From: Sedimentisphaerales bacterium
GTDB taxonomy: Bacteria > Planctomycetota > Phycisphaerae > Sedimentisphaerales > Anaerobacaceae
Assembly (NCBI GenBank): GCA_016934255.1
Contig: JAFGTG010000047.1
Location: 1-41,038, forward strand
Length of the DNA stretch: 41,038 nucleotides
Direction: 5' to 3'
In this document: positions 1 through 41,038 of the stretch, piece after piece
How positions within the stretch are numbered: the stretch's first letter is position 1
Layout: every line of letters begins with the position of its first letter
Notes under the pieces: model-generated
The model's input: only the letters and a program-made list of their open reading frames with translations
Told to the model about the DNA's origin: nothing
Databases searched by the model: none
Program-made: the position numbers and the translations under genes

Positions 1-405
1 ATCACCGGCGAGAATCGCTCGAAGGCGTCCATCGCCATGACCGCCCCGGTCAATCAGAAAGCCGGTTCGGAGAAGATTGCCATGACCGCTCCCGTGAACC
101 AGCAGCCGGCCGAGGGCCAATACGCCGTCAGTTTTCTTATGCCCTCGAAATATACGATGGAGACGCTGCCGGAGCCGCTCGATCCGGAGGTGAAGCTCAT
201 AGAGATTCCCGGGCGGAAGATGGCCGCGATTCGGTATTCCGGATCGTGGAGCCGGAAAAAATATGACGCCAGGAAAGCGCTCCTCGAAGAATTCATTCGA
301 GAAAAAGGGCTGACGATTATCGGACCGGCCATCTTCGCGCGGTATGATCCACCGTTCCAACTGCCCTTCCTTCGACGCAATGAAGTGCTGTTCGAGGTGG
401 ATTGA
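1..405 (+). CDS. SOUL family haem-binding protein, 5'-truncated by window edge
   Basis: The reading frame is open from base 1 and ends at TGA 403-405, so the visible 134 residues are the C-terminal part of a longer protein. The hallmark KIAMTAPV motif of SOUL/HEBP haem-binding proteins occurs, and a second copy (IAMTAPVNQ) lies just upstream of it, as in many bacterial members. The C-terminal part has the usual family features: FLMPSKYT, a YSGSW segment and the closing ARYDPP...RRNEV. Known members bind haem or other tetrapyrroles, but the physiological role of the bacterial proteins is poorly defined. An ATG at 37 exists but falls inside the conserved domain, so it is not the real start. The gene is separated from the pilus operon by about 310 bases and is probably unrelated to it. 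Confidence 0.85.
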   Translation: MTGENRSKASIAMTAPVNQKAGSEKIAMTAPVNQQPAEGQYAVSFLMPSKYTMETLPEPLDPEVKLIEIPGRKMAAIRYSGSWSRKKYDARKALLEEFIREKGLTIIGPAIFARYDPPFQLPFLRRNEVLFEVD

Positions 406-717
406 TAATAACGCAATTGCGTAAAATAGCCTTGGAATCGTGCGAATTATCGCCCCCTACCCTTTTCATCGTCTATACCTATGGCATCAATTGACGATTC
501 ACTCAATCTCCCGCACCTCCTTTCAGTCCGACGCATGCAGTAGAAAGGATTATTTTTTTGGCGTTTGGCTCCGGGGGGGTCTGTTTCATATATTTTAGGT
601 GTAATCACGAGGGTGAGCAATCCAAATGGGGGTGTGTCAGTAAAGCATCGAATTGGGGAATGAGGAAGTAAGAAAGGCGTATTAAATCTCTTACAATACG
701 GATGGTGATTAGAAACG
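406..717. other. Intergenic region upstream of the pilus operon
   Basis: About 310 bases without a convincing gene. It starts with a perfect 12-base palindrome, ACGCAATTGCGT (411-422), just after the SOUL stop codon. It is too short and lacks a T-tract, so it is not a standard terminator. Near the pilM start an inverted repeat, CGTATT (678-683) and AATACG (695-700), brackets a TACAAT hexamer (692-697) that could be a -10 box, but I see no matching -35. A run of seven G lies near 575. The pilus operon promoter is probably here, but I cannot place it with certainty. Confidence 0.4.
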
Positions 718-1692
718 ATGTTTGGGCTATTGAAAAAACACACATATTCCATCGGCATCGATATCGGCTACGACGATGTCAAACTCGCTCAACTCGGCAG
801 TAACGGGCACGGGTTGAGCCTGATCGCGGGCAATAGCAAGGACCGGCCGGAGGATATCCGGCCCAATAGCAGCGCCTGGCAACAATGGGCGATCGACGCG
901 ATGCATCTGATGACCGCGTATGGGGATTTTCGGGGTAGGGAGATTATCGCCTCGTTGCCAACCCATGATGTTTTTATCGATCACATGAAAAAGCCCAAAG
1001 TCGAGAACCGCAAGCTCGAAGATGCGATTTTCTCGAAGATCAAACAGAAACTTCCGTTCGAGTCGCTTCGGGACAATACAATGATGCAGTGTATTCCAAC
1101 GGAAGAGGATAATGTGCTTGTCATGGCGATCGAGCGGAAGATGGTGAACCGGCACCTGGCGATTTACGAGGAGGCCGGGCTGTCGATCAAGACGATTGCC
1201 GTCTGGCCGACCGCGCTGGCGAATTGCTACGTCCGATTTTTCGGCCGGCGTCAATCCGACCTCGATGCGGTCGTGATGCTCATCTGTATCGAGTCCGATT
1301 GCACGAACGTCGTCGTCTGCCGGCATAAGAACCTGCTGTTGGCCCGTTCTTTGGGTATCGGCGTCAAGCGTTTCGATGATGAGCAGGCGGTTACGAGGCT
1401 GGTGATGGAATTAACGGCCTGCAAGCGGCAGTTCGGCTTGATGTACCGGAACGCGAGGATCGAGCGTTTGATCTTTCTATCCGGCCGGAACGTGGCTAAG
1501 GAGGTCTGCGCCACTATTGCCAAACAATTGGAAATGCCCGCTCAAATGGGCGATTGCCTGACGGCAGTGGAGGTTGCACGGTCCTGTCGGCTGGGTCGTA
1601 ATAACGGCAATCGAGAGGAAGCCGGCAAGCCCATCGACAGAAGAAATTCCGACGTCAACTGGACCGTGGCGTTCGGATTGAGTTTATCCTGA
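718..1692 (+). CDS. pilM: PilM-like actin-fold ATPase of a type IV pilus/T2SS inner-membrane platform
   Basis: The 324-residue protein starts with the actin-like phosphate-loop segment IGIDIGYDDVKLAQL (about residues 12-26), as PilM/GspL cytoplasmic proteins do. Further typical stretches are the middle region with the 'lvmaierk' strand and the late FLSGR segment (LIFLSGRN, about 257-264). PilM proteins are cytoplasmic, bind the N-terminal tail of PilN and link the PilN/O platform to the motor ATPases. The first residues of the next gene product (MVNVNFVP) match the PilM-binding motif of PilN, which supports the pairing. The start at 718 has only a weak Shine-Dalgarno but gives the expected N-terminus. 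The gene leads an operon of eight genes that continues to 7506. Confidence 0.85.
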   Translation: MFGLLKKHTYSIGIDIGYDDVKLAQLGSNGHGLSLIAGNSKDRPEDIRPNSSAWQQWAIDAMHLMTAYGDFRGREIIASLPTHDVFIDHMKKPKVENRKLEDAIFSKIKQKLPFESLRDNTMMQCIPTEEDNVLVMAIERKMVNRHLAIYEEAGLSIKTIAVWPTALANCYVRFFGRRQSDLDAVVMLICIESDCTNVVVCRHKNLLLARSLGIGVKRFDDEQAVTRLVMELTACKRQFGLMYRNARIERLIFLSGRNVAKEVCATIAKQLEMPAQMGDCLTAVEVARSCRLGRNNGNREEAGKPIDRRNSDVNWTVAFGLSLS

Positions 1693-1697
1693 AAAAG

Positions 1698-1720
1698 AAA
1701 AAGGGGTCAGGAGCCTTTTT
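1698..1720. repeat. Short hairpin AAAAAGG/CCTTTTT after pilM
   Basis: Seven-base complementary arms at 1698-1704 and 1714-1720 flank a nine-base loop, and the T-tract continues to 1722. The element lies six bases after the pilM stop and just ahead of the pilN Shine-Dalgarno. It could be a weak attenuator or terminator. The wording of the sequence (GGGGTCAGGAGCC within A/T arms) also resembles small palindromes scattered in many bacterial genomes and linked to REP-type transposases. I cannot tell these apart from one copy. Confidence 0.4.
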
Positions 1721-1748
1721 TTCATAAGAAGAGGGAGGTGGTTTTAGA

Positions 1749-2483
1749 ATGGTGAATGTTAACTTCGTGCCTGATGATTACGCCCAGGGCAACGAATGCC
1801 GTCGCACGAATTTCATGTATATCATCCTGTTCGCGGTCATGATGACGGCGCTGGGGGGCTCGTATGTGGCGATCATGATTCGACAGCGCGCCTGTATGGC
1901 GAGTGAGCAGGCCGTTAATGAGAGGCTCACCAAGATGCAGGAGGCCATCAAGCAGTTCGAGGAGCTTCAGACCAAACGGCATGAAATGATGAAGACGGCG
2001 CTGACGACGGCGGAATTGATCGAGCCGGTCCCCCGAAGCATCGTGCTGGCGTCATTAACGAATAACTTGCCCAAAGGGGTATCGCTTGCAAAGCTGGACC
2101 TGATCCAGAAGCAACCGGATCTGGCTTCCGCGCTAACGAGTCTCACTAAGTACCAGGCGACCCAAAAAACGTCCACACAGAATTCCGGTTCGGGAGACGA
2201 CGAGTCTGTCAATCCGGAGAAGCTGTTGGAAACGCACATTCAAATTGGGGGTATCGCTCCGAGCGACCTTCAAGTCGCGGCGTATATCGAGAGACTGGGA
2301 AAATCGACGTTGGTCGATTCCGTGGCCTTGGTGGAATCCAAAGAGTGCAAAGTGGAAGACAATGTATTCAGACAATTCAAGCTAACGGCGATGCTGAAAA
2401 AGGACGTTCACCTGACAAAAAATGACGTTGAAGAAATCAAACACAAGGCCAAAAGCAGTGTGTGGAAATTCTGGAGTTTATAG
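1749..2483 (+). CDS. pilN: PilN-like fimbrial assembly protein
   Basis: The 244-residue bitopic inner-membrane protein begins with the short cytoplasmic motif VNVNFVPDDY, which in PilN docks into PilM. One membrane segment follows at about residues 22-44. Next come a charged coiled-coil stretch (about 50-80) and a periplasmic ferredoxin-like region with the family phrase 'LPKGVSLAKLDL' (about 108-120). A central insert rich in Q, T and S (about 138-160) looks like a linker. A strong Shine-Dalgarno, GGGAGGTG (1732-1739), supports the start at 1749. PilN pairs with PilO to form the periplasmic alignment complex, and the next gene encodes that partner. GspL is the equivalent in type II secretion. 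Confidence 0.8.
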   Translation: MVNVNFVPDDYAQGNECRRTNFMYIILFAVMMTALGGSYVAIMIRQRACMASEQAVNERLTKMQEAIKQFEELQTKRHEMMKTALTTAELIEPVPRSIVLASLTNNLPKGVSLAKLDLIQKQPDLASALTSLTKYQATQKTSTQNSGSGDDESVNPEKLLETHIQIGGIAPSDLQVAAYIERLGKSTLVDSVALVESKECKVEDNVFRQFKLTAMLKKDVHLTKNDVEEIKHKAKSSVWKFWSL

Positions 2484-2557
2484 AATCTGTGCCGCCCGGA
2501 ACGATCGACAGACGCTTCCGGCGACAAGACCCTTTAACATAGAGCGAGGATGGAATC

Positions 2558-3094
2558 ATGACGGGTAATTTCAGGAAAGTGGTGTTTTTCCTTTTGTTAG
2601 TCGGAGTCGCCGTCGTCGGCTATCAGTACATGATCAAACCGGCGAACGCGCGTCTGGCCGAGTCGAAGACTCGCGTCGATGAGAAATTGACTCAATTAGC
2701 CAAGTTTCAGGAGGCGTCCAACGCGGCCGAGGATTTATCGAGGCAGCTCGAGCAGTTGAGGGAGGCGATGGAATTTTTCGAAAGCAAATTGCCGCCGAAG
2801 AGCCAAATCCACGAGGTGCTCGAGCAGGTCACCGTCATCGCCCAAAAACAGGGACTCAAACCGAAGACCATTCGCACGCTCGGCAAGAAAAACAACAGCG
2901 GCTATATCGAACAGCCCCTGAAGATGGAATTAGAGGGCGATTTCGGCTCGTTCTATTCTTTTCTTTTGCAACTCGAACAATTACCGCGAATTATGAAAAT
3001 TCGCGAGCTGGAGCTGGACAGACACAAGGAGGACAACGGCGTCGTCACGGCGGATTTCATTGTGAGCATATTCTTTCAGAATATGAACGGCTAA
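2558..3094 (+). CDS. pilO: PilO-like pilus alignment protein
   Basis: The 178-residue protein has a single N-terminal membrane segment (about residues 6-24). A coiled coil rich in E, L and Q follows (about 35-80), then a periplasmic ferredoxin-like domain with the PilO phrase 'LPPKSQIHEVLEQV' and a closing region containing 'YSFLLQLEQLPRIMKI' (about 130-146). PilO proteins heterodimerise with PilN in the periplasm and bind PilP. Length and domain order fit the family. A GAGGAT Shine-Dalgarno about eight bases before ATG 2558 supports the start. The gene sits in the conserved order pilM-pilN-pilO-pilP. Confidence 0.85.
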   Translation: MTGNFRKVVFFLLLVGVAVVGYQYMIKPANARLAESKTRVDEKLTQLAKFQEASNAAEDLSRQLEQLREAMEFFESKLPPKSQIHEVLEQVTVIAQKQGLKPKTIRTLGKKNNSGYIEQPLKMELEGDFGSFYSFLLQLEQLPRIMKIRELELDRHKEDNGVVTADFIVSIFFQNMNG

Positions 3095-3152
3095 AAAGAC
3101 GATATACCCCCTAAATCAGAACCCACGAAATGAACGTGAACGGAGCTTAGCT

Positions 3153-3872
3153 ATGTTATCATTTTTACGCGACCCGGACGGCGCGGATGCGTCGTCCCGA
3201 AAAGATGACACCGCAGCCGGAAAGACATCGGCCGGCGGCGTGGAGCCGTCTCAGGAAGAGCAATACCTTACGGTGGCCTCGAAGGCCCGCACGCGAAGAA
3301 GTACGATCTTACTGGCCGTACTGTTTATCGCCGGGCTGTCGTGTCTCTGGTTTATGATTAAAAAGAGCACGCCCACTGCGGCGGTGGCGCTGACCGTGGA
3401 CACCGAAGAGGTCCAGGTCGAGGCGGCGCTGTCCCGGCTGACCGGCTTCAAGACCGAATTATTCAAACGGATGGACGAAATCGTCAAGAAATTCTATGAA
3501 TTCTCGAACGTGCTGCAAGTCAAGGTCGAAGAGCTGTCGAAAAATCCGTTTGCACTCGAAATTCAAATAACAAAACCGAAAAAAGAGCCCGTCGTAGAAA
3601 AAAAGCCGGAGATCAATTACGCCCTGGTCTGGCGGCAGGAAATCGAGCAGAAAGCTCAAGGTTTTGAGTTGTTGAGTATCGTGCAATCCGACAAGGGGAA
3701 ATGTTGCATGATCGGGGATGTGATTCTGAGCAAAGGGGATTCCATACAAGGTTTCAACGTGGTTGAGATCGGGGAAGATTTCGCAAAGCTCCAATGGGAA
3801 CCCGAAATCGACAACAGACCTGCCGGCGCTGAAAACGAAGTGATCGAGATCGTTCTGAAGTTACCGAAATGA
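3153..3872 (+). CDS. PilP/GspC-like single-pass periplasmic protein
   Basis: The 239-residue protein has a low-complexity cytoplasmic N-terminus (about 1-48, rich in D, S, A and K) and one membrane segment at about 50-68. An amphipathic stretch with many F, V and K residues follows (about 90-145), then a C-terminal region of about 60 residues (FELLSIVQSDKGKCCMIGDVI and onward). That region resembles the homology domain of GspC/PilP: a short beta repeat that sets a value, then a 'GDSIQGFNVVEI' phrase. The PilP slot directly after pilO supports the role, which would be to couple the PilN/O platform to the secretin. It has a transmembrane helix rather than a lipobox, which is more GspC-like than PilP-like. 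GGAG about eight bases before ATG 3153 fixes the start. Confidence 0.65.
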   Translation: MLSFLRDPDGADASSRKDDTAAGKTSAGGVEPSQEEQYLTVASKARTRRSTILLAVLFIAGLSCLWFMIKKSTPTAAVALTVDTEEVQVEAALSRLTGFKTELFKRMDEIVKKFYEFSNVLQVKVEELSKNPFALEIQITKPKKEPVVEKKPEINYALVWRQEIEQKAQGFELLSIVQSDKGKCCMIGDVILSKGDSIQGFNVVEIGEDFAKLQWEPEIDNRPAGAENEVIEIVLKLPK

Positions 3873-3928
3873 GCTGAATCGTGATGTTCATAAACCTCCC
3901 ATCAACAGATAATTGAAAGTAGCGAAAC

Positions 3929-5044
3929 ATGTTAAGCGTAAAAGAAATTCTGGCCAATGTGATCGAGTACGGTGCGAGCGACTTACATATCAACGTCGGG
4001 ATGCCGCCGATCCTGCGGAGGAACACCGAGCTGATCGATCTGGATTTTCCCGCGGTGAGTAATGAAGAAGCCAGGGAAATGGTTCTTACGATGATTGGGC
4101 CGGATCGTTTCAAAGAATTCGAAGCCAGAAAAGACCTGGATTTTTCGACAACCCTCGAAGACGGCCATCGATTTCGTGTCAATTCTCACTATCAGAGGGA
4201 CACGATCGGCATCTCGTTCAGGGTGATCCCGAATCACATCCCCGCCCTGGAAGATCTGCACCTGCCCCCGATTGTTAAAGAGCTGGCGGACCTGCCGAGG
4301 GGTTTGGTGCTAGTGACCGGGCACACCGGGTCCGGCAAGAGTACGACGCTGGCCGCGATGATCGAGCTGATTAACACCAAGTATCGCAAGCGTATTATCA
4401 CGATGGAAGATCCCATCGAATACATGATCGAAAACAATAACAGCATGATCGAGCAGCGCGAGATGGGTTCGGACTGCGCCAATTTCGCTTCAGGTCTTAA
4501 ACATGTGCTTCGCCAGGATCCCGACATCATTATGGTCGGCGAAATGCGAGACATCGAGACGACCGGTTCGACGATTACCGGCGCCGAGACCGGCCACCTC
4601 GTTTTCAGCACCTTGCATACGATCAACGCCTCTCAGACGATCGAACGTATTATCGATATCTACCCCGCCACTCAGCAAAATCAGATCCGGACCATGCTGG
4701 CCAATACCCTCCAGGCGGTGATCTCCCAGACACTGTTTCGACGAGTCGATGAGCCGGGCATGGTTCCCTGCGTGGAAATCTTGCTGTGCACCTCGGCCGT
4801 GCGAAACTGTATCCGTGAAAACAGGATTTATGAGATCCCGAACATCATCGAGACGTCGCGCCGGCTGGGGATGCAGAACCTGGATAACAGTATTTCTGAG
4901 ATGTATTTCAAAGGGTATATCGACCGGGACGAAGCCATCATGCGTTCGAGCAATCCCGCAAAGATGGAAAAGCTTCTGGTCCCGGTGGACGAGTTAGACG
5001 CGGCCCAGTCGCGTACCGGGAAAAAGGCTGTCGCGACCCGGTGA
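3929..5044 (+). CDS. pilT: PilT-type pilus retraction ATPase
   Basis: The 371-residue protein aligns by eye with PilT over its whole length. It has the N-terminal 'GASDLHINVGMPP' segment, Walker A GHTGSGKST at residues 131-139, the Asp box 'TMEDPIEY', Walker B with 'DPDIIMVGEMRD', and the His box 'GHLVFSTLHT'. The Walker A second residue is His, where Pro is usual. The C-terminal 'RNCIREN' and 'LGMQNLDNSI' stretches match the PilT retraction signature region (AIRNLIRE in classical PilT). PilT hexamers depolymerise type IV pili. No PilB/GspE extension ATPase is encoded in the window, so this locus alone cannot build a pilus. The gene lies between the platform genes and pilC, as in several Gram-negative operons. 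Confidence 0.92.
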   Translation: MLSVKEILANVIEYGASDLHINVGMPPILRRNTELIDLDFPAVSNEEAREMVLTMIGPDRFKEFEARKDLDFSTTLEDGHRFRVNSHYQRDTIGISFRVIPNHIPALEDLHLPPIVKELADLPRGLVLVTGHTGSGKSTTLAAMIELINTKYRKRIITMEDPIEYMIENNNSMIEQREMGSDCANFASGLKHVLRQDPDIIMVGEMRDIETTGSTITGAETGHLVFSTLHTINASQTIERIIDIYPATQQNQIRTMLANTLQAVISQTLFRRVDEPGMVPCVEILLCTSAVRNCIRENRIYEIPNIIETSRRLGMQNLDNSISEMYFKGYIDRDEAIMRSSNPAKMEKLLVPVDELDAAQSRTGKKAVATR

Positions 5045-5137
5045 GTCAGCGTCCAGCCTTTGTCCGGAAAAGCGTGTTCCAACACGCCACGGAGAGAAAG
5101 GGACGTTTTATTTTGAAAGAGGACGGGGCGAATCAGT

Positions 5138-6352
5138 ATGTTTGAAAAATCTTCGTATAGTAACACGGATTCCACCGCCGTCGCGGAAAACCGGAATCCG
5201 GACCTGGCACCATGGGAGCAGAGCTCAAGCCGAGACGCCATGGCGAGTTCCTCGTCGGGAAAACGACAGGGAAATTCGTTGAAGAAGATGAGCGATTTCC
5301 GGGTCGAATTCGGACCGAGCCGAAAGGACATCCTCAATTTTACCAATCAGCTCACAGTGATGGTCCGGGCGGGAATCAGCCTTCAGGACTCGCTGGAATC
5401 CATCGCCGAACGGCATGATAATCGAAAATTCAAGATGATTATCATGGATTTGAAGAACCGCATAGAGGCCGGGCAGAGTTTTTCACAAGCGCTCGCCGAG
5501 CATACGAACGTATTCAGCGACCTGTATATCAATATGGTCGCCGCGGCCGAGATGAGCGGTTCGCTCAGCGGGATGCTCGAAAAATTATCCGAATATCTCG
5601 ATTCCGAAGCCGAGACACGCTCTCAGATCAGAGGCGCGATGGTCTATCCGATTATCATTGCCGTCATGGCCGTATCCGTGACCATCTTTTTACTTTGTTT
5701 CGTTTTACCGCGGTTCACGGCCATCTTTAAGGGCAAAGAGCATTTGCTCCCGACCCCGACGAAGGCGTTAATGGCGACCAGCGCGTTTCTCCGAGGCTAC
5801 TGGTTCTTCATTCTCCCGGCCATTGGAGCCTTGTTCTTCGCGTTTTGGTATTTCATCAACACCAAAGAAGGACGACGCTGGTGGGACAAGACGAAATTGC
5901 GCTTGCCGCTGATCAAAACGCTCTGCCAAAACCTCTACATCACACGAAGCCTGCACACGATGAGCGTGCTGGTTCGCGCGGGTGTGCCGATATTGAACAC
6001 CATCTCCATTACCGCTCAGATCGCGGGGAATGTCCTTTTTAAAAATATGTGGCTCGGCGTCCATGAAGAGGTCCGTCAGGGCAAGAAGATTGCCTCCAGC
6101 CTGGGCCAGTACACTCTCATGCCGAGCAGTGTCGTGGAAATGATCCGCAGCGGCGAAGATTCCGGTACGATGGGCGACGTCCTGCGCGATGTATCGAACT
6201 ATCATGCCAGAGAGTTGAAAACGGTCATCAAGACCGTCACGTCGATGATCGAGCCGATTATGATTGTCCTGATGGGCGTGTTGGTCGGTTTTATTGCGAT
6301 GAGCATTATTCTACCGATCTTCAAGATGTCCAGTGTTGTGATGGGCAAGTAA
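5138..6352 (+). CDS. pilC: PilC/GspF-family inner-membrane platform protein
   Basis: The 404-residue protein contains two T2SSF domains. The first starts at about residue 65 (FTNQLTVMVRAGISLQDSLE) and the second at about 265 (YITRSLHTMSVLVRAGVPIL); this duplicated 'L..ll.aGv.l..al' pattern defines the family. Membrane segments lie at about 165-190, 220-240 and 370-395. PilC/GspF is the polytopic protein on which the motor ATPases act. The first 55 residues are hydrophilic, Ser-rich and poorly conserved, so an internal ATG (for example 5240 or 5288) could be the true start. The position directly after pilT supports function. Confidence 0.9.
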   Translation: MFEKSSYSNTDSTAVAENRNPDLAPWEQSSSRDAMASSSSGKRQGNSLKKMSDFRVEFGPSRKDILNFTNQLTVMVRAGISLQDSLESIAERHDNRKFKMIIMDLKNRIEAGQSFSQALAEHTNVFSDLYINMVAAAEMSGSLSGMLEKLSEYLDSEAETRSQIRGAMVYPIIIAVMAVSVTIFLLCFVLPRFTAIFKGKEHLLPTPTKALMATSAFLRGYWFFILPAIGALFFAFWYFINTKEGRRWWDKTKLRLPLIKTLCQNLYITRSLHTMSVLVRAGVPILNTISITAQIAGNVLFKNMWLGVHEEVRQGKKIASSLGQYTLMPSSVVEMIRSGEDSGTMGDVLRDVSNYHARELKTVIKTVTSMIEPIMIVLMGVLVGFIAMSIILPIFKMSSVVMGK

Positions 6353-6402
6353 CAATGAAAGGACGATAGACGACGGACGAGGGACGATTAAGAGACACAA
6401 CA

Positions 6403-6918
6403 ATGCAAGCGAACAAACACAACCGTGGTTTTACATTTATTGAGGTTCTCATCGCCACGATATTGATCGGGCTTGCGATCGCGTCTCTCATGGCGGCCAA
6501 TCGGGCCTTTACGACGGCCAACGACGCCGGAACCGATCTATCTACCGCCGAATTCTTAATTGAACAAATCAAAGAGCTTACCGCTTTACTGCCGGTCGTT
6601 GAACCTGGAACTCCGGAGAGTGCAGATGACGTATTCGGTCCAGAATCCGGTGAAACACAGGCGACCTACGACGACTTGAACGATTTCGATGGGACGGCGG
6701 GCAATGGGACGATCTTCTCGCCGCCTATCAATGCCAATAGAAATGTGCTCAATGACTATGCCACTTTTTCTCAGCAGGTGACAGTTGAAAACGTCAGCGC
6801 CACAAATTTTGAGCAGGTTGTTGATCCTCTTAGAAGTTCTTTTGTTCGAGTGACGGTCAGTGTCAGTCAAAACGGCCAAATGGTCACCTCGACAAGCTGG
6901 CTCCGGGCGCGATACTAA
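6403..6918 (+). CDS. Type IV pilin-like minor pseudopilin (GspI/PilV-like)
   Basis: The 171-residue protein carries a class III signal MQANKHNRG|FTFIEV, with Gly9 before the prepilin peptidase cleavage site and Glu at position +5 of the mature protein. The hydrophobic N-terminal helix runs from about 10 to 32. After it a small acidic globular domain is predicted, with little recognisable similarity. The closing 'VRVTVSVSQNGQMVTSTSWLRARY' resembles the C-terminal strands of GspI/PilV-type minor pilins. It would be processed by a PilD-type peptidase that is not in the window. It is followed by a long hairpin (6921-6964) and a second pseudopilin, a pair typical of GspI-GspJ. Confidence 0.8.
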   Translation: MQANKHNRGFTFIEVLIATILIGLAIASLMAANRAFTTANDAGTDLSTAEFLIEQIKELTALLPVVEPGTPESADDVFGPESGETQATYDDLNDFDGTAGNGTIFSPPINANRNVLNDYATFSQQVTVENVSATNFEQVVDPLRSSFVRVTVSVSQNGQMVTSTSWLRARY

Positions 6919-6920
6919 AA

Positions 6921-6964
6921 TTGATTTTCGATTTGCGATTTAGAAATCGACAATCGAAAATCAA
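6921..6964. repeat. 44-base hairpin of the GATTTTCGATTT repeat family
   Basis: Arms of 21 bases at 6921-6941 and 6944-6964 are complementary with only two adjacent mismatches and are joined by a two-base loop (AG). It begins two bases after the stop codon of the first pseudopilin gene and is followed by a short A-run. The arms consist of the same GATTTTCGATTT words that recur at 6997-7029, 7516-7574 and 7621-7646. It may end or stabilise the upstream transcript, but the primary impression is of a mobile or amplified intergenic repeat. Confidence 0.75.
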
Positions 6965-6987
6965 AAAAGAAGGAGAGGTGCTTAGGG

Positions 6988-7506
6988 ATGATAACCAAAT
7001 CGAAAATTGAAAATCGAAAATCGAAAATCAACAGCCGTTTCGGCTTCACCCTGGTTGAACTCTTACTCGCCCTGGCCATATCGGCGATGCTTCTGGCGGC
7101 GGTCGGTACCGCTTTTAATGCCTCGGCGGTAAACTACCAAGAAAACGAGAAAATCTTCAAAACGATCAATAACGCCCGCCAGGCCCTGTTCAGAATGACC
7201 ACCCAGCTTCGCACAGCCGACGCCGTCGATCCGAACGCTCCGAGCAACGAATGTACGCTGATCACACCCGCCAGCGAGAACATCACGTATCGATACAATA
7301 GCGCGGATAATAAGCTTTATTTGGACACCAACAGCAATTCATACGTCCTTTGTGAGAACGTAACGGGGATGACGTGCACGAAAAATACGGTGCTTGAAGA
7401 TTCGCTGTTAAAAGTCAAGAGCGTACAGATTTCGCTGACCGTTGCATGTGACAACAGGGAGCGAACGATTGCGGCCGCGGCGGTCGTGAGACGAAATTTA
7501 AACTGA
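6988..7506 (+). CDS. Type IV pilin-like minor pseudopilin (GspJ/PilW-like)
   Basis: The 172-residue protein has a prepilin leader of 19 residues ending in G|FTLVELLLALAIS; cleavage after Gly19 leaves Phe+1 and Glu+5. The hydrophobic helix covers about 20-40. The body contains 'NNARQALFRMTTQLRTADAV' (about 53-72), the pattern of GspJ/PilW proteins. A Shine-Dalgarno AGGAGAGG (6971-6978) nine bases before ATG 6988 supports this start. That makes residues about 4-14 of the leader (KSKIENRKSKI) a translation of the AT-rich intergenic repeat at 6997-7029. A later start is unlikely because no other ATG precedes the cleavage site. The gene closes the pilus operon. Confidence 0.8.
   Translation: MITKSKIENRKSKINSRFGFTLVELLLALAISAMLLAAVGTAFNASAVNYQENEKIFKTINNARQALFRMTTQLRTADAVDPNAPSNECTLITPASENITYRYNSADNKLYLDTNSNSYVLCENVTGMTCTKNTVLEDSLLKVKSVQISLTVACDNRERTIAAAAVVRRNLN
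6997..7029. repeat. Tandem AAAATCG/AAAATTG repeat inside the pseudopilin leader
   Basis: Four imperfect copies of a nine-base word (TCGAAAATC or TTGAAAATC) lie head to tail. The array starts nine bases after the ATG at 6988 and is read through in frame. The same word family forms the hairpins at 6921-6964 and 7516-7574 and a short run at 7621-7646. Confidence 0.8.
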
Positions 7507-7515
7507 CCATTATGA

Positions 7516-7574
7516 ATTTTCGATTTCCAATCTGTGATTTTCAATTTGGAAATTGACAATTGGAAATCGAAAAT
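7516..7574. repeat. 59-base nested hairpin of the same repeat family
   Basis: Sixteen-base arms at 7516-7531 and 7559-7574 are perfectly complementary (ATTTTCGATTTCCAAT and its reverse complement). Inside the loop a second palindrome, CAATTT-GG-AAATTG, occupies 7542-7555. It lies ten bases after the last pseudopilin stop codon and may terminate or protect the pilus transcript. No T-tract follows directly, so a classical intrinsic terminator is not shown. Related unfolded copies lie at 7621-7646, next to the tRNA. Confidence 0.75.
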
Positions 7575-7657
7575 CTGCAATAAATTCCTTGCTTTTTCAC
7601 TTTTCCCCGTCATAATACCCATCGTAAATTGAAAATTGAAAATCGACATTTGCATTG

Positions 7658-7731
7658 GGGCGATTAGCTCAGTCGGCTAGAGCGCCTGCTCGACACGCAG
7701 GAGGTCAGTGGTTCAAGTCCACTATCGCCCA
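7658..7731 (+). tRNA. tRNA-Val (anticodon GAC)
   Basis: The 74 bases fold into a full cloverleaf. The acceptor stem pairs GGGCGAT (7658-7664) with ATCGCCC (7724-7730). The D stem is GCTC/GAGC, and the anticodon stem CCTGC (7685-7689) pairs with GCAGG (7697-7701). The T stem AGTGG/CCACT holds the loop TTCAAGT. The discriminator is A7731 and CCA is not encoded. The anticodon at 7692-7694 is GAC, giving valine. Position 33, before the anticodon, reads C (7691) where almost all tRNAs have U, and position 32 is T, so the usual CT looks swapped to TC. It lies between the pilus operon and the polysaccharide locus. Confidence 0.93.
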
Positions 7732-7985
7732 TTACCATAAACTCCTGCATACACGGATATTACAACACCTTCCATCTACATCCCCCCCCAGTCTTTTCCC
7801 CCTTCCGATAACACGGAAATCCTCGATTTTTCACTAGCCTAATACCCTCCTATTCGCCTAAAAAGATGTCAAGGAAAACGCGTAGTGACTACCATTTTCA
7901 TAGACGTCAAAAGTCTATACATTGCCATAGAAATTGATTGTTCGTTTGAAAACGTAAGAGATTTTAAAACTAAGGAGAGACGCAA
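7732..7985. promoter_or_regulatory. Leader region of the polysaccharide locus with inverted repeat
   Basis: About 250 bases separate the tRNA from the first polysaccharide-locus gene. A perfect inverted repeat, ATAGAC (7900-7905) and GTCTAT (7913-7918) with a seven-base spacer, is a possible operator. I do not see a clear -35/-10 pair or a -24/-12 sigma-54 site. A C-run (about 7782-7790) and pyrimidine-rich stretch follow the tRNA. The strong Shine-Dalgarno AAGGAGA before ATG 7986 ends the region. The main promoter of the locus is likely here, inferred from position only. Confidence 0.4.
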
Positions 7986-9071
7986 ATGAATACAAAAAAG
8001 AAATGGTGCATTGTGTGTGTCGTTATGTCCTTTTCAGTCGTTGTGTCATCCCAAACGTCCTTATCGGCTTCACCGATTGAGATGGATCAGGCGATAATCA
8101 ATATTGCCGATCGACTCGAAACGGCACAAATGAAGAATGGGGAAAACACAGGAGCCTGGCTTGATAATATTGAATTCACCGGCTCCATTACGGTCGGGAT
8201 GGTCGATGCCTACCACCAGATCGGCGAAACCTCTTATTGGTCTTGTGCGGAATTAGCGGGACAGTATATCCTTTCAACGTCTGACGGCCATTTGTATTCC
8301 GATGAAGCCCTGGCCTTAACACGCTTAAGCGATTCCATGGACGACCCGCTCGACAATCCCTGGAGAACGGAGGTGAGCCGGTTTTACGCCGACATCAAGA
8401 ACAGTTCCATCGGTACACAAGCCTATATTGATTTTTATGACGGATTGGAACCCTCCGCGGTCGTGCTTTGCCTGGCAGAACACACTGTCGCGGCATTCAC
8501 TGTGGGGGCCGAGGATATTGAAATCTGGCGACAAGGTTTGATCGACACACTCTCTCAAATCAACGGCAATTGTTCTTTTCCCGTTTTGGCATTAGGTTCC
8601 GCAACGTGGGCGTTGGCCCAAACGGGCCCGCTGGACGAAACTCTCATTGATCCATTCGCAGACAAGACCTCTTACTGGAACACGAAAAAACTGGAAGATT
8701 TGCCCGATCTTCTCTTGAGTCATCAGGTGCCGGCCGACCAAGCCATGGCGGGCAGTTTCTATTGGCGCCTCGACCATAGCGACGGTGGATTAGGAGTCGC
8801 CGTCAGCGGCTATACCGAAGATACGATCTATGCCACACTGGGTCTTATCGCCGCGTATCAAACGGCTTTTGGTCCGAGAGCGGATGTGGAATCGGCCCTT
8901 AGTGCAGCCCGTACGGCATTGCTGGATGGCATATGCCCTCAAGGCTGGGTTCGTGAACACCTTTCTCAAGAGGGTAACGCTTGTTGTGTTTACGCGGGGG
9001 AAATGCTTCAGGTTCTCTGTGAACTGGGATCTCTGTCGGAGAACGAGTTCAATGTTGCCTCGTCGAGATGA
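7986..9071 (+). CDS. Secreted protein with probable alpha/alpha-toroid fold
   Basis: The 361-residue protein has a Sec signal peptide (about 1-29: KKK, then a hydrophobic core, with likely cleavage near SLSA-SP). The mature part is built of helical repeats with small and aromatic residues at regular spacing (ITVGMVDAYHQIGETSYW, the AELAGQYIL region, and the late DTIYATLGLIAAYQTAFG). This pattern is seen in alpha/alpha-toroid proteins such as polysaccharide lyases, cyclases and unsaturated glucuronyl hydrolases. I cannot assign a catalytic motif. As the first gene of a polysaccharide export locus it may modify or bind the polymer outside the cytoplasm. It has no C-terminal PEP-CTERM-type sorting tail. 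The AAGGAGA site about eight bases upstream fixes the start. Confidence 0.6.
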   Translation: MNTKKKWCIVCVVMSFSVVVSSQTSLSASPIEMDQAIINIADRLETAQMKNGENTGAWLDNIEFTGSITVGMVDAYHQIGETSYWSCAELAGQYILSTSDGHLYSDEALALTRLSDSMDDPLDNPWRTEVSRFYADIKNSSIGTQAYIDFYDGLEPSAVVLCLAEHTVAAFTVGAEDIEIWRQGLIDTLSQINGNCSFPVLALGSATWALAQTGPLDETLIDPFADKTSYWNTKKLEDLPDLLLSHQVPADQAMAGSFYWRLDHSDGGLGVAVSGYTEDTIYATLGLIAAYQTAFGPRADVESALSAARTALLDGICPQGWVREHLSQEGNACCVYAGEMLQVLCELGSLSENEFNVASSR

Positions 9072-9121
9072 TTGAAATCGTTGTATGCATTCGTAGTACG
9101 ACTAATTGTAAAGGAGTTGTT

Positions 9122-9476
9122 ATGGAAAAGAGACGGAAACGGTTTGACGCAAAATGTGAGATTCTATTGGGAGTCCTCATCCTGTTCGTTATCATAGGAT
9201 TGAGCGCGGCGACATACGCGGACTCGGTTGATCAACCGAAGAATGGTCCGAGCTTTCTCGATCCCTTTGAGCTCAGAAGCGTTTCGTATGTGGCTCATGC
9301 AAATCCACGAGGAGATATCGCCGGCGAATTATTCTTAGATGATTACAACAGAAAGAGCACGACAGGGTATATTTGGATACCCCGCAGGCCCGTCTGTCGT
9401 AGTTCGATCCGGCCGGAATGGACGCCTTAGACCAAAACCGTTGGTAACAACGGATGTGGAACCGACGACAGTGTAA
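9122..9476 (+). pseudogene. Small exported protein, apparently frameshifted
   Basis: ATG 9122 follows the Shine-Dalgarno AAGGAG and opens a frame with a charged N-terminus and a signal-type hydrophobic segment (ILLGVLILFVIIGLSAATYA, about residues 14-33). It continues as plausible mature protein to about codon 77 (GELFLDDYNRK). In the original frame it then becomes Arg/Pro/Ser/Trp-rich and stops at 9430. The +1 frame from about 9345 reads instead GYPAGPSVVVRSGRNGRL, then PLVTTDVEPTTV, and stops at TAA 9474-9476, which looks more like genuine coding. A one-base insertion between about 9339 and 9384, or a sequencing error there, is the simplest explanation. I do not recognise the family. An upstream in-frame ATG at 9068 is less likely, having no ribosome site. 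Confidence 0.5.
9438..9453. repeat. Small perfect hairpin CCGTTG-GTAA-CAACGG
   Basis: Six-base arms with a GTAA tetraloop lie near the end of the frameshifted small gene. No T-tract follows. It is partly within the shifted reading frame, so it may be coincidental. The remaining bases up to 9679 show no gene I can support. Confidence 0.3.
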
Positions 9477-9679
9477 CGTATTATTCTGTATAACATTAGG
9501 TTCCATTTGATAGAGAGAAATAAGCAATCATGTGGATGAAACGTGGGGGGTATGCGCGCCAAGAAAGCAGGGGTTGTTTTTTAAAACCAAAGATAAAACG
9601 ACACGTGTGATTGGCATTGACGTTTAAACAAGATTGGAACCGTGCCTGGTCGAGCGAGTCGTTTAGAGGACATTGCAAG

Positions 9680-11080
9680 ATGAAGCTGATAAAGTCCGGT
9701 CGATCTGTTATCTGTATTTCAGATTCTCGAATGACCCTCTGTCATATTTCGATTTTGTGTCTGTTCTTCTTTTTGATGGGCTGTGGTGATGAGGTCCATT
9801 TACCTTCTTCAAACGAATTGGCGGAATTCAATCATGCCGGCCCTATCCATCCTTCATTAGAAACCGAAAGCCTAGCCGAGGCGGAATTAGCCACCGGACC
9901 TTATCATGTTGTGCCGGGCGATGTCCTGGAGCTTACCATGCCGGCGATCATTCGGTTTGTTACAGCGGATGAAGCTCAGGGCATTGAGACGGCAAAGCCG
10001 TACCTGTGCCGGATTAATGAAGGCGGGAGGATCGTTTTACCAACGGTCGGCGATATCAACATCGAAGGAAAAACTCTGTCCGAGATTGAATCCATTGTTA
10101 TTGATAGCTATTATCCAAAATATGTCGTCAGCCGGCCTTCCGTATTTACCCGTGTCATCGAGTATCGAACGGCCAGAGTCTCTATTTCCGGAGCGGTTAA
10201 AAATCCCGGCATCTACTCGCTACGAAGCGACCAAATGTCCCTGGTGGCTCTTCTTATGGAAGCGGGAGGTATCATTGACGAAGGAGCGGCCGTCATCCAA
10301 ATAGTCCATCACAATCCCGCTGTTCCTAACCAAACCCCCAAAGCCTTTCTGAATGCACAAAAGAGAACATACAGATACGCAGCCGACGTGAGTCATCAAC
10401 TCGATGATAAACAATATGCACATAGTTACACGATAGACCGGGAAATAAATCAAAGACCAATGATCAGAACCGCTCACAATCGAAATAAGGCGACTTTTAC
10501 GAGTGATTTCAGCATAGACACGCAGGTGGACGAAGATTTCGACAAGAAAGCCGTTGAAATACTCAACCGGGATAGAAATCCAAGAAGCGGGCGAATCACA
10601 GGATCATACCCCTCCGACGAACAGGACGCCGTTGTACTGCCGATCAAAGGATTGAATATCCCCTTTACAGATGTTGTATTGCAGGATGGTGATCGCGTGA
10701 TTGTCGAGCGGCTGCAACCTCCGTTGTTCTCCGTGGTCGGACTCGTCAATAAGCCCGGGAATTTCCCCTACCCTCCCGATGCTCAATATAACCTTTTACA
10801 GGCGTTAGCCTTTGCCGGCGGCTTGGACCGCTCGACCGAACCACGTTACGCCACAATCTATCGGCTTAAGCCGGACAATACCATCGTCAGCGCGGTTTTT
10901 GAAGTGGTCCATATTAAAAATGGCTCGCAGCTTACGGAAGCGTTGAACACTCGAGTCAAAGCGGGTGACATTATTGCGGTCGAGCACACACCCAGGACGC
11001 GCACGAAATTATTCCTGGATACCGTATTCAGAATCAATATAGGGACCTACTGGCACATGAACGATGCCTGGGATCATTAG
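9680..11080 (+). CDS. Wza-like polysaccharide export lipoprotein (SLBB domains)
   Basis: The protein has about 466 residues from ATG 9680, which has AGAGGA (9665-9670) nine bases upstream. An open frame with a TTG extends 23 codons further but lacks a ribosome site. The signal sequence ends in a lipobox (FFLMG|C, then GDEV), so it is a predicted lipoprotein. A Poly_export domain follows ('YHVVPGDVLEL' near 75, 'GRIVLPTVGDINIEGKT' near 115-131). SLBB domains come next: 'RVSISGAVKNPGIYSL' in the first, and 'FSVVGLVNKPGNFPYP' with the ALAFAGGLD segment in the second. Wza-type octamers form the outer-membrane or periplasmic channel for Wzy-dependent polymers. An insert of about 100 residues lies between the SLBB domains. 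The next gene encodes the matching Wzc-like partner. Confidence 0.85.
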   Translation: MKLIKSGRSVICISDSRMTLCHISILCLFFFLMGCGDEVHLPSSNELAEFNHAGPIHPSLETESLAEAELATGPYHVVPGDVLELTMPAIIRFVTADEAQGIETAKPYLCRINEGGRIVLPTVGDINIEGKTLSEIESIVIDSYYPKYVVSRPSVFTRVIEYRTARVSISGAVKNPGIYSLRSDQMSLVALLMEAGGIIDEGAAVIQIVHHNPAVPNQTPKAFLNAQKRTYRYAADVSHQLDDKQYAHSYTIDREINQRPMIRTAHNRNKATFTSDFSIDTQVDEDFDKKAVEILNRDRNPRSGRITGSYPSDEQDAVVLPIKGLNIPFTDVVLQDGDRVIVERLQPPLFSVVGLVNKPGNFPYPPDAQYNLLQALAFAGGLDRSTEPRYATIYRLKPDNTIVSAVFEVVHIKNGSQLTEALNTRVKAGDIIAVEHTPRTRTKLFLDTVFRINIGTYWHMNDAWDH

Positions 11081-11089
11081 ATTTTTAAA

Positions 11090-13375
11090 ATGCAAAACAG
11101 TATAGATCGAATCGGAGATAAAGATCCGCGTATGATTAAACAAGCCGTTAGCACTCGAACAAAGATACACGACAACGGTCAAAAACGATTGCCCCAGGCC
11201 GTTGGCCTCGCGCCGATGAATCTCCTTTCAATCCTATGGCGCAACCGATGGATCATATCCGTGACGATGGTCGTCTCTCTGTCGATCGGCTTTGTTTATA
11301 TCACCAAAGCCGCCCCCACCTACACCAGCCTATCCAGAGTCTATGTCGAACAAAGCGGCCCCAAAATTCTTTCCGAAGCGGAAGGAGTCATGACGCAGTC
11401 GAAGAATTACCTTTATACTCAGGCGGAATTACTCAAATCGACCCCTATCCTCTCGGCGGCGATCGAAGGCATCGATACGAAACGATTGATGATTTTCGAG
11501 AAGATCAATAACCCCGTGATCTACCTCAGGGAGAAAGCGCTCGATGTGACCGTTGGGAAAAAAGACGACATTATTACGATCTCCTGTGACGCTCCGAATC
11601 CGGTCGAAGCGGCGCAACTGGTGAATGACGTCGTTGACGCCTACCTAACATATCATGAAAACCATAAAAGAAAAACCGCGGCGGAAGTCCTCAAAATATT
11701 CCAGAAAGAAAAGCGGGAGAGGGAACAAGAGCTTGCGGAGACGCTTAAATTAATGAAGGATTTTAAGAGCCAGAATGTCGCCCTGGCTTTCGAACATCGG
11801 AACAGCAATATTATTCTCGACACCCTCGATCGTTTGGCCGCCGAAATGACTCACGCTCAGTTCGAGACGATTGAGGCGGAATCCGCCTATGAAACCCTGA
11901 AGTCACTTTTGGAAGAGCCGGAGGGGATCGAACATTACATCGAGATGGAGATCGCAGAGGGAACGTATTTTTCGACGGCGAATGAAAGAATTGAGCTTAA
12001 AATTAAGCTCAAACAGCTTGAGGACGAACTGACCGATCTCACGTCGCGTGCGAAGCCGGACCATCCCTGGGTTCAAGCGTTACAGCAAAAGGTTGACCGG
12101 GTGAAAAAGGAGCTTGCGGACTGGGACAAAGGATTCCTGCGGATTCGACTGGCGATCGTTGAAAAAGAACACGAGCAAGCCAAAGAAAAAGAACAACAAA
12201 TCGCCCGTCTTTTTGAAGATCAGCGTGAACAGGCCATTCAACTTCAAAAACAACTCTCTGAATATGCCATATTACAATCTCGCTGGGACCAGACGAAAAA
12301 GCACTGTGATATTCTCGATAACCGAATAGAGGAAATTAATATTACCGAGGATGCCGGTTGTCTCAATATCAGCATTCTCGAGCCGGCGCGTCCTTCTGAA
12401 AAGCCTTCGGGCCCCCAAAAAGCCAAATATTTAACCGCAACAACGATCCTTGGTTTTATCCTTTCAATCGGCCTGGCATTGCTGAGGGAAGAGCTGGACC
12501 AGCGACTCCATTCAGTTGACGATATTACGGCCGTTCTCGACTTGCCCGTTTTGGGCACGATGCCCTCCTTATCGCAAAAACACAATTCCGCTTCGCTGGG
12601 TCAAAAGGTTCACCTGGATCCGATGTCCTCCTGGTCGGAAGCGTGTCGAACGATACGCACGGCGGTCTTTTTCGGCGCTCCCAAAACCAGGGCCAAGACC
12701 ATATTGGTAACCTCTCCCACACAGGCCGACGGCAAAAGTACGTTGGCCAGCAACCTGGCGATCGCCATGGCCCAGGCCGGACAAAAAACGCTCATCCTCG
12801 ATGCGGATTTTCGCAAGTCGATGCAACACAAGATTTTCGAAGTCAATCACCAGGACGTCGGATTGAGCACGATCCTTGCCGGGATTACACCCTCGGCCGA
12901 TGCGATTCAATCCACTCACATCGAAACCCTGAAAGTGCTGCCGTGCGGGCCGGACGTACCGAATCCATCGGAACTGCTCAATAGCGACGTATTTGCTCAA
13001 CTTTTAGAGATACTCTCGGATCGCTATGATCGGATCATCATCGATTCGCCCCCGGTGATGCCGATTGCGGATGCGTTGATTCTCGCCGCCATCTGCAATA
13101 TCACCCTTCTGGTCGTGAGAATGAACAAGTCCACTCGAAAGACCAGCCTCCATGCCCGAGACGGACTGCTCGGCATCGGGGCCAACGTTCTCGGAATCGT
13201 GATCAACGATGTTCCCAAAGAAGGCCACTATGGCTATTACGGCACCTACGGGCATTATCGGAATACTGAGGATTCGGATCGAGAGCGTCCACGCAAGAAA
13301 GTCATTAAAGAAAGAAAGCAACCGGCGGTGACCGTTTTAGACAGGGCGGCTCGTTTTGTCGGCTCGTTAGAATAA
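11090..13375 (+). CDS. Wzc-like copolymerase/BY-kinase fusion
   Basis: The 761-residue protein combines an N-terminal Wzz/GumC region with a cytoplasmic tyrosine autokinase. The Wzz region has a first membrane helix at about 54-74, a long periplasmic coiled coil at about 190-430 and a second membrane helix at about 447-465. The kinase has a Walker A-type loop SPTQADGKST (542-551, Lys549), Walker A' LILDADFRK (about 569-577) and Walker B 'RIIIDSPPV'. The tail has a Tyr cluster (Tyr714, 716, 717, 720, 723), the expected autophosphorylation site. Phosphorylation cycles of such kinases control chain length and export. A fusion of both halves is the proteobacterial style. The ATG at 11090 has no good ribosome site; 11132 or 11216 are possible alternatives. 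Confidence 0.9.
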   Translation: MQNSIDRIGDKDPRMIKQAVSTRTKIHDNGQKRLPQAVGLAPMNLLSILWRNRWIISVTMVVSLSIGFVYITKAAPTYTSLSRVYVEQSGPKILSEAEGVMTQSKNYLYTQAELLKSTPILSAAIEGIDTKRLMIFEKINNPVIYLREKALDVTVGKKDDIITISCDAPNPVEAAQLVNDVVDAYLTYHENHKRKTAAEVLKIFQKEKREREQELAETLKLMKDFKSQNVALAFEHRNSNIILDTLDRLAAEMTHAQFETIEAESAYETLKSLLEEPEGIEHYIEMEIAEGTYFSTANERIELKIKLKQLEDELTDLTSRAKPDHPWVQALQQKVDRVKKELADWDKGFLRIRLAIVEKEHEQAKEKEQQIARLFEDQREQAIQLQKQLSEYAILQSRWDQTKKHCDILDNRIEEINITEDAGCLNISILEPARPSEKPSGPQKAKYLTATTILGFILSIGLALLREELDQRLHSVDDITAVLDLPVLGTMPSLSQKHNSASLGQKVHLDPMSSWSEACRTIRTAVFFGAPKTRAKTILVTSPTQADGKSTLASNLAIAMAQAGQKTLILDADFRKSMQHKIFEVNHQDVGLSTILAGITPSADAIQSTHIETLKVLPCGPDVPNPSELLNSDVFAQLLEILSDRYDRIIIDSPPVMPIADALILAAICNITLLVVRMNKSTRKTSLHARDGLLGIGANVLGIVINDVPKEGHYGYYGTYGHYRNTEDSDRERPRKKVIKERKQPAVTVLDRAARFVGSLE

Positions 13376-13384
13376 GGATTTCAA

Positions 13385-15910
13385 ATGATCGCTCGTATCG
13401 AAGACAACATGTCGGATGTTTATGCGAGTCCGTTTGATAAAGCGATTGAATGGCTTTTGATAACGCTTTTAGCCTTTATGCCGTTCGTATTCGGCGCCGT
13501 GGAAGCGTGGAGCGAGCAGATCGTTATTACTCTCGCCGGCGCGATCAGTCTCTGCTTTCTTTTGAAGCTCATCTATGAAAAGCATACGCGTATCATTTGG
13601 ACCTGGGCGTACGTGCCGCTCGCATTGTTTATCGCCGTTGTCATTTTTCAACTCATCCCATGGCCCACCCGCATCATCGGCGCGTTGTCACCGAGCACGG
13701 TCCTTATGAAAAAGGAGCTATTGGGAGATGTCGTGAATTCGGAAGATCTGCTTCGCTCGATGACGCTGAGTTTCTATCCGTATGCAACGAAGCACGATCT
13801 CCGTTTGGTGCTCGCCGTTACGGCCGTTTTCTTTGTGATCGTCAATATCTACCGTCGCACCGAGCAAGTCAAACGGCTCCTTGTGGCCATTACTGTCATT
13901 GGCGCCTTGGTCGCCGTGCTGGCGTTAGGGCAGGATATTTTGGGTAATGGTAAAATTTACTGGCTGGTCTCACCGGGGCGAGGAAACGCCTACTCCGGCC
14001 CTTTTGTCAATCACAGCCACTACGCCCAGTTTATGAACTTGTCTCTCGGAGCGGCCCTCGGCCTGCTTTTCCTGAAAATCCAGGAGACGTTTGGAGGCCA
14101 ACGGATTGCAGCGCCGGTGGTCTTTCAACATCTCCTCACTCCACGAACGAAGCCCCTATGGCTGCTTGTGGGTATGATTATGCTTTGTGTGACGACGGTC
14201 TTTTTATCGTTGAGCCGGGGCGGCATGGTCAGCATGTTTGTTGCCGCGGGCATCACGACATTGGTCCTGAGTACGATGCGGTCCATCAAAGGCCGAGGCT
14301 GGATCATGGGCTTAATCGCCTTCGGGGCATTTATCTGCATTCTATACGTCGGTTTTGATGCCGTTTACGATCGTTTGGCGAGTCTCAGGGATTTGCAACA
14401 CGTCGAAGGGGGACGCTGGCAGATCGTGAAAGATATTTTCCTCGCCTGGACCCAATTCCCTGTTCTGGGAACGGGTCTGGGTACGCATGAAGTGGTTTAT
14501 CCCATGTTCGACCGCTCGATGTCGCCCTTGCTCGCCGCGTATGCAGAAAATGAATACGCACAGGTTGCGGAAGAAACCGGTCTTATCGGTTTATTCTTAC
14601 TTGTCGGATTTGGAATGTTCGTCTGGGTAAATTATGTTCGCAGCCTGAAAAACACACCTTATTCGATTCGCCCGGCTGTCTTTGGCCTTGGCTTCGGACT
14701 CCTCGCGATCATGCTGCATAGTCTCAGTGATTTCGGTCAGCACGTCCCAGCCAACGCCATGCTCTCTGCAACATTTTGCGCGCTTCTGCTGAGCCTGTCT
14801 CGTTTCCATTTAAACATTGATCCGGCGGTAAACATCGCAAGAGTCTCTCACGGATCAAAATCCTTGCGAATCCTTATGTTGGTTTGTATCTCCGGCTTTT
14901 GGACCTGGATGTTCTTCAACGCCAACAATGCCCGCCTGGCGGAGAATCGCTGGAAAGAAACGCTTTCTATCGAACATAAGCTCGCAGAAAAAGGGTGGCA
15001 AGCGGGCGATAACGAATATATCGCCTTGATTTCCAATGCCGCCGACGCGGCGGAATATCAACCGGAAAACGTTAAGTACAACCATTGGTTAAATGTCTAT
15101 CGCTGGGAATCTCTCCGTCGCATCCCGGACCGGAATGACGGGTCTGCCGCGTTCCCGGAAGAGGCGATGGTATTTATACGCCGTATCGTTGATGAGCTTC
15201 ATCACACGCGTCTGCTCTGTCCGACGTACGGGGCCACCTGTTGTGTCGTGGGGCAGATCGAATTCTTCACACTCAACGATCCCAACGGCGCCGACCGTAT
15301 TCGAAAAGGCTATCGACTGGCCCCCTGCGATCCCACCGCCTGTTTCGTCGCGGGGCGTCTCGATCTCGAAGAACAACGTATCGAGGCCTCTTTCGAGAAA
15401 TTCAGCCAGGCGGTACAACTCGACGGCCGGTTTTTCGAGCCTGCCGTTGACATGTATGTCAACTATACGGGCCATCCCGATTTGGCCGTCGCCCTGGCCG
15501 GAGACGATATCTATAGATTAAGTCGGTTGGCCAATGTTCTCGTCGATGTGAACGAACACAAAGATATTGTAAAGCAAACAAAAGAACGGGTATTTGAGCT
15601 TCTTCAGAAAAAGTGTACAGAGATCGACGCCCCCGCTTCGGCGTTCGCCTCTTTGGCGAGCCTCTGTCGGGAAGAAGATGACGAAGCGGCCATAGAGCAT
15701 TACCGTCGAGCGCTGGATATGGATTATAGCCAGATCCGCTGGCGATTCGCGTTAGCTCGACTTCTTGCAAAGACAGGCAAGATATCCGATGCGATCCATG
15801 AAGCGAGAATATGTCTGCGCCTGAGCCCGCAATTTAAAGAAGCGGAAAGGTTCATTGCAGACCTCTCAATCTTGCCGGTCGCAAAGGGTGAACAGAATCC
15901 GGCACCGTAA
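13385..15910 (+). CDS. O-antigen ligase/Wzy-type membrane protein with TPR tail
   Basis: The 841-residue protein has about a dozen membrane helices in its first 510 residues. It carries the Wzy_C/WaaL-family phrase 'GPFVNHSHYAQFMNLSLG' near residue 205 and a large extracytoplasmic loop around 'LGTGLGTHEVVYPMF' (about 358-372). The C-terminal 330 residues are soluble, with Cys and Glu/Ala helices and TPR-like repeats ('EEDDEAAIEHYRRALDMDYS' near 765 and a following copy). Family members either polymerise repeat units on the outer face of the inner membrane or ligate chains to an acceptor. TPR-tailed versions are common in large polysaccharide loci of Planctomycetota and related groups. AAGGAT seven bases before ATG 13385 supports the start. 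Confidence 0.85.
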   Translation: MIARIEDNMSDVYASPFDKAIEWLLITLLAFMPFVFGAVEAWSEQIVITLAGAISLCFLLKLIYEKHTRIIWTWAYVPLALFIAVVIFQLIPWPTRIIGALSPSTVLMKKELLGDVVNSEDLLRSMTLSFYPYATKHDLRLVLAVTAVFFVIVNIYRRTEQVKRLLVAITVIGALVAVLALGQDILGNGKIYWLVSPGRGNAYSGPFVNHSHYAQFMNLSLGAALGLLFLKIQETFGGQRIAAPVVFQHLLTPRTKPLWLLVGMIMLCVTTVFLSLSRGGMVSMFVAAGITTLVLSTMRSIKGRGWIMGLIAFGAFICILYVGFDAVYDRLASLRDLQHVEGGRWQIVKDIFLAWTQFPVLGTGLGTHEVVYPMFDRSMSPLLAAYAENEYAQVAEETGLIGLFLLVGFGMFVWVNYVRSLKNTPYSIRPAVFGLGFGLLAIMLHSLSDFGQHVPANAMLSATFCALLLSLSRFHLNIDPAVNIARVSHGSKSLRILMLVCISGFWTWMFFNANNARLAENRWKETLSIEHKLAEKGWQAGDNEYIALISNAADAAEYQPENVKYNHWLNVYRWESLRRIPDRNDGSAAFPEEAMVFIRRIVDELHHTRLLCPTYGATCCVVGQIEFFTLNDPNGADRIRKGYRLAPCDPTACFVAGRLDLEEQRIEASFEKFSQAVQLDGRFFEPAVDMYVNYTGHPDLAVALAGDDIYRLSRLANVLVDVNEHKDIVKQTKERVFELLQKKCTEIDAPASAFASLASLCREEDDEAAIEHYRRALDMDYSQIRWRFALARLLAKTGKISDAIHEARICLRLSPQFKEAERFIADLSILPVAKGEQNPAP

Positions 15911-15997
15911 ACGTGCCCAACATAGAGAACTGCGGTTTTTCAAAAGTCATTTTTAGGTCGTGCACTAAGGAGAACGAAGTGCGCGCGAACGAAGCCC

Positions 15998-16549
15998 ATG
16001 CTCAAATTATCGGATAATCCAACGATGTTACCCCCGGACATCGAATCGCTCACGGATCTCAAAGGGACCTGGTGGCTCGCTTACACGAAACCGCGATTCG
16101 AGAAGGCGTTCGCCTGGGATATGGTCCGTCGCGGAATCGGTTACTTTCTCCCGATGCGCGAGAAGAAAATCTTTTCTGGAGGACGCAAGCGACGCGTTAT
16201 GTTACCGCTATTCGCTTCGTATGTGTTTTTTTGTGGCGTGGATCACGATCGTTATACAGCGATGACCACGAATCGTTTGTGTTATACCGTGGAGGTGGCG
16301 GATCAAGGGCACCTCATAGAAGAACTCGTGAAAATCGAAAAAGCCCTATCAAGCAAAGCCGTCATCGATACGTATCCCCGCCTACCGATCGGGAGCCGTT
16401 GCAAGATTATCTCCGGGCCCATGATGAACACAGAGGGTGTCATCATCGAAAGGGATTGCACCAAGGCCCGAATGGTCATTGAGGTCACGATTCTCGGGCA
16501 AGGCGCCGTGGTGGAAATCGACGCGGATATGTTGGAACCCACGGGATAG
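15998..16549 (+). CDS. NusG-family transcription antiterminator (RfaH/UpxY-like)
   Basis: The 183-residue protein has an NGN domain (WWLAYTKPRFEKAFAWDM near 27-44; 'YFLPMREKKIFSGGRKRRV'; 'PLFASYVFF') and a C-terminal KOW-type domain ('LPIGSRCKIISGPMMNTEGV' near 129-148). Specialised NusG paralogs of this kind load onto RNA polymerase at particular operons and suppress termination, as RfaH does for capsule and LPS operons and UpxY for Bacteroides capsules. Position inside a very long polysaccharide locus fits that role. The start is uncertain: an AAGGAGA lies 25 bases before ATG 15998, and ATG 16025 is an alternative without a site. It may act on this operon, which runs unidirectionally for another 24 kb. 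Confidence 0.85.
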   Translation: MLKLSDNPTMLPPDIESLTDLKGTWWLAYTKPRFEKAFAWDMVRRGIGYFLPMREKKIFSGGRKRRVMLPLFASYVFFCGVDHDRYTAMTTNRLCYTVEVADQGHLIEELVKIEKALSSKAVIDTYPRLPIGSRCKIISGPMMNTEGVIIERDCTKARMVIEVTILGQGAVVEIDADMLEPTG

Positions 16550-16575
16550 GAGCCGGATTAAAAGGATAAGCTCGT

Positions 16576-18063
16576 ATGAAAACGTACATGTCTGTCTATC
16601 TTGGTTCCACTCTCCTGACTCTGGTGGCGACACCGATTGTCATCAAGATGGCTCGTAAAGTGAACGCGATAGATTATCCCGGCGTTCGTACCGTTCATGC
16701 CAAGCCCATCCCGCGTATTGGGGGAGTGGCTCTTTTCTTCTCGACGATGCCACTGATGATCGCTGTTTTGTTCTTAAACAATATGATTGGCGAAGCCTTT
16801 CGAGATGCACGGATGCCGTTGATCGGATTATTTGGATCGGCGACGTTCATCTTTTTAGTCGGCCTTATAGACGATCTCAAGGGACTGCCGGCCCGGTTCA
16901 AATTTCTGGCTGAATTGCTTGCGGCCAGCGCATTGTGTTTGACCGGCGTACACATATCATCCATCGCCATCACCGAACAATGGACATTACATTTAGGTTT
17001 ACTCGGTTATCCGTTTACGTTGCTTTGGATTATCGGCATCACGAACGCCGTCAATCTTATCGACGGTCTGGACGGCCTCGCAGCCGGGATTTCCGCCATC
17101 GCCTGTGGGGTAATCGTTGTTTTTGCTCTTCAGTGCGGAAACGTCATCATGTCTATATTTATGCTGGCTCTTCTCGGCAGTTTAACCAGCTTTTTGATCT
17201 TCAATTTCAATCCGGCGAAAATCTTTCTGGGAGATTGTGGAAGCCTGTTTTTAGGTTATACCATCGCGTCTTCCAGCGTGCTTTGTTCGACGAAATCCTC
17301 GACCCTTGTGGGGCTGGCGCTGCCTGTTCTGGCGTTAGGGATTCCTATTTTCGATACGCTTTTTTCCATGTTGAGACGGTTTTTGGAACGCCGTTCTATT
17401 TTCTCGCCGGACCGGAGTCACTTTCATCATAAACTGATCGATATGGGTCTCAGGCAAAAGCACGTCGTCTTAATTATCTACATCATGACGATCCTGGCGA
17501 CCGGACTCGGCATGTTCATGATGATCACGCGAGAGACGGGTTCCTTGATCGTCTTTTTCTGCGTCCTGTTATTACTCTTGCTTACATTTCAGATGGTCGG
17601 ATCGGTTAAACTTCGAGAGATCGTTTCCGGCCTGCAAAAACAGTGTGAAATTGCAAAACAGCGCAAGCAGGAAAAGAGGAACTTCGAACAGGCGGAATTA
17701 TACTTCCGCAACGCCCGCACATTTAAGCAATGGTGGAATGCAATCTGTGAGGCGGCCCGAAGAATGGATTTCGTTTGGGTGTCGCTAAAGACCAAGGAGC
17801 GGGATGGGTCGATCCGTACTGAAATCTGGCGCGCGGCGGATTCACATTCCGATCTGTCAAAAATTATTCTCATGACCTTACCGTTTAACAGTGACGGCTT
17901 TGAAAGATTGCATGAGTTCGAGATCGCTATTTCCGTGGACGGCTCATACGAGTCTGCGGGCTATCGAGCCACATTATTTAACAGGCTGATCGATGAACAT
18001 GCCATTGTGTGCAGTTCATGCGCAAGTATTTATCAGAAACGAAGCGAAGGAGATGATCAATAA
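16576..18063 (+). CDS. WecA/TagO-like polyprenyl-phosphate HexNAc-1-phosphate transferase with C-terminal extension
   Basis: The 495-residue protein belongs to the MraY/WecA glycosyltransferase 4 family. Visible motifs are Asp99-Asp100 (LIDDL), 'NAVNLIDGLDGLA' (157-169, Asp163 and Asp166), 'FLGDCGS' (217-223, Asp220) and the His box DRSHFHHKL (279-287). About ten membrane helices fill residues 1-350. It would transfer a HexNAc-1-P, probably GlcNAc-1-P, from UDP-sugar to undecaprenyl phosphate and so start the repeat unit. The last 145 residues (about 350-495) form a soluble domain not needed in WecA, with a basic coiled segment followed by an alpha/beta region of unknown role. The stop is followed two bases later by the thiolase start. 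Confidence 0.88.
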   Translation: MKTYMSVYLGSTLLTLVATPIVIKMARKVNAIDYPGVRTVHAKPIPRIGGVALFFSTMPLMIAVLFLNNMIGEAFRDARMPLIGLFGSATFIFLVGLIDDLKGLPARFKFLAELLAASALCLTGVHISSIAITEQWTLHLGLLGYPFTLLWIIGITNAVNLIDGLDGLAAGISAIACGVIVVFALQCGNVIMSIFMLALLGSLTSFLIFNFNPAKIFLGDCGSLFLGYTIASSSVLCSTKSSTLVGLALPVLALGIPIFDTLFSMLRRFLERRSIFSPDRSHFHHKLIDMGLRQKHVVLIIYIMTILATGLGMFMMITRETGSLIVFFCVLLLLLLTFQMVGSVKLREIVSGLQKQCEIAKQRKQEKRNFEQAELYFRNARTFKQWWNAICEAARRMDFVWVSLKTKERDGSIRTEIWRAADSHSDLSKIILMTLPFNSDGFERLHEFEIAISVDGSYESAGYRATLFNRLIDEHAIVCSSCASIYQKRSEGDDQ

Positions 18064-18065
18064 CC

Positions 18066-19247
18066 ATGAATGCCTATATCGTGAGTGGCAAGCGGTCGGC
18101 CATCGGTCGATTCAATGGTTCTCTTACAACGGTTTCATTGATCGAATTAGGGGCTCTTGTGATTAGAGAGTTGATAGCGAGTTCTTCTATCGATGCCGGA
18201 GAAGTGGATGAGGTCATTATGGGCAATGTCCTGCAGGCCGGACTTGGGCAAAATCCTGCACGGCAAGCTGCGGTCAAGGCCGGATTGCCCTACTTTGTCC
18301 CCGCCTTTACCGTCAACAAAGTGTGCGCCTCCGGATTGAAGTCTGTCGCGCTGGCAGCGCAGAAAGTGGCGTGTGGCGAAGCCCATGTGATTATTGCCGG
18401 CGGAATGGAGCATATGACGTGCGCCCCTTATCTATTGAAGGATTCCAGGTGGGGCAAGCGTATGGGAAACGGTGAAATGGTGGATTCCATGGTCTGCGAT
18501 GCGTTGTGGGATTGTTTTTACGATTGCCATATGGGCGAGACCGCGGAAAACGTCGCGACGAAATACGCCATTTCCCGAGAGGAGCAGGATGCGTTTGCGG
18601 CACGTTCACAACAAAAAACAGAGAAAGCCATAGCGGAAGGCAAGTTCAAAGACGAGATCGTTCCTGTGACCGTTAAACAGAAAAAGGCGGAAGATCTTGT
18701 TTTCGATACGGACGAACACCCCCGTGCGAACACAACCCGGGAATCCCTCTCGAAACTCAAACCCGCGTTCAAGAAAGACGGAACGGTCACGGCGGGAAAC
18801 GCCTCCGGGATCAACGATGGCGCCGGTGCGGTGATCGTCGTCTCAGAAGAGAAGTTCAATGAATTAGACCCCGAATGGGCCTTCAAAATCATCGCATCCC
18901 ATTCGGTCGGACTCGACCCGGCGTATATGGGCCTGGGCCCGATAGACGCCTCACAGGGCGTGCTGAAAAAAGTAAAATGCACCGTCAGAGACCTTGACAT
19001 GATAGAGGTCAACGAATCGTTCGCCGCCACGTCCATCCAGGTGAACCGCGTGATGGGATGGAACTTGGACAAAGTCAACGTATTGGGGGGCGCCATCGCT
19101 CTGGGCCATCCCGTCGGCGCCAGCGGGACGAGGATTCTCGTCACCCTTTTGCATGAGATGGTCCGAAGGAACGTTTCGCTGGGCCTTGCGGCGCTCTGCG
19201 TCGGAGGCGGACAGGGAATGGCCATGATTGTCGAAAGAGTGACTTAA
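18066..19247 (+). CDS. Thiolase (acetyl-CoA acetyltransferase)
   Basis: The 393-residue protein has all three catalytic elements of biosynthetic thiolases: Cys87 (VNKVCASGLKSV), His348 (ALGHPVGASG) and Cys378 (CVGGGQGMA). The spacing is nearly the same as in the Zoogloea enzyme. It should condense two acetyl-CoA to acetoacetyl-CoA, a cytosolic reaction that is reversible but drawn forward by the HMG-CoA synthase encoded next. The gene starts two bases after the WecA-like gene, with GAAGGAGA upstream. No PHB genes, beta-oxidation genes or acyl-CoA dehydrogenase lie nearby. A thiolase in a glycan operon is unusual, and with its neighbours it suggests dedicated acyl-CoA supply. Confidence 0.93.
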   Translation: MNAYIVSGKRSAIGRFNGSLTTVSLIELGALVIRELIASSSIDAGEVDEVIMGNVLQAGLGQNPARQAAVKAGLPYFVPAFTVNKVCASGLKSVALAAQKVACGEAHVIIAGGMEHMTCAPYLLKDSRWGKRMGNGEMVDSMVCDALWDCFYDCHMGETAENVATKYAISREEQDAFAARSQQKTEKAIAEGKFKDEIVPVTVKQKKAEDLVFDTDEHPRANTTRESLSKLKPAFKKDGTVTAGNASGINDGAGAVIVVSEEKFNELDPEWAFKIIASHSVGLDPAYMGLGPIDASQGVLKKVKCTVRDLDMIEVNESFAATSIQVNRVMGWNLDKVNVLGGAIALGHPVGASGTRILVTLLHEMVRRNVSLGLAALCVGGGQGMAMIVERVT

Positions 19248-19302
19248 AACGCAAGCGTCTTTTTATCTGAATTCCTTATTATCCAGAAAGGATGGGGCAC
19301 CC

Positions 19303-20637
19303 ATGAGAATCGGCATTGAAGCAATCGCATTCCACAGCCCTCAACATTACATCGAACTCACGGACTTAGCCGAGGCCAGAGACATCGATCCGGATAAATT
19401 CACGAAGGGTTTGGGCCAGTTGAAAATGGCCGTCGCGACGCCCATGGAAGATACGGTGACGTTAGCCGTCAACGCAGGTCTTAAGGCCCTTGACAATTTT
19501 AACATCGACTATCGGGATATCGGTACGCTGGTCGTCGGAACCGAATCGAGCGTGGACCATAGCAAACCCGTTGCCGTTTACGTGCATGAAGCCCTGGGAC
19601 TGCGTTCCAATTGCCAAACTTACGAAACCAAACACGCGTGTTTCGGCGCGATGGCGGCCGTTTTTTCTGCTTTTGACTGGATCTCCTGCGGACGCGCGGA
19701 CGGCTCGAAGGCGCTTGTGATCGCCTCCGACATCGCGCGCTACCCCATCGGCGATCCCGGCGAGCCAACCCAGGGAGCCGGCGCCGTCGCCATGGTCATT
19801 TCGGACACCCCCAATCTCTTACAGATCGATTCCGAGATTTGCGGCCATTACACAAAGCAGGTCATGGATTTTTGGCGGCCGCTCTACTCGACGAAAGCCT
19901 TTGTGGACGGACACTATTCCATCGAATGCTATTTACGCGCCCTCGACGGCGCTCTTACCGATGCTTTGGATAAGGCGACAATCCCGGAACTATACAAACT
20001 GAACCGGCTCCAGGCCTGTATATATCACGTCCCTTTCGCAAAAATGGCGGCCAAGGCACACCACCGTCACTTTGAGATTGACGCCGGAGAAAAAATCGAT
20101 AAAGAAAGCACACGATTTGCGGACGTCAAAAAATCCTTTGCAGAAAAGACCGGCAACTGGCTTTCACTCAACGCCATCGTCGGCAATATATATACGGGCT
20201 CTCTATTCTTATCGCTGATCGATTTACTAAGAAAGAATACAAGCGCCGATCTCAAGCAGATCAGCATGTTCTCCTATGGAAGCGGCTGCGCGGCGTCCAT
20301 GAACGTCGCTTATCCGACCCCGGGATTCGAGAGATACCAGGAGGAGATCGATCCCGAACCCGAATTAAACGCCCGGCGAAAACTCCGTATCGATCAATAC
20401 GAGGAGATCATGAGAATTACTGACTCGCTGGGAAAAGGGGATACGGAGGAATTCAACGCCGACGACTGGGATTTAACAGATGGTTTTCTTTATTTAGGCA
20501 ACAGAGACCATATTCGACGATACAGTGGATTACAGTGTGGCTCTTCTCGAGCTCGACACTATGAGACATTGAGAATCGAGCACATATCATCTATGACACC
20601 CATTGGTGATCGAATGAAAGTCGCTCATGGAAGCTAA
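19303..20637 (+). CDS. mvaS: Hydroxymethylglutaryl-CoA synthase
   Basis: The 444-residue protein can be followed by eye along bacterial MvaS. The catalytic Glu81 (VVGTESSVD), Cys113 (ETKHACFGA) and His242 (IYHVPFAKM) are all present. So are 'DIARYPIGDPGEPTQGAGAVAM' (143-164) and 'GNIYTGSLFLSLI'. It should join acetyl-CoA and acetoacetyl-CoA to HMG-CoA. It is some 50 residues longer than typical MvaS, partly by a poorly conserved tail after about residue 415. An AAAGGATGGGG site precedes ATG 19303. The stop overlaps the next start by 11 bases. No HMG-CoA reductase is in the window, so a mevalonate role is not supported by context. A PksG-type role in beta-branching would need an acyl carrier protein, and none is seen here. 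Confidence 0.93.
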   Translation: MRIGIEAIAFHSPQHYIELTDLAEARDIDPDKFTKGLGQLKMAVATPMEDTVTLAVNAGLKALDNFNIDYRDIGTLVVGTESSVDHSKPVAVYVHEALGLRSNCQTYETKHACFGAMAAVFSAFDWISCGRADGSKALVIASDIARYPIGDPGEPTQGAGAVAMVISDTPNLLQIDSEICGHYTKQVMDFWRPLYSTKAFVDGHYSIECYLRALDGALTDALDKATIPELYKLNRLQACIYHVPFAKMAAKAHHRHFEIDAGEKIDKESTRFADVKKSFAEKTGNWLSLNAIVGNIYTGSLFLSLIDLLRKNTSADLKQISMFSYGSGCAASMNVAYPTPGFERYQEEIDPEPELNARRKLRIDQYEEIMRITDSLGKGDTEEFNADDWDLTDGFLYLGNRDHIRRYSGLQCGSSRARHYETLRIEHISSMTPIGDRMKVAHGS

Positions 20638-21109
20638 CGTACCCCAAGAAGCTCTTTCTATGATCGGCGTGCAAAAAGTACGTCAGTACGACGTGACCCC
20701 GAAAGATATTCGACGTTTTGCACAGGCGATTGGGGAAGACCATCCCGTTCATTTCGATGAGGACTATGCGAAGAATACAACGTATGGCACTCTTATTGCG
20801 CCCCCACTGTTTTGCCAGATGTTCACATTCGAGGACGTGCCTGCGACCCAACTGCCGAGTGATGGATCGCCAGTCGAAATCGATGTTCCCGTCCCGGCTC
20901 AGAGAACGGTCGGCGGAGGAAGCGCTTACGAAATCTTTCAACGTGTAAGAACAGGGGACACAATTACGGTTAAATCGACGCTAAAGGACGTTTTCACAAA
21001 GGAAGGTCGAAGTGGAAGACTCTATTTCATTGTTGTCGAAACGGAATTTACCAACCAGAAGAACGAGTTAGTCGCCAGAGAAACCGCTACCTATATAAAA
21101 CGCCTTTAA
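20627..21109 (+). CDS. MaoC-like hot-dog dehydratase subunit (MaoC_dehydrat_N type)
   Basis: The 160-residue protein has the single hot-dog pattern of the N-terminal half of FAS1-type/HadA-like dehydratases. It begins with 'VTPKDIRRFAQAIGEDHPVHFDEDYA' (about 24-49), then 'YGTLIAPPLFCQMF'. The stretch GEDHPVHFD lines up with the hydratase-2 motif G-D-x-N-P-x-H, with the His kept, the catalytic Asp replaced by Glu and the Asn by His. It starts inside the HMG-CoA synthase stop region and is followed after two bases by a second hot-dog gene. The two are therefore probably subunits of a heterodimer. The likely substrate is a 3-hydroxyacyl-CoA, and from context HMG-CoA. That substrate is inference. 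Confidence 0.82.
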   Translation: MEANVPQEALSMIGVQKVRQYDVTPKDIRRFAQAIGEDHPVHFDEDYAKNTTYGTLIAPPLFCQMFTFEDVPATQLPSDGSPVEIDVPVPAQRTVGGGSAYEIFQRVRTGDTITVKSTLKDVFTKEGRSGRLYFIVVETEFTNQKNELVARETATYIKRL

Positions 21110-21111
21110 AC

Positions 21112-21564
21112 ATGGAACCAATTATACAAGATAAGCTGTGTTGGGAGAGCCTATCCGTAAATACGCGGATTCCCGAACTCATCGTCTGCCCGGACTACAC
21201 GCAGGTATTTATGTTTAGCGCCATTACGTGGAACAGACATCACATTCATTACAATAAAGACGCGGCCCTCCGCGAAGGATTGCCGGATATCGTCGTGCAA
21301 CGGGCCCTGATTGGAAATTTTTTTGCTCGACTGATCACCAACTGGATCGGCGAGATCGCCGAACTGCGAAGGCTAACATGGAAAGTTACGCGCAGCGCAT
21401 TGCCGGGAAAGGATATTGTGTGCCGCGGCAAGATTAAGGAAAGAATGGATTCGCAAAATGAAACGTATCTTATTTGCGAGGTTACAGCATCGAACAACAA
21501 CAATGAGCTGCTTGCTTCCGGTGATGCGATGGTTGTGTTCACGATAAACCATACGGCTAACTGA
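21112..21564 (+). CDS. MaoC-like hot-dog dehydratase subunit (HTD2/mesaconyl-CoA hydratase type)
   Basis: The 150-residue protein carries the segment FMFSAITWNRHHIHYNKDAA (about 33-52), which matches the F-x-Y/F-S-A-x-T-x-N-x-H-x-I-H-Y-D pattern of HTD2-like and mesaconyl-CoA hydratase-like proteins. 'LPDIVVQRALIGNFFARL' follows in the place of the usual G-x-P-x-L-V-V-H-G-P-L. It should hold the catalytic His/Asn set for a dehydratase built with the previous protein. The family adds or removes water on CoA-thioesters. The start lies two bases after the previous stop and the stop abuts the next start, so the genes are translationally coupled. The exact substrate cannot be read from sequence. 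Confidence 0.82.
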   Translation: MEPIIQDKLCWESLSVNTRIPELIVCPDYTQVFMFSAITWNRHHIHYNKDAALREGLPDIVVQRALIGNFFARLITNWIGEIAELRRLTWKVTRSALPGKDIVCRGKIKERMDSQNETYLICEVTASNNNNELLASGDAMVVFTINHTAN

Positions 21565-22269
21565 ATGCCTGAAACAAAATCCACCTGGACTGCTTTAAAA
21601 GAACTCCGCACACGATTCGGTGCGGCCAAAGCGCTAAAACACGCCGTCTTTCGGCTGATAAACAGATTCGTCTATTTTGACTGCTTTCATATTATCGTTC
21701 TCGACCGTGAAAATCTCAGACCGCTTGATCCCGACAAAACGCGCAGGTTGAGCACAAAAATCGCGACTTTGGACGATCTCAAAGAAATGGAACAACAAGG
21801 ATGCTGGGAAATCCAGCAAAGAAAGCTTGACTTTTTTCATCAGGGCGACACCTGCCTGCTGAGTTATGTCGATTATCATCTGGCCGGCTATACCTGGGCC
21901 CATGTCAACGGATGCCCTGAAATCGTTCCGGGATTAAGACTGAGCGTGCCGAAAGAATATTTGTACAATTTCGCCGCATTTACCCTCCCGCAGTATCGCG
22001 GATGCGGCTTGCAATCGTTCCGTCACCATGCCCTCTTGAACCATCCTCAATGGCGGGACAAGAAGGGATTGATAGGCTTTGTCATTCACACGAACTACAG
22101 CTCCAGAAAAGGGCAAAACAAAAGCGGTTACACAAAGATCGGAACTATATGGTTGCTTGGCGGCAAATCGAAATTCTATACCCACATCAGTAGAGATCTT
22201 CGGAACATGGGAGTTAAACGCGTCCGCCGTCTTTCAACCACAGGAAAAGAAAATACAAATCGTTGTTGA
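21565..22269 (+). CDS. GNAT-family acyltransferase
   Basis: The 234-residue protein has a GNAT core. The beta-strand/acyl-CoA pyrophosphate-binding region is 'AAFTLPQYRGCGLQSFRHHALLNH' (about 130-153), matching the Q/R-x-x-G-x-G/A loop. The preceding strand (LAGYTWAHVNG, about 106-116) and the later 'NYSSRKGQNKSGYTKIGTI' complete the fold. The first 80 residues are a basic extension. GNAT enzymes move acyl groups from CoA to amines or hydroxyls. ATG 21565 directly follows the previous TGA, and the end overlaps the flippase gene. Being the last gene of the thiolase/HMG-CoA synthase/dehydratase run, it is the natural candidate for transferring that pathway's acyl group to a sugar nucleotide or lipid-linked sugar. 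That link is inference. Confidence 0.75.
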   Translation: MPETKSTWTALKELRTRFGAAKALKHAVFRLINRFVYFDCFHIIVLDRENLRPLDPDKTRRLSTKIATLDDLKEMEQQGCWEIQQRKLDFFHQGDTCLLSYVDYHLAGYTWAHVNGCPEIVPGLRLSVPKEYLYNFAAFTLPQYRGCGLQSFRHHALLNHPQWRDKKGLIGFVIHTNYSSRKGQNKSGYTKIGTIWLLGGKSKFYTHISRDLRNMGVKRVRRLSTTGKENTNRC

Positions 22270-23831
22270 GACCCTGGTTACGATATATGCAAAAATCTCG
22301 AACAGGCACAACTGAAAGCTCGGATCAATTGATAAGGACAACGGCCAAAGGAGGCGGGATTGCCTTGACCGGGAATCTGATCGATAAAGGGCTTCGATTT
22401 CCTCTTGAGATGCTTCTGGCCCGAGTGCTCGGAGCCGGGGATTATGGTTCCTATTCACTGGGATATGGTTTGGCCGTTATTGCAGGCGAACTCTCGATGC
22501 TGGGCCTGTCAAACGGCATTGTGCGTTTCGGGGCCCTTTATAAAGGCGTCGGTGACATGAAACGCGCCAAAGGAATTTTACGTTCGGCATTATTCATTTC
22601 AACGTTGTCCGGCGTTGCGGCCGGTGTGTTGCTGTTCATTTTCTCTCCGTTCGTATCTGAGATGTTCAACATGCCCAAACTGGCAAACGTGCTGAGACTC
22701 TTCGCTTGTGCGTTTCCCTTTTATATCCTCACTCTGATGTCAGGACACGCCGCCGGAGCGTTACAGGCGATTAAGTGCAAAACCGCCGTCATCAATATTT
22801 GTCGTCCCTTCGCGAATGTCCTCATGGTCTCCATTATCTTCCTCTTTGGATTTAAACTTCTTGGAGCGGTATGGGGTTTTCTCGTATCCTCCGCCATTTC
22901 GGCTTTCCTGGGATTGTATCTTCTTAAGCGTATCTTCCCTGATATGAGTTCCGCACTCAAGCCTACGTATGAAGTCGGAAAGCTCCTTCGTTTTTCCTTA
23001 CCGGTTTTGTTTGTCGGATTCTCACACGTTTTGTTAGGGTACACAGACAGGCTTATGCTCGGTTATTTCAAGGCGTCCCAGGAACTGGGCGTTTATTCCG
23101 CCGCGGCGGTTATCTCCCAACAAGCGAGTTTAATCACGTTTTCTTTCGGTTATATCTTTTGCCCGATGATTTCCGACCTTTACCACAGGAATGAACTCAA
23201 GGACCTCGACAGGCTGTATAAAACCGTGACCCGGTGGATCGTCTCGATCAATGTCGTGATCCTTTTGCTCCTGATCGTGTTCTCGAAACAGATCATGGGC
23301 CTCTTCGGCCCGGAATTCACGTCGGGCGGGTTGGTCCTGGTGATCCTTTCTTCGGTTCATCTGATCGGCTATAGCACCGGGGGGGCCTTAGTCGGATATA
23401 TGTTGCGGATGACGGGCAAGCAGGATATCGAATTAATCAATTCCATCGTCATGCTGATTACCAACATCACGCTGAACCTCTGGCTCATTCCGAAATACGG
23501 CATTCTCGGAGCCGCGATCTCGACAGGGGTATCCTTTGCTCTGATCAATGTCGCCAGAATTCTGGAGGTCTTTGTGCTTCTCCGAATACATCCCTATGAT
23601 ACGAATTACCACAAACCGTTTGTTGCCGCTTTCGTCGTTATCATTCTATCCGTTTTTATCTCTATGCTGAATAATTCGAGACCTTTCTGGATGCTTAGCA
23701 TCGTGGCGCTGTCGATTGTGTACTTTGTCGTTCTCTATTTCCTCGGCTTGGAATACGAAGACAAGATGATCTTGCAGACGGTAAGAAGAAGAATCAACAA
23801 TCATTATGCCTCAATAAAAGCCTGTTCTTAG
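22263..23831 (+). CDS. Wzx-like polysaccharide flippase (MOP superfamily)
   Basis: The 522-residue membrane protein has about 14 hydrophobic helices. Its N-terminus is typical of the polysaccharide transporter family ('GGGIALTGNLIDKGLRFPLEMLLARVLGAGDYGSY', about 30-64). The middle contains 'FSLPVLFVGFSHVLLGYTDRLMLGYF' (about 244-269), another family landmark. It should move the lipid-linked repeat unit across the inner membrane. The listed start is a TTG that overlaps the GNAT stop; ATG 22287 is an equally possible start eight codons later. It follows the acyl cassette, so any acyl decoration could be made before flipping. Confidence 0.88.
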   Translation: MLRPWLRYMQKSRTGTTESSDQLIRTTAKGGGIALTGNLIDKGLRFPLEMLLARVLGAGDYGSYSLGYGLAVIAGELSMLGLSNGIVRFGALYKGVGDMKRAKGILRSALFISTLSGVAAGVLLFIFSPFVSEMFNMPKLANVLRLFACAFPFYILTLMSGHAAGALQAIKCKTAVINICRPFANVLMVSIIFLFGFKLLGAVWGFLVSSAISAFLGLYLLKRIFPDMSSALKPTYEVGKLLRFSLPVLFVGFSHVLLGYTDRLMLGYFKASQELGVYSAAAVISQQASLITFSFGYIFCPMISDLYHRNELKDLDRLYKTVTRWIVSINVVILLLLIVFSKQIMGLFGPEFTSGGLVLVILSSVHLIGYSTGGALVGYMLRMTGKQDIELINSIVMLITNITLNLWLIPKYGILGAAISTGVSFALINVARILEVFVLLRIHPYDTNYHKPFVAAFVVIILSVFISMLNNSRPFWMLSIVALSIVYFVVLYFLGLEYEDKMILQTVRRRINNHYASIKACS

Positions 23832-23840
23832 ACTCACGCT

Positions 23841-23904
23841 GTCACCCCTGCGAAGGCAGGGGTCCAGAGCGCAAAAAGTGGATTCCCGCCTTCGCGGGAA
23901 TGAC
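23841..23904. repeat. MITE/REP-like palindromic element, GTCA...TGAC
   Basis: The 64-base element lies between the flippase and the FemAB-like gene. Its ends are 26-base imperfect inverted repeats of the form GTCA-YYCCYGCGAAGGCRGG-RRTCCA. Each arm is itself a hairpin: CCCCTGC-GAAG-GCAGGGG (23845-23862) and ATTCCCGC-CTTC-GCGGGAAT (23882-23901). Nearly the same element is widespread between genes of many bacteria. The transcript from here would form two strong hairpins. Confidence 0.85.
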
Positions 23905-23974
23905 AAATCGTGTTTCCGCAACAGTAATTCATTCGTCTTGAACAATCTTACGTTATTATAGGGAGTCTTAATCC

Positions 23975-25105
23975 GTGGACGCGCAATTGGTAGATAATTT
24001 TGCGAATGGCACTCTCTATGATTCCTGGAACGCCCTTCTTTCGCAGGCCGCCGACGCCAACGCACAACTGACGCATGAATGGTTGAGCAGTTGCTGGGAA
24101 ATCTTCAGTGACCGTAAGAAACTGTCGCTGATTACGGTCAATGATGGATCGAAAATCGTGGGCATTGCCCCCTTAACGATTGCCACCGTTATCGACAAAG
24201 CAGGAATGACGCTCAAAAAGCTGACTTTCGTTGGAGATGGTTTGACGGACTACCACGACCTATTGACAGCCGATGAAAAGAGAGAAGAAATCCTGAGGAT
24301 TCTTATCGAGTTTATTGTCGAAGGCAAAAAAGACTGGGATGTCATTCATTTTAGAAACGTTCGAGGTGATTCACCGAATTTACCGATATTGAGAAACATC
24401 TTAACAGAGACATCATTTCGTTTCATGGAAAGGATCAATATACGGAGTCCATACATATCCATCGACCGTGACTGGACGGATTATTACAGCACTTTAGGCA
24501 AAAATATAAGATCCGACGTACGAAGACGATCGAACGTTCTGGCTAAGTTGGGAAAGGCGGAATTTGTTCGTCTTCACAAAGTAAACGATGTGACAGATAC
24601 CCTGCACATGATCAAGTCGATACACGTCAAATACAGGAAGGCGAAGGGAGACGTGAGCTGGTACACGAACGAAAAACGATTTCGATTCGCCTCCCTGATC
24701 GTGAAGCGATTTGGAGATCGCAAATGGTTGGATATCGTCTTTCTCAAACTCAACGATCAGATCATCGCCTACTACCTTGGCTTCGTCTATGGCAACATCG
24801 TGTACTTCTGGAATACGGGATTCGATCCCGATTTCTCCAAGGTGGGGCCGGGGAAACTGCTTCTACACTTTTGGATCAAAGACTCCTTTGCCAAAGGATA
24901 CAGTCAGTTCGATTTTATGGTCGGAGAGGAATCCTACAAGCTTCAATGGACGAGCCCCACAAGGCCCAATTACGAATTTTTCGTATTTAAAAACACAACG
25001 CGTTCTCATATTTTCAAGTGCTATTATACCTATAAACCTGCCTTAATGAAGAATCCCTATCTTCGGAAGATAGGAGCCGGAATAAAAAGCAGAATCAAAG
25101 ATTAA
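23975..25105 (+). CDS. FemAB/CelD-like acyltransferase (Acetyltransf_6)
   Basis: The 376-residue protein shows the double-GNAT pattern of the BcsL/CelD/FemAB-like family. 'THEWLSSCWEIFSD' lies near the N-terminus, then 'VGIAPLTI', 'LTFVGDGLTDYHDLL', 'GKNIRSDVRRRSNVLAK' in the middle, and 'YYLGFVYGNIVYFWNTGFDPDFSKVGPGKLLLHFWIKDSF' near the C-terminus. The closing 'FDFMVGEESYKLQWT' is also typical. Such proteins are common in exosortase/PEP-CTERM-associated polysaccharide loci next to a deacetylase, as here. They probably acylate or aminoacylate sugars, but substrates are largely unproven. The start is GTG 23975 with GGGAG upstream. It is a second acyltransferase candidate for the acyl-CoA cassette. 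Confidence 0.8.
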   Translation: MDAQLVDNFANGTLYDSWNALLSQAADANAQLTHEWLSSCWEIFSDRKKLSLITVNDGSKIVGIAPLTIATVIDKAGMTLKKLTFVGDGLTDYHDLLTADEKREEILRILIEFIVEGKKDWDVIHFRNVRGDSPNLPILRNILTETSFRFMERINIRSPYISIDRDWTDYYSTLGKNIRSDVRRRSNVLAKLGKAEFVRLHKVNDVTDTLHMIKSIHVKYRKAKGDVSWYTNEKRFRFASLIVKRFGDRKWLDIVFLKLNDQIIAYYLGFVYGNIVYFWNTGFDPDFSKVGPGKLLLHFWIKDSFAKGYSQFDFMVGEESYKLQWTSPTRPNYEFFVFKNTTRSHIFKCYYTYKPALMKNPYLRKIGAGIKSRIKD

Positions 25106-25117
25106 TTCCAACACCGT

Positions 25118-25882
25118 ATGCAAACGAAAGCTCTTATCATTTGTTACCATTGCGTCAAGGATGAGGTTAACTCCTACCTTCGGCCCACGAAAGTCGCAGA
25201 TTTCGAAAATCAAATGCGATACTTATCGAAAACGTATCATCCGATATCTCTGGAAAGAATGGCTCAGCACATTCACAACGGAACGCCGCTGCCTTCGAAA
25301 GCGATCGCGGTTACGTTTGATGACGGTTATCGAGATAACTATGAGAATGCCTATCCCGTCCTGGAAAAATACCATATACCCGCGACCGTTTTTCTCACGA
25401 CAGATTTCATCGGAACAGGCGAGATTCCAAGATGGGAAAAGGGACATTACACGGACGAGAAGACCCTGATGTTATCGTGGAGGCAGGTGAGGGAGATGAG
25501 TGACACCGGCATTTCCTTCGGCTCACACACACTCACACATCCATTTCTCGCGAGAATTCCACGAAAACAAGTTGAGAAAGAGACACGCCTGTCCAAAGAG
25601 ATCATCGAACAGAAAATCGGAAAATCGGTAACGACCTTCGCTTATCCGAGTGGAAACTACAATTCCGACATAAAAGCAATCGTTAAAAAGGCGGGGTATT
25701 CGGCCGCCGTGAGCACCGTCTCAGGATACAATTTTGTACATGACGACGTCCACGCATTGAAAAGAAACGTCATACAGCTTCAAAGCGTTTGCCATAAACT
25801 CTTTCCTCTATCGTTTATCGCAGAGATAACGGGCGTCATCGGACACATACGAGCCCTCTATTACAAAATAAGGAGATTCTGA
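25118..25882 (+). CDS. NodB-family polysaccharide deacetylase
   Basis: The 254-residue protein contains the NodB motifs: VTFDDGYRDNY (65-75) with Asp68 and Asp69, the metal-binding GSHTLTH (135-141) with His137 and His141, and 'FAYPSGNYN' further on. The early ICYHCV is the substrate-pocket strand of the family. It has no signal peptide that I can see, so it may act in the cytoplasm or at the membrane on lipid-linked intermediates, removing N-acetyl groups. A freed amine would be an acceptor for one of the acyltransferases nearby. It sits 12 bases after the FemAB-like gene and eight before the glycosidase-like gene. Confidence 0.9.
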   Translation: MQTKALIICYHCVKDEVNSYLRPTKVADFENQMRYLSKTYHPISLERMAQHIHNGTPLPSKAIAVTFDDGYRDNYENAYPVLEKYHIPATVFLTTDFIGTGEIPRWEKGHYTDEKTLMLSWRQVREMSDTGISFGSHTLTHPFLARIPRKQVEKETRLSKEIIEQKIGKSVTTFAYPSGNYNSDIKAIVKKAGYSAAVSTVSGYNFVHDDVHALKRNVIQLQSVCHKLFPLSFIAEITGVIGHIRALYYKIRRF

Positions 25883-25889
25883 GCATCAG

Positions 25890-28769
25890 ATGTTTTACCA
25901 CCGTTCCCAGATAAATTTTGAACAATGGCGAACATTGGCGGCAATCTGCTGGATATGTTCATGCGCAGCATGGGCAACGGCTGCCGAAGTAGCCACGAGC
26001 GATGGTCTCACATTGGATTTCGGACCTCATGGTGAGGTTGTAAGCTGTCGCATTGACAATCACGAGTTGCTTCGGACCGGCATGCACGGGGGAATATTTA
26101 TCGCAGACGTGAAAAACATCCCGGCCCGAGACAATCCCCTCGGAGAGAACCTCAGCTTTGAACAAATCGAAGCCGGCAATCCAATCGGTTGGGATATGGG
26201 CCAGGGCTGGCAACTCGACCGACGGATCGCTCACACCGGCACGGCGTCCATGCGCGTAAGCGTGCACGATACGCGCTCGGGCTCGCTGGCCATCAACGTG
26301 CCGGTCACGCCGAACACGCCCTACCGCGTGTCCTTATGGCTACGCACCGAGGGGTGTGCTCCCAGCTTCTACATCGAACAGTACAATGCACAAGGACAGA
26401 TACATCGTGACTATCCCCAGATCATTGTTAGCCACGGTCGAACGAACGAGGATTGGTTTCAATTAAGTCACTCTTTCACAACGGCGTTTTTCTGTCGAGA
26501 AATCAGGGTCCGCTGCAATGTCTGGGACCAAACCGGCACCGCCTGGCTCGACGACGTCTCCATTGACTGCCTGGAGGATGACTATGCGTCCCCGCAACAA
26601 CGGGTCGAGGGAGAAGTCCACTCAACACCTGATCGTGTGGAACAGATATGTGAGTCAACGAAGCTATCCCTACGGCTTAAGACCATGTATCAAGCCGGGC
26701 CGGATATAATTACCGTTGACGGCGAGATTGAAGACACATCCGGACGGGATCGCGCCGTGACCGTGTCGTTTCGGCTTCCCATAGACGCCCTGGGATGGAA
26801 CTGGTACAACGACATCCAGAATACACAGACCATCGAAGACGACATGCGATACGGCGCGGCGCGTCTGTTGGATGGAAAAGATCCGACGCAGCGAAGAACG
26901 ATCGCCCTGTATCCTTTCTCGGCCATAGGAAACGGAGAAACGGCTCTTGCGTTGGCCGTACCGATGGATCAGCCAAGGGTGTTTCGTTTATGTTACGACT
27001 GCGAACTGGGATACTTCGTCAACTACGAGTTCGGCCTTACGCAGGCAGCGAAAAAGTTCCCCGGCAAGGCGGAATTTCAGTTTTTTATTTATCGGATTGA
27101 TCCTCAGTGGGGATTCCGCTCCGCGGCCCAACGTTATTACGAATTTCATCCGCAGTTTTTCGTCAAACGCGCCGAGCGTCAAGGCGCCCTCGGCCAGATG
27201 GCCAATTTCGACTCGATCCCCCCTTCCGATGTTGTCGTGCCTGTTTTTGCAGACTTTAACCGCCAAGAATCGGTCGCCGCCAATCGGCGTGAACTGGTTA
27301 AGCTGCTACGATATACCGAATTCATCGGCTGGTGGGGTTGGGCCCTCGGAATTACAACCGAACAGGCCAAACAGAAACCCACCCCGGAGGAAACCTGGGC
27401 GCATGTGGAAGAGCTGGCGCACCGCAATCCGCCGGACCAGGTGGCTCTCAGCATACTCAACTGCGCCCCGCACGACCGCGATGGCAACCGCAAGCTACAC
27501 TGGGAATACGTTCCCGAATGGGGCGGCTATAACTATCTTTGCAATCCCGACCCCGAGATCACGGGGATCGGCGGAAAAATCAATCGGTTCACACTGACGT
27601 ATGAACGCGAAGTATCCGAAGTGGATAGGTTTGAGCTGGATGGGATGCGATTTGACAATCCCGTTGTTTTTGCGACGGATAATTTTCGCCGGGAGCATTT
27701 CCAGTGGGCGGATCATCCCCTTGCGTTCGACCACCTCTCCAAGCAGCCCGTCATTCCACTGGATTTTTCAAGCTTCGAGTGCGCCAAAGCCATCGCCGAC
27801 GATATGCACAGCCGCGGGAAGCTTGTCGGATCGAATTACACTCCCGTGAATTACCCGAGCGACATTTTCCGCATCCACCTTCTGGATATCGTGGAAAGCG
27901 AGACGATCCGGACGTGGCCCACGAACGCCAAACTCGCATTACAGCGCACCTTGGCCCATCAGAAAATCGTCTGCATGTCGGCGCAGGAAGAGAAAAAGGA
28001 TTGGCCTTCGGATCGGATCGAGCAAGAGATGAAGCAGGCTATGTTCTACGGGACCTTCTACTATCTCAGCACCGCACCGGACCTGTACAACCGATGGATT
28101 CCTCTGACGAGACGGCTGGCCAACGCGGGATGGGAGCCGATCACGTATGCCCGGTGTCCCGCTCTCGAGCCGATGGTCGAACGGTTCGGACGGTTTGAGG
28201 ACCGAAACCTTCATTTCACGCTCCGAAACGAATCGAAAGAAGCAAGTCCTGTGGAATTGATCATCGACGCAAATGCTCTGGATTTGCATACAATGCCTCG
28301 ACCGGGCATCTGGGTGATGCGCGATGCCTACACGCACGAATCGCTCGACGCAGACCAGGATGGTCCGCTTTGGCGGATTAACTTGACCGTACCGGCCAAG
28401 GATACGGTTGTCCTCCGCGTGGCGACGTCCTTCGGTCTCGCGCTCGATCATCTCGATGGTGTCCCGGACCTTTTGCTCAAAGCCGTGAACTACCGTGACT
28501 CATTACGCGAAGCAAACGTTGCGACGGAATGTCCGGATTATGAAACACTGATCGAATGTGTACAGACCTTACAGAACATGCTCACGAATCGGGACGTTCG
28601 GTTAACTGATGCAATAACTCAATTCCAGTCTGTCACTACGGCGTTCTCCGAATGCGATGTGCAGCCGAAGACTGATGAGACTATATGGTGGAGCACCCGT
28701 TTATCCGTTTGCACGGCAGTCGCCCAACGAGATGTATCGGCTGCTCTAAATTCTCTCTTGCAAGAATAG
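25890..28769 (+). CDS. Large secreted glycosidase-like protein with carbohydrate-binding module
   Basis: The 959-residue protein has a Sec signal (about 1-32, cleavage near ATA-AEV). A carbohydrate-binding-like beta-sandwich follows at about residues 90-230, with the phrases 'NLSFEQIEAGNPIGWDMGQGW' and 'IAHTGTASMRVSVHD', seen in CBM4/9-type modules. A long central domain follows. It contains 'WGWALGITTEQAKQ', 'VALSILNCAPHDRDG' and 'VDRFELDGMRFDNPVVF' (near 578-594), the last resembling the strand-end Asp of TIM-barrel glycoside hydrolases. The end (about 780-959) is beta-rich, then helical. I cannot assign a GH family or catalytic pair. It may trim or remodel the exported polymer. Confidence 0.6.
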   Translation: MFYHRSQINFEQWRTLAAICWICSCAAWATAAEVATSDGLTLDFGPHGEVVSCRIDNHELLRTGMHGGIFIADVKNIPARDNPLGENLSFEQIEAGNPIGWDMGQGWQLDRRIAHTGTASMRVSVHDTRSGSLAINVPVTPNTPYRVSLWLRTEGCAPSFYIEQYNAQGQIHRDYPQIIVSHGRTNEDWFQLSHSFTTAFFCREIRVRCNVWDQTGTAWLDDVSIDCLEDDYASPQQRVEGEVHSTPDRVEQICESTKLSLRLKTMYQAGPDIITVDGEIEDTSGRDRAVTVSFRLPIDALGWNWYNDIQNTQTIEDDMRYGAARLLDGKDPTQRRTIALYPFSAIGNGETALALAVPMDQPRVFRLCYDCELGYFVNYEFGLTQAAKKFPGKAEFQFFIYRIDPQWGFRSAAQRYYEFHPQFFVKRAERQGALGQMANFDSIPPSDVVVPVFADFNRQESVAANRRELVKLLRYTEFIGWWGWALGITTEQAKQKPTPEETWAHVEELAHRNPPDQVALSILNCAPHDRDGNRKLHWEYVPEWGGYNYLCNPDPEITGIGGKINRFTLTYEREVSEVDRFELDGMRFDNPVVFATDNFRREHFQWADHPLAFDHLSKQPVIPLDFSSFECAKAIADDMHSRGKLVGSNYTPVNYPSDIFRIHLLDIVESETIRTWPTNAKLALQRTLAHQKIVCMSAQEEKKDWPSDRIEQEMKQAMFYGTFYYLSTAPDLYNRWIPLTRRLANAGWEPITYARCPALEPMVERFGRFEDRNLHFTLRNESKEASPVELIIDANALDLHTMPRPGIWVMRDAYTHESLDADQDGPLWRINLTVPAKDTVVLRVATSFGLALDHLDGVPDLLLKAVNYRDSLREANVATECPDYETLIECVQTLQNMLTNRDVRLTDAITQFQSVTTAFSECDVQPKTDETIWWSTRLSVCTAVAQRDVSAALNSLLQE

Positions 28770-28821
28770 ACGAACTTATTCCTGCCTCAATATGAAGTTA
28801 ATCTTTGTGTGAATCAAAACC

Positions 28822-30195
28822 ATGAAGACCTCATCCATGACCTTCTCTCCAAGTGAATCTGTCGCAGAGATTGCGTTCCTGGCTCTTTGCGCCTTCTCTA
28901 TTGTGAATCCGCTTATTGCACAATTCACGTCTTTTTTCTTTCCTCACACCATAGCCGGCCTGAATATGATGCAGTGGTTTCAAGGATTATGTCTGCCGCT
29001 GATTCTCGTGACGTTGCCCAAATTACCGAGAGATAATGATGAGTTTTCCCCCTTGTTTTCCCGGCTGCTATGGGTGTATGTCATATCACTTGGGCTGCTT
29101 CATTTGAGGCTCCTGTCAACAAATCGTTTACAGGCCGATATGGTCAACGTCGAACGTATGGTTTATTTCAAAATGATTTTCGCATTTTTGCTCTGGTACT
29201 ATGCATCTTGTCTGGTTCGGTCCTACGAATCCGCTCAAAAACTGTTACGGTCGATCCTGATTGGCGCCCTCATTTGTGCCGCCTGGATTCTCATCTGTTA
29301 TCTGACGGGCATGGGAAGCGCTAATTATGCGTCGGCGGGGGTGAAAGCCACCGCTGGGTCGGAAGGTATCTCCGGTAAAGCCATGGCCGGATTCTTGCTG
29401 CCGGCGGCGGTCGGAGCCATGTTTCTTGCGTTACAGGAACATTCCTATCGATGGGCTATGGGGGCGGCACTCATTGTTGTGGCCGTTTTTATCACATTCG
29501 ATCGATCTGCACATGTTGCCTTTATTATTGGATCGTTATGGTTGGCGATTTGGTGGTGGATCCTTGCATGTCCCAGACCCTGTTTAAAAACCATGCTTCT
29601 GTTTCTGTGCATCATTTTCATTTTGGGAGGCCTCTATTATATCCAGCACGGGAATGAAGAATTGGTTACCCGATGGACGTATGACTTCGACCGCGGTGAG
29701 ATAGGATCCGGAAGAGGGATTTTCTATACGACAGCATGGACCTGGTTTTGGAAAGATTCGAGCGTCGTCGATTTCCTCTTGGGCATGGGATTTGGAAACA
29801 TTTACGACCTTATGCACTCGCGTTCGGGAATTTTTCGCCACACCCACAGCGATTTGTTCGACATGCTCGTGATTGGCGGCGTTGTGGGGCTGTCGCTTTA
29901 TTTTCTTATGTTCTACACCATCACTTCATTATGGAAAGGTGTGCGGATTGGAAGTATCGAGTTTGCGATATTGGGAGCACTGTTGTTATCATTCGGTGTG
30001 ATGAGTCTGCTCACCGGGCTGATGTCGTTTCCACATACGTTATATGCCTTCGGCGCTCAGTGTATCTGTATCCGGATTCTGGCGAATCAGGAAAATCTTG
30101 ATCCCGCTCCATCTTTATCGATATGTCAAGTCGAATCAATTAATGCGGATGTCCTCAACGGTCAGTTTACACACACAAACGCTTTATTATCCTGA
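28822..30195 (+). CDS. Second O-antigen ligase/polymerase-like membrane protein
   Basis: The 457-residue protein has about ten membrane helices and a large loop between about 265 and 350. The loop holds 'RGEIGSGRGIFYTTAWTWF' and 'GIFRHTHSDLFDMLVIGGVVG', the G-R-x-x-x-W and H-N/H-x-F-L/D landmarks of Wzy/WaaL-type proteins. It lacks the TPR tail of the gene at 13385. One of the two could polymerise and the other ligate, or they could serve two glycans. No ribosome site is obvious before ATG 28822. The next gene starts 22 bases after its stop. Confidence 0.8.
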   Translation: MKTSSMTFSPSESVAEIAFLALCAFSIVNPLIAQFTSFFFPHTIAGLNMMQWFQGLCLPLILVTLPKLPRDNDEFSPLFSRLLWVYVISLGLLHLRLLSTNRLQADMVNVERMVYFKMIFAFLLWYYASCLVRSYESAQKLLRSILIGALICAAWILICYLTGMGSANYASAGVKATAGSEGISGKAMAGFLLPAAVGAMFLALQEHSYRWAMGAALIVVAVFITFDRSAHVAFIIGSLWLAIWWWILACPRPCLKTMLLFLCIIFILGGLYYIQHGNEELVTRWTYDFDRGEIGSGRGIFYTTAWTWFWKDSSVVDFLLGMGFGNIYDLMHSRSGIFRHTHSDLFDMLVIGGVVGLSLYFLMFYTITSLWKGVRIGSIEFAILGALLLSFGVMSLLTGLMSFPHTLYAFGAQCICIRILANQENLDPAPSLSICQVESINADVLNGQFTHTNALLS

Positions 30196-30217
30196 ATTTT
30201 CAATACATGCGGTTGCT

Positions 30218-31366
30218 ATGGTAAAAATACTCTACATCGGTCCTGATCGGCGTGCACGGGGAGGCGTTGCTTCGGTCATTCGCACCCATACACACTATCT
30301 GACGAATAACCGGTTTTCTATCCGTCATTTAGCGACGGTCGAAGACGGCGGTCGTTTGAAAAAACTGTTTGTGGCAATGAAAGCCTACGTTCGGGCGCCG
30401 TTTGAAATCGCATGGGCCGATATTGTCCACGTTCATACGGCTTCATGGAATAGCTGGCGACGAAAGGCGCCGTTGGTGATTCTAACAAGGCTTTTAAGAC
30501 GAACGTTAATCATTCACATTCATGGCGGAGGTTTCGCGAACTTTCTGGCCTCGATGAATCGCCGGCGATTGGGATTAAATACGCGCATCTTGTCTCAGGC
30601 GGATTGCGTCGTGTGTTTATCTCATTCGAAACATGCGGAGCTTGTGGATTACCTGGATAGGGTGCCTACGTTAATCCTCCCGAATCCGTGTCGATTTATA
30701 CCCAAGCAGTTAGACATCCGCCTCAAATCCGGTGTGGAAATACTCTTCACGGGCTGGATTGAGAAATCCAAAGGCGTATTTGATCTGATCCGTGCTTTTG
30801 CTTTAGTTGTGAAAACGTGCCCGGAAACAATGCTTCGACTTGTCATCGCAGGTAAAGGCAAGATCGATGCGTGCAGGGAATTGGCGTGTGAATACGGGAT
30901 CGAGGACAGGGTGGTTTTGCCGGGATGGCTTGGATCAACCGAGTTAAAGAAAGCATACGAGCAAGCGGATATTTATTGCCTGCCAAGTTATATCGAGGGT
31001 GTGCCTATGGGAGTGCTGGAGGCGATGGCTTTCGCGTTGCCCCTCGTTACCTGTCCGGTCGGGGGAATCCCGGATATCGTCGAAGATGGCGTCCACGGTC
31101 TGTTCATACCTTCGGGGGATGTGAACAATCTCGCTATGGTGTTGAAGCGATTGATCGATAATAAAGACGAGAGGGAAACGATGGGGGCAGCGGGCCGTTC
31201 GAGAGTATTAGCCCGGTATTCGCCGGAACATGTATGCCGTCAACTCTGCCGGTTATACCATTCATTACTAGCGGGTGACGAGCCGGCGGATGCTTTTTCA
31301 CAGAAGGATCGTGCATCAGAATCCGGTATGGACAAACAGGAGAATTTCAATGTACAGCCTTCTTAA
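30218..31366 (+). CDS. Family 4 glycosyltransferase
   Basis: From ATG 30218 the protein has 382 residues. The open frame extends upstream to 30044 but overlaps the previous gene and precedes the natural GT-B start MVKILYIGPD. The N-terminal Rossmann domain has 'RARGGVASVIRTH' near residue 12. The C-terminal domain has 'ILFTGWIEKSKGVFDLIRAF' and the E-x7-E motif EGVPMGVLE (Glu260, Glu268), followed by the GT4 phrase 'CPVGGIPDIVEDGVHGL'. It should add a sugar from a nucleotide donor with retention of configuration to the growing lipid-linked unit. It is the only clearly recognisable GT-B glycosyltransferase in this long locus. It overlaps the next gene by 17 bases. Confidence 0.9.
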   Translation: MVKILYIGPDRRARGGVASVIRTHTHYLTNNRFSIRHLATVEDGGRLKKLFVAMKAYVRAPFEIAWADIVHVHTASWNSWRRKAPLVILTRLLRRTLIIHIHGGGFANFLASMNRRRLGLNTRILSQADCVVCLSHSKHAELVDYLDRVPTLILPNPCRFIPKQLDIRLKSGVEILFTGWIEKSKGVFDLIRAFALVVKTCPETMLRLVIAGKGKIDACRELACEYGIEDRVVLPGWLGSTELKKAYEQADIYCLPSYIEGVPMGVLEAMAFALPLVTCPVGGIPDIVEDGVHGLFIPSGDVNNLAMVLKRLIDNKDERETMGAAGRSRVLARYSPEHVCRQLCRLYHSLLAGDEPADAFSQKDRASESGMDKQENFNVQPS

Positions 31367-32726
31367 GGAATCGTATCAGAACGCGCCGTTATTTGCCAGG
31401 AAGATGGTGTGCCGCCTTCCTTATCGATTTCTTGTCGGCAATGGTTATCGGCGTACACTTCGCTTGTGCGAAAAACTGGACAAAATGTCACGGGCGGAGA
31501 TACAATGTTTTCAACAGGCGCAACTATCCGACCTGCTTCAGTTCGCCGTGGAGGAAGTCCCTTTCTATCACCGTTTCAGAAGAGCGGTCGAACGTTTTAA
31601 TCCTTTCGATGCTCTGAAAGAATTCCCGCTTCTGAGTAAAAAAATCGTGCAGGAAAATACCGAGGCCTTAATTCCCAAATCCCTCGATCGAATCCCGCAC
31701 CACCCGGGTACGACGGGAGGATCGTCGGGAAATCAATTGGAGTATTTAGAGGATGACTCCACCTATGCCAGAGAAATGGGGTATATGCTCTCCCAATGGA
31801 AGCGTGTGGGTTATACGCCGAGACATAAAAAAGCAACGTTCCGAGGCGTTCCATTTCGACGGATTACCGATTCGTCCTTTTGGCAGGAGAATCCGATTCA
31901 CAACGAGTTGCAGTTCTCGCCATTTCATATGAGTGAAACGAATTTGCACTATTACATTCAAAAGATTATCGAATATAAGCCGCAGTTCTTTCACGGGTAT
32001 CCCTCTGCACTTGATATCGTCGCAGAATATATACTCCGGCATGAACTCACGCCGAGATTGCCCAGGGTAAAGGCCGTTCTTCTGGCGTCTGAATCATGTT
32101 CGGAAGCCCAGCGGCAACGCATCGAGGCGGCATTTCGGGCGCGCGCTTATAGTTGGTACGGGCACAGTGAAAGAATAATACTTGGAGGAGAATGTGAGAC
32201 CAGCCGGTGTTATCACGCATTTCCAACATACGGTATCCTTGAAATACTCGATGAAAATGGGGAGCCGTGTAATACAGGCCAATGCGGCGAGATCGTGGGG
32301 ACGGGTTTTCTGAACCGTTCGATGCCTCTGATCCGATATCGAACGGATGACTTTGCCGTGAGAGAGCCATCCGAATGCAAGTGTGGTCGTGGCTGGGACC
32401 GGTTCTCGAACGTTCAGGGCCGATGGACGCTCGAAGGAAGCATTCTCGGAAGAAGCGGGGCCAGAATATCCGCCGCCGCGATTAATATGCACGGGGATAT
32501 GTTTAAAAATGTCGTACGGTATCAGTATTACCAGGAAAAACGAGGGGAATTGGAAATCCGACTCATTCCAAATAACCGTTTTAGTGAATCTGACAGAGAA
32601 AAAATTCGGTCCAGCCATGAGGAAAAACTTTGGGGTGAGGTTCGAGTGAACGTTGTCAATGTGAAGCACATCCCATTGACAAAATCCGGGAAACAAAGAC
32701 GGATCATCCGTGTTTGTAAGGAGTGA
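31350..32726 (+). CDS. PaaK/CapK-like adenylate-forming enzyme
   Basis: From ATG 31350, with AGGAG seven bases upstream, the protein has 458 residues. The frame reaches 31275 but that start has no site and overlaps the GT4 gene further. It resembles phenylacetate-CoA ligase/coenzyme F390 synthetase proteins. The adenylation loop is PGTTGGSSGNQLEY (about 113-126), with 'YGHSERIILGGEC' and 'CGEIVGTGFLNRSMPLIRYRTDD' further on and a C-terminal lid with a conserved Lys (KSGKQRRI). Members in capsule loci (CapK type) have no proven substrate. The reaction would be carboxylate plus ATP to acyl-adenylate, then transfer to a thiol or amine. Here it could activate a carboxylic acid or amino acid for attachment to a sugar. 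Confidence 0.8.
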   Translation: MYSLLKESYQNAPLFARKMVCRLPYRFLVGNGYRRTLRLCEKLDKMSRAEIQCFQQAQLSDLLQFAVEEVPFYHRFRRAVERFNPFDALKEFPLLSKKIVQENTEALIPKSLDRIPHHPGTTGGSSGNQLEYLEDDSTYAREMGYMLSQWKRVGYTPRHKKATFRGVPFRRITDSSFWQENPIHNELQFSPFHMSETNLHYYIQKIIEYKPQFFHGYPSALDIVAEYILRHELTPRLPRVKAVLLASESCSEAQRQRIEAAFRARAYSWYGHSERIILGGECETSRCYHAFPTYGILEILDENGEPCNTGQCGEIVGTGFLNRSMPLIRYRTDDFAVREPSECKCGRGWDRFSNVQGRWTLEGSILGRSGARISAAAINMHGDMFKNVVRYQYYQEKRGELEIRLIPNNRFSESDREKIRSSHEEKLWGEVRVNVVNVKHIPLTKSGKQRRIIRVCKE

Positions 32727-32738
32727 TCATCACACGAT

Positions 32739-34988
32739 ATGGAACAGCTAACGCAACAACTTAAGTCCGGAGAAATCGTGACGCAGGAGCTTCCCTGGCC
32801 GCAGGTGGGACCGGGGAAAATCCTGGTCAGAAACCATTATTCGCTGATCAGTCCGGGAACGGAAGGATCAACCGTCAAGGCGGCTCGCAAGAATCTGATC
32901 GGCAAAGCTATGGCCCGGCCTCAGCAGGTCAAACAAGTCGTCGAAGCGCTGAAGAGTTATGGTCCCGTTCAGACATATCGCGCCGTTATGAAGAAGCTGG
33001 ATGCCTATTCGCCCTTGGGATACAGTTGCGCGGGTGAAGTGATCGAGGTGGGGGCTTCTGTCGCGGGATTTCGAAAAGGAGATAAAGTGGCTTGCGCCGG
33101 AATCGGATACGCCAATCATGCGGAGATCGTCTGCGTACCCCGGAACCTTTGCGTTAAGCTGGCGCCGGACGCCAATCTCTTGCGGGCATGTTACAACACG
33201 CTGGGGGCGATTGCCCTTCAGGGGATTCGTCAGGCGGATTTACGTCTGGGGGAAAGCTGCGCCGTGATCGGCCTGGGATTGCTCGGGCAGTTGACATGCC
33301 TGATGTTACGGGCAAGTGGCGTTAAAGTAATTGGCATTGATGTTGACGAAAAAACCGTCCAAATCGCCGAAGAACATTGCTGCGATAAGGCGTGGATTCG
33401 ACAAGCGCCTGAAGTGAAACTTCAAATAGAACAAGAAAATTGCGGTTTAGGTGTGGATGCCGTGATTATTACAGCGGGAACCGACAGCCTGGACCCGATC
33501 AACTTTGCCGGCGAGATCGTTCGCAAGAAAGGACGGGTCGTTGTTGTGGGGGCCGTGCCGACAGGTTTTGAAAGGAATCCTCATTGGTATCGGAAGGAAC
33601 TTGAACTCAAGATGTCATGCTCCTATGGGCCGGGGCGATATGATCGAGGCTACGAGGAAGCCGGTTCTGATTATCCCTTTGCGTACGTGCGCTGGACGGA
33701 GAACCGCAATATGCAGGCGTTCCAGGAACTGGTTTACTCGGAGCGCATTCACCTCGATTATCTGAGCACACATGTGTTTCGGTTGGAAGATGCGCCAAAA
33801 GCTTACAACATGATCGTTAATCGCTCCGAACCATTTTTGGGAGTGGTCTTGAAATATGATGTGTCCGGGACGCTCGTGCAGAGAAAAATAACAGTCAAAA
33901 ATTCTCGTCCGTGTGGAAAAGTCAATATCGCTTTTATCGGTGCAGGCAGCTATGCCCAAGGTAATCTTTTGCCTTATTTGCCCGGAAATGACAAAGATAT
34001 CGTCTGCAAGGCCGTACTGACCGATTCGGGAACAACCTCGAAACGAGTGGCGGAGCGTTTTGGCTTTGAATTCTGCACGTCAAACCTTTCAGACATCTTG
34101 GATAACGATGAGATCAATACGGTCTTCATTGCCACTCGCCATAATACCCATTCGGAATTCGTGAAGACGTGTTTAGCGGCCGGCAAGCATTGCTTCGTTG
34201 AAAAACCACTCTGCCTTCGCCCTGACGAATTAGAAGAGATTCAACAAGAATATCATCGCCAGTCGAACAAACACCTGCTCGTTGGTTTCAATCGTCGCTT
34301 TTCGCCACATGCAATTGAATTAAAGAGACGTTTGGGCTCTCGGCCCAGCTCGATGATGTATCGGATTAATGCCGGTTCCATTGCGAAAGATAGCTGGATT
34401 CAGGACAAGGAAACCGGCGGAGGGCGTATCGTTGGAGAAGTCTGTCACTTTATCGATCTGCTTATGTGGCTGTCCGACTCGTTGATTATCTCGGTGCATG
34501 CCGTTTCTCTTCCCGATCCCGATGGATTCAATGATACCGTCTCAATTAACCTGGCGTTTGAGAATGGTTCGATCGGGACCATATGTTACTTCGCCAATGG
34601 AGCACGCAACGTGCCGAAGGAGTATTTGGAGGTGTATTCGTCAGGTCTGACAGGTATGATTCATGATTTCCGGGGGCATCAGGTCTTTCACGACGGTAAA
34701 TCTCAACGTAGAAAAACGGGCCATCAGGATAAAGGCCAATCGCATATGATCAGCCGATTCCTCGACAGGTTAAAAGCGGGAGGGAAGCCAATCATAAGTC
34801 CCAGTGAGAGTTTTTTGGTGATGAAGGCATGTTTCGCAGTGGAAGAATCGATAAGAACTCAAAACGTCGTATCTTTGTATTCGGACGGTTCACCTGACCC
34901 TATATCCGAATCCGATCGATCCGAAGAATCACAAATAACGCCGAAGATTAGGTTCTCAAATGCAAGAAGTACTCTCAATACCCTGTGA
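32739..34988 (+). CDS. Two-domain oxidoreductase: Zn-alcohol-dehydrogenase-like fused to Gfo/Idh/MocA
   Basis: The 749-residue protein has an N-terminal medium-chain dehydrogenase half (about 1-375) and a C-terminal Gfo/Idh/MocA half (about 388-720). The first half shows 'YSLISPGTEGSTV', 'YSCAGEVIEVG' and a Rossmann 'CAVIGLGLLGQLTCLM'. The second half shows 'VNIAFIGAGSYAQGNLLPYL', then EKPL at about 488-491 and 'GGGRIVGEVCHFIDLLMWL'. Such fusions occur in O-antigen and capsule loci, often next to heparinase- or toroid-type proteins. They probably oxidise and rearrange a sugar, but the reaction is not established. The gene overlaps the next by 29 bases. Confidence 0.88.
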   Translation: MEQLTQQLKSGEIVTQELPWPQVGPGKILVRNHYSLISPGTEGSTVKAARKNLIGKAMARPQQVKQVVEALKSYGPVQTYRAVMKKLDAYSPLGYSCAGEVIEVGASVAGFRKGDKVACAGIGYANHAEIVCVPRNLCVKLAPDANLLRACYNTLGAIALQGIRQADLRLGESCAVIGLGLLGQLTCLMLRASGVKVIGIDVDEKTVQIAEEHCCDKAWIRQAPEVKLQIEQENCGLGVDAVIITAGTDSLDPINFAGEIVRKKGRVVVVGAVPTGFERNPHWYRKELELKMSCSYGPGRYDRGYEEAGSDYPFAYVRWTENRNMQAFQELVYSERIHLDYLSTHVFRLEDAPKAYNMIVNRSEPFLGVVLKYDVSGTLVQRKITVKNSRPCGKVNIAFIGAGSYAQGNLLPYLPGNDKDIVCKAVLTDSGTTSKRVAERFGFEFCTSNLSDILDNDEINTVFIATRHNTHSEFVKTCLAAGKHCFVEKPLCLRPDELEEIQQEYHRQSNKHLLVGFNRRFSPHAIELKRRLGSRPSSMMYRINAGSIAKDSWIQDKETGGGRIVGEVCHFIDLLMWLSDSLIISVHAVSLPDPDGFNDTVSINLAFENGSIGTICYFANGARNVPKEYLEVYSSGLTGMIHDFRGHQVFHDGKSQRRKTGHQDKGQSHMISRFLDRLKAGGKPIISPSESFLVMKACFAVEESIRTQNVVSLYSDGSPDPISESDRSEESQITPKIRFSNARSTLNTL

Positions 34989-36186
34989 GGGTGTGGATTT
35001 CGGAATCGTTGAAGGTTATCTATATAAACTCCGCGCCTATATCGAGACATCTGATTATGCCGGTTACGATCCCTATGATGCGCTCAACAGCCCTTTCATT
35101 CGGATGGTCAGTTCACGAAGTAAATGGCTAAAAATCGCTTGCACGCAGTTTCTGCGAAGGAGCCCTCTCAACCTAAGGGCGATCCTGGCAACTCAGAAGG
35201 GACATAATCCCAAGGCCATTGGACTTTTTCTCTGGGGCTACACGAGACTGTACGCATTGTGGGGCAAACCGGAGTATCGTCCGACAATCGAGTACCTGCT
35301 CGATCTTCTTGAAAAGACGCGAAGTGAAGGCTGGTCGGGAAATTGCTGGGGGTACAACTTCGACTGGCAAAACAGGACGATGTGGACGCCCAAATACACA
35401 CCGACGATTGTGAACTCGGCATTCATCGGACACGCGCTTCTTGATACCTACTTCCTTGCTGGCGTGGATCGGGCGCTCGATATGGCGATAGGGATCAGGG
35501 ACTTCATTTGTAATGATTTAAGTCGCTACGAGGAACAGGACAGACTTTGCTTTAGTTACACTCCACGAGATGATAATTACGTACATAACGCCAATCTTCT
35601 TGGGGCGTCACTGTTGATCAGGCTCTGCCCAATGTGCGAAGACCGTACGTTGGAGAAGCTGGCGCTGGCGAGCTTGAGATACGCTCTTCGCTATCAACGC
35701 GCAGACGGCGCCTGGTACTATGGACAAATGAACCTCATGCGCTATGTGGATTCTTTCCACACGGGCTTCAATCTTCAGGCACTTCTCTATTTCATCCGCG
35801 AGGGGTACGACGCGCTTTGTCAGGCACCTTACGATCGGGGACTTCGGTACTATGTGGAGAACTTCTTTTTGTCCGATGGAACAGCCAAATACTATGACCA
35901 TAAGATCTTCCCGGTAGATATTCACAGTCTTTGTCAGGCGGTCGTGCTCCTCTCGGATCCCCTCGCAGTCGAGCAGTCTGAATTATTGGAACGCGTTCTC
36001 ACATGGATGCTGAAATATATGTGGAGCCCGAGGGGATACTTCTATTATCGCAAAGGGCGTTTCCACACAAATAAGATTTGCTATATGCGATGGTCACAGG
36101 CATGGGCCTTTCACGCCCTGACGTCCTACTTGCATAACAAGACACTTGAAGGTGTCGCATCACCGGCACAGGAGGCCTGCTCATGA
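34960..36186 (+). CDS. Alpha/alpha-barrel protein of polysaccharide loci (function unknown)
   Basis: The 408-residue cytoplasmic protein has no signal peptide. Its opening 'GYDPYDALNSPF' (about 31-42) and the later 'CWGYNFDWQNR', 'IVNSAFIGHALLDTYF', 'VHNANLLGASLL' and 'SFHTGFNLQALLYF' form the repeated helical hairpins of an alpha/alpha toroid. I recall close relatives in many O-antigen clusters, sometimes labelled delta-aminolevulinic acid dehydratase. That label is not supported here: none of the metal or Schiff-base motifs of that enzyme are visible. Toroids of this type include lyases, epimerases and glucuronyl hydrolases. Overlap with the upstream oxidoreductase gene (29 bases) and a four-base ATGA overlap with the next suggest they act together. 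Confidence 0.7.
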   Translation: MQEVLSIPCEGVDFGIVEGYLYKLRAYIETSDYAGYDPYDALNSPFIRMVSSRSKWLKIACTQFLRRSPLNLRAILATQKGHNPKAIGLFLWGYTRLYALWGKPEYRPTIEYLLDLLEKTRSEGWSGNCWGYNFDWQNRTMWTPKYTPTIVNSAFIGHALLDTYFLAGVDRALDMAIGIRDFICNDLSRYEEQDRLCFSYTPRDDNYVHNANLLGASLLIRLCPMCEDRTLEKLALASLRYALRYQRADGAWYYGQMNLMRYVDSFHTGFNLQALLYFIREGYDALCQAPYDRGLRYYVENFFLSDGTAKYYDHKIFPVDIHSLCQAVVLLSDPLAVEQSELLERVLTWMLKYMWSPRGYFYYRKGRFHTNKICYMRWSQAWAFHALTSYLHNKTLEGVASPAQEACS

Positions 36187-37265
36187 ATATCTGGATCGAC
36201 CTGGGAAATTCCCCCCACGTTAATTTTTTCGCAGGGATGATTAAAGACCTTCAGAAACAGCACCGGGTGCTCCTCACGACCCGGCCGTTTGCGAACACGA
36301 TCGATTTGCTCGATCTGCACGGATTCGAATACCATCTCGTCGGGCGGCATTACGGCGCGAATAAGGTGAAGAAGCTGCTCGGCTTCTCGCTTCGCGTCTG
36401 GCAGCTCTATCGATTCCTACGGAAACGCGATATCGACGTGGCTATTTCACACAGTTGCTTTAATTCGCCCGTCGTCGCCCGGCTTCTCGGCGTCAGGAGC
36501 ATTTACCTCAATGACAACGAGCACGCCGAAGGGAATCGAATCGCTTTTCCGTGGGCCACGACGATTATGGTGCCCGAATTCCTGTCCCTCGATAAAGTGA
36601 GACACCAATGGGGTTCGCCCAACAAGGTCGTCCGATACCCCGGCGTCAAAGAAGGGATCTACCTCTGGAGGCTTCGAAATGTTTCCGGGGACAACTCATA
36701 TAACCGCCGATCCGGTCCGGCGGAAATCTTCATTCGGCCGGAACCGTGGGCCGCTCAATACTATCGGGGCGCCATAAATTTCCTGGACGATCTGATCATC
36801 CGTCTCAAGGACAAGTATAAGATCGTCCTTTTACCCCGGGGAGAGCATCAGGCGAGTCACTACCGGCAGGAAAAATTCGCAGGGATTGTCATTCCTGATG
36901 AGGCGTTAAGCTTAGAAAATATCCTGAAAAGGTGCATACTCTTTATCGGCGCGGGGGGAACGATGACACGAGAGGCGGCCGTCTTAGGCATACCGACCAT
37001 TTCGGTGTACCAGGATGAATTGCTTGATGTCGATAAATATCTCATCGCACAGGGTCGAATGGTTCATCAAAAAGAAATCTCTGCTGAATTTGTAGAAGAT
37101 TTTCTAAAGCAAACCAACACTGGATCACCATGTATGGATCTTTTGAAGAAAGGCGAGGCGGCTTACGAACTTATTGTGCAGACCTTATTGAATCAATGTA
37201 AGGTCAGCATTGAGAACCTCCCCAACTCCTCACCGTGCTTGTCATATGATAGAACGTCTTTCTGA
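36183..37265 (+). CDS. DUF354 family GT-B-fold protein
   Basis: The 360-residue protein starts with MNIWIDLGNSPHVNFF, the signature of DUF354. Also present are 'LDLHGFEYHLVGRHYG', 'CFNSPVVARLLGVRSIYLNDNEHAEGN' and the late 'GAGGTMTREAAVLGIPTISVYQDE' (about 257-280), which resembles the UDP-binding loop of UDP-GlcNAc 2-epimerases and MurG-like transferases. It is thought to have the GT-B fold and could be a glycosyltransferase or epimerase; no activity is proven. It shares an ATGA overlap with the upstream toroid gene. A true WecB-type epimerase follows, so this one more likely has another role. Confidence 0.82.
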   Translation: MNIWIDLGNSPHVNFFAGMIKDLQKQHRVLLTTRPFANTIDLLDLHGFEYHLVGRHYGANKVKKLLGFSLRVWQLYRFLRKRDIDVAISHSCFNSPVVARLLGVRSIYLNDNEHAEGNRIAFPWATTIMVPEFLSLDKVRHQWGSPNKVVRYPGVKEGIYLWRLRNVSGDNSYNRRSGPAEIFIRPEPWAAQYYRGAINFLDDLIIRLKDKYKIVLLPRGEHQASHYRQEKFAGIVIPDEALSLENILKRCILFIGAGGTMTREAAVLGIPTISVYQDELLDVDKYLIAQGRMVHQKEISAEFVEDFLKQTNTGSPCMDLLKKGEAAYELIVQTLLNQCKVSIENLPNSSPCLSYDRTSF

Positions 37266-37339
37266 TAGTCTTAAAGTTTCAAAACAGATTCCGATCACGA
37301 CATGTAAATTTCCACCCCTGTACATCATTGGAGATAACT

Positions 37340-38485
37340 ATGCGAATTATTAATGTTGTCGGGGCGCGTCCGAATTTTATGAAAATCGCGCCGTTAATGG
37401 AAGAATATGAACGGCATCCTGAAATCGAACCGTTATTGGTGCATACGGGCCAGCATTACGATGAAAAAATGAGCACCCTTTTCTTCAAACAGTTGGGCAT
37501 TCGAGAGCCCGACGTAAATCTTGAGGTGGGGAGTGCTTCCCACGCTGTTCAAACCGCAGACATTATGACAGCCTTCGAGCCGGTTCTTTTGGATTATCAC
37601 CCCGATGCCGTGCTGGTGGTCGGGGATGTGAACAGCACCATTGCCTGCGGATTGGTGGCGGCGAAACTCCACGTGAAGGTGATTCACGTGGAAGCGGGAC
37701 TTCGCAGTTTCGACCGATCTATGCCCGAAGAGATTAACCGGGTCCTGACGGATTCGATCAGCGACTTACTGTTCTGCACCGAGCAGAGCGGCGTGGAAAA
37801 TCTTATGGCGGAAGGGATAGATCAGGACAAGATCTACCTGGTGGGCCATGTGATGATAGACACGCTTAAAAGAAACATGACAATAGCACGCCAATCAACG
37901 ATTCTCAACGAACTGCGTGCTCGGAGGTGTATCGATGGGCACGGCTATTCCGTGCTCACCTTGCATCGGCCGGCCAATGTGGACGACCCTTTGGTGTTTT
38001 CAAGAATATTAGATGCCCTGGAAGTCATTCAAAACGATCTGCCGATCATTTTCCCAATCCATCCCCGGACATTGAAAAATATAACCTCTTTGAACCTTCG
38101 GAACCGCATAGATCGCCTTGCCAGACTGCATCTTATTGATCCGATCGGTTATCTCGATTTTCTCAAGCTACAATCGTCCGCCAGGGTTGTCTTCACGGAT
38201 TCCGGGGGGATTCAGGAAGAGACAACCGTGCTTAAAGTTCCCTGTATTACGCTTCGTGAGAATACCGAGCGGCCGGTGACGGTCGAGATGGGCACCAATC
38301 AGATCGTGGGAACGGATACCCAAAAGATCGTTCACGCATTCAAGAGGATCATGGAGGGTAACTTTCGTGAGTCCCGAATCCCTCCATTGTGGGATGGGAA
38401 GGCGGCGGAAAGGATCGTCGATGTGATCGAGGAGAAGATCGTCGATCCGAAGATGAGACGGTATGAAGTCGTTGAGGCACTCTAA
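37340..38485 (+). CDS. wecB: UDP-N-acetylglucosamine 2-epimerase
   Basis: The protein has 381 residues from ATG 37340, which has GGAG six bases upstream; a TTG at 37328 in the same frame is less likely. It begins with IINVVGARPNFMKIAPLM and contains 'LLVHTGQHYD', 'VVGDVNSTIACGLVA', 'HVEAGLRSFDRSMPEEINR' and 'FTDSGGIQEET', all hallmarks of WecB/MnaA enzymes. It interconverts UDP-GlcNAc and UDP-ManNAc in the cytoplasm. Together with the WecA-like initiator this suggests HexNAc-based repeat units. A dehydrogenase that would make UDP-ManNAcA (WecC type) is not in the window. Confidence 0.95.
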   Translation: MRIINVVGARPNFMKIAPLMEEYERHPEIEPLLVHTGQHYDEKMSTLFFKQLGIREPDVNLEVGSASHAVQTADIMTAFEPVLLDYHPDAVLVVGDVNSTIACGLVAAKLHVKVIHVEAGLRSFDRSMPEEINRVLTDSISDLLFCTEQSGVENLMAEGIDQDKIYLVGHVMIDTLKRNMTIARQSTILNELRARRCIDGHGYSVLTLHRPANVDDPLVFSRILDALEVIQNDLPIIFPIHPRTLKNITSLNLRNRIDRLARLHLIDPIGYLDFLKLQSSARVVFTDSGGIQEETTVLKVPCITLRENTERPVTVEMGTNQIVGTDTQKIVHAFKRIMEGNFRESRIPPLWDGKAAERIVDVIEEKIVDPKMRRYEVVEAL

Positions 38486-38508
38486 TAAAACTAAGGTCTT
38501 ATGGATTT

Positions 38509-38580
38509 GTCATTCTGAGCATAGCGAAGAATCTCAGTCTTTACGCTTGAATAGAGACCCTTCGCTACGCTCAGGGTGAC
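38509..38580. repeat. MITE-like palindromic element, GTCATTCTGAGC type
   Basis: The 72-base element lies between the epimerase and the Gfo/Idh gene. Its arms at 38509-38535 and 38554-38580 are 27-base imperfect inverted repeats: GTCATTCTGAGCATAGCGAA and onward, mirrored by a tail ending in CAGGGTGAC. The type is widespread between genes in unrelated bacteria. It differs in sequence from the element at 23841-23904. Transcribed, it would form a long hairpin. Confidence 0.85.
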
Positions 38581-38676
38581 AAGGGAGAGGTTTTGTTAGA
38601 GTGCCTAAGATAAGTTGAGAAGCGATTCATTGTGAAACCGGGATTTCATTAGATTTTTTTTCGAGAGGAAATGATT

Positions 38677-39744
38677 ATGCTGAAAGGTGGGGTTGTCGGC
38701 TTTGGCCGGATGGGATTGGTCCATTTCTCGATATTGAATACGCACCCGGATGTCGATTTGATTGCCGTGTGTGATTCATCGAGCTTTGTTCTCAAGAACG
38801 CAGCCGAGCATATGGGCGTTGAGACATTTAAGAATTTCGAGAGAATGTTTCAAACCATGGACCTCGATTTCGTTGTCGTGGCGACGCCGACATCGATGCA
38901 CGCTGATGTGACCGAATGTGCCATTAGTCATAATACTCATGTTTTCGTTGAAAAACCTTTGACGCTCAATCCCGAGCAAAGCAGACGTCTCCTTGAGCTC
39001 GTGCAAGGCAAGCAACTCGTGCATCAAGTCGGGTACGCGATGCGTTTTCACGACATTTTCATGAAAGCAAAATCGCTGATCGATATTGGAGCGATTGGCC
39101 GGATCGTGACTTTCACGGTGGAGATGAACGGGCCGGTCGTTCTTCATGAGGCTCGGAAAAGCTGGCGATCCAATAAAACGGAAGGAGGAGGCTGCCTCTA
39201 CGATTTTGCCTCCCATAGCGTTGACCTGGTGAATTACCTCGTCGGGCCGCCGGACGAAGTGGTTGGGACGGTGTTCAATCGTATCCATTCCAACGGTGTG
39301 GAGGATGCGATCAGTTCGACCTTCATCTATGGAAACGGCACACGGGGCAACCTGCTGGCGAATTGGAGCGATCCATCCTATCGTAAGCCGTCGTGCCGTT
39401 TTGAGGCAATGGGAACGAAGGGTAAGATTATTGCCGATTTCTATACGTACAAGGTCTTCTTCCGGGAGGCCCCGGAGATTGACGGATATACCCAAGGGTG
39501 GAACGAAGGCTACCTGGCGGATACGGCCGAGCCGGTCCGTTTCTACGTTCGCGGTTTTCAATTCACACGTCAACTGGACGTTTTTATCGATTGCATCCTT
39601 GAGCAAAGGGCTTGCGAAACATGTTCATTCGAAGAGGCTCTTTGTACGGACATGATCATGCATCGCATCCGAACGGATGGCGAGATAAGGAGAACTCATG
39701 ATAGACAGAATTATCTTAGGCGACAACCAGTTCTTCGGCATTAA
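38677..39744 (+). CDS. Gfo/Idh/MocA family sugar oxidoreductase
   Basis: The protein has 355 residues from ATG 38677, with GAGAGGA at 38663-38669 well placed; ATG 38671 is too close to the site. It has the Rossmann motif GVVGFGRMGLVH (about 4-15), 'VEKPLTLNP' with the catalytic-type Lys, and 'GGGCLYDFASHSVDLVNYL' (about 171-189), the G-x-x-x-D-x-x-x-H motif. Family members oxidise or reduce sugar rings with NAD(P). In polysaccharide loci they often act on 3-keto or 2-keto sugar nucleotides. Its 3' end overlaps the next gene by 47 bases, and the last 15 residues are basic and may be dispensable. Confidence 0.88.
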   Translation: MLKGGVVGFGRMGLVHFSILNTHPDVDLIAVCDSSSFVLKNAAEHMGVETFKNFERMFQTMDLDFVVVATPTSMHADVTECAISHNTHVFVEKPLTLNPEQSRRLLELVQGKQLVHQVGYAMRFHDIFMKAKSLIDIGAIGRIVTFTVEMNGPVVLHEARKSWRSNKTEGGGCLYDFASHSVDLVNYLVGPPDEVVGTVFNRIHSNGVEDAISSTFIYGNGTRGNLLANWSDPSYRKPSCRFEAMGTKGKIIADFYTYKVFFREAPEIDGYTQGWNEGYLADTAEPVRFYVRGFQFTRQLDVFIDCILEQRACETCSFEEALCTDMIMHRIRTDGEIRRTHDRQNYLRRQPVLRH

Positions 39745-40609
39745 TCATATGTCGGAGGAGAAGGGCCGGTCTCTGGCCATCCGTTTTAAGGATATAAAGG
39801 CGATTATCCGTGTCGTCGATATCGCCTATGAGTGCGGCGTACGCGCCTTCATGTTCAATACTCACGACCGCGTCGAGAAGATATGCGATCATTTTCGTGC
39901 CCATCCCGGCCAGTATGCCGATCTGCACTTATACCCCTCAATGCCCTATGCACATAAATACGCCAACGCCGTGCATGAGAAAGGCCTGATCGGTGCATTG
40001 AACGCGTTTGTTCTCTCCGGGCGGAGCGTCAGGCAGGTAGCCAACACCGTCATTCGCGGGGGGATGAGTGTCATCAATAAGGACATGATCGACGTCATGA
40101 AACTACTTGTGGATGCTGAAATGAGGATCTTCAGGGGCTTAAATGTTCCCGCGATTTTTCTCCAGAACATCGTCACAGATCTCCTCCTCGGATTCGGCGC
40201 AAGGGAGGTATTCGTCGAATTTGTCAATCATATCAGGAAAATCTACGGCGCCGAACCGGCTTTCAACACGATGAACATGCCGGCGCTGGTCGATTTTCTG
40301 CTCGCCTCCGGAATCGAGAATCCGATTGTCTGCTCATCCATCAACAAGACGGGTTTTCTTATGACGCCAAGCCGGGACGAATACGAAAGAACACTGGCCC
40401 GGAAACCGTTCAGACCTATGGCGATGTCGATATTGGCATCGGGGGCGATCTCTCCGAGCGAAGCGGTCGAGTATGTCTGTCGCCTTCCCAAGATCGAATC
40501 GATTGTTTTCGGGGCGTCATCCAAAGCGCATATTGCTCAAACGGTCGAGATGATTCAATCGCACTGGAACATAAAAACACCTATGGCGTATTCCACCTCT
40601 CTATCCTGA
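39698..40609 (+). CDS. Aldo/keto-reductase-like TIM-barrel protein
   Basis: The 303-residue protein starts with DRIILGDNQFFGINH and ends with 'ESIVFGASSKAHIAQTVEMI', which resembles the closing NADPH-binding segment of aldo/keto reductases ('VVGASSxEHxxE'). The alternation of strands and helices fits an eight-stranded barrel. I do not see the usual Asp-Tyr-Lys-His catalytic set: 'VRAFMFNTHDRVEK' lies where D-x-A-x-x-Y would be expected. The start at 39698 has a strong AAGGAG (39687-39692) inside the previous gene, so the 47-base overlap is probably real. It might be a sugar reductase, dehydratase or non-catalytic relative. Confidence 0.6.
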   Translation: MIDRIILGDNQFFGINHMSEEKGRSLAIRFKDIKAIIRVVDIAYECGVRAFMFNTHDRVEKICDHFRAHPGQYADLHLYPSMPYAHKYANAVHEKGLIGALNAFVLSGRSVRQVANTVIRGGMSVINKDMIDVMKLLVDAEMRIFRGLNVPAIFLQNIVTDLLLGFGAREVFVEFVNHIRKIYGAEPAFNTMNMPALVDFLLASGIENPIVCSSINKTGFLMTPSRDEYERTLARKPFRPMAMSILASGAISPSEAVEYVCRLPKIESIVFGASSKAHIAQTVEMIQSHWNIKTPMAYSTSLS

Positions 40610-40651
40610 TGTTTTAAGTAACCAATTCTCATTTTTTTAAGGAGTAAATTT

Positions 40652-41038
40652 ATGAATCGAATAGGACTCATTCTCATCATTAACGCAACCTGTCAGGCGA
40701 TGTTACCCGTTATCGGGAATTTGGATGCCTACTCGGAAATAACGCTCCACGACAAGCTTTGCGCGGAATCCTTTATCATGCCCGAGGATGGAACCATTCA
40801 AACCATTTCGATCTATCATGAGGGGGGACGCGGTGAAATGCTGCTGGGTGTCTATCTGGGGGACGGAGCCCCGGATTTGCTTCTGAGCATGACCTCCCCC
40901 ACACAAGTCAGTGCCTATGCGGGATGGCAAACCGCGGCTTTAACGAAGCCGATGTGGATTCCCGGAGGCACACTCATCTGGCTCGCATGGATTTTTGAAG
41001 ACAATCCCGGGATTCGATACCAAAGTCTATCGGGGGGA
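40652..41038 (+). CDS. Secreted protein of beta-sandwich type, cut by window end
   Basis: The frame is open from ATG 40652 (AAGGAG upstream) to the last base, so 129 residues are visible and the 3' end is missing. A short hydrophobic N-terminus (about 3-20) looks like a signal peptide. The following segments 'GTIQTISIYHEGGRGEMLLGVYLGDG', 'GWQTAALTKPMWIPGG' and 'WLAWIFEDNPGIRYQ' match a repeat-like module I recall from extracellular proteins. In those, 'SISIYH.GG.G.M.LGVY' and 'WLAWVF..NPGIRY' flank a short hypervariable loop. It may be a cell-surface or matrix protein of the locus. Function unknown. Confidence 0.6.
   Translation, partial: MNRIGLILIINATCQAMLPVIGNLDAYSEITLHDKLCAESFIMPEDGTIQTISIYHEGGRGEMLLGVYLGDGAPDLLLSMTSPTQVSAYAGWQTAALTKPMWIPGGTLIWLAWIFEDNPGIRYQSLSGG

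Follow-up and report, generated by a model that had tools for sequence, protein, structure and literature searches.

How can a short tandem repeat come to be read as the leader of a pseudopilin? The question is raised by one gene in the window, as we call the whole 41,038-nucleotide stretch analysed, which is contig C68 of a draft genome (G000; 6.3 Mb, 634 contigs, 85.8% complete). The original prediction held that one AT-rich, hairpin-forming repeat family had invaded the start of this gene and was tolerated there because the leader is removed and must be basic. Profile matches identify the region as a type IV pilus/type II secretion operon, with the following features:

3929–5044, T2SSE ATPase (Pfam match)
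5138–6352, T2SSF protein (Pfam match)
6361–6387, plus strand, heptamer array of the GGACGAC type (GACGA core; TRF period 7, 3.9 copies)
6403–6918, plus strand, pseudopilin gene 1, N-terminus MQANKHNR followed by GFTFIEVL (PF07963, E 9.4e-6)
6921–6964, no strand assigned, AATCG-class palindrome in the gap separating pseudopilins 1 and 2 (antisense units first, sense units second)
6971–6978, plus strand, Shine–Dalgarno-like AGGAGAGG, 9 nt before ATG 6988 (direct reading)
6988–7506, plus strand, pseudopilin gene 2, 172 aa, leader MITKSKIENRKSKINSRF preceding GFTLVELL (PF07963, ORF)
6997–7029, plus strand, sense AATCGAA heptamer array (TRF), read in frame as KSKIENRKSKI inside the leader
7516–7574, no strand assigned, palindromic AATCG/AATTG-class array directly past the pseudopilin 2 stop
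7626–7646, plus strand, short AAATTGA run between the palindrome 7516–7574 and the tRNA
7658–7731, plus strand, tRNA-Val (GAC) (tRNA call; Rfam)

The predicted repeat copies were all located, at 6921–6964, 6997–7029, 7516–7574 and 7621–7646, and the tandem array does lie in frame within the leader, behind a start codon preceded by the Shine–Dalgarno-like site. TRF describes this array as 4.7 copies of AAATCGA at period 7; the run beside the tRNA holds 2.6 copies of AAATTGA at the same period (7626–7643), with GAAAATCGA at 7638–7646. The palindromes on the two sides of pseudopilin 2 have arms of 21 nt with 90% complementarity and a 2-nt spacer (6921–6941/6944–6964) and arms of 29 nt with 79% complementarity (7516–7544/7546–7574), and their calculated RNA folds reach −18.8 kcal/mol (6917–6968, z −5.7) and −25.7 kcal/mol (7512–7578, z −6.7). 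The suggestion that these hairpins terminate transcription found no backing: a search of 6300–8000 gave no terminator-like call on either palindrome, its sole terminator-like site being 7045–7033 on the minus strand (2.2 expected), and an Rfam scan of the same interval returned nothing besides the tRNA.

The array at 6361–6387, which the original prediction overlooked, sits in the junction between T2SSF and pseudopilin 1, upstream of ATG 6403, and is untranslated if that ATG is the right start.

Prepilin leaders are removed by prepilin peptidase, and prepilins need the positive charge that the leader carries. The gene at 6988–7506 matches PF07963 (N_methyl) at residues 16–39 (E 8.5e-7), and its N-terminus, MITKSKIENRKSKINSRF followed by GFTLVELLLALAIS, has the basic leader, Gly(−1), F-T-L-x-E and hydrophobic stretch of a PF07963 prepilin; judged by this motif, the leader of pseudopilin 2 would be cleaved by prepilin peptidase. 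There is no in-frame ATG, GTG or TTG between ATG 6988 and the Gly codon, so that a canonical-start prepilin N-terminus requires translation of the array 6997–7029.

The repeat is strongly over-represented. With up to one mismatch, AAATCGAAAATC has 13 copies in the window where 0.92 would be expected, a count reached by none of 100 shuffles, and the exact word has 24 copies in the host genome against 0 for the reversed word, some of the 24 being lone words within genes and outside any array. The main repeat unit is a heptamer in which two variable bases accompany the core AATCG. Across the host genome, the pattern AATCGNNAATCGNNAATC (AATCGNN class, up to one mismatch) was found at 88 places, which form 52 clusters by hand grouping, compared with 2 for the reversed pattern. 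Of the 36 genomes from the family, the host included, 20 have exact AATCGNNAATCGNNAATCG, as do 2 of 24 other genomes of the order; the reversed control of this word matches in 4 of these 60 (G004, G018, G027, G040).

Period 7 dominates the tandem arrays as a whole. We counted 70 period-7 arrays in 1.176 Mb of the host genome (the window plus 100 stretches, 34 of them selected for AATCG arrays), against 0–11 at each of the periods 4–6, 8–13 and 15, with 37 at the harmonic 14; 3-mer shuffles of the host-genome stretches gave none at period 7. The fairer sample, 66 stretches of the same genome selected for N_methyl matches, contained 24 period-7 arrays versus no more than 7 at any other period except the harmonic 14 (9 arrays), and 18 stretches of the relative G022 contained 46 versus at most 7 (harmonic, 21). 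Units besides AATCGNN include TCAATNN, GACGANN, TTCTGTN, AAATCTC, TACGANA and AATTCTN, and in place of the single AT-rich family of the original prediction we find arrays of many different units that share a period of 7.

According to our own ORF calling, 47 of the 70 arrays are intergenic, 2 lie at gene edges and 21 are intragenic, although some of the last group probably precede the true start (L217, an AIR carboxylase; L224; L243). Among 60 two-unit AATCG clusters there are four neighbour pairs within 80 nt, three arranged antisense-then-sense and one sense-sense.

An octamer class of the TTCCANNN type adjoins heptamers on the minus strand of L162 at about 980–850, where it is palindromic, and in L017 near 1400. 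Near 1515 in L016, GTCCTGAGCGAAGCCGAGGG, which we take to be a dispersed repeat of many uncultured bacteria, lies directly 3' of a heptamer palindrome. Arrays are also present near 69,300 on contig C119 of the same-family relative G022.

Ordinary replication slippage of chance 7-mers, retained in leaders of loose sequence whose peptide is not under selection, would fit the short tandem form of the repeats and the weak constraint on leaders. We regard it as very improbable, since period 7 prevails even in the stretches unselected for arrays (the 24 of G000 and the 46 of G022), one 5-base core recurs in several phyla, and the leader arrays are biased in orientation, as described below. Slippage alone does not account for the prevalence of 7.

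Selfish palindromes of the REP or MITE kind, moved by a transposase and inserted into ORFs in the manner of the Rickettsia palindromic elements, are a further candidate, in keeping with arrays that are dispersed, partly palindromic and in frame within ORFs. In REP/RAYT systems, a fixed palindrome is linked to a Y1 transposase. The host genome does have five Y1_Tnp (PF01797) matches, two of them with open frames of 226–228 aa, but their contigs (C390, C533, C7, C480 and C100) are outside the list of AATCG-array contigs, and comparison of the contig lists tied no fixed palindrome to the transposase. The arrays differ from one another in unit sequence, in copy number and in their ends, no fixed mobile element was found among those of the host genome, and we consider transposition of this kind quite improbable.

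To see how far the arrangement extends, we scanned 84,980 species genomes for AATCGNNAATCGNNAATC followed, after 0–30 bases, by GGNTTYACNYT, and obtained 51 matches in 49 loci, 37 of which are prepilins by motif and hydrophobic stretch and 14 are not. The 37 come from 30 genomes of at least six phyla according to record titles: Verrucomicrobiota and allies (Opitutaceae, Limisphaerales, Kiritimatiellae, Lentisphaerota, Pontiellaceae), Planctomycetota, Patescibacteria, Nitrospinota, Acidobacteria and Thermodesulfobacteriota/Desulfobacteraceae, with two genomes unplaced (BMS3Bbin08 and DBS2-1.bin101). All except BMS3Bbin08 are titled as MAGs. Examples of the leaders are IVNRKSPIVNPP, IENRKSKIEN and IVNRQSSIVNSHR. 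The gap between array and Gly codon is 0–22 nt, most commonly 6 nt.

Six contigs carry two or three array-leader sites about 0.5–1.2 kb apart (three in G467:C25; two each in G442:C429, G466:C246, G452:C29, G446:C83 and G456:C364). Inspected by eye, the G467 case (L162) shows four pseudopilin-like genes behind a gspF-like gene; in three of the four an AATCG-class array precedes the motif, and an octamer palindrome occupies the junction ahead of the third.

A canonical start precedes the array in 33 of the 37 prepilins, at a long distance in some, and in none of the 37 does one lie between the array and the Gly codon. The remaining four have no in-frame canonical start; three are from Patescibacteria and one is at a contig edge. 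The array might be untranslated if the true starts lay past it, and starts are known here from sequence alone, with one relative (G023) having an ATG at the array end. Such an artefact is scarcely credible given that neither the window nor any of the 37 cases has an ATG, GTG or TTG between array and Gly codon, and that the Shine–Dalgarno-like site stands upstream of ATG 6988.

The three patescibacterial MAG loci (L121, L129 and L139) have array-leader prepilin ORFs of 618, 1091 and 629 aa counted from the motif, without an in-frame ATG, GTG or TTG before the Gly codon, for which a non-canonical start is one candidate reason; the leader LNLKSLIANLKSKIKG is common to two genes of one genome among them.

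The orientation of the arrays at prepilin motifs is one-sided. In the 30 genomes, two sense units precede GFTLx[E/D] at 44 sites in 29 genomes by hand count, and two antisense units at none. Restricting the count to sites outside the 37 leaves 9 sense versus 0 antisense (P = 0.004); the 9 were likewise counted by hand, and all but one, in L162, are identified as prepilins from their DNA pattern alone. Among 392 genomes of the phylum there are 5 sense sites in 3 genomes and 0 antisense, by pattern only: the window's own, three in G201 (one of them that of L147) and one in G041. The unrelated unit ATACGAN, a pattern selected after three of its sites were known, gave 6 sense sites in 5 of 60 relatives and no antisense site in any of the 60.

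Stop codons are not the cause of this bias, because the antisense frames are about as open: in 18 non-prepilin AATCG arrays of G000 and G022, stops are absent from 49 of 54 sense frames and from 48 of 54 antisense ones, a control from two genomes set beside orientation counts from other genomes. The encoded peptides differ, in that sense NRKSKIE has a net charge of +2 and a mean hydropathy of −2.2, whereas antisense FDFRFSI has 0 and +0.6. The sense bias fits the requirement for a positively charged prepilin leader, and the proposal that the repeat is tolerated because the leader must be basic gains support from it. Two exceptions were seen: the leader of L176 begins with an antisense half, which the sense half follows, and in the 351-aa L198 protein an antisense array lies close to the N-terminus.

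Recurrence at prepilin leaders is clear, and the excess over other gene starts is modest. With different windows used for prepilin leaders and for other starts, arrays were present in 2 of 97 prepilin leaders versus 0 of 495 other starts in G000 (P 0.027), in 2 of 34 versus 4 of 208 in G022 (P 0.20), and in 4 of 131 versus 4 of 703 in the two combined (P = 0.024). The G000 sample comprises the 66 stretches on contigs among the N_methyl matches listed, with the window and contigs C227, C304, C24, C568, C27, C274, C244 and C194 set aside. The G022 sample comprises 18 of 20 stretches; C40 and C13, which had been selected otherwise, were counted apart (2/2 versus 1/21), and the G022 count leaves out the prepilin at G022:C119 that is visible in L165. 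Ordinary leaders prevail: of 100 prepilin-like genes called in the host genome, just 3 have an array leader.

A Poisson estimate, which puts all clusters in the non-coding 18% of the host genome, gives 0.21 sense clusters expected within 75 nt upstream of the 126 N_methyl sites; two were observed, on C68 and C355 (P = 0.02), in a cluster list from which the leader array of C116 is missing.

Two other comparisons were not used. A first host-genome test (3/100 versus 6/758) was set aside, as 34 of its 100 stretches were array-selected. The ratio of 37 real prepilins to 14 chance GFTL strings was rejected as proof of enrichment, since a GFTL string as a rule belongs to a genuine prepilin in any case (all G000 stretches, 73 of 101; G022, 18 of 28; L119–L167 flanks, 21 of 29), although only 2 of 12 do so in the array-selected G000 stretches.

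The same leader was compared in relatives. The orthologous protein was found in 49 of 60 genomes searched, and 30 loci were compared, the host's included; the L073 leader, missed by the motif search, was judged by eye. Period-7 arrays occur in the upstream ORF of the host gene and of four other orthologues: an ATACGAA array read as MRNTKYEIRNT in G022, ATACGAR arrays in G004 and G008, and in G023 a TCATCCA array with an ATG at its end, three codons before Gly. This ATG may be the G023 start, in which case the array is untranslated. Two-unit ATACGA copies are present in G013 and, beside the orthologue, in G015 (G015:C429), remnant-like peptides (NTRY, NTRH, TRC) in G034, G025 and G011, and no array was detected at the remaining orthologue loci among the 30.

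Different heptamers thus stand at one orthologous leader, and a single invasion is improbable because the leader of relatives carries ATACGAR and perhaps, in one genus, TCATCCA. That part of the capture proposal found no support in the form given, while the other part, a genome-wide repeat lying in the leader frame, stands. Among the 29 orthologues from relatives, we did not see the same leader in a genome lacking the repeat elsewhere.

In a FastTree phylogeny of T2SSF and the pseudopilin, the nearest relative is G016 (support 0.996), deeper nodes being weakly supported. Its leader is the short MQKTTHET, free of the repeat, so the AATCG array of the window lineage was probably gained and is a derived state, although the G016 genome itself has AATCG arrays at 8 places. 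ATACGAR may have arisen earlier and been passed down within part of the family, perhaps as a single ancestral state. The preceding gene behaves in parallel: pseudopilin 1 has a TGTCAAT array leader in G004 (L065) and a CATCGAG array leader in G022 (L293), and in the window a GACGA-core array precedes its start.

Arrays are also read within other proteins. The KdtA transferase of the host genome has one in frame just past its N-terminal domain. In alignment with 4bfc, five query residues are unmatched and two are missing; since the homologue reads LENRQ there and two residues are missing, the alignment is no clean proof of insertion. Heptamer arrays also occupy the same linker, before W(P/L)(T/M)YR(H/C)D, in four PQQ-propeller-like proteins, of which L198 alone was Pfam-scanned:

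L198:13478–17365, PQQ-propeller-like protein
L238:2876–6085, PQQ-propeller-like protein
L252:2–1471, PQQ-propeller-like protein
L221:558–3641, PQQ-propeller-like protein

The linker unit is AAATCTC in three of them and GACGANN in one, and L238 has a second array, as if the linker were a hot spot or held a swapped insert. A GspK-like protein (L199; assigned by eye, no Pfam match) also has an array in frame. In the Deg-like protease L218, the N-terminal region (L218:9619–9850) reads AATCG-type units and then a TTCTGTC array that yields the hydrophobic stretch YVVFLLSSVFCLLSSA; the LTD protein L210 likewise has an array in its signal-peptide region. By eye, the array-containing N-termini of both are probably signal peptides.

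Taken together, these observations make it probable, in our judgement, that heptamer arrays accumulate at gene junctions and in ORFs and that prepilin leaders tolerate them, being cleaved and needing only to be basic. The genome would accumulate short arrays of about 3–6 units, of many 7-mers and in part palindromic, at junctions and sometimes in ORFs. As 7 is not divisible by 3, every reading frame of such an array cycles through one and the same 7-residue peptide, and AATCG arrays, being mostly stop-free, would be readable. For a prepilin leader, a start codon, basic residues and Gly(−1) would suffice, and an array lying between the preceding stop and the Gly codon may turn coding either by insertion behind a start or through an upstream start. 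Orientations giving a basic, hydrophilic peptide (AATCGAA, NRKSKIE; ATACGAA, IRNTKYE) would then persist beside the motif, the reverse strand encoding the aromatic, hydrophobic FDFRFSI. Translation and cleavage of the arrays, tolerance of them rather than benefit, and a process that makes them are what the sequences suggest.

Alternatively, the arrays could be regulatory sites, targets of RNA- or DNA-binding proteins near starts and junctions, with leader use as a by-product. This would agree with the 47 of 70 arrays called intergenic, with the strongly folding palindromes on both sides of pseudopilin 2, with published proposals for Beggiatoaceae and Geobacter heptamers, and with the resemblance of one Geobacter class, MTYCTGA, to the TTCTGTN arrays. 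We nevertheless think it unlikely, as the heptamers are many and unrelated, with two or more at one orthologous leader, the array orientation tracks the encoded peptide, and arrays also lie in protein linkers distant from starts.

Beyond the tolerance of arrays in prepilin leaders, heptamer arrays could serve several bacterial phyla as a general source of N-terminal targeting peptides, sense AATCG and ATACG units giving basic prepilin leaders and TTCTGTC giving the hydrophobic core of Sec-type signals, with peptide chemistry choosing the orientation and an array-making process behind it that favours 7-nt units far above others. We offer this wider view tentatively and, on balance, would not expect it to hold.

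The locus provides a concrete, recurring case of simple repeats turning into protein segments, and it comes with a natural control: the two orientations are similarly open and of opposite chemistry, and the suitable one alone is found beside the prepilin motif. It suggests leader and signal peptides as an entry point for new coding sequence and reopens the question of why a 7-nt unit is so frequent among the dispersed repeats of bacteria. In practice, some MAG prepilin annotations have repeat-derived N-termini, by which both homology searches and the calling of starts can be misled.

Among known dispersed tandem heptamers are the STRR heptanucleotide repeats of cyanobacteria. A literature search, with subscription journals mostly outside its reach, turned up no account of prepilin leaders formed by heptamer arrays, and for the repeat words and NRKSKIEN it returned nothing related by title. 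Rickettsia palindromic elements are palindromic repeats in frame within coding genes (review PMC10969869); they measure about 150 bp, compared with about 25–60 bp and no fixed element for the arrays of the host genome.

The heptanucleotide elements of Geobacter metallireducens, predicted to be regulator-binding sites or RNA elements (PMC2700814), are closer. Like our arrays they are tandem, lie within and between genes and in some classes are paired on opposite strands, and their MTYCTGA class resembles the TTCTGTN arrays; the available part of that paper describes no leader use.

TAACTGA heptamers, for which a regulatory role has been proposed, occur in marine Beggiatoaceae, Cyanobacteria and Bacteroidetes (MacGregor 2015, PMC4679880). 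They share with the present arrays the form of short tandem heptamers, mostly intergenic near starts and spread over distant phyla, and some are in ORFs at the protein periphery, where one orientation reads as a repeating peptide (PMC4679880). The TAACTGA unit is absent among the 70 host-genome period-7 arrays. TAACTGA repeats have a single invariant 7-mer, whose forward orientation contains stops, and prepilin leaders are unmentioned in the available part of the paper (PMC4679880), whereas the host genome has many 7-mers, the main class combining a 5-base core with two variable bases and being mostly open in both orientations.
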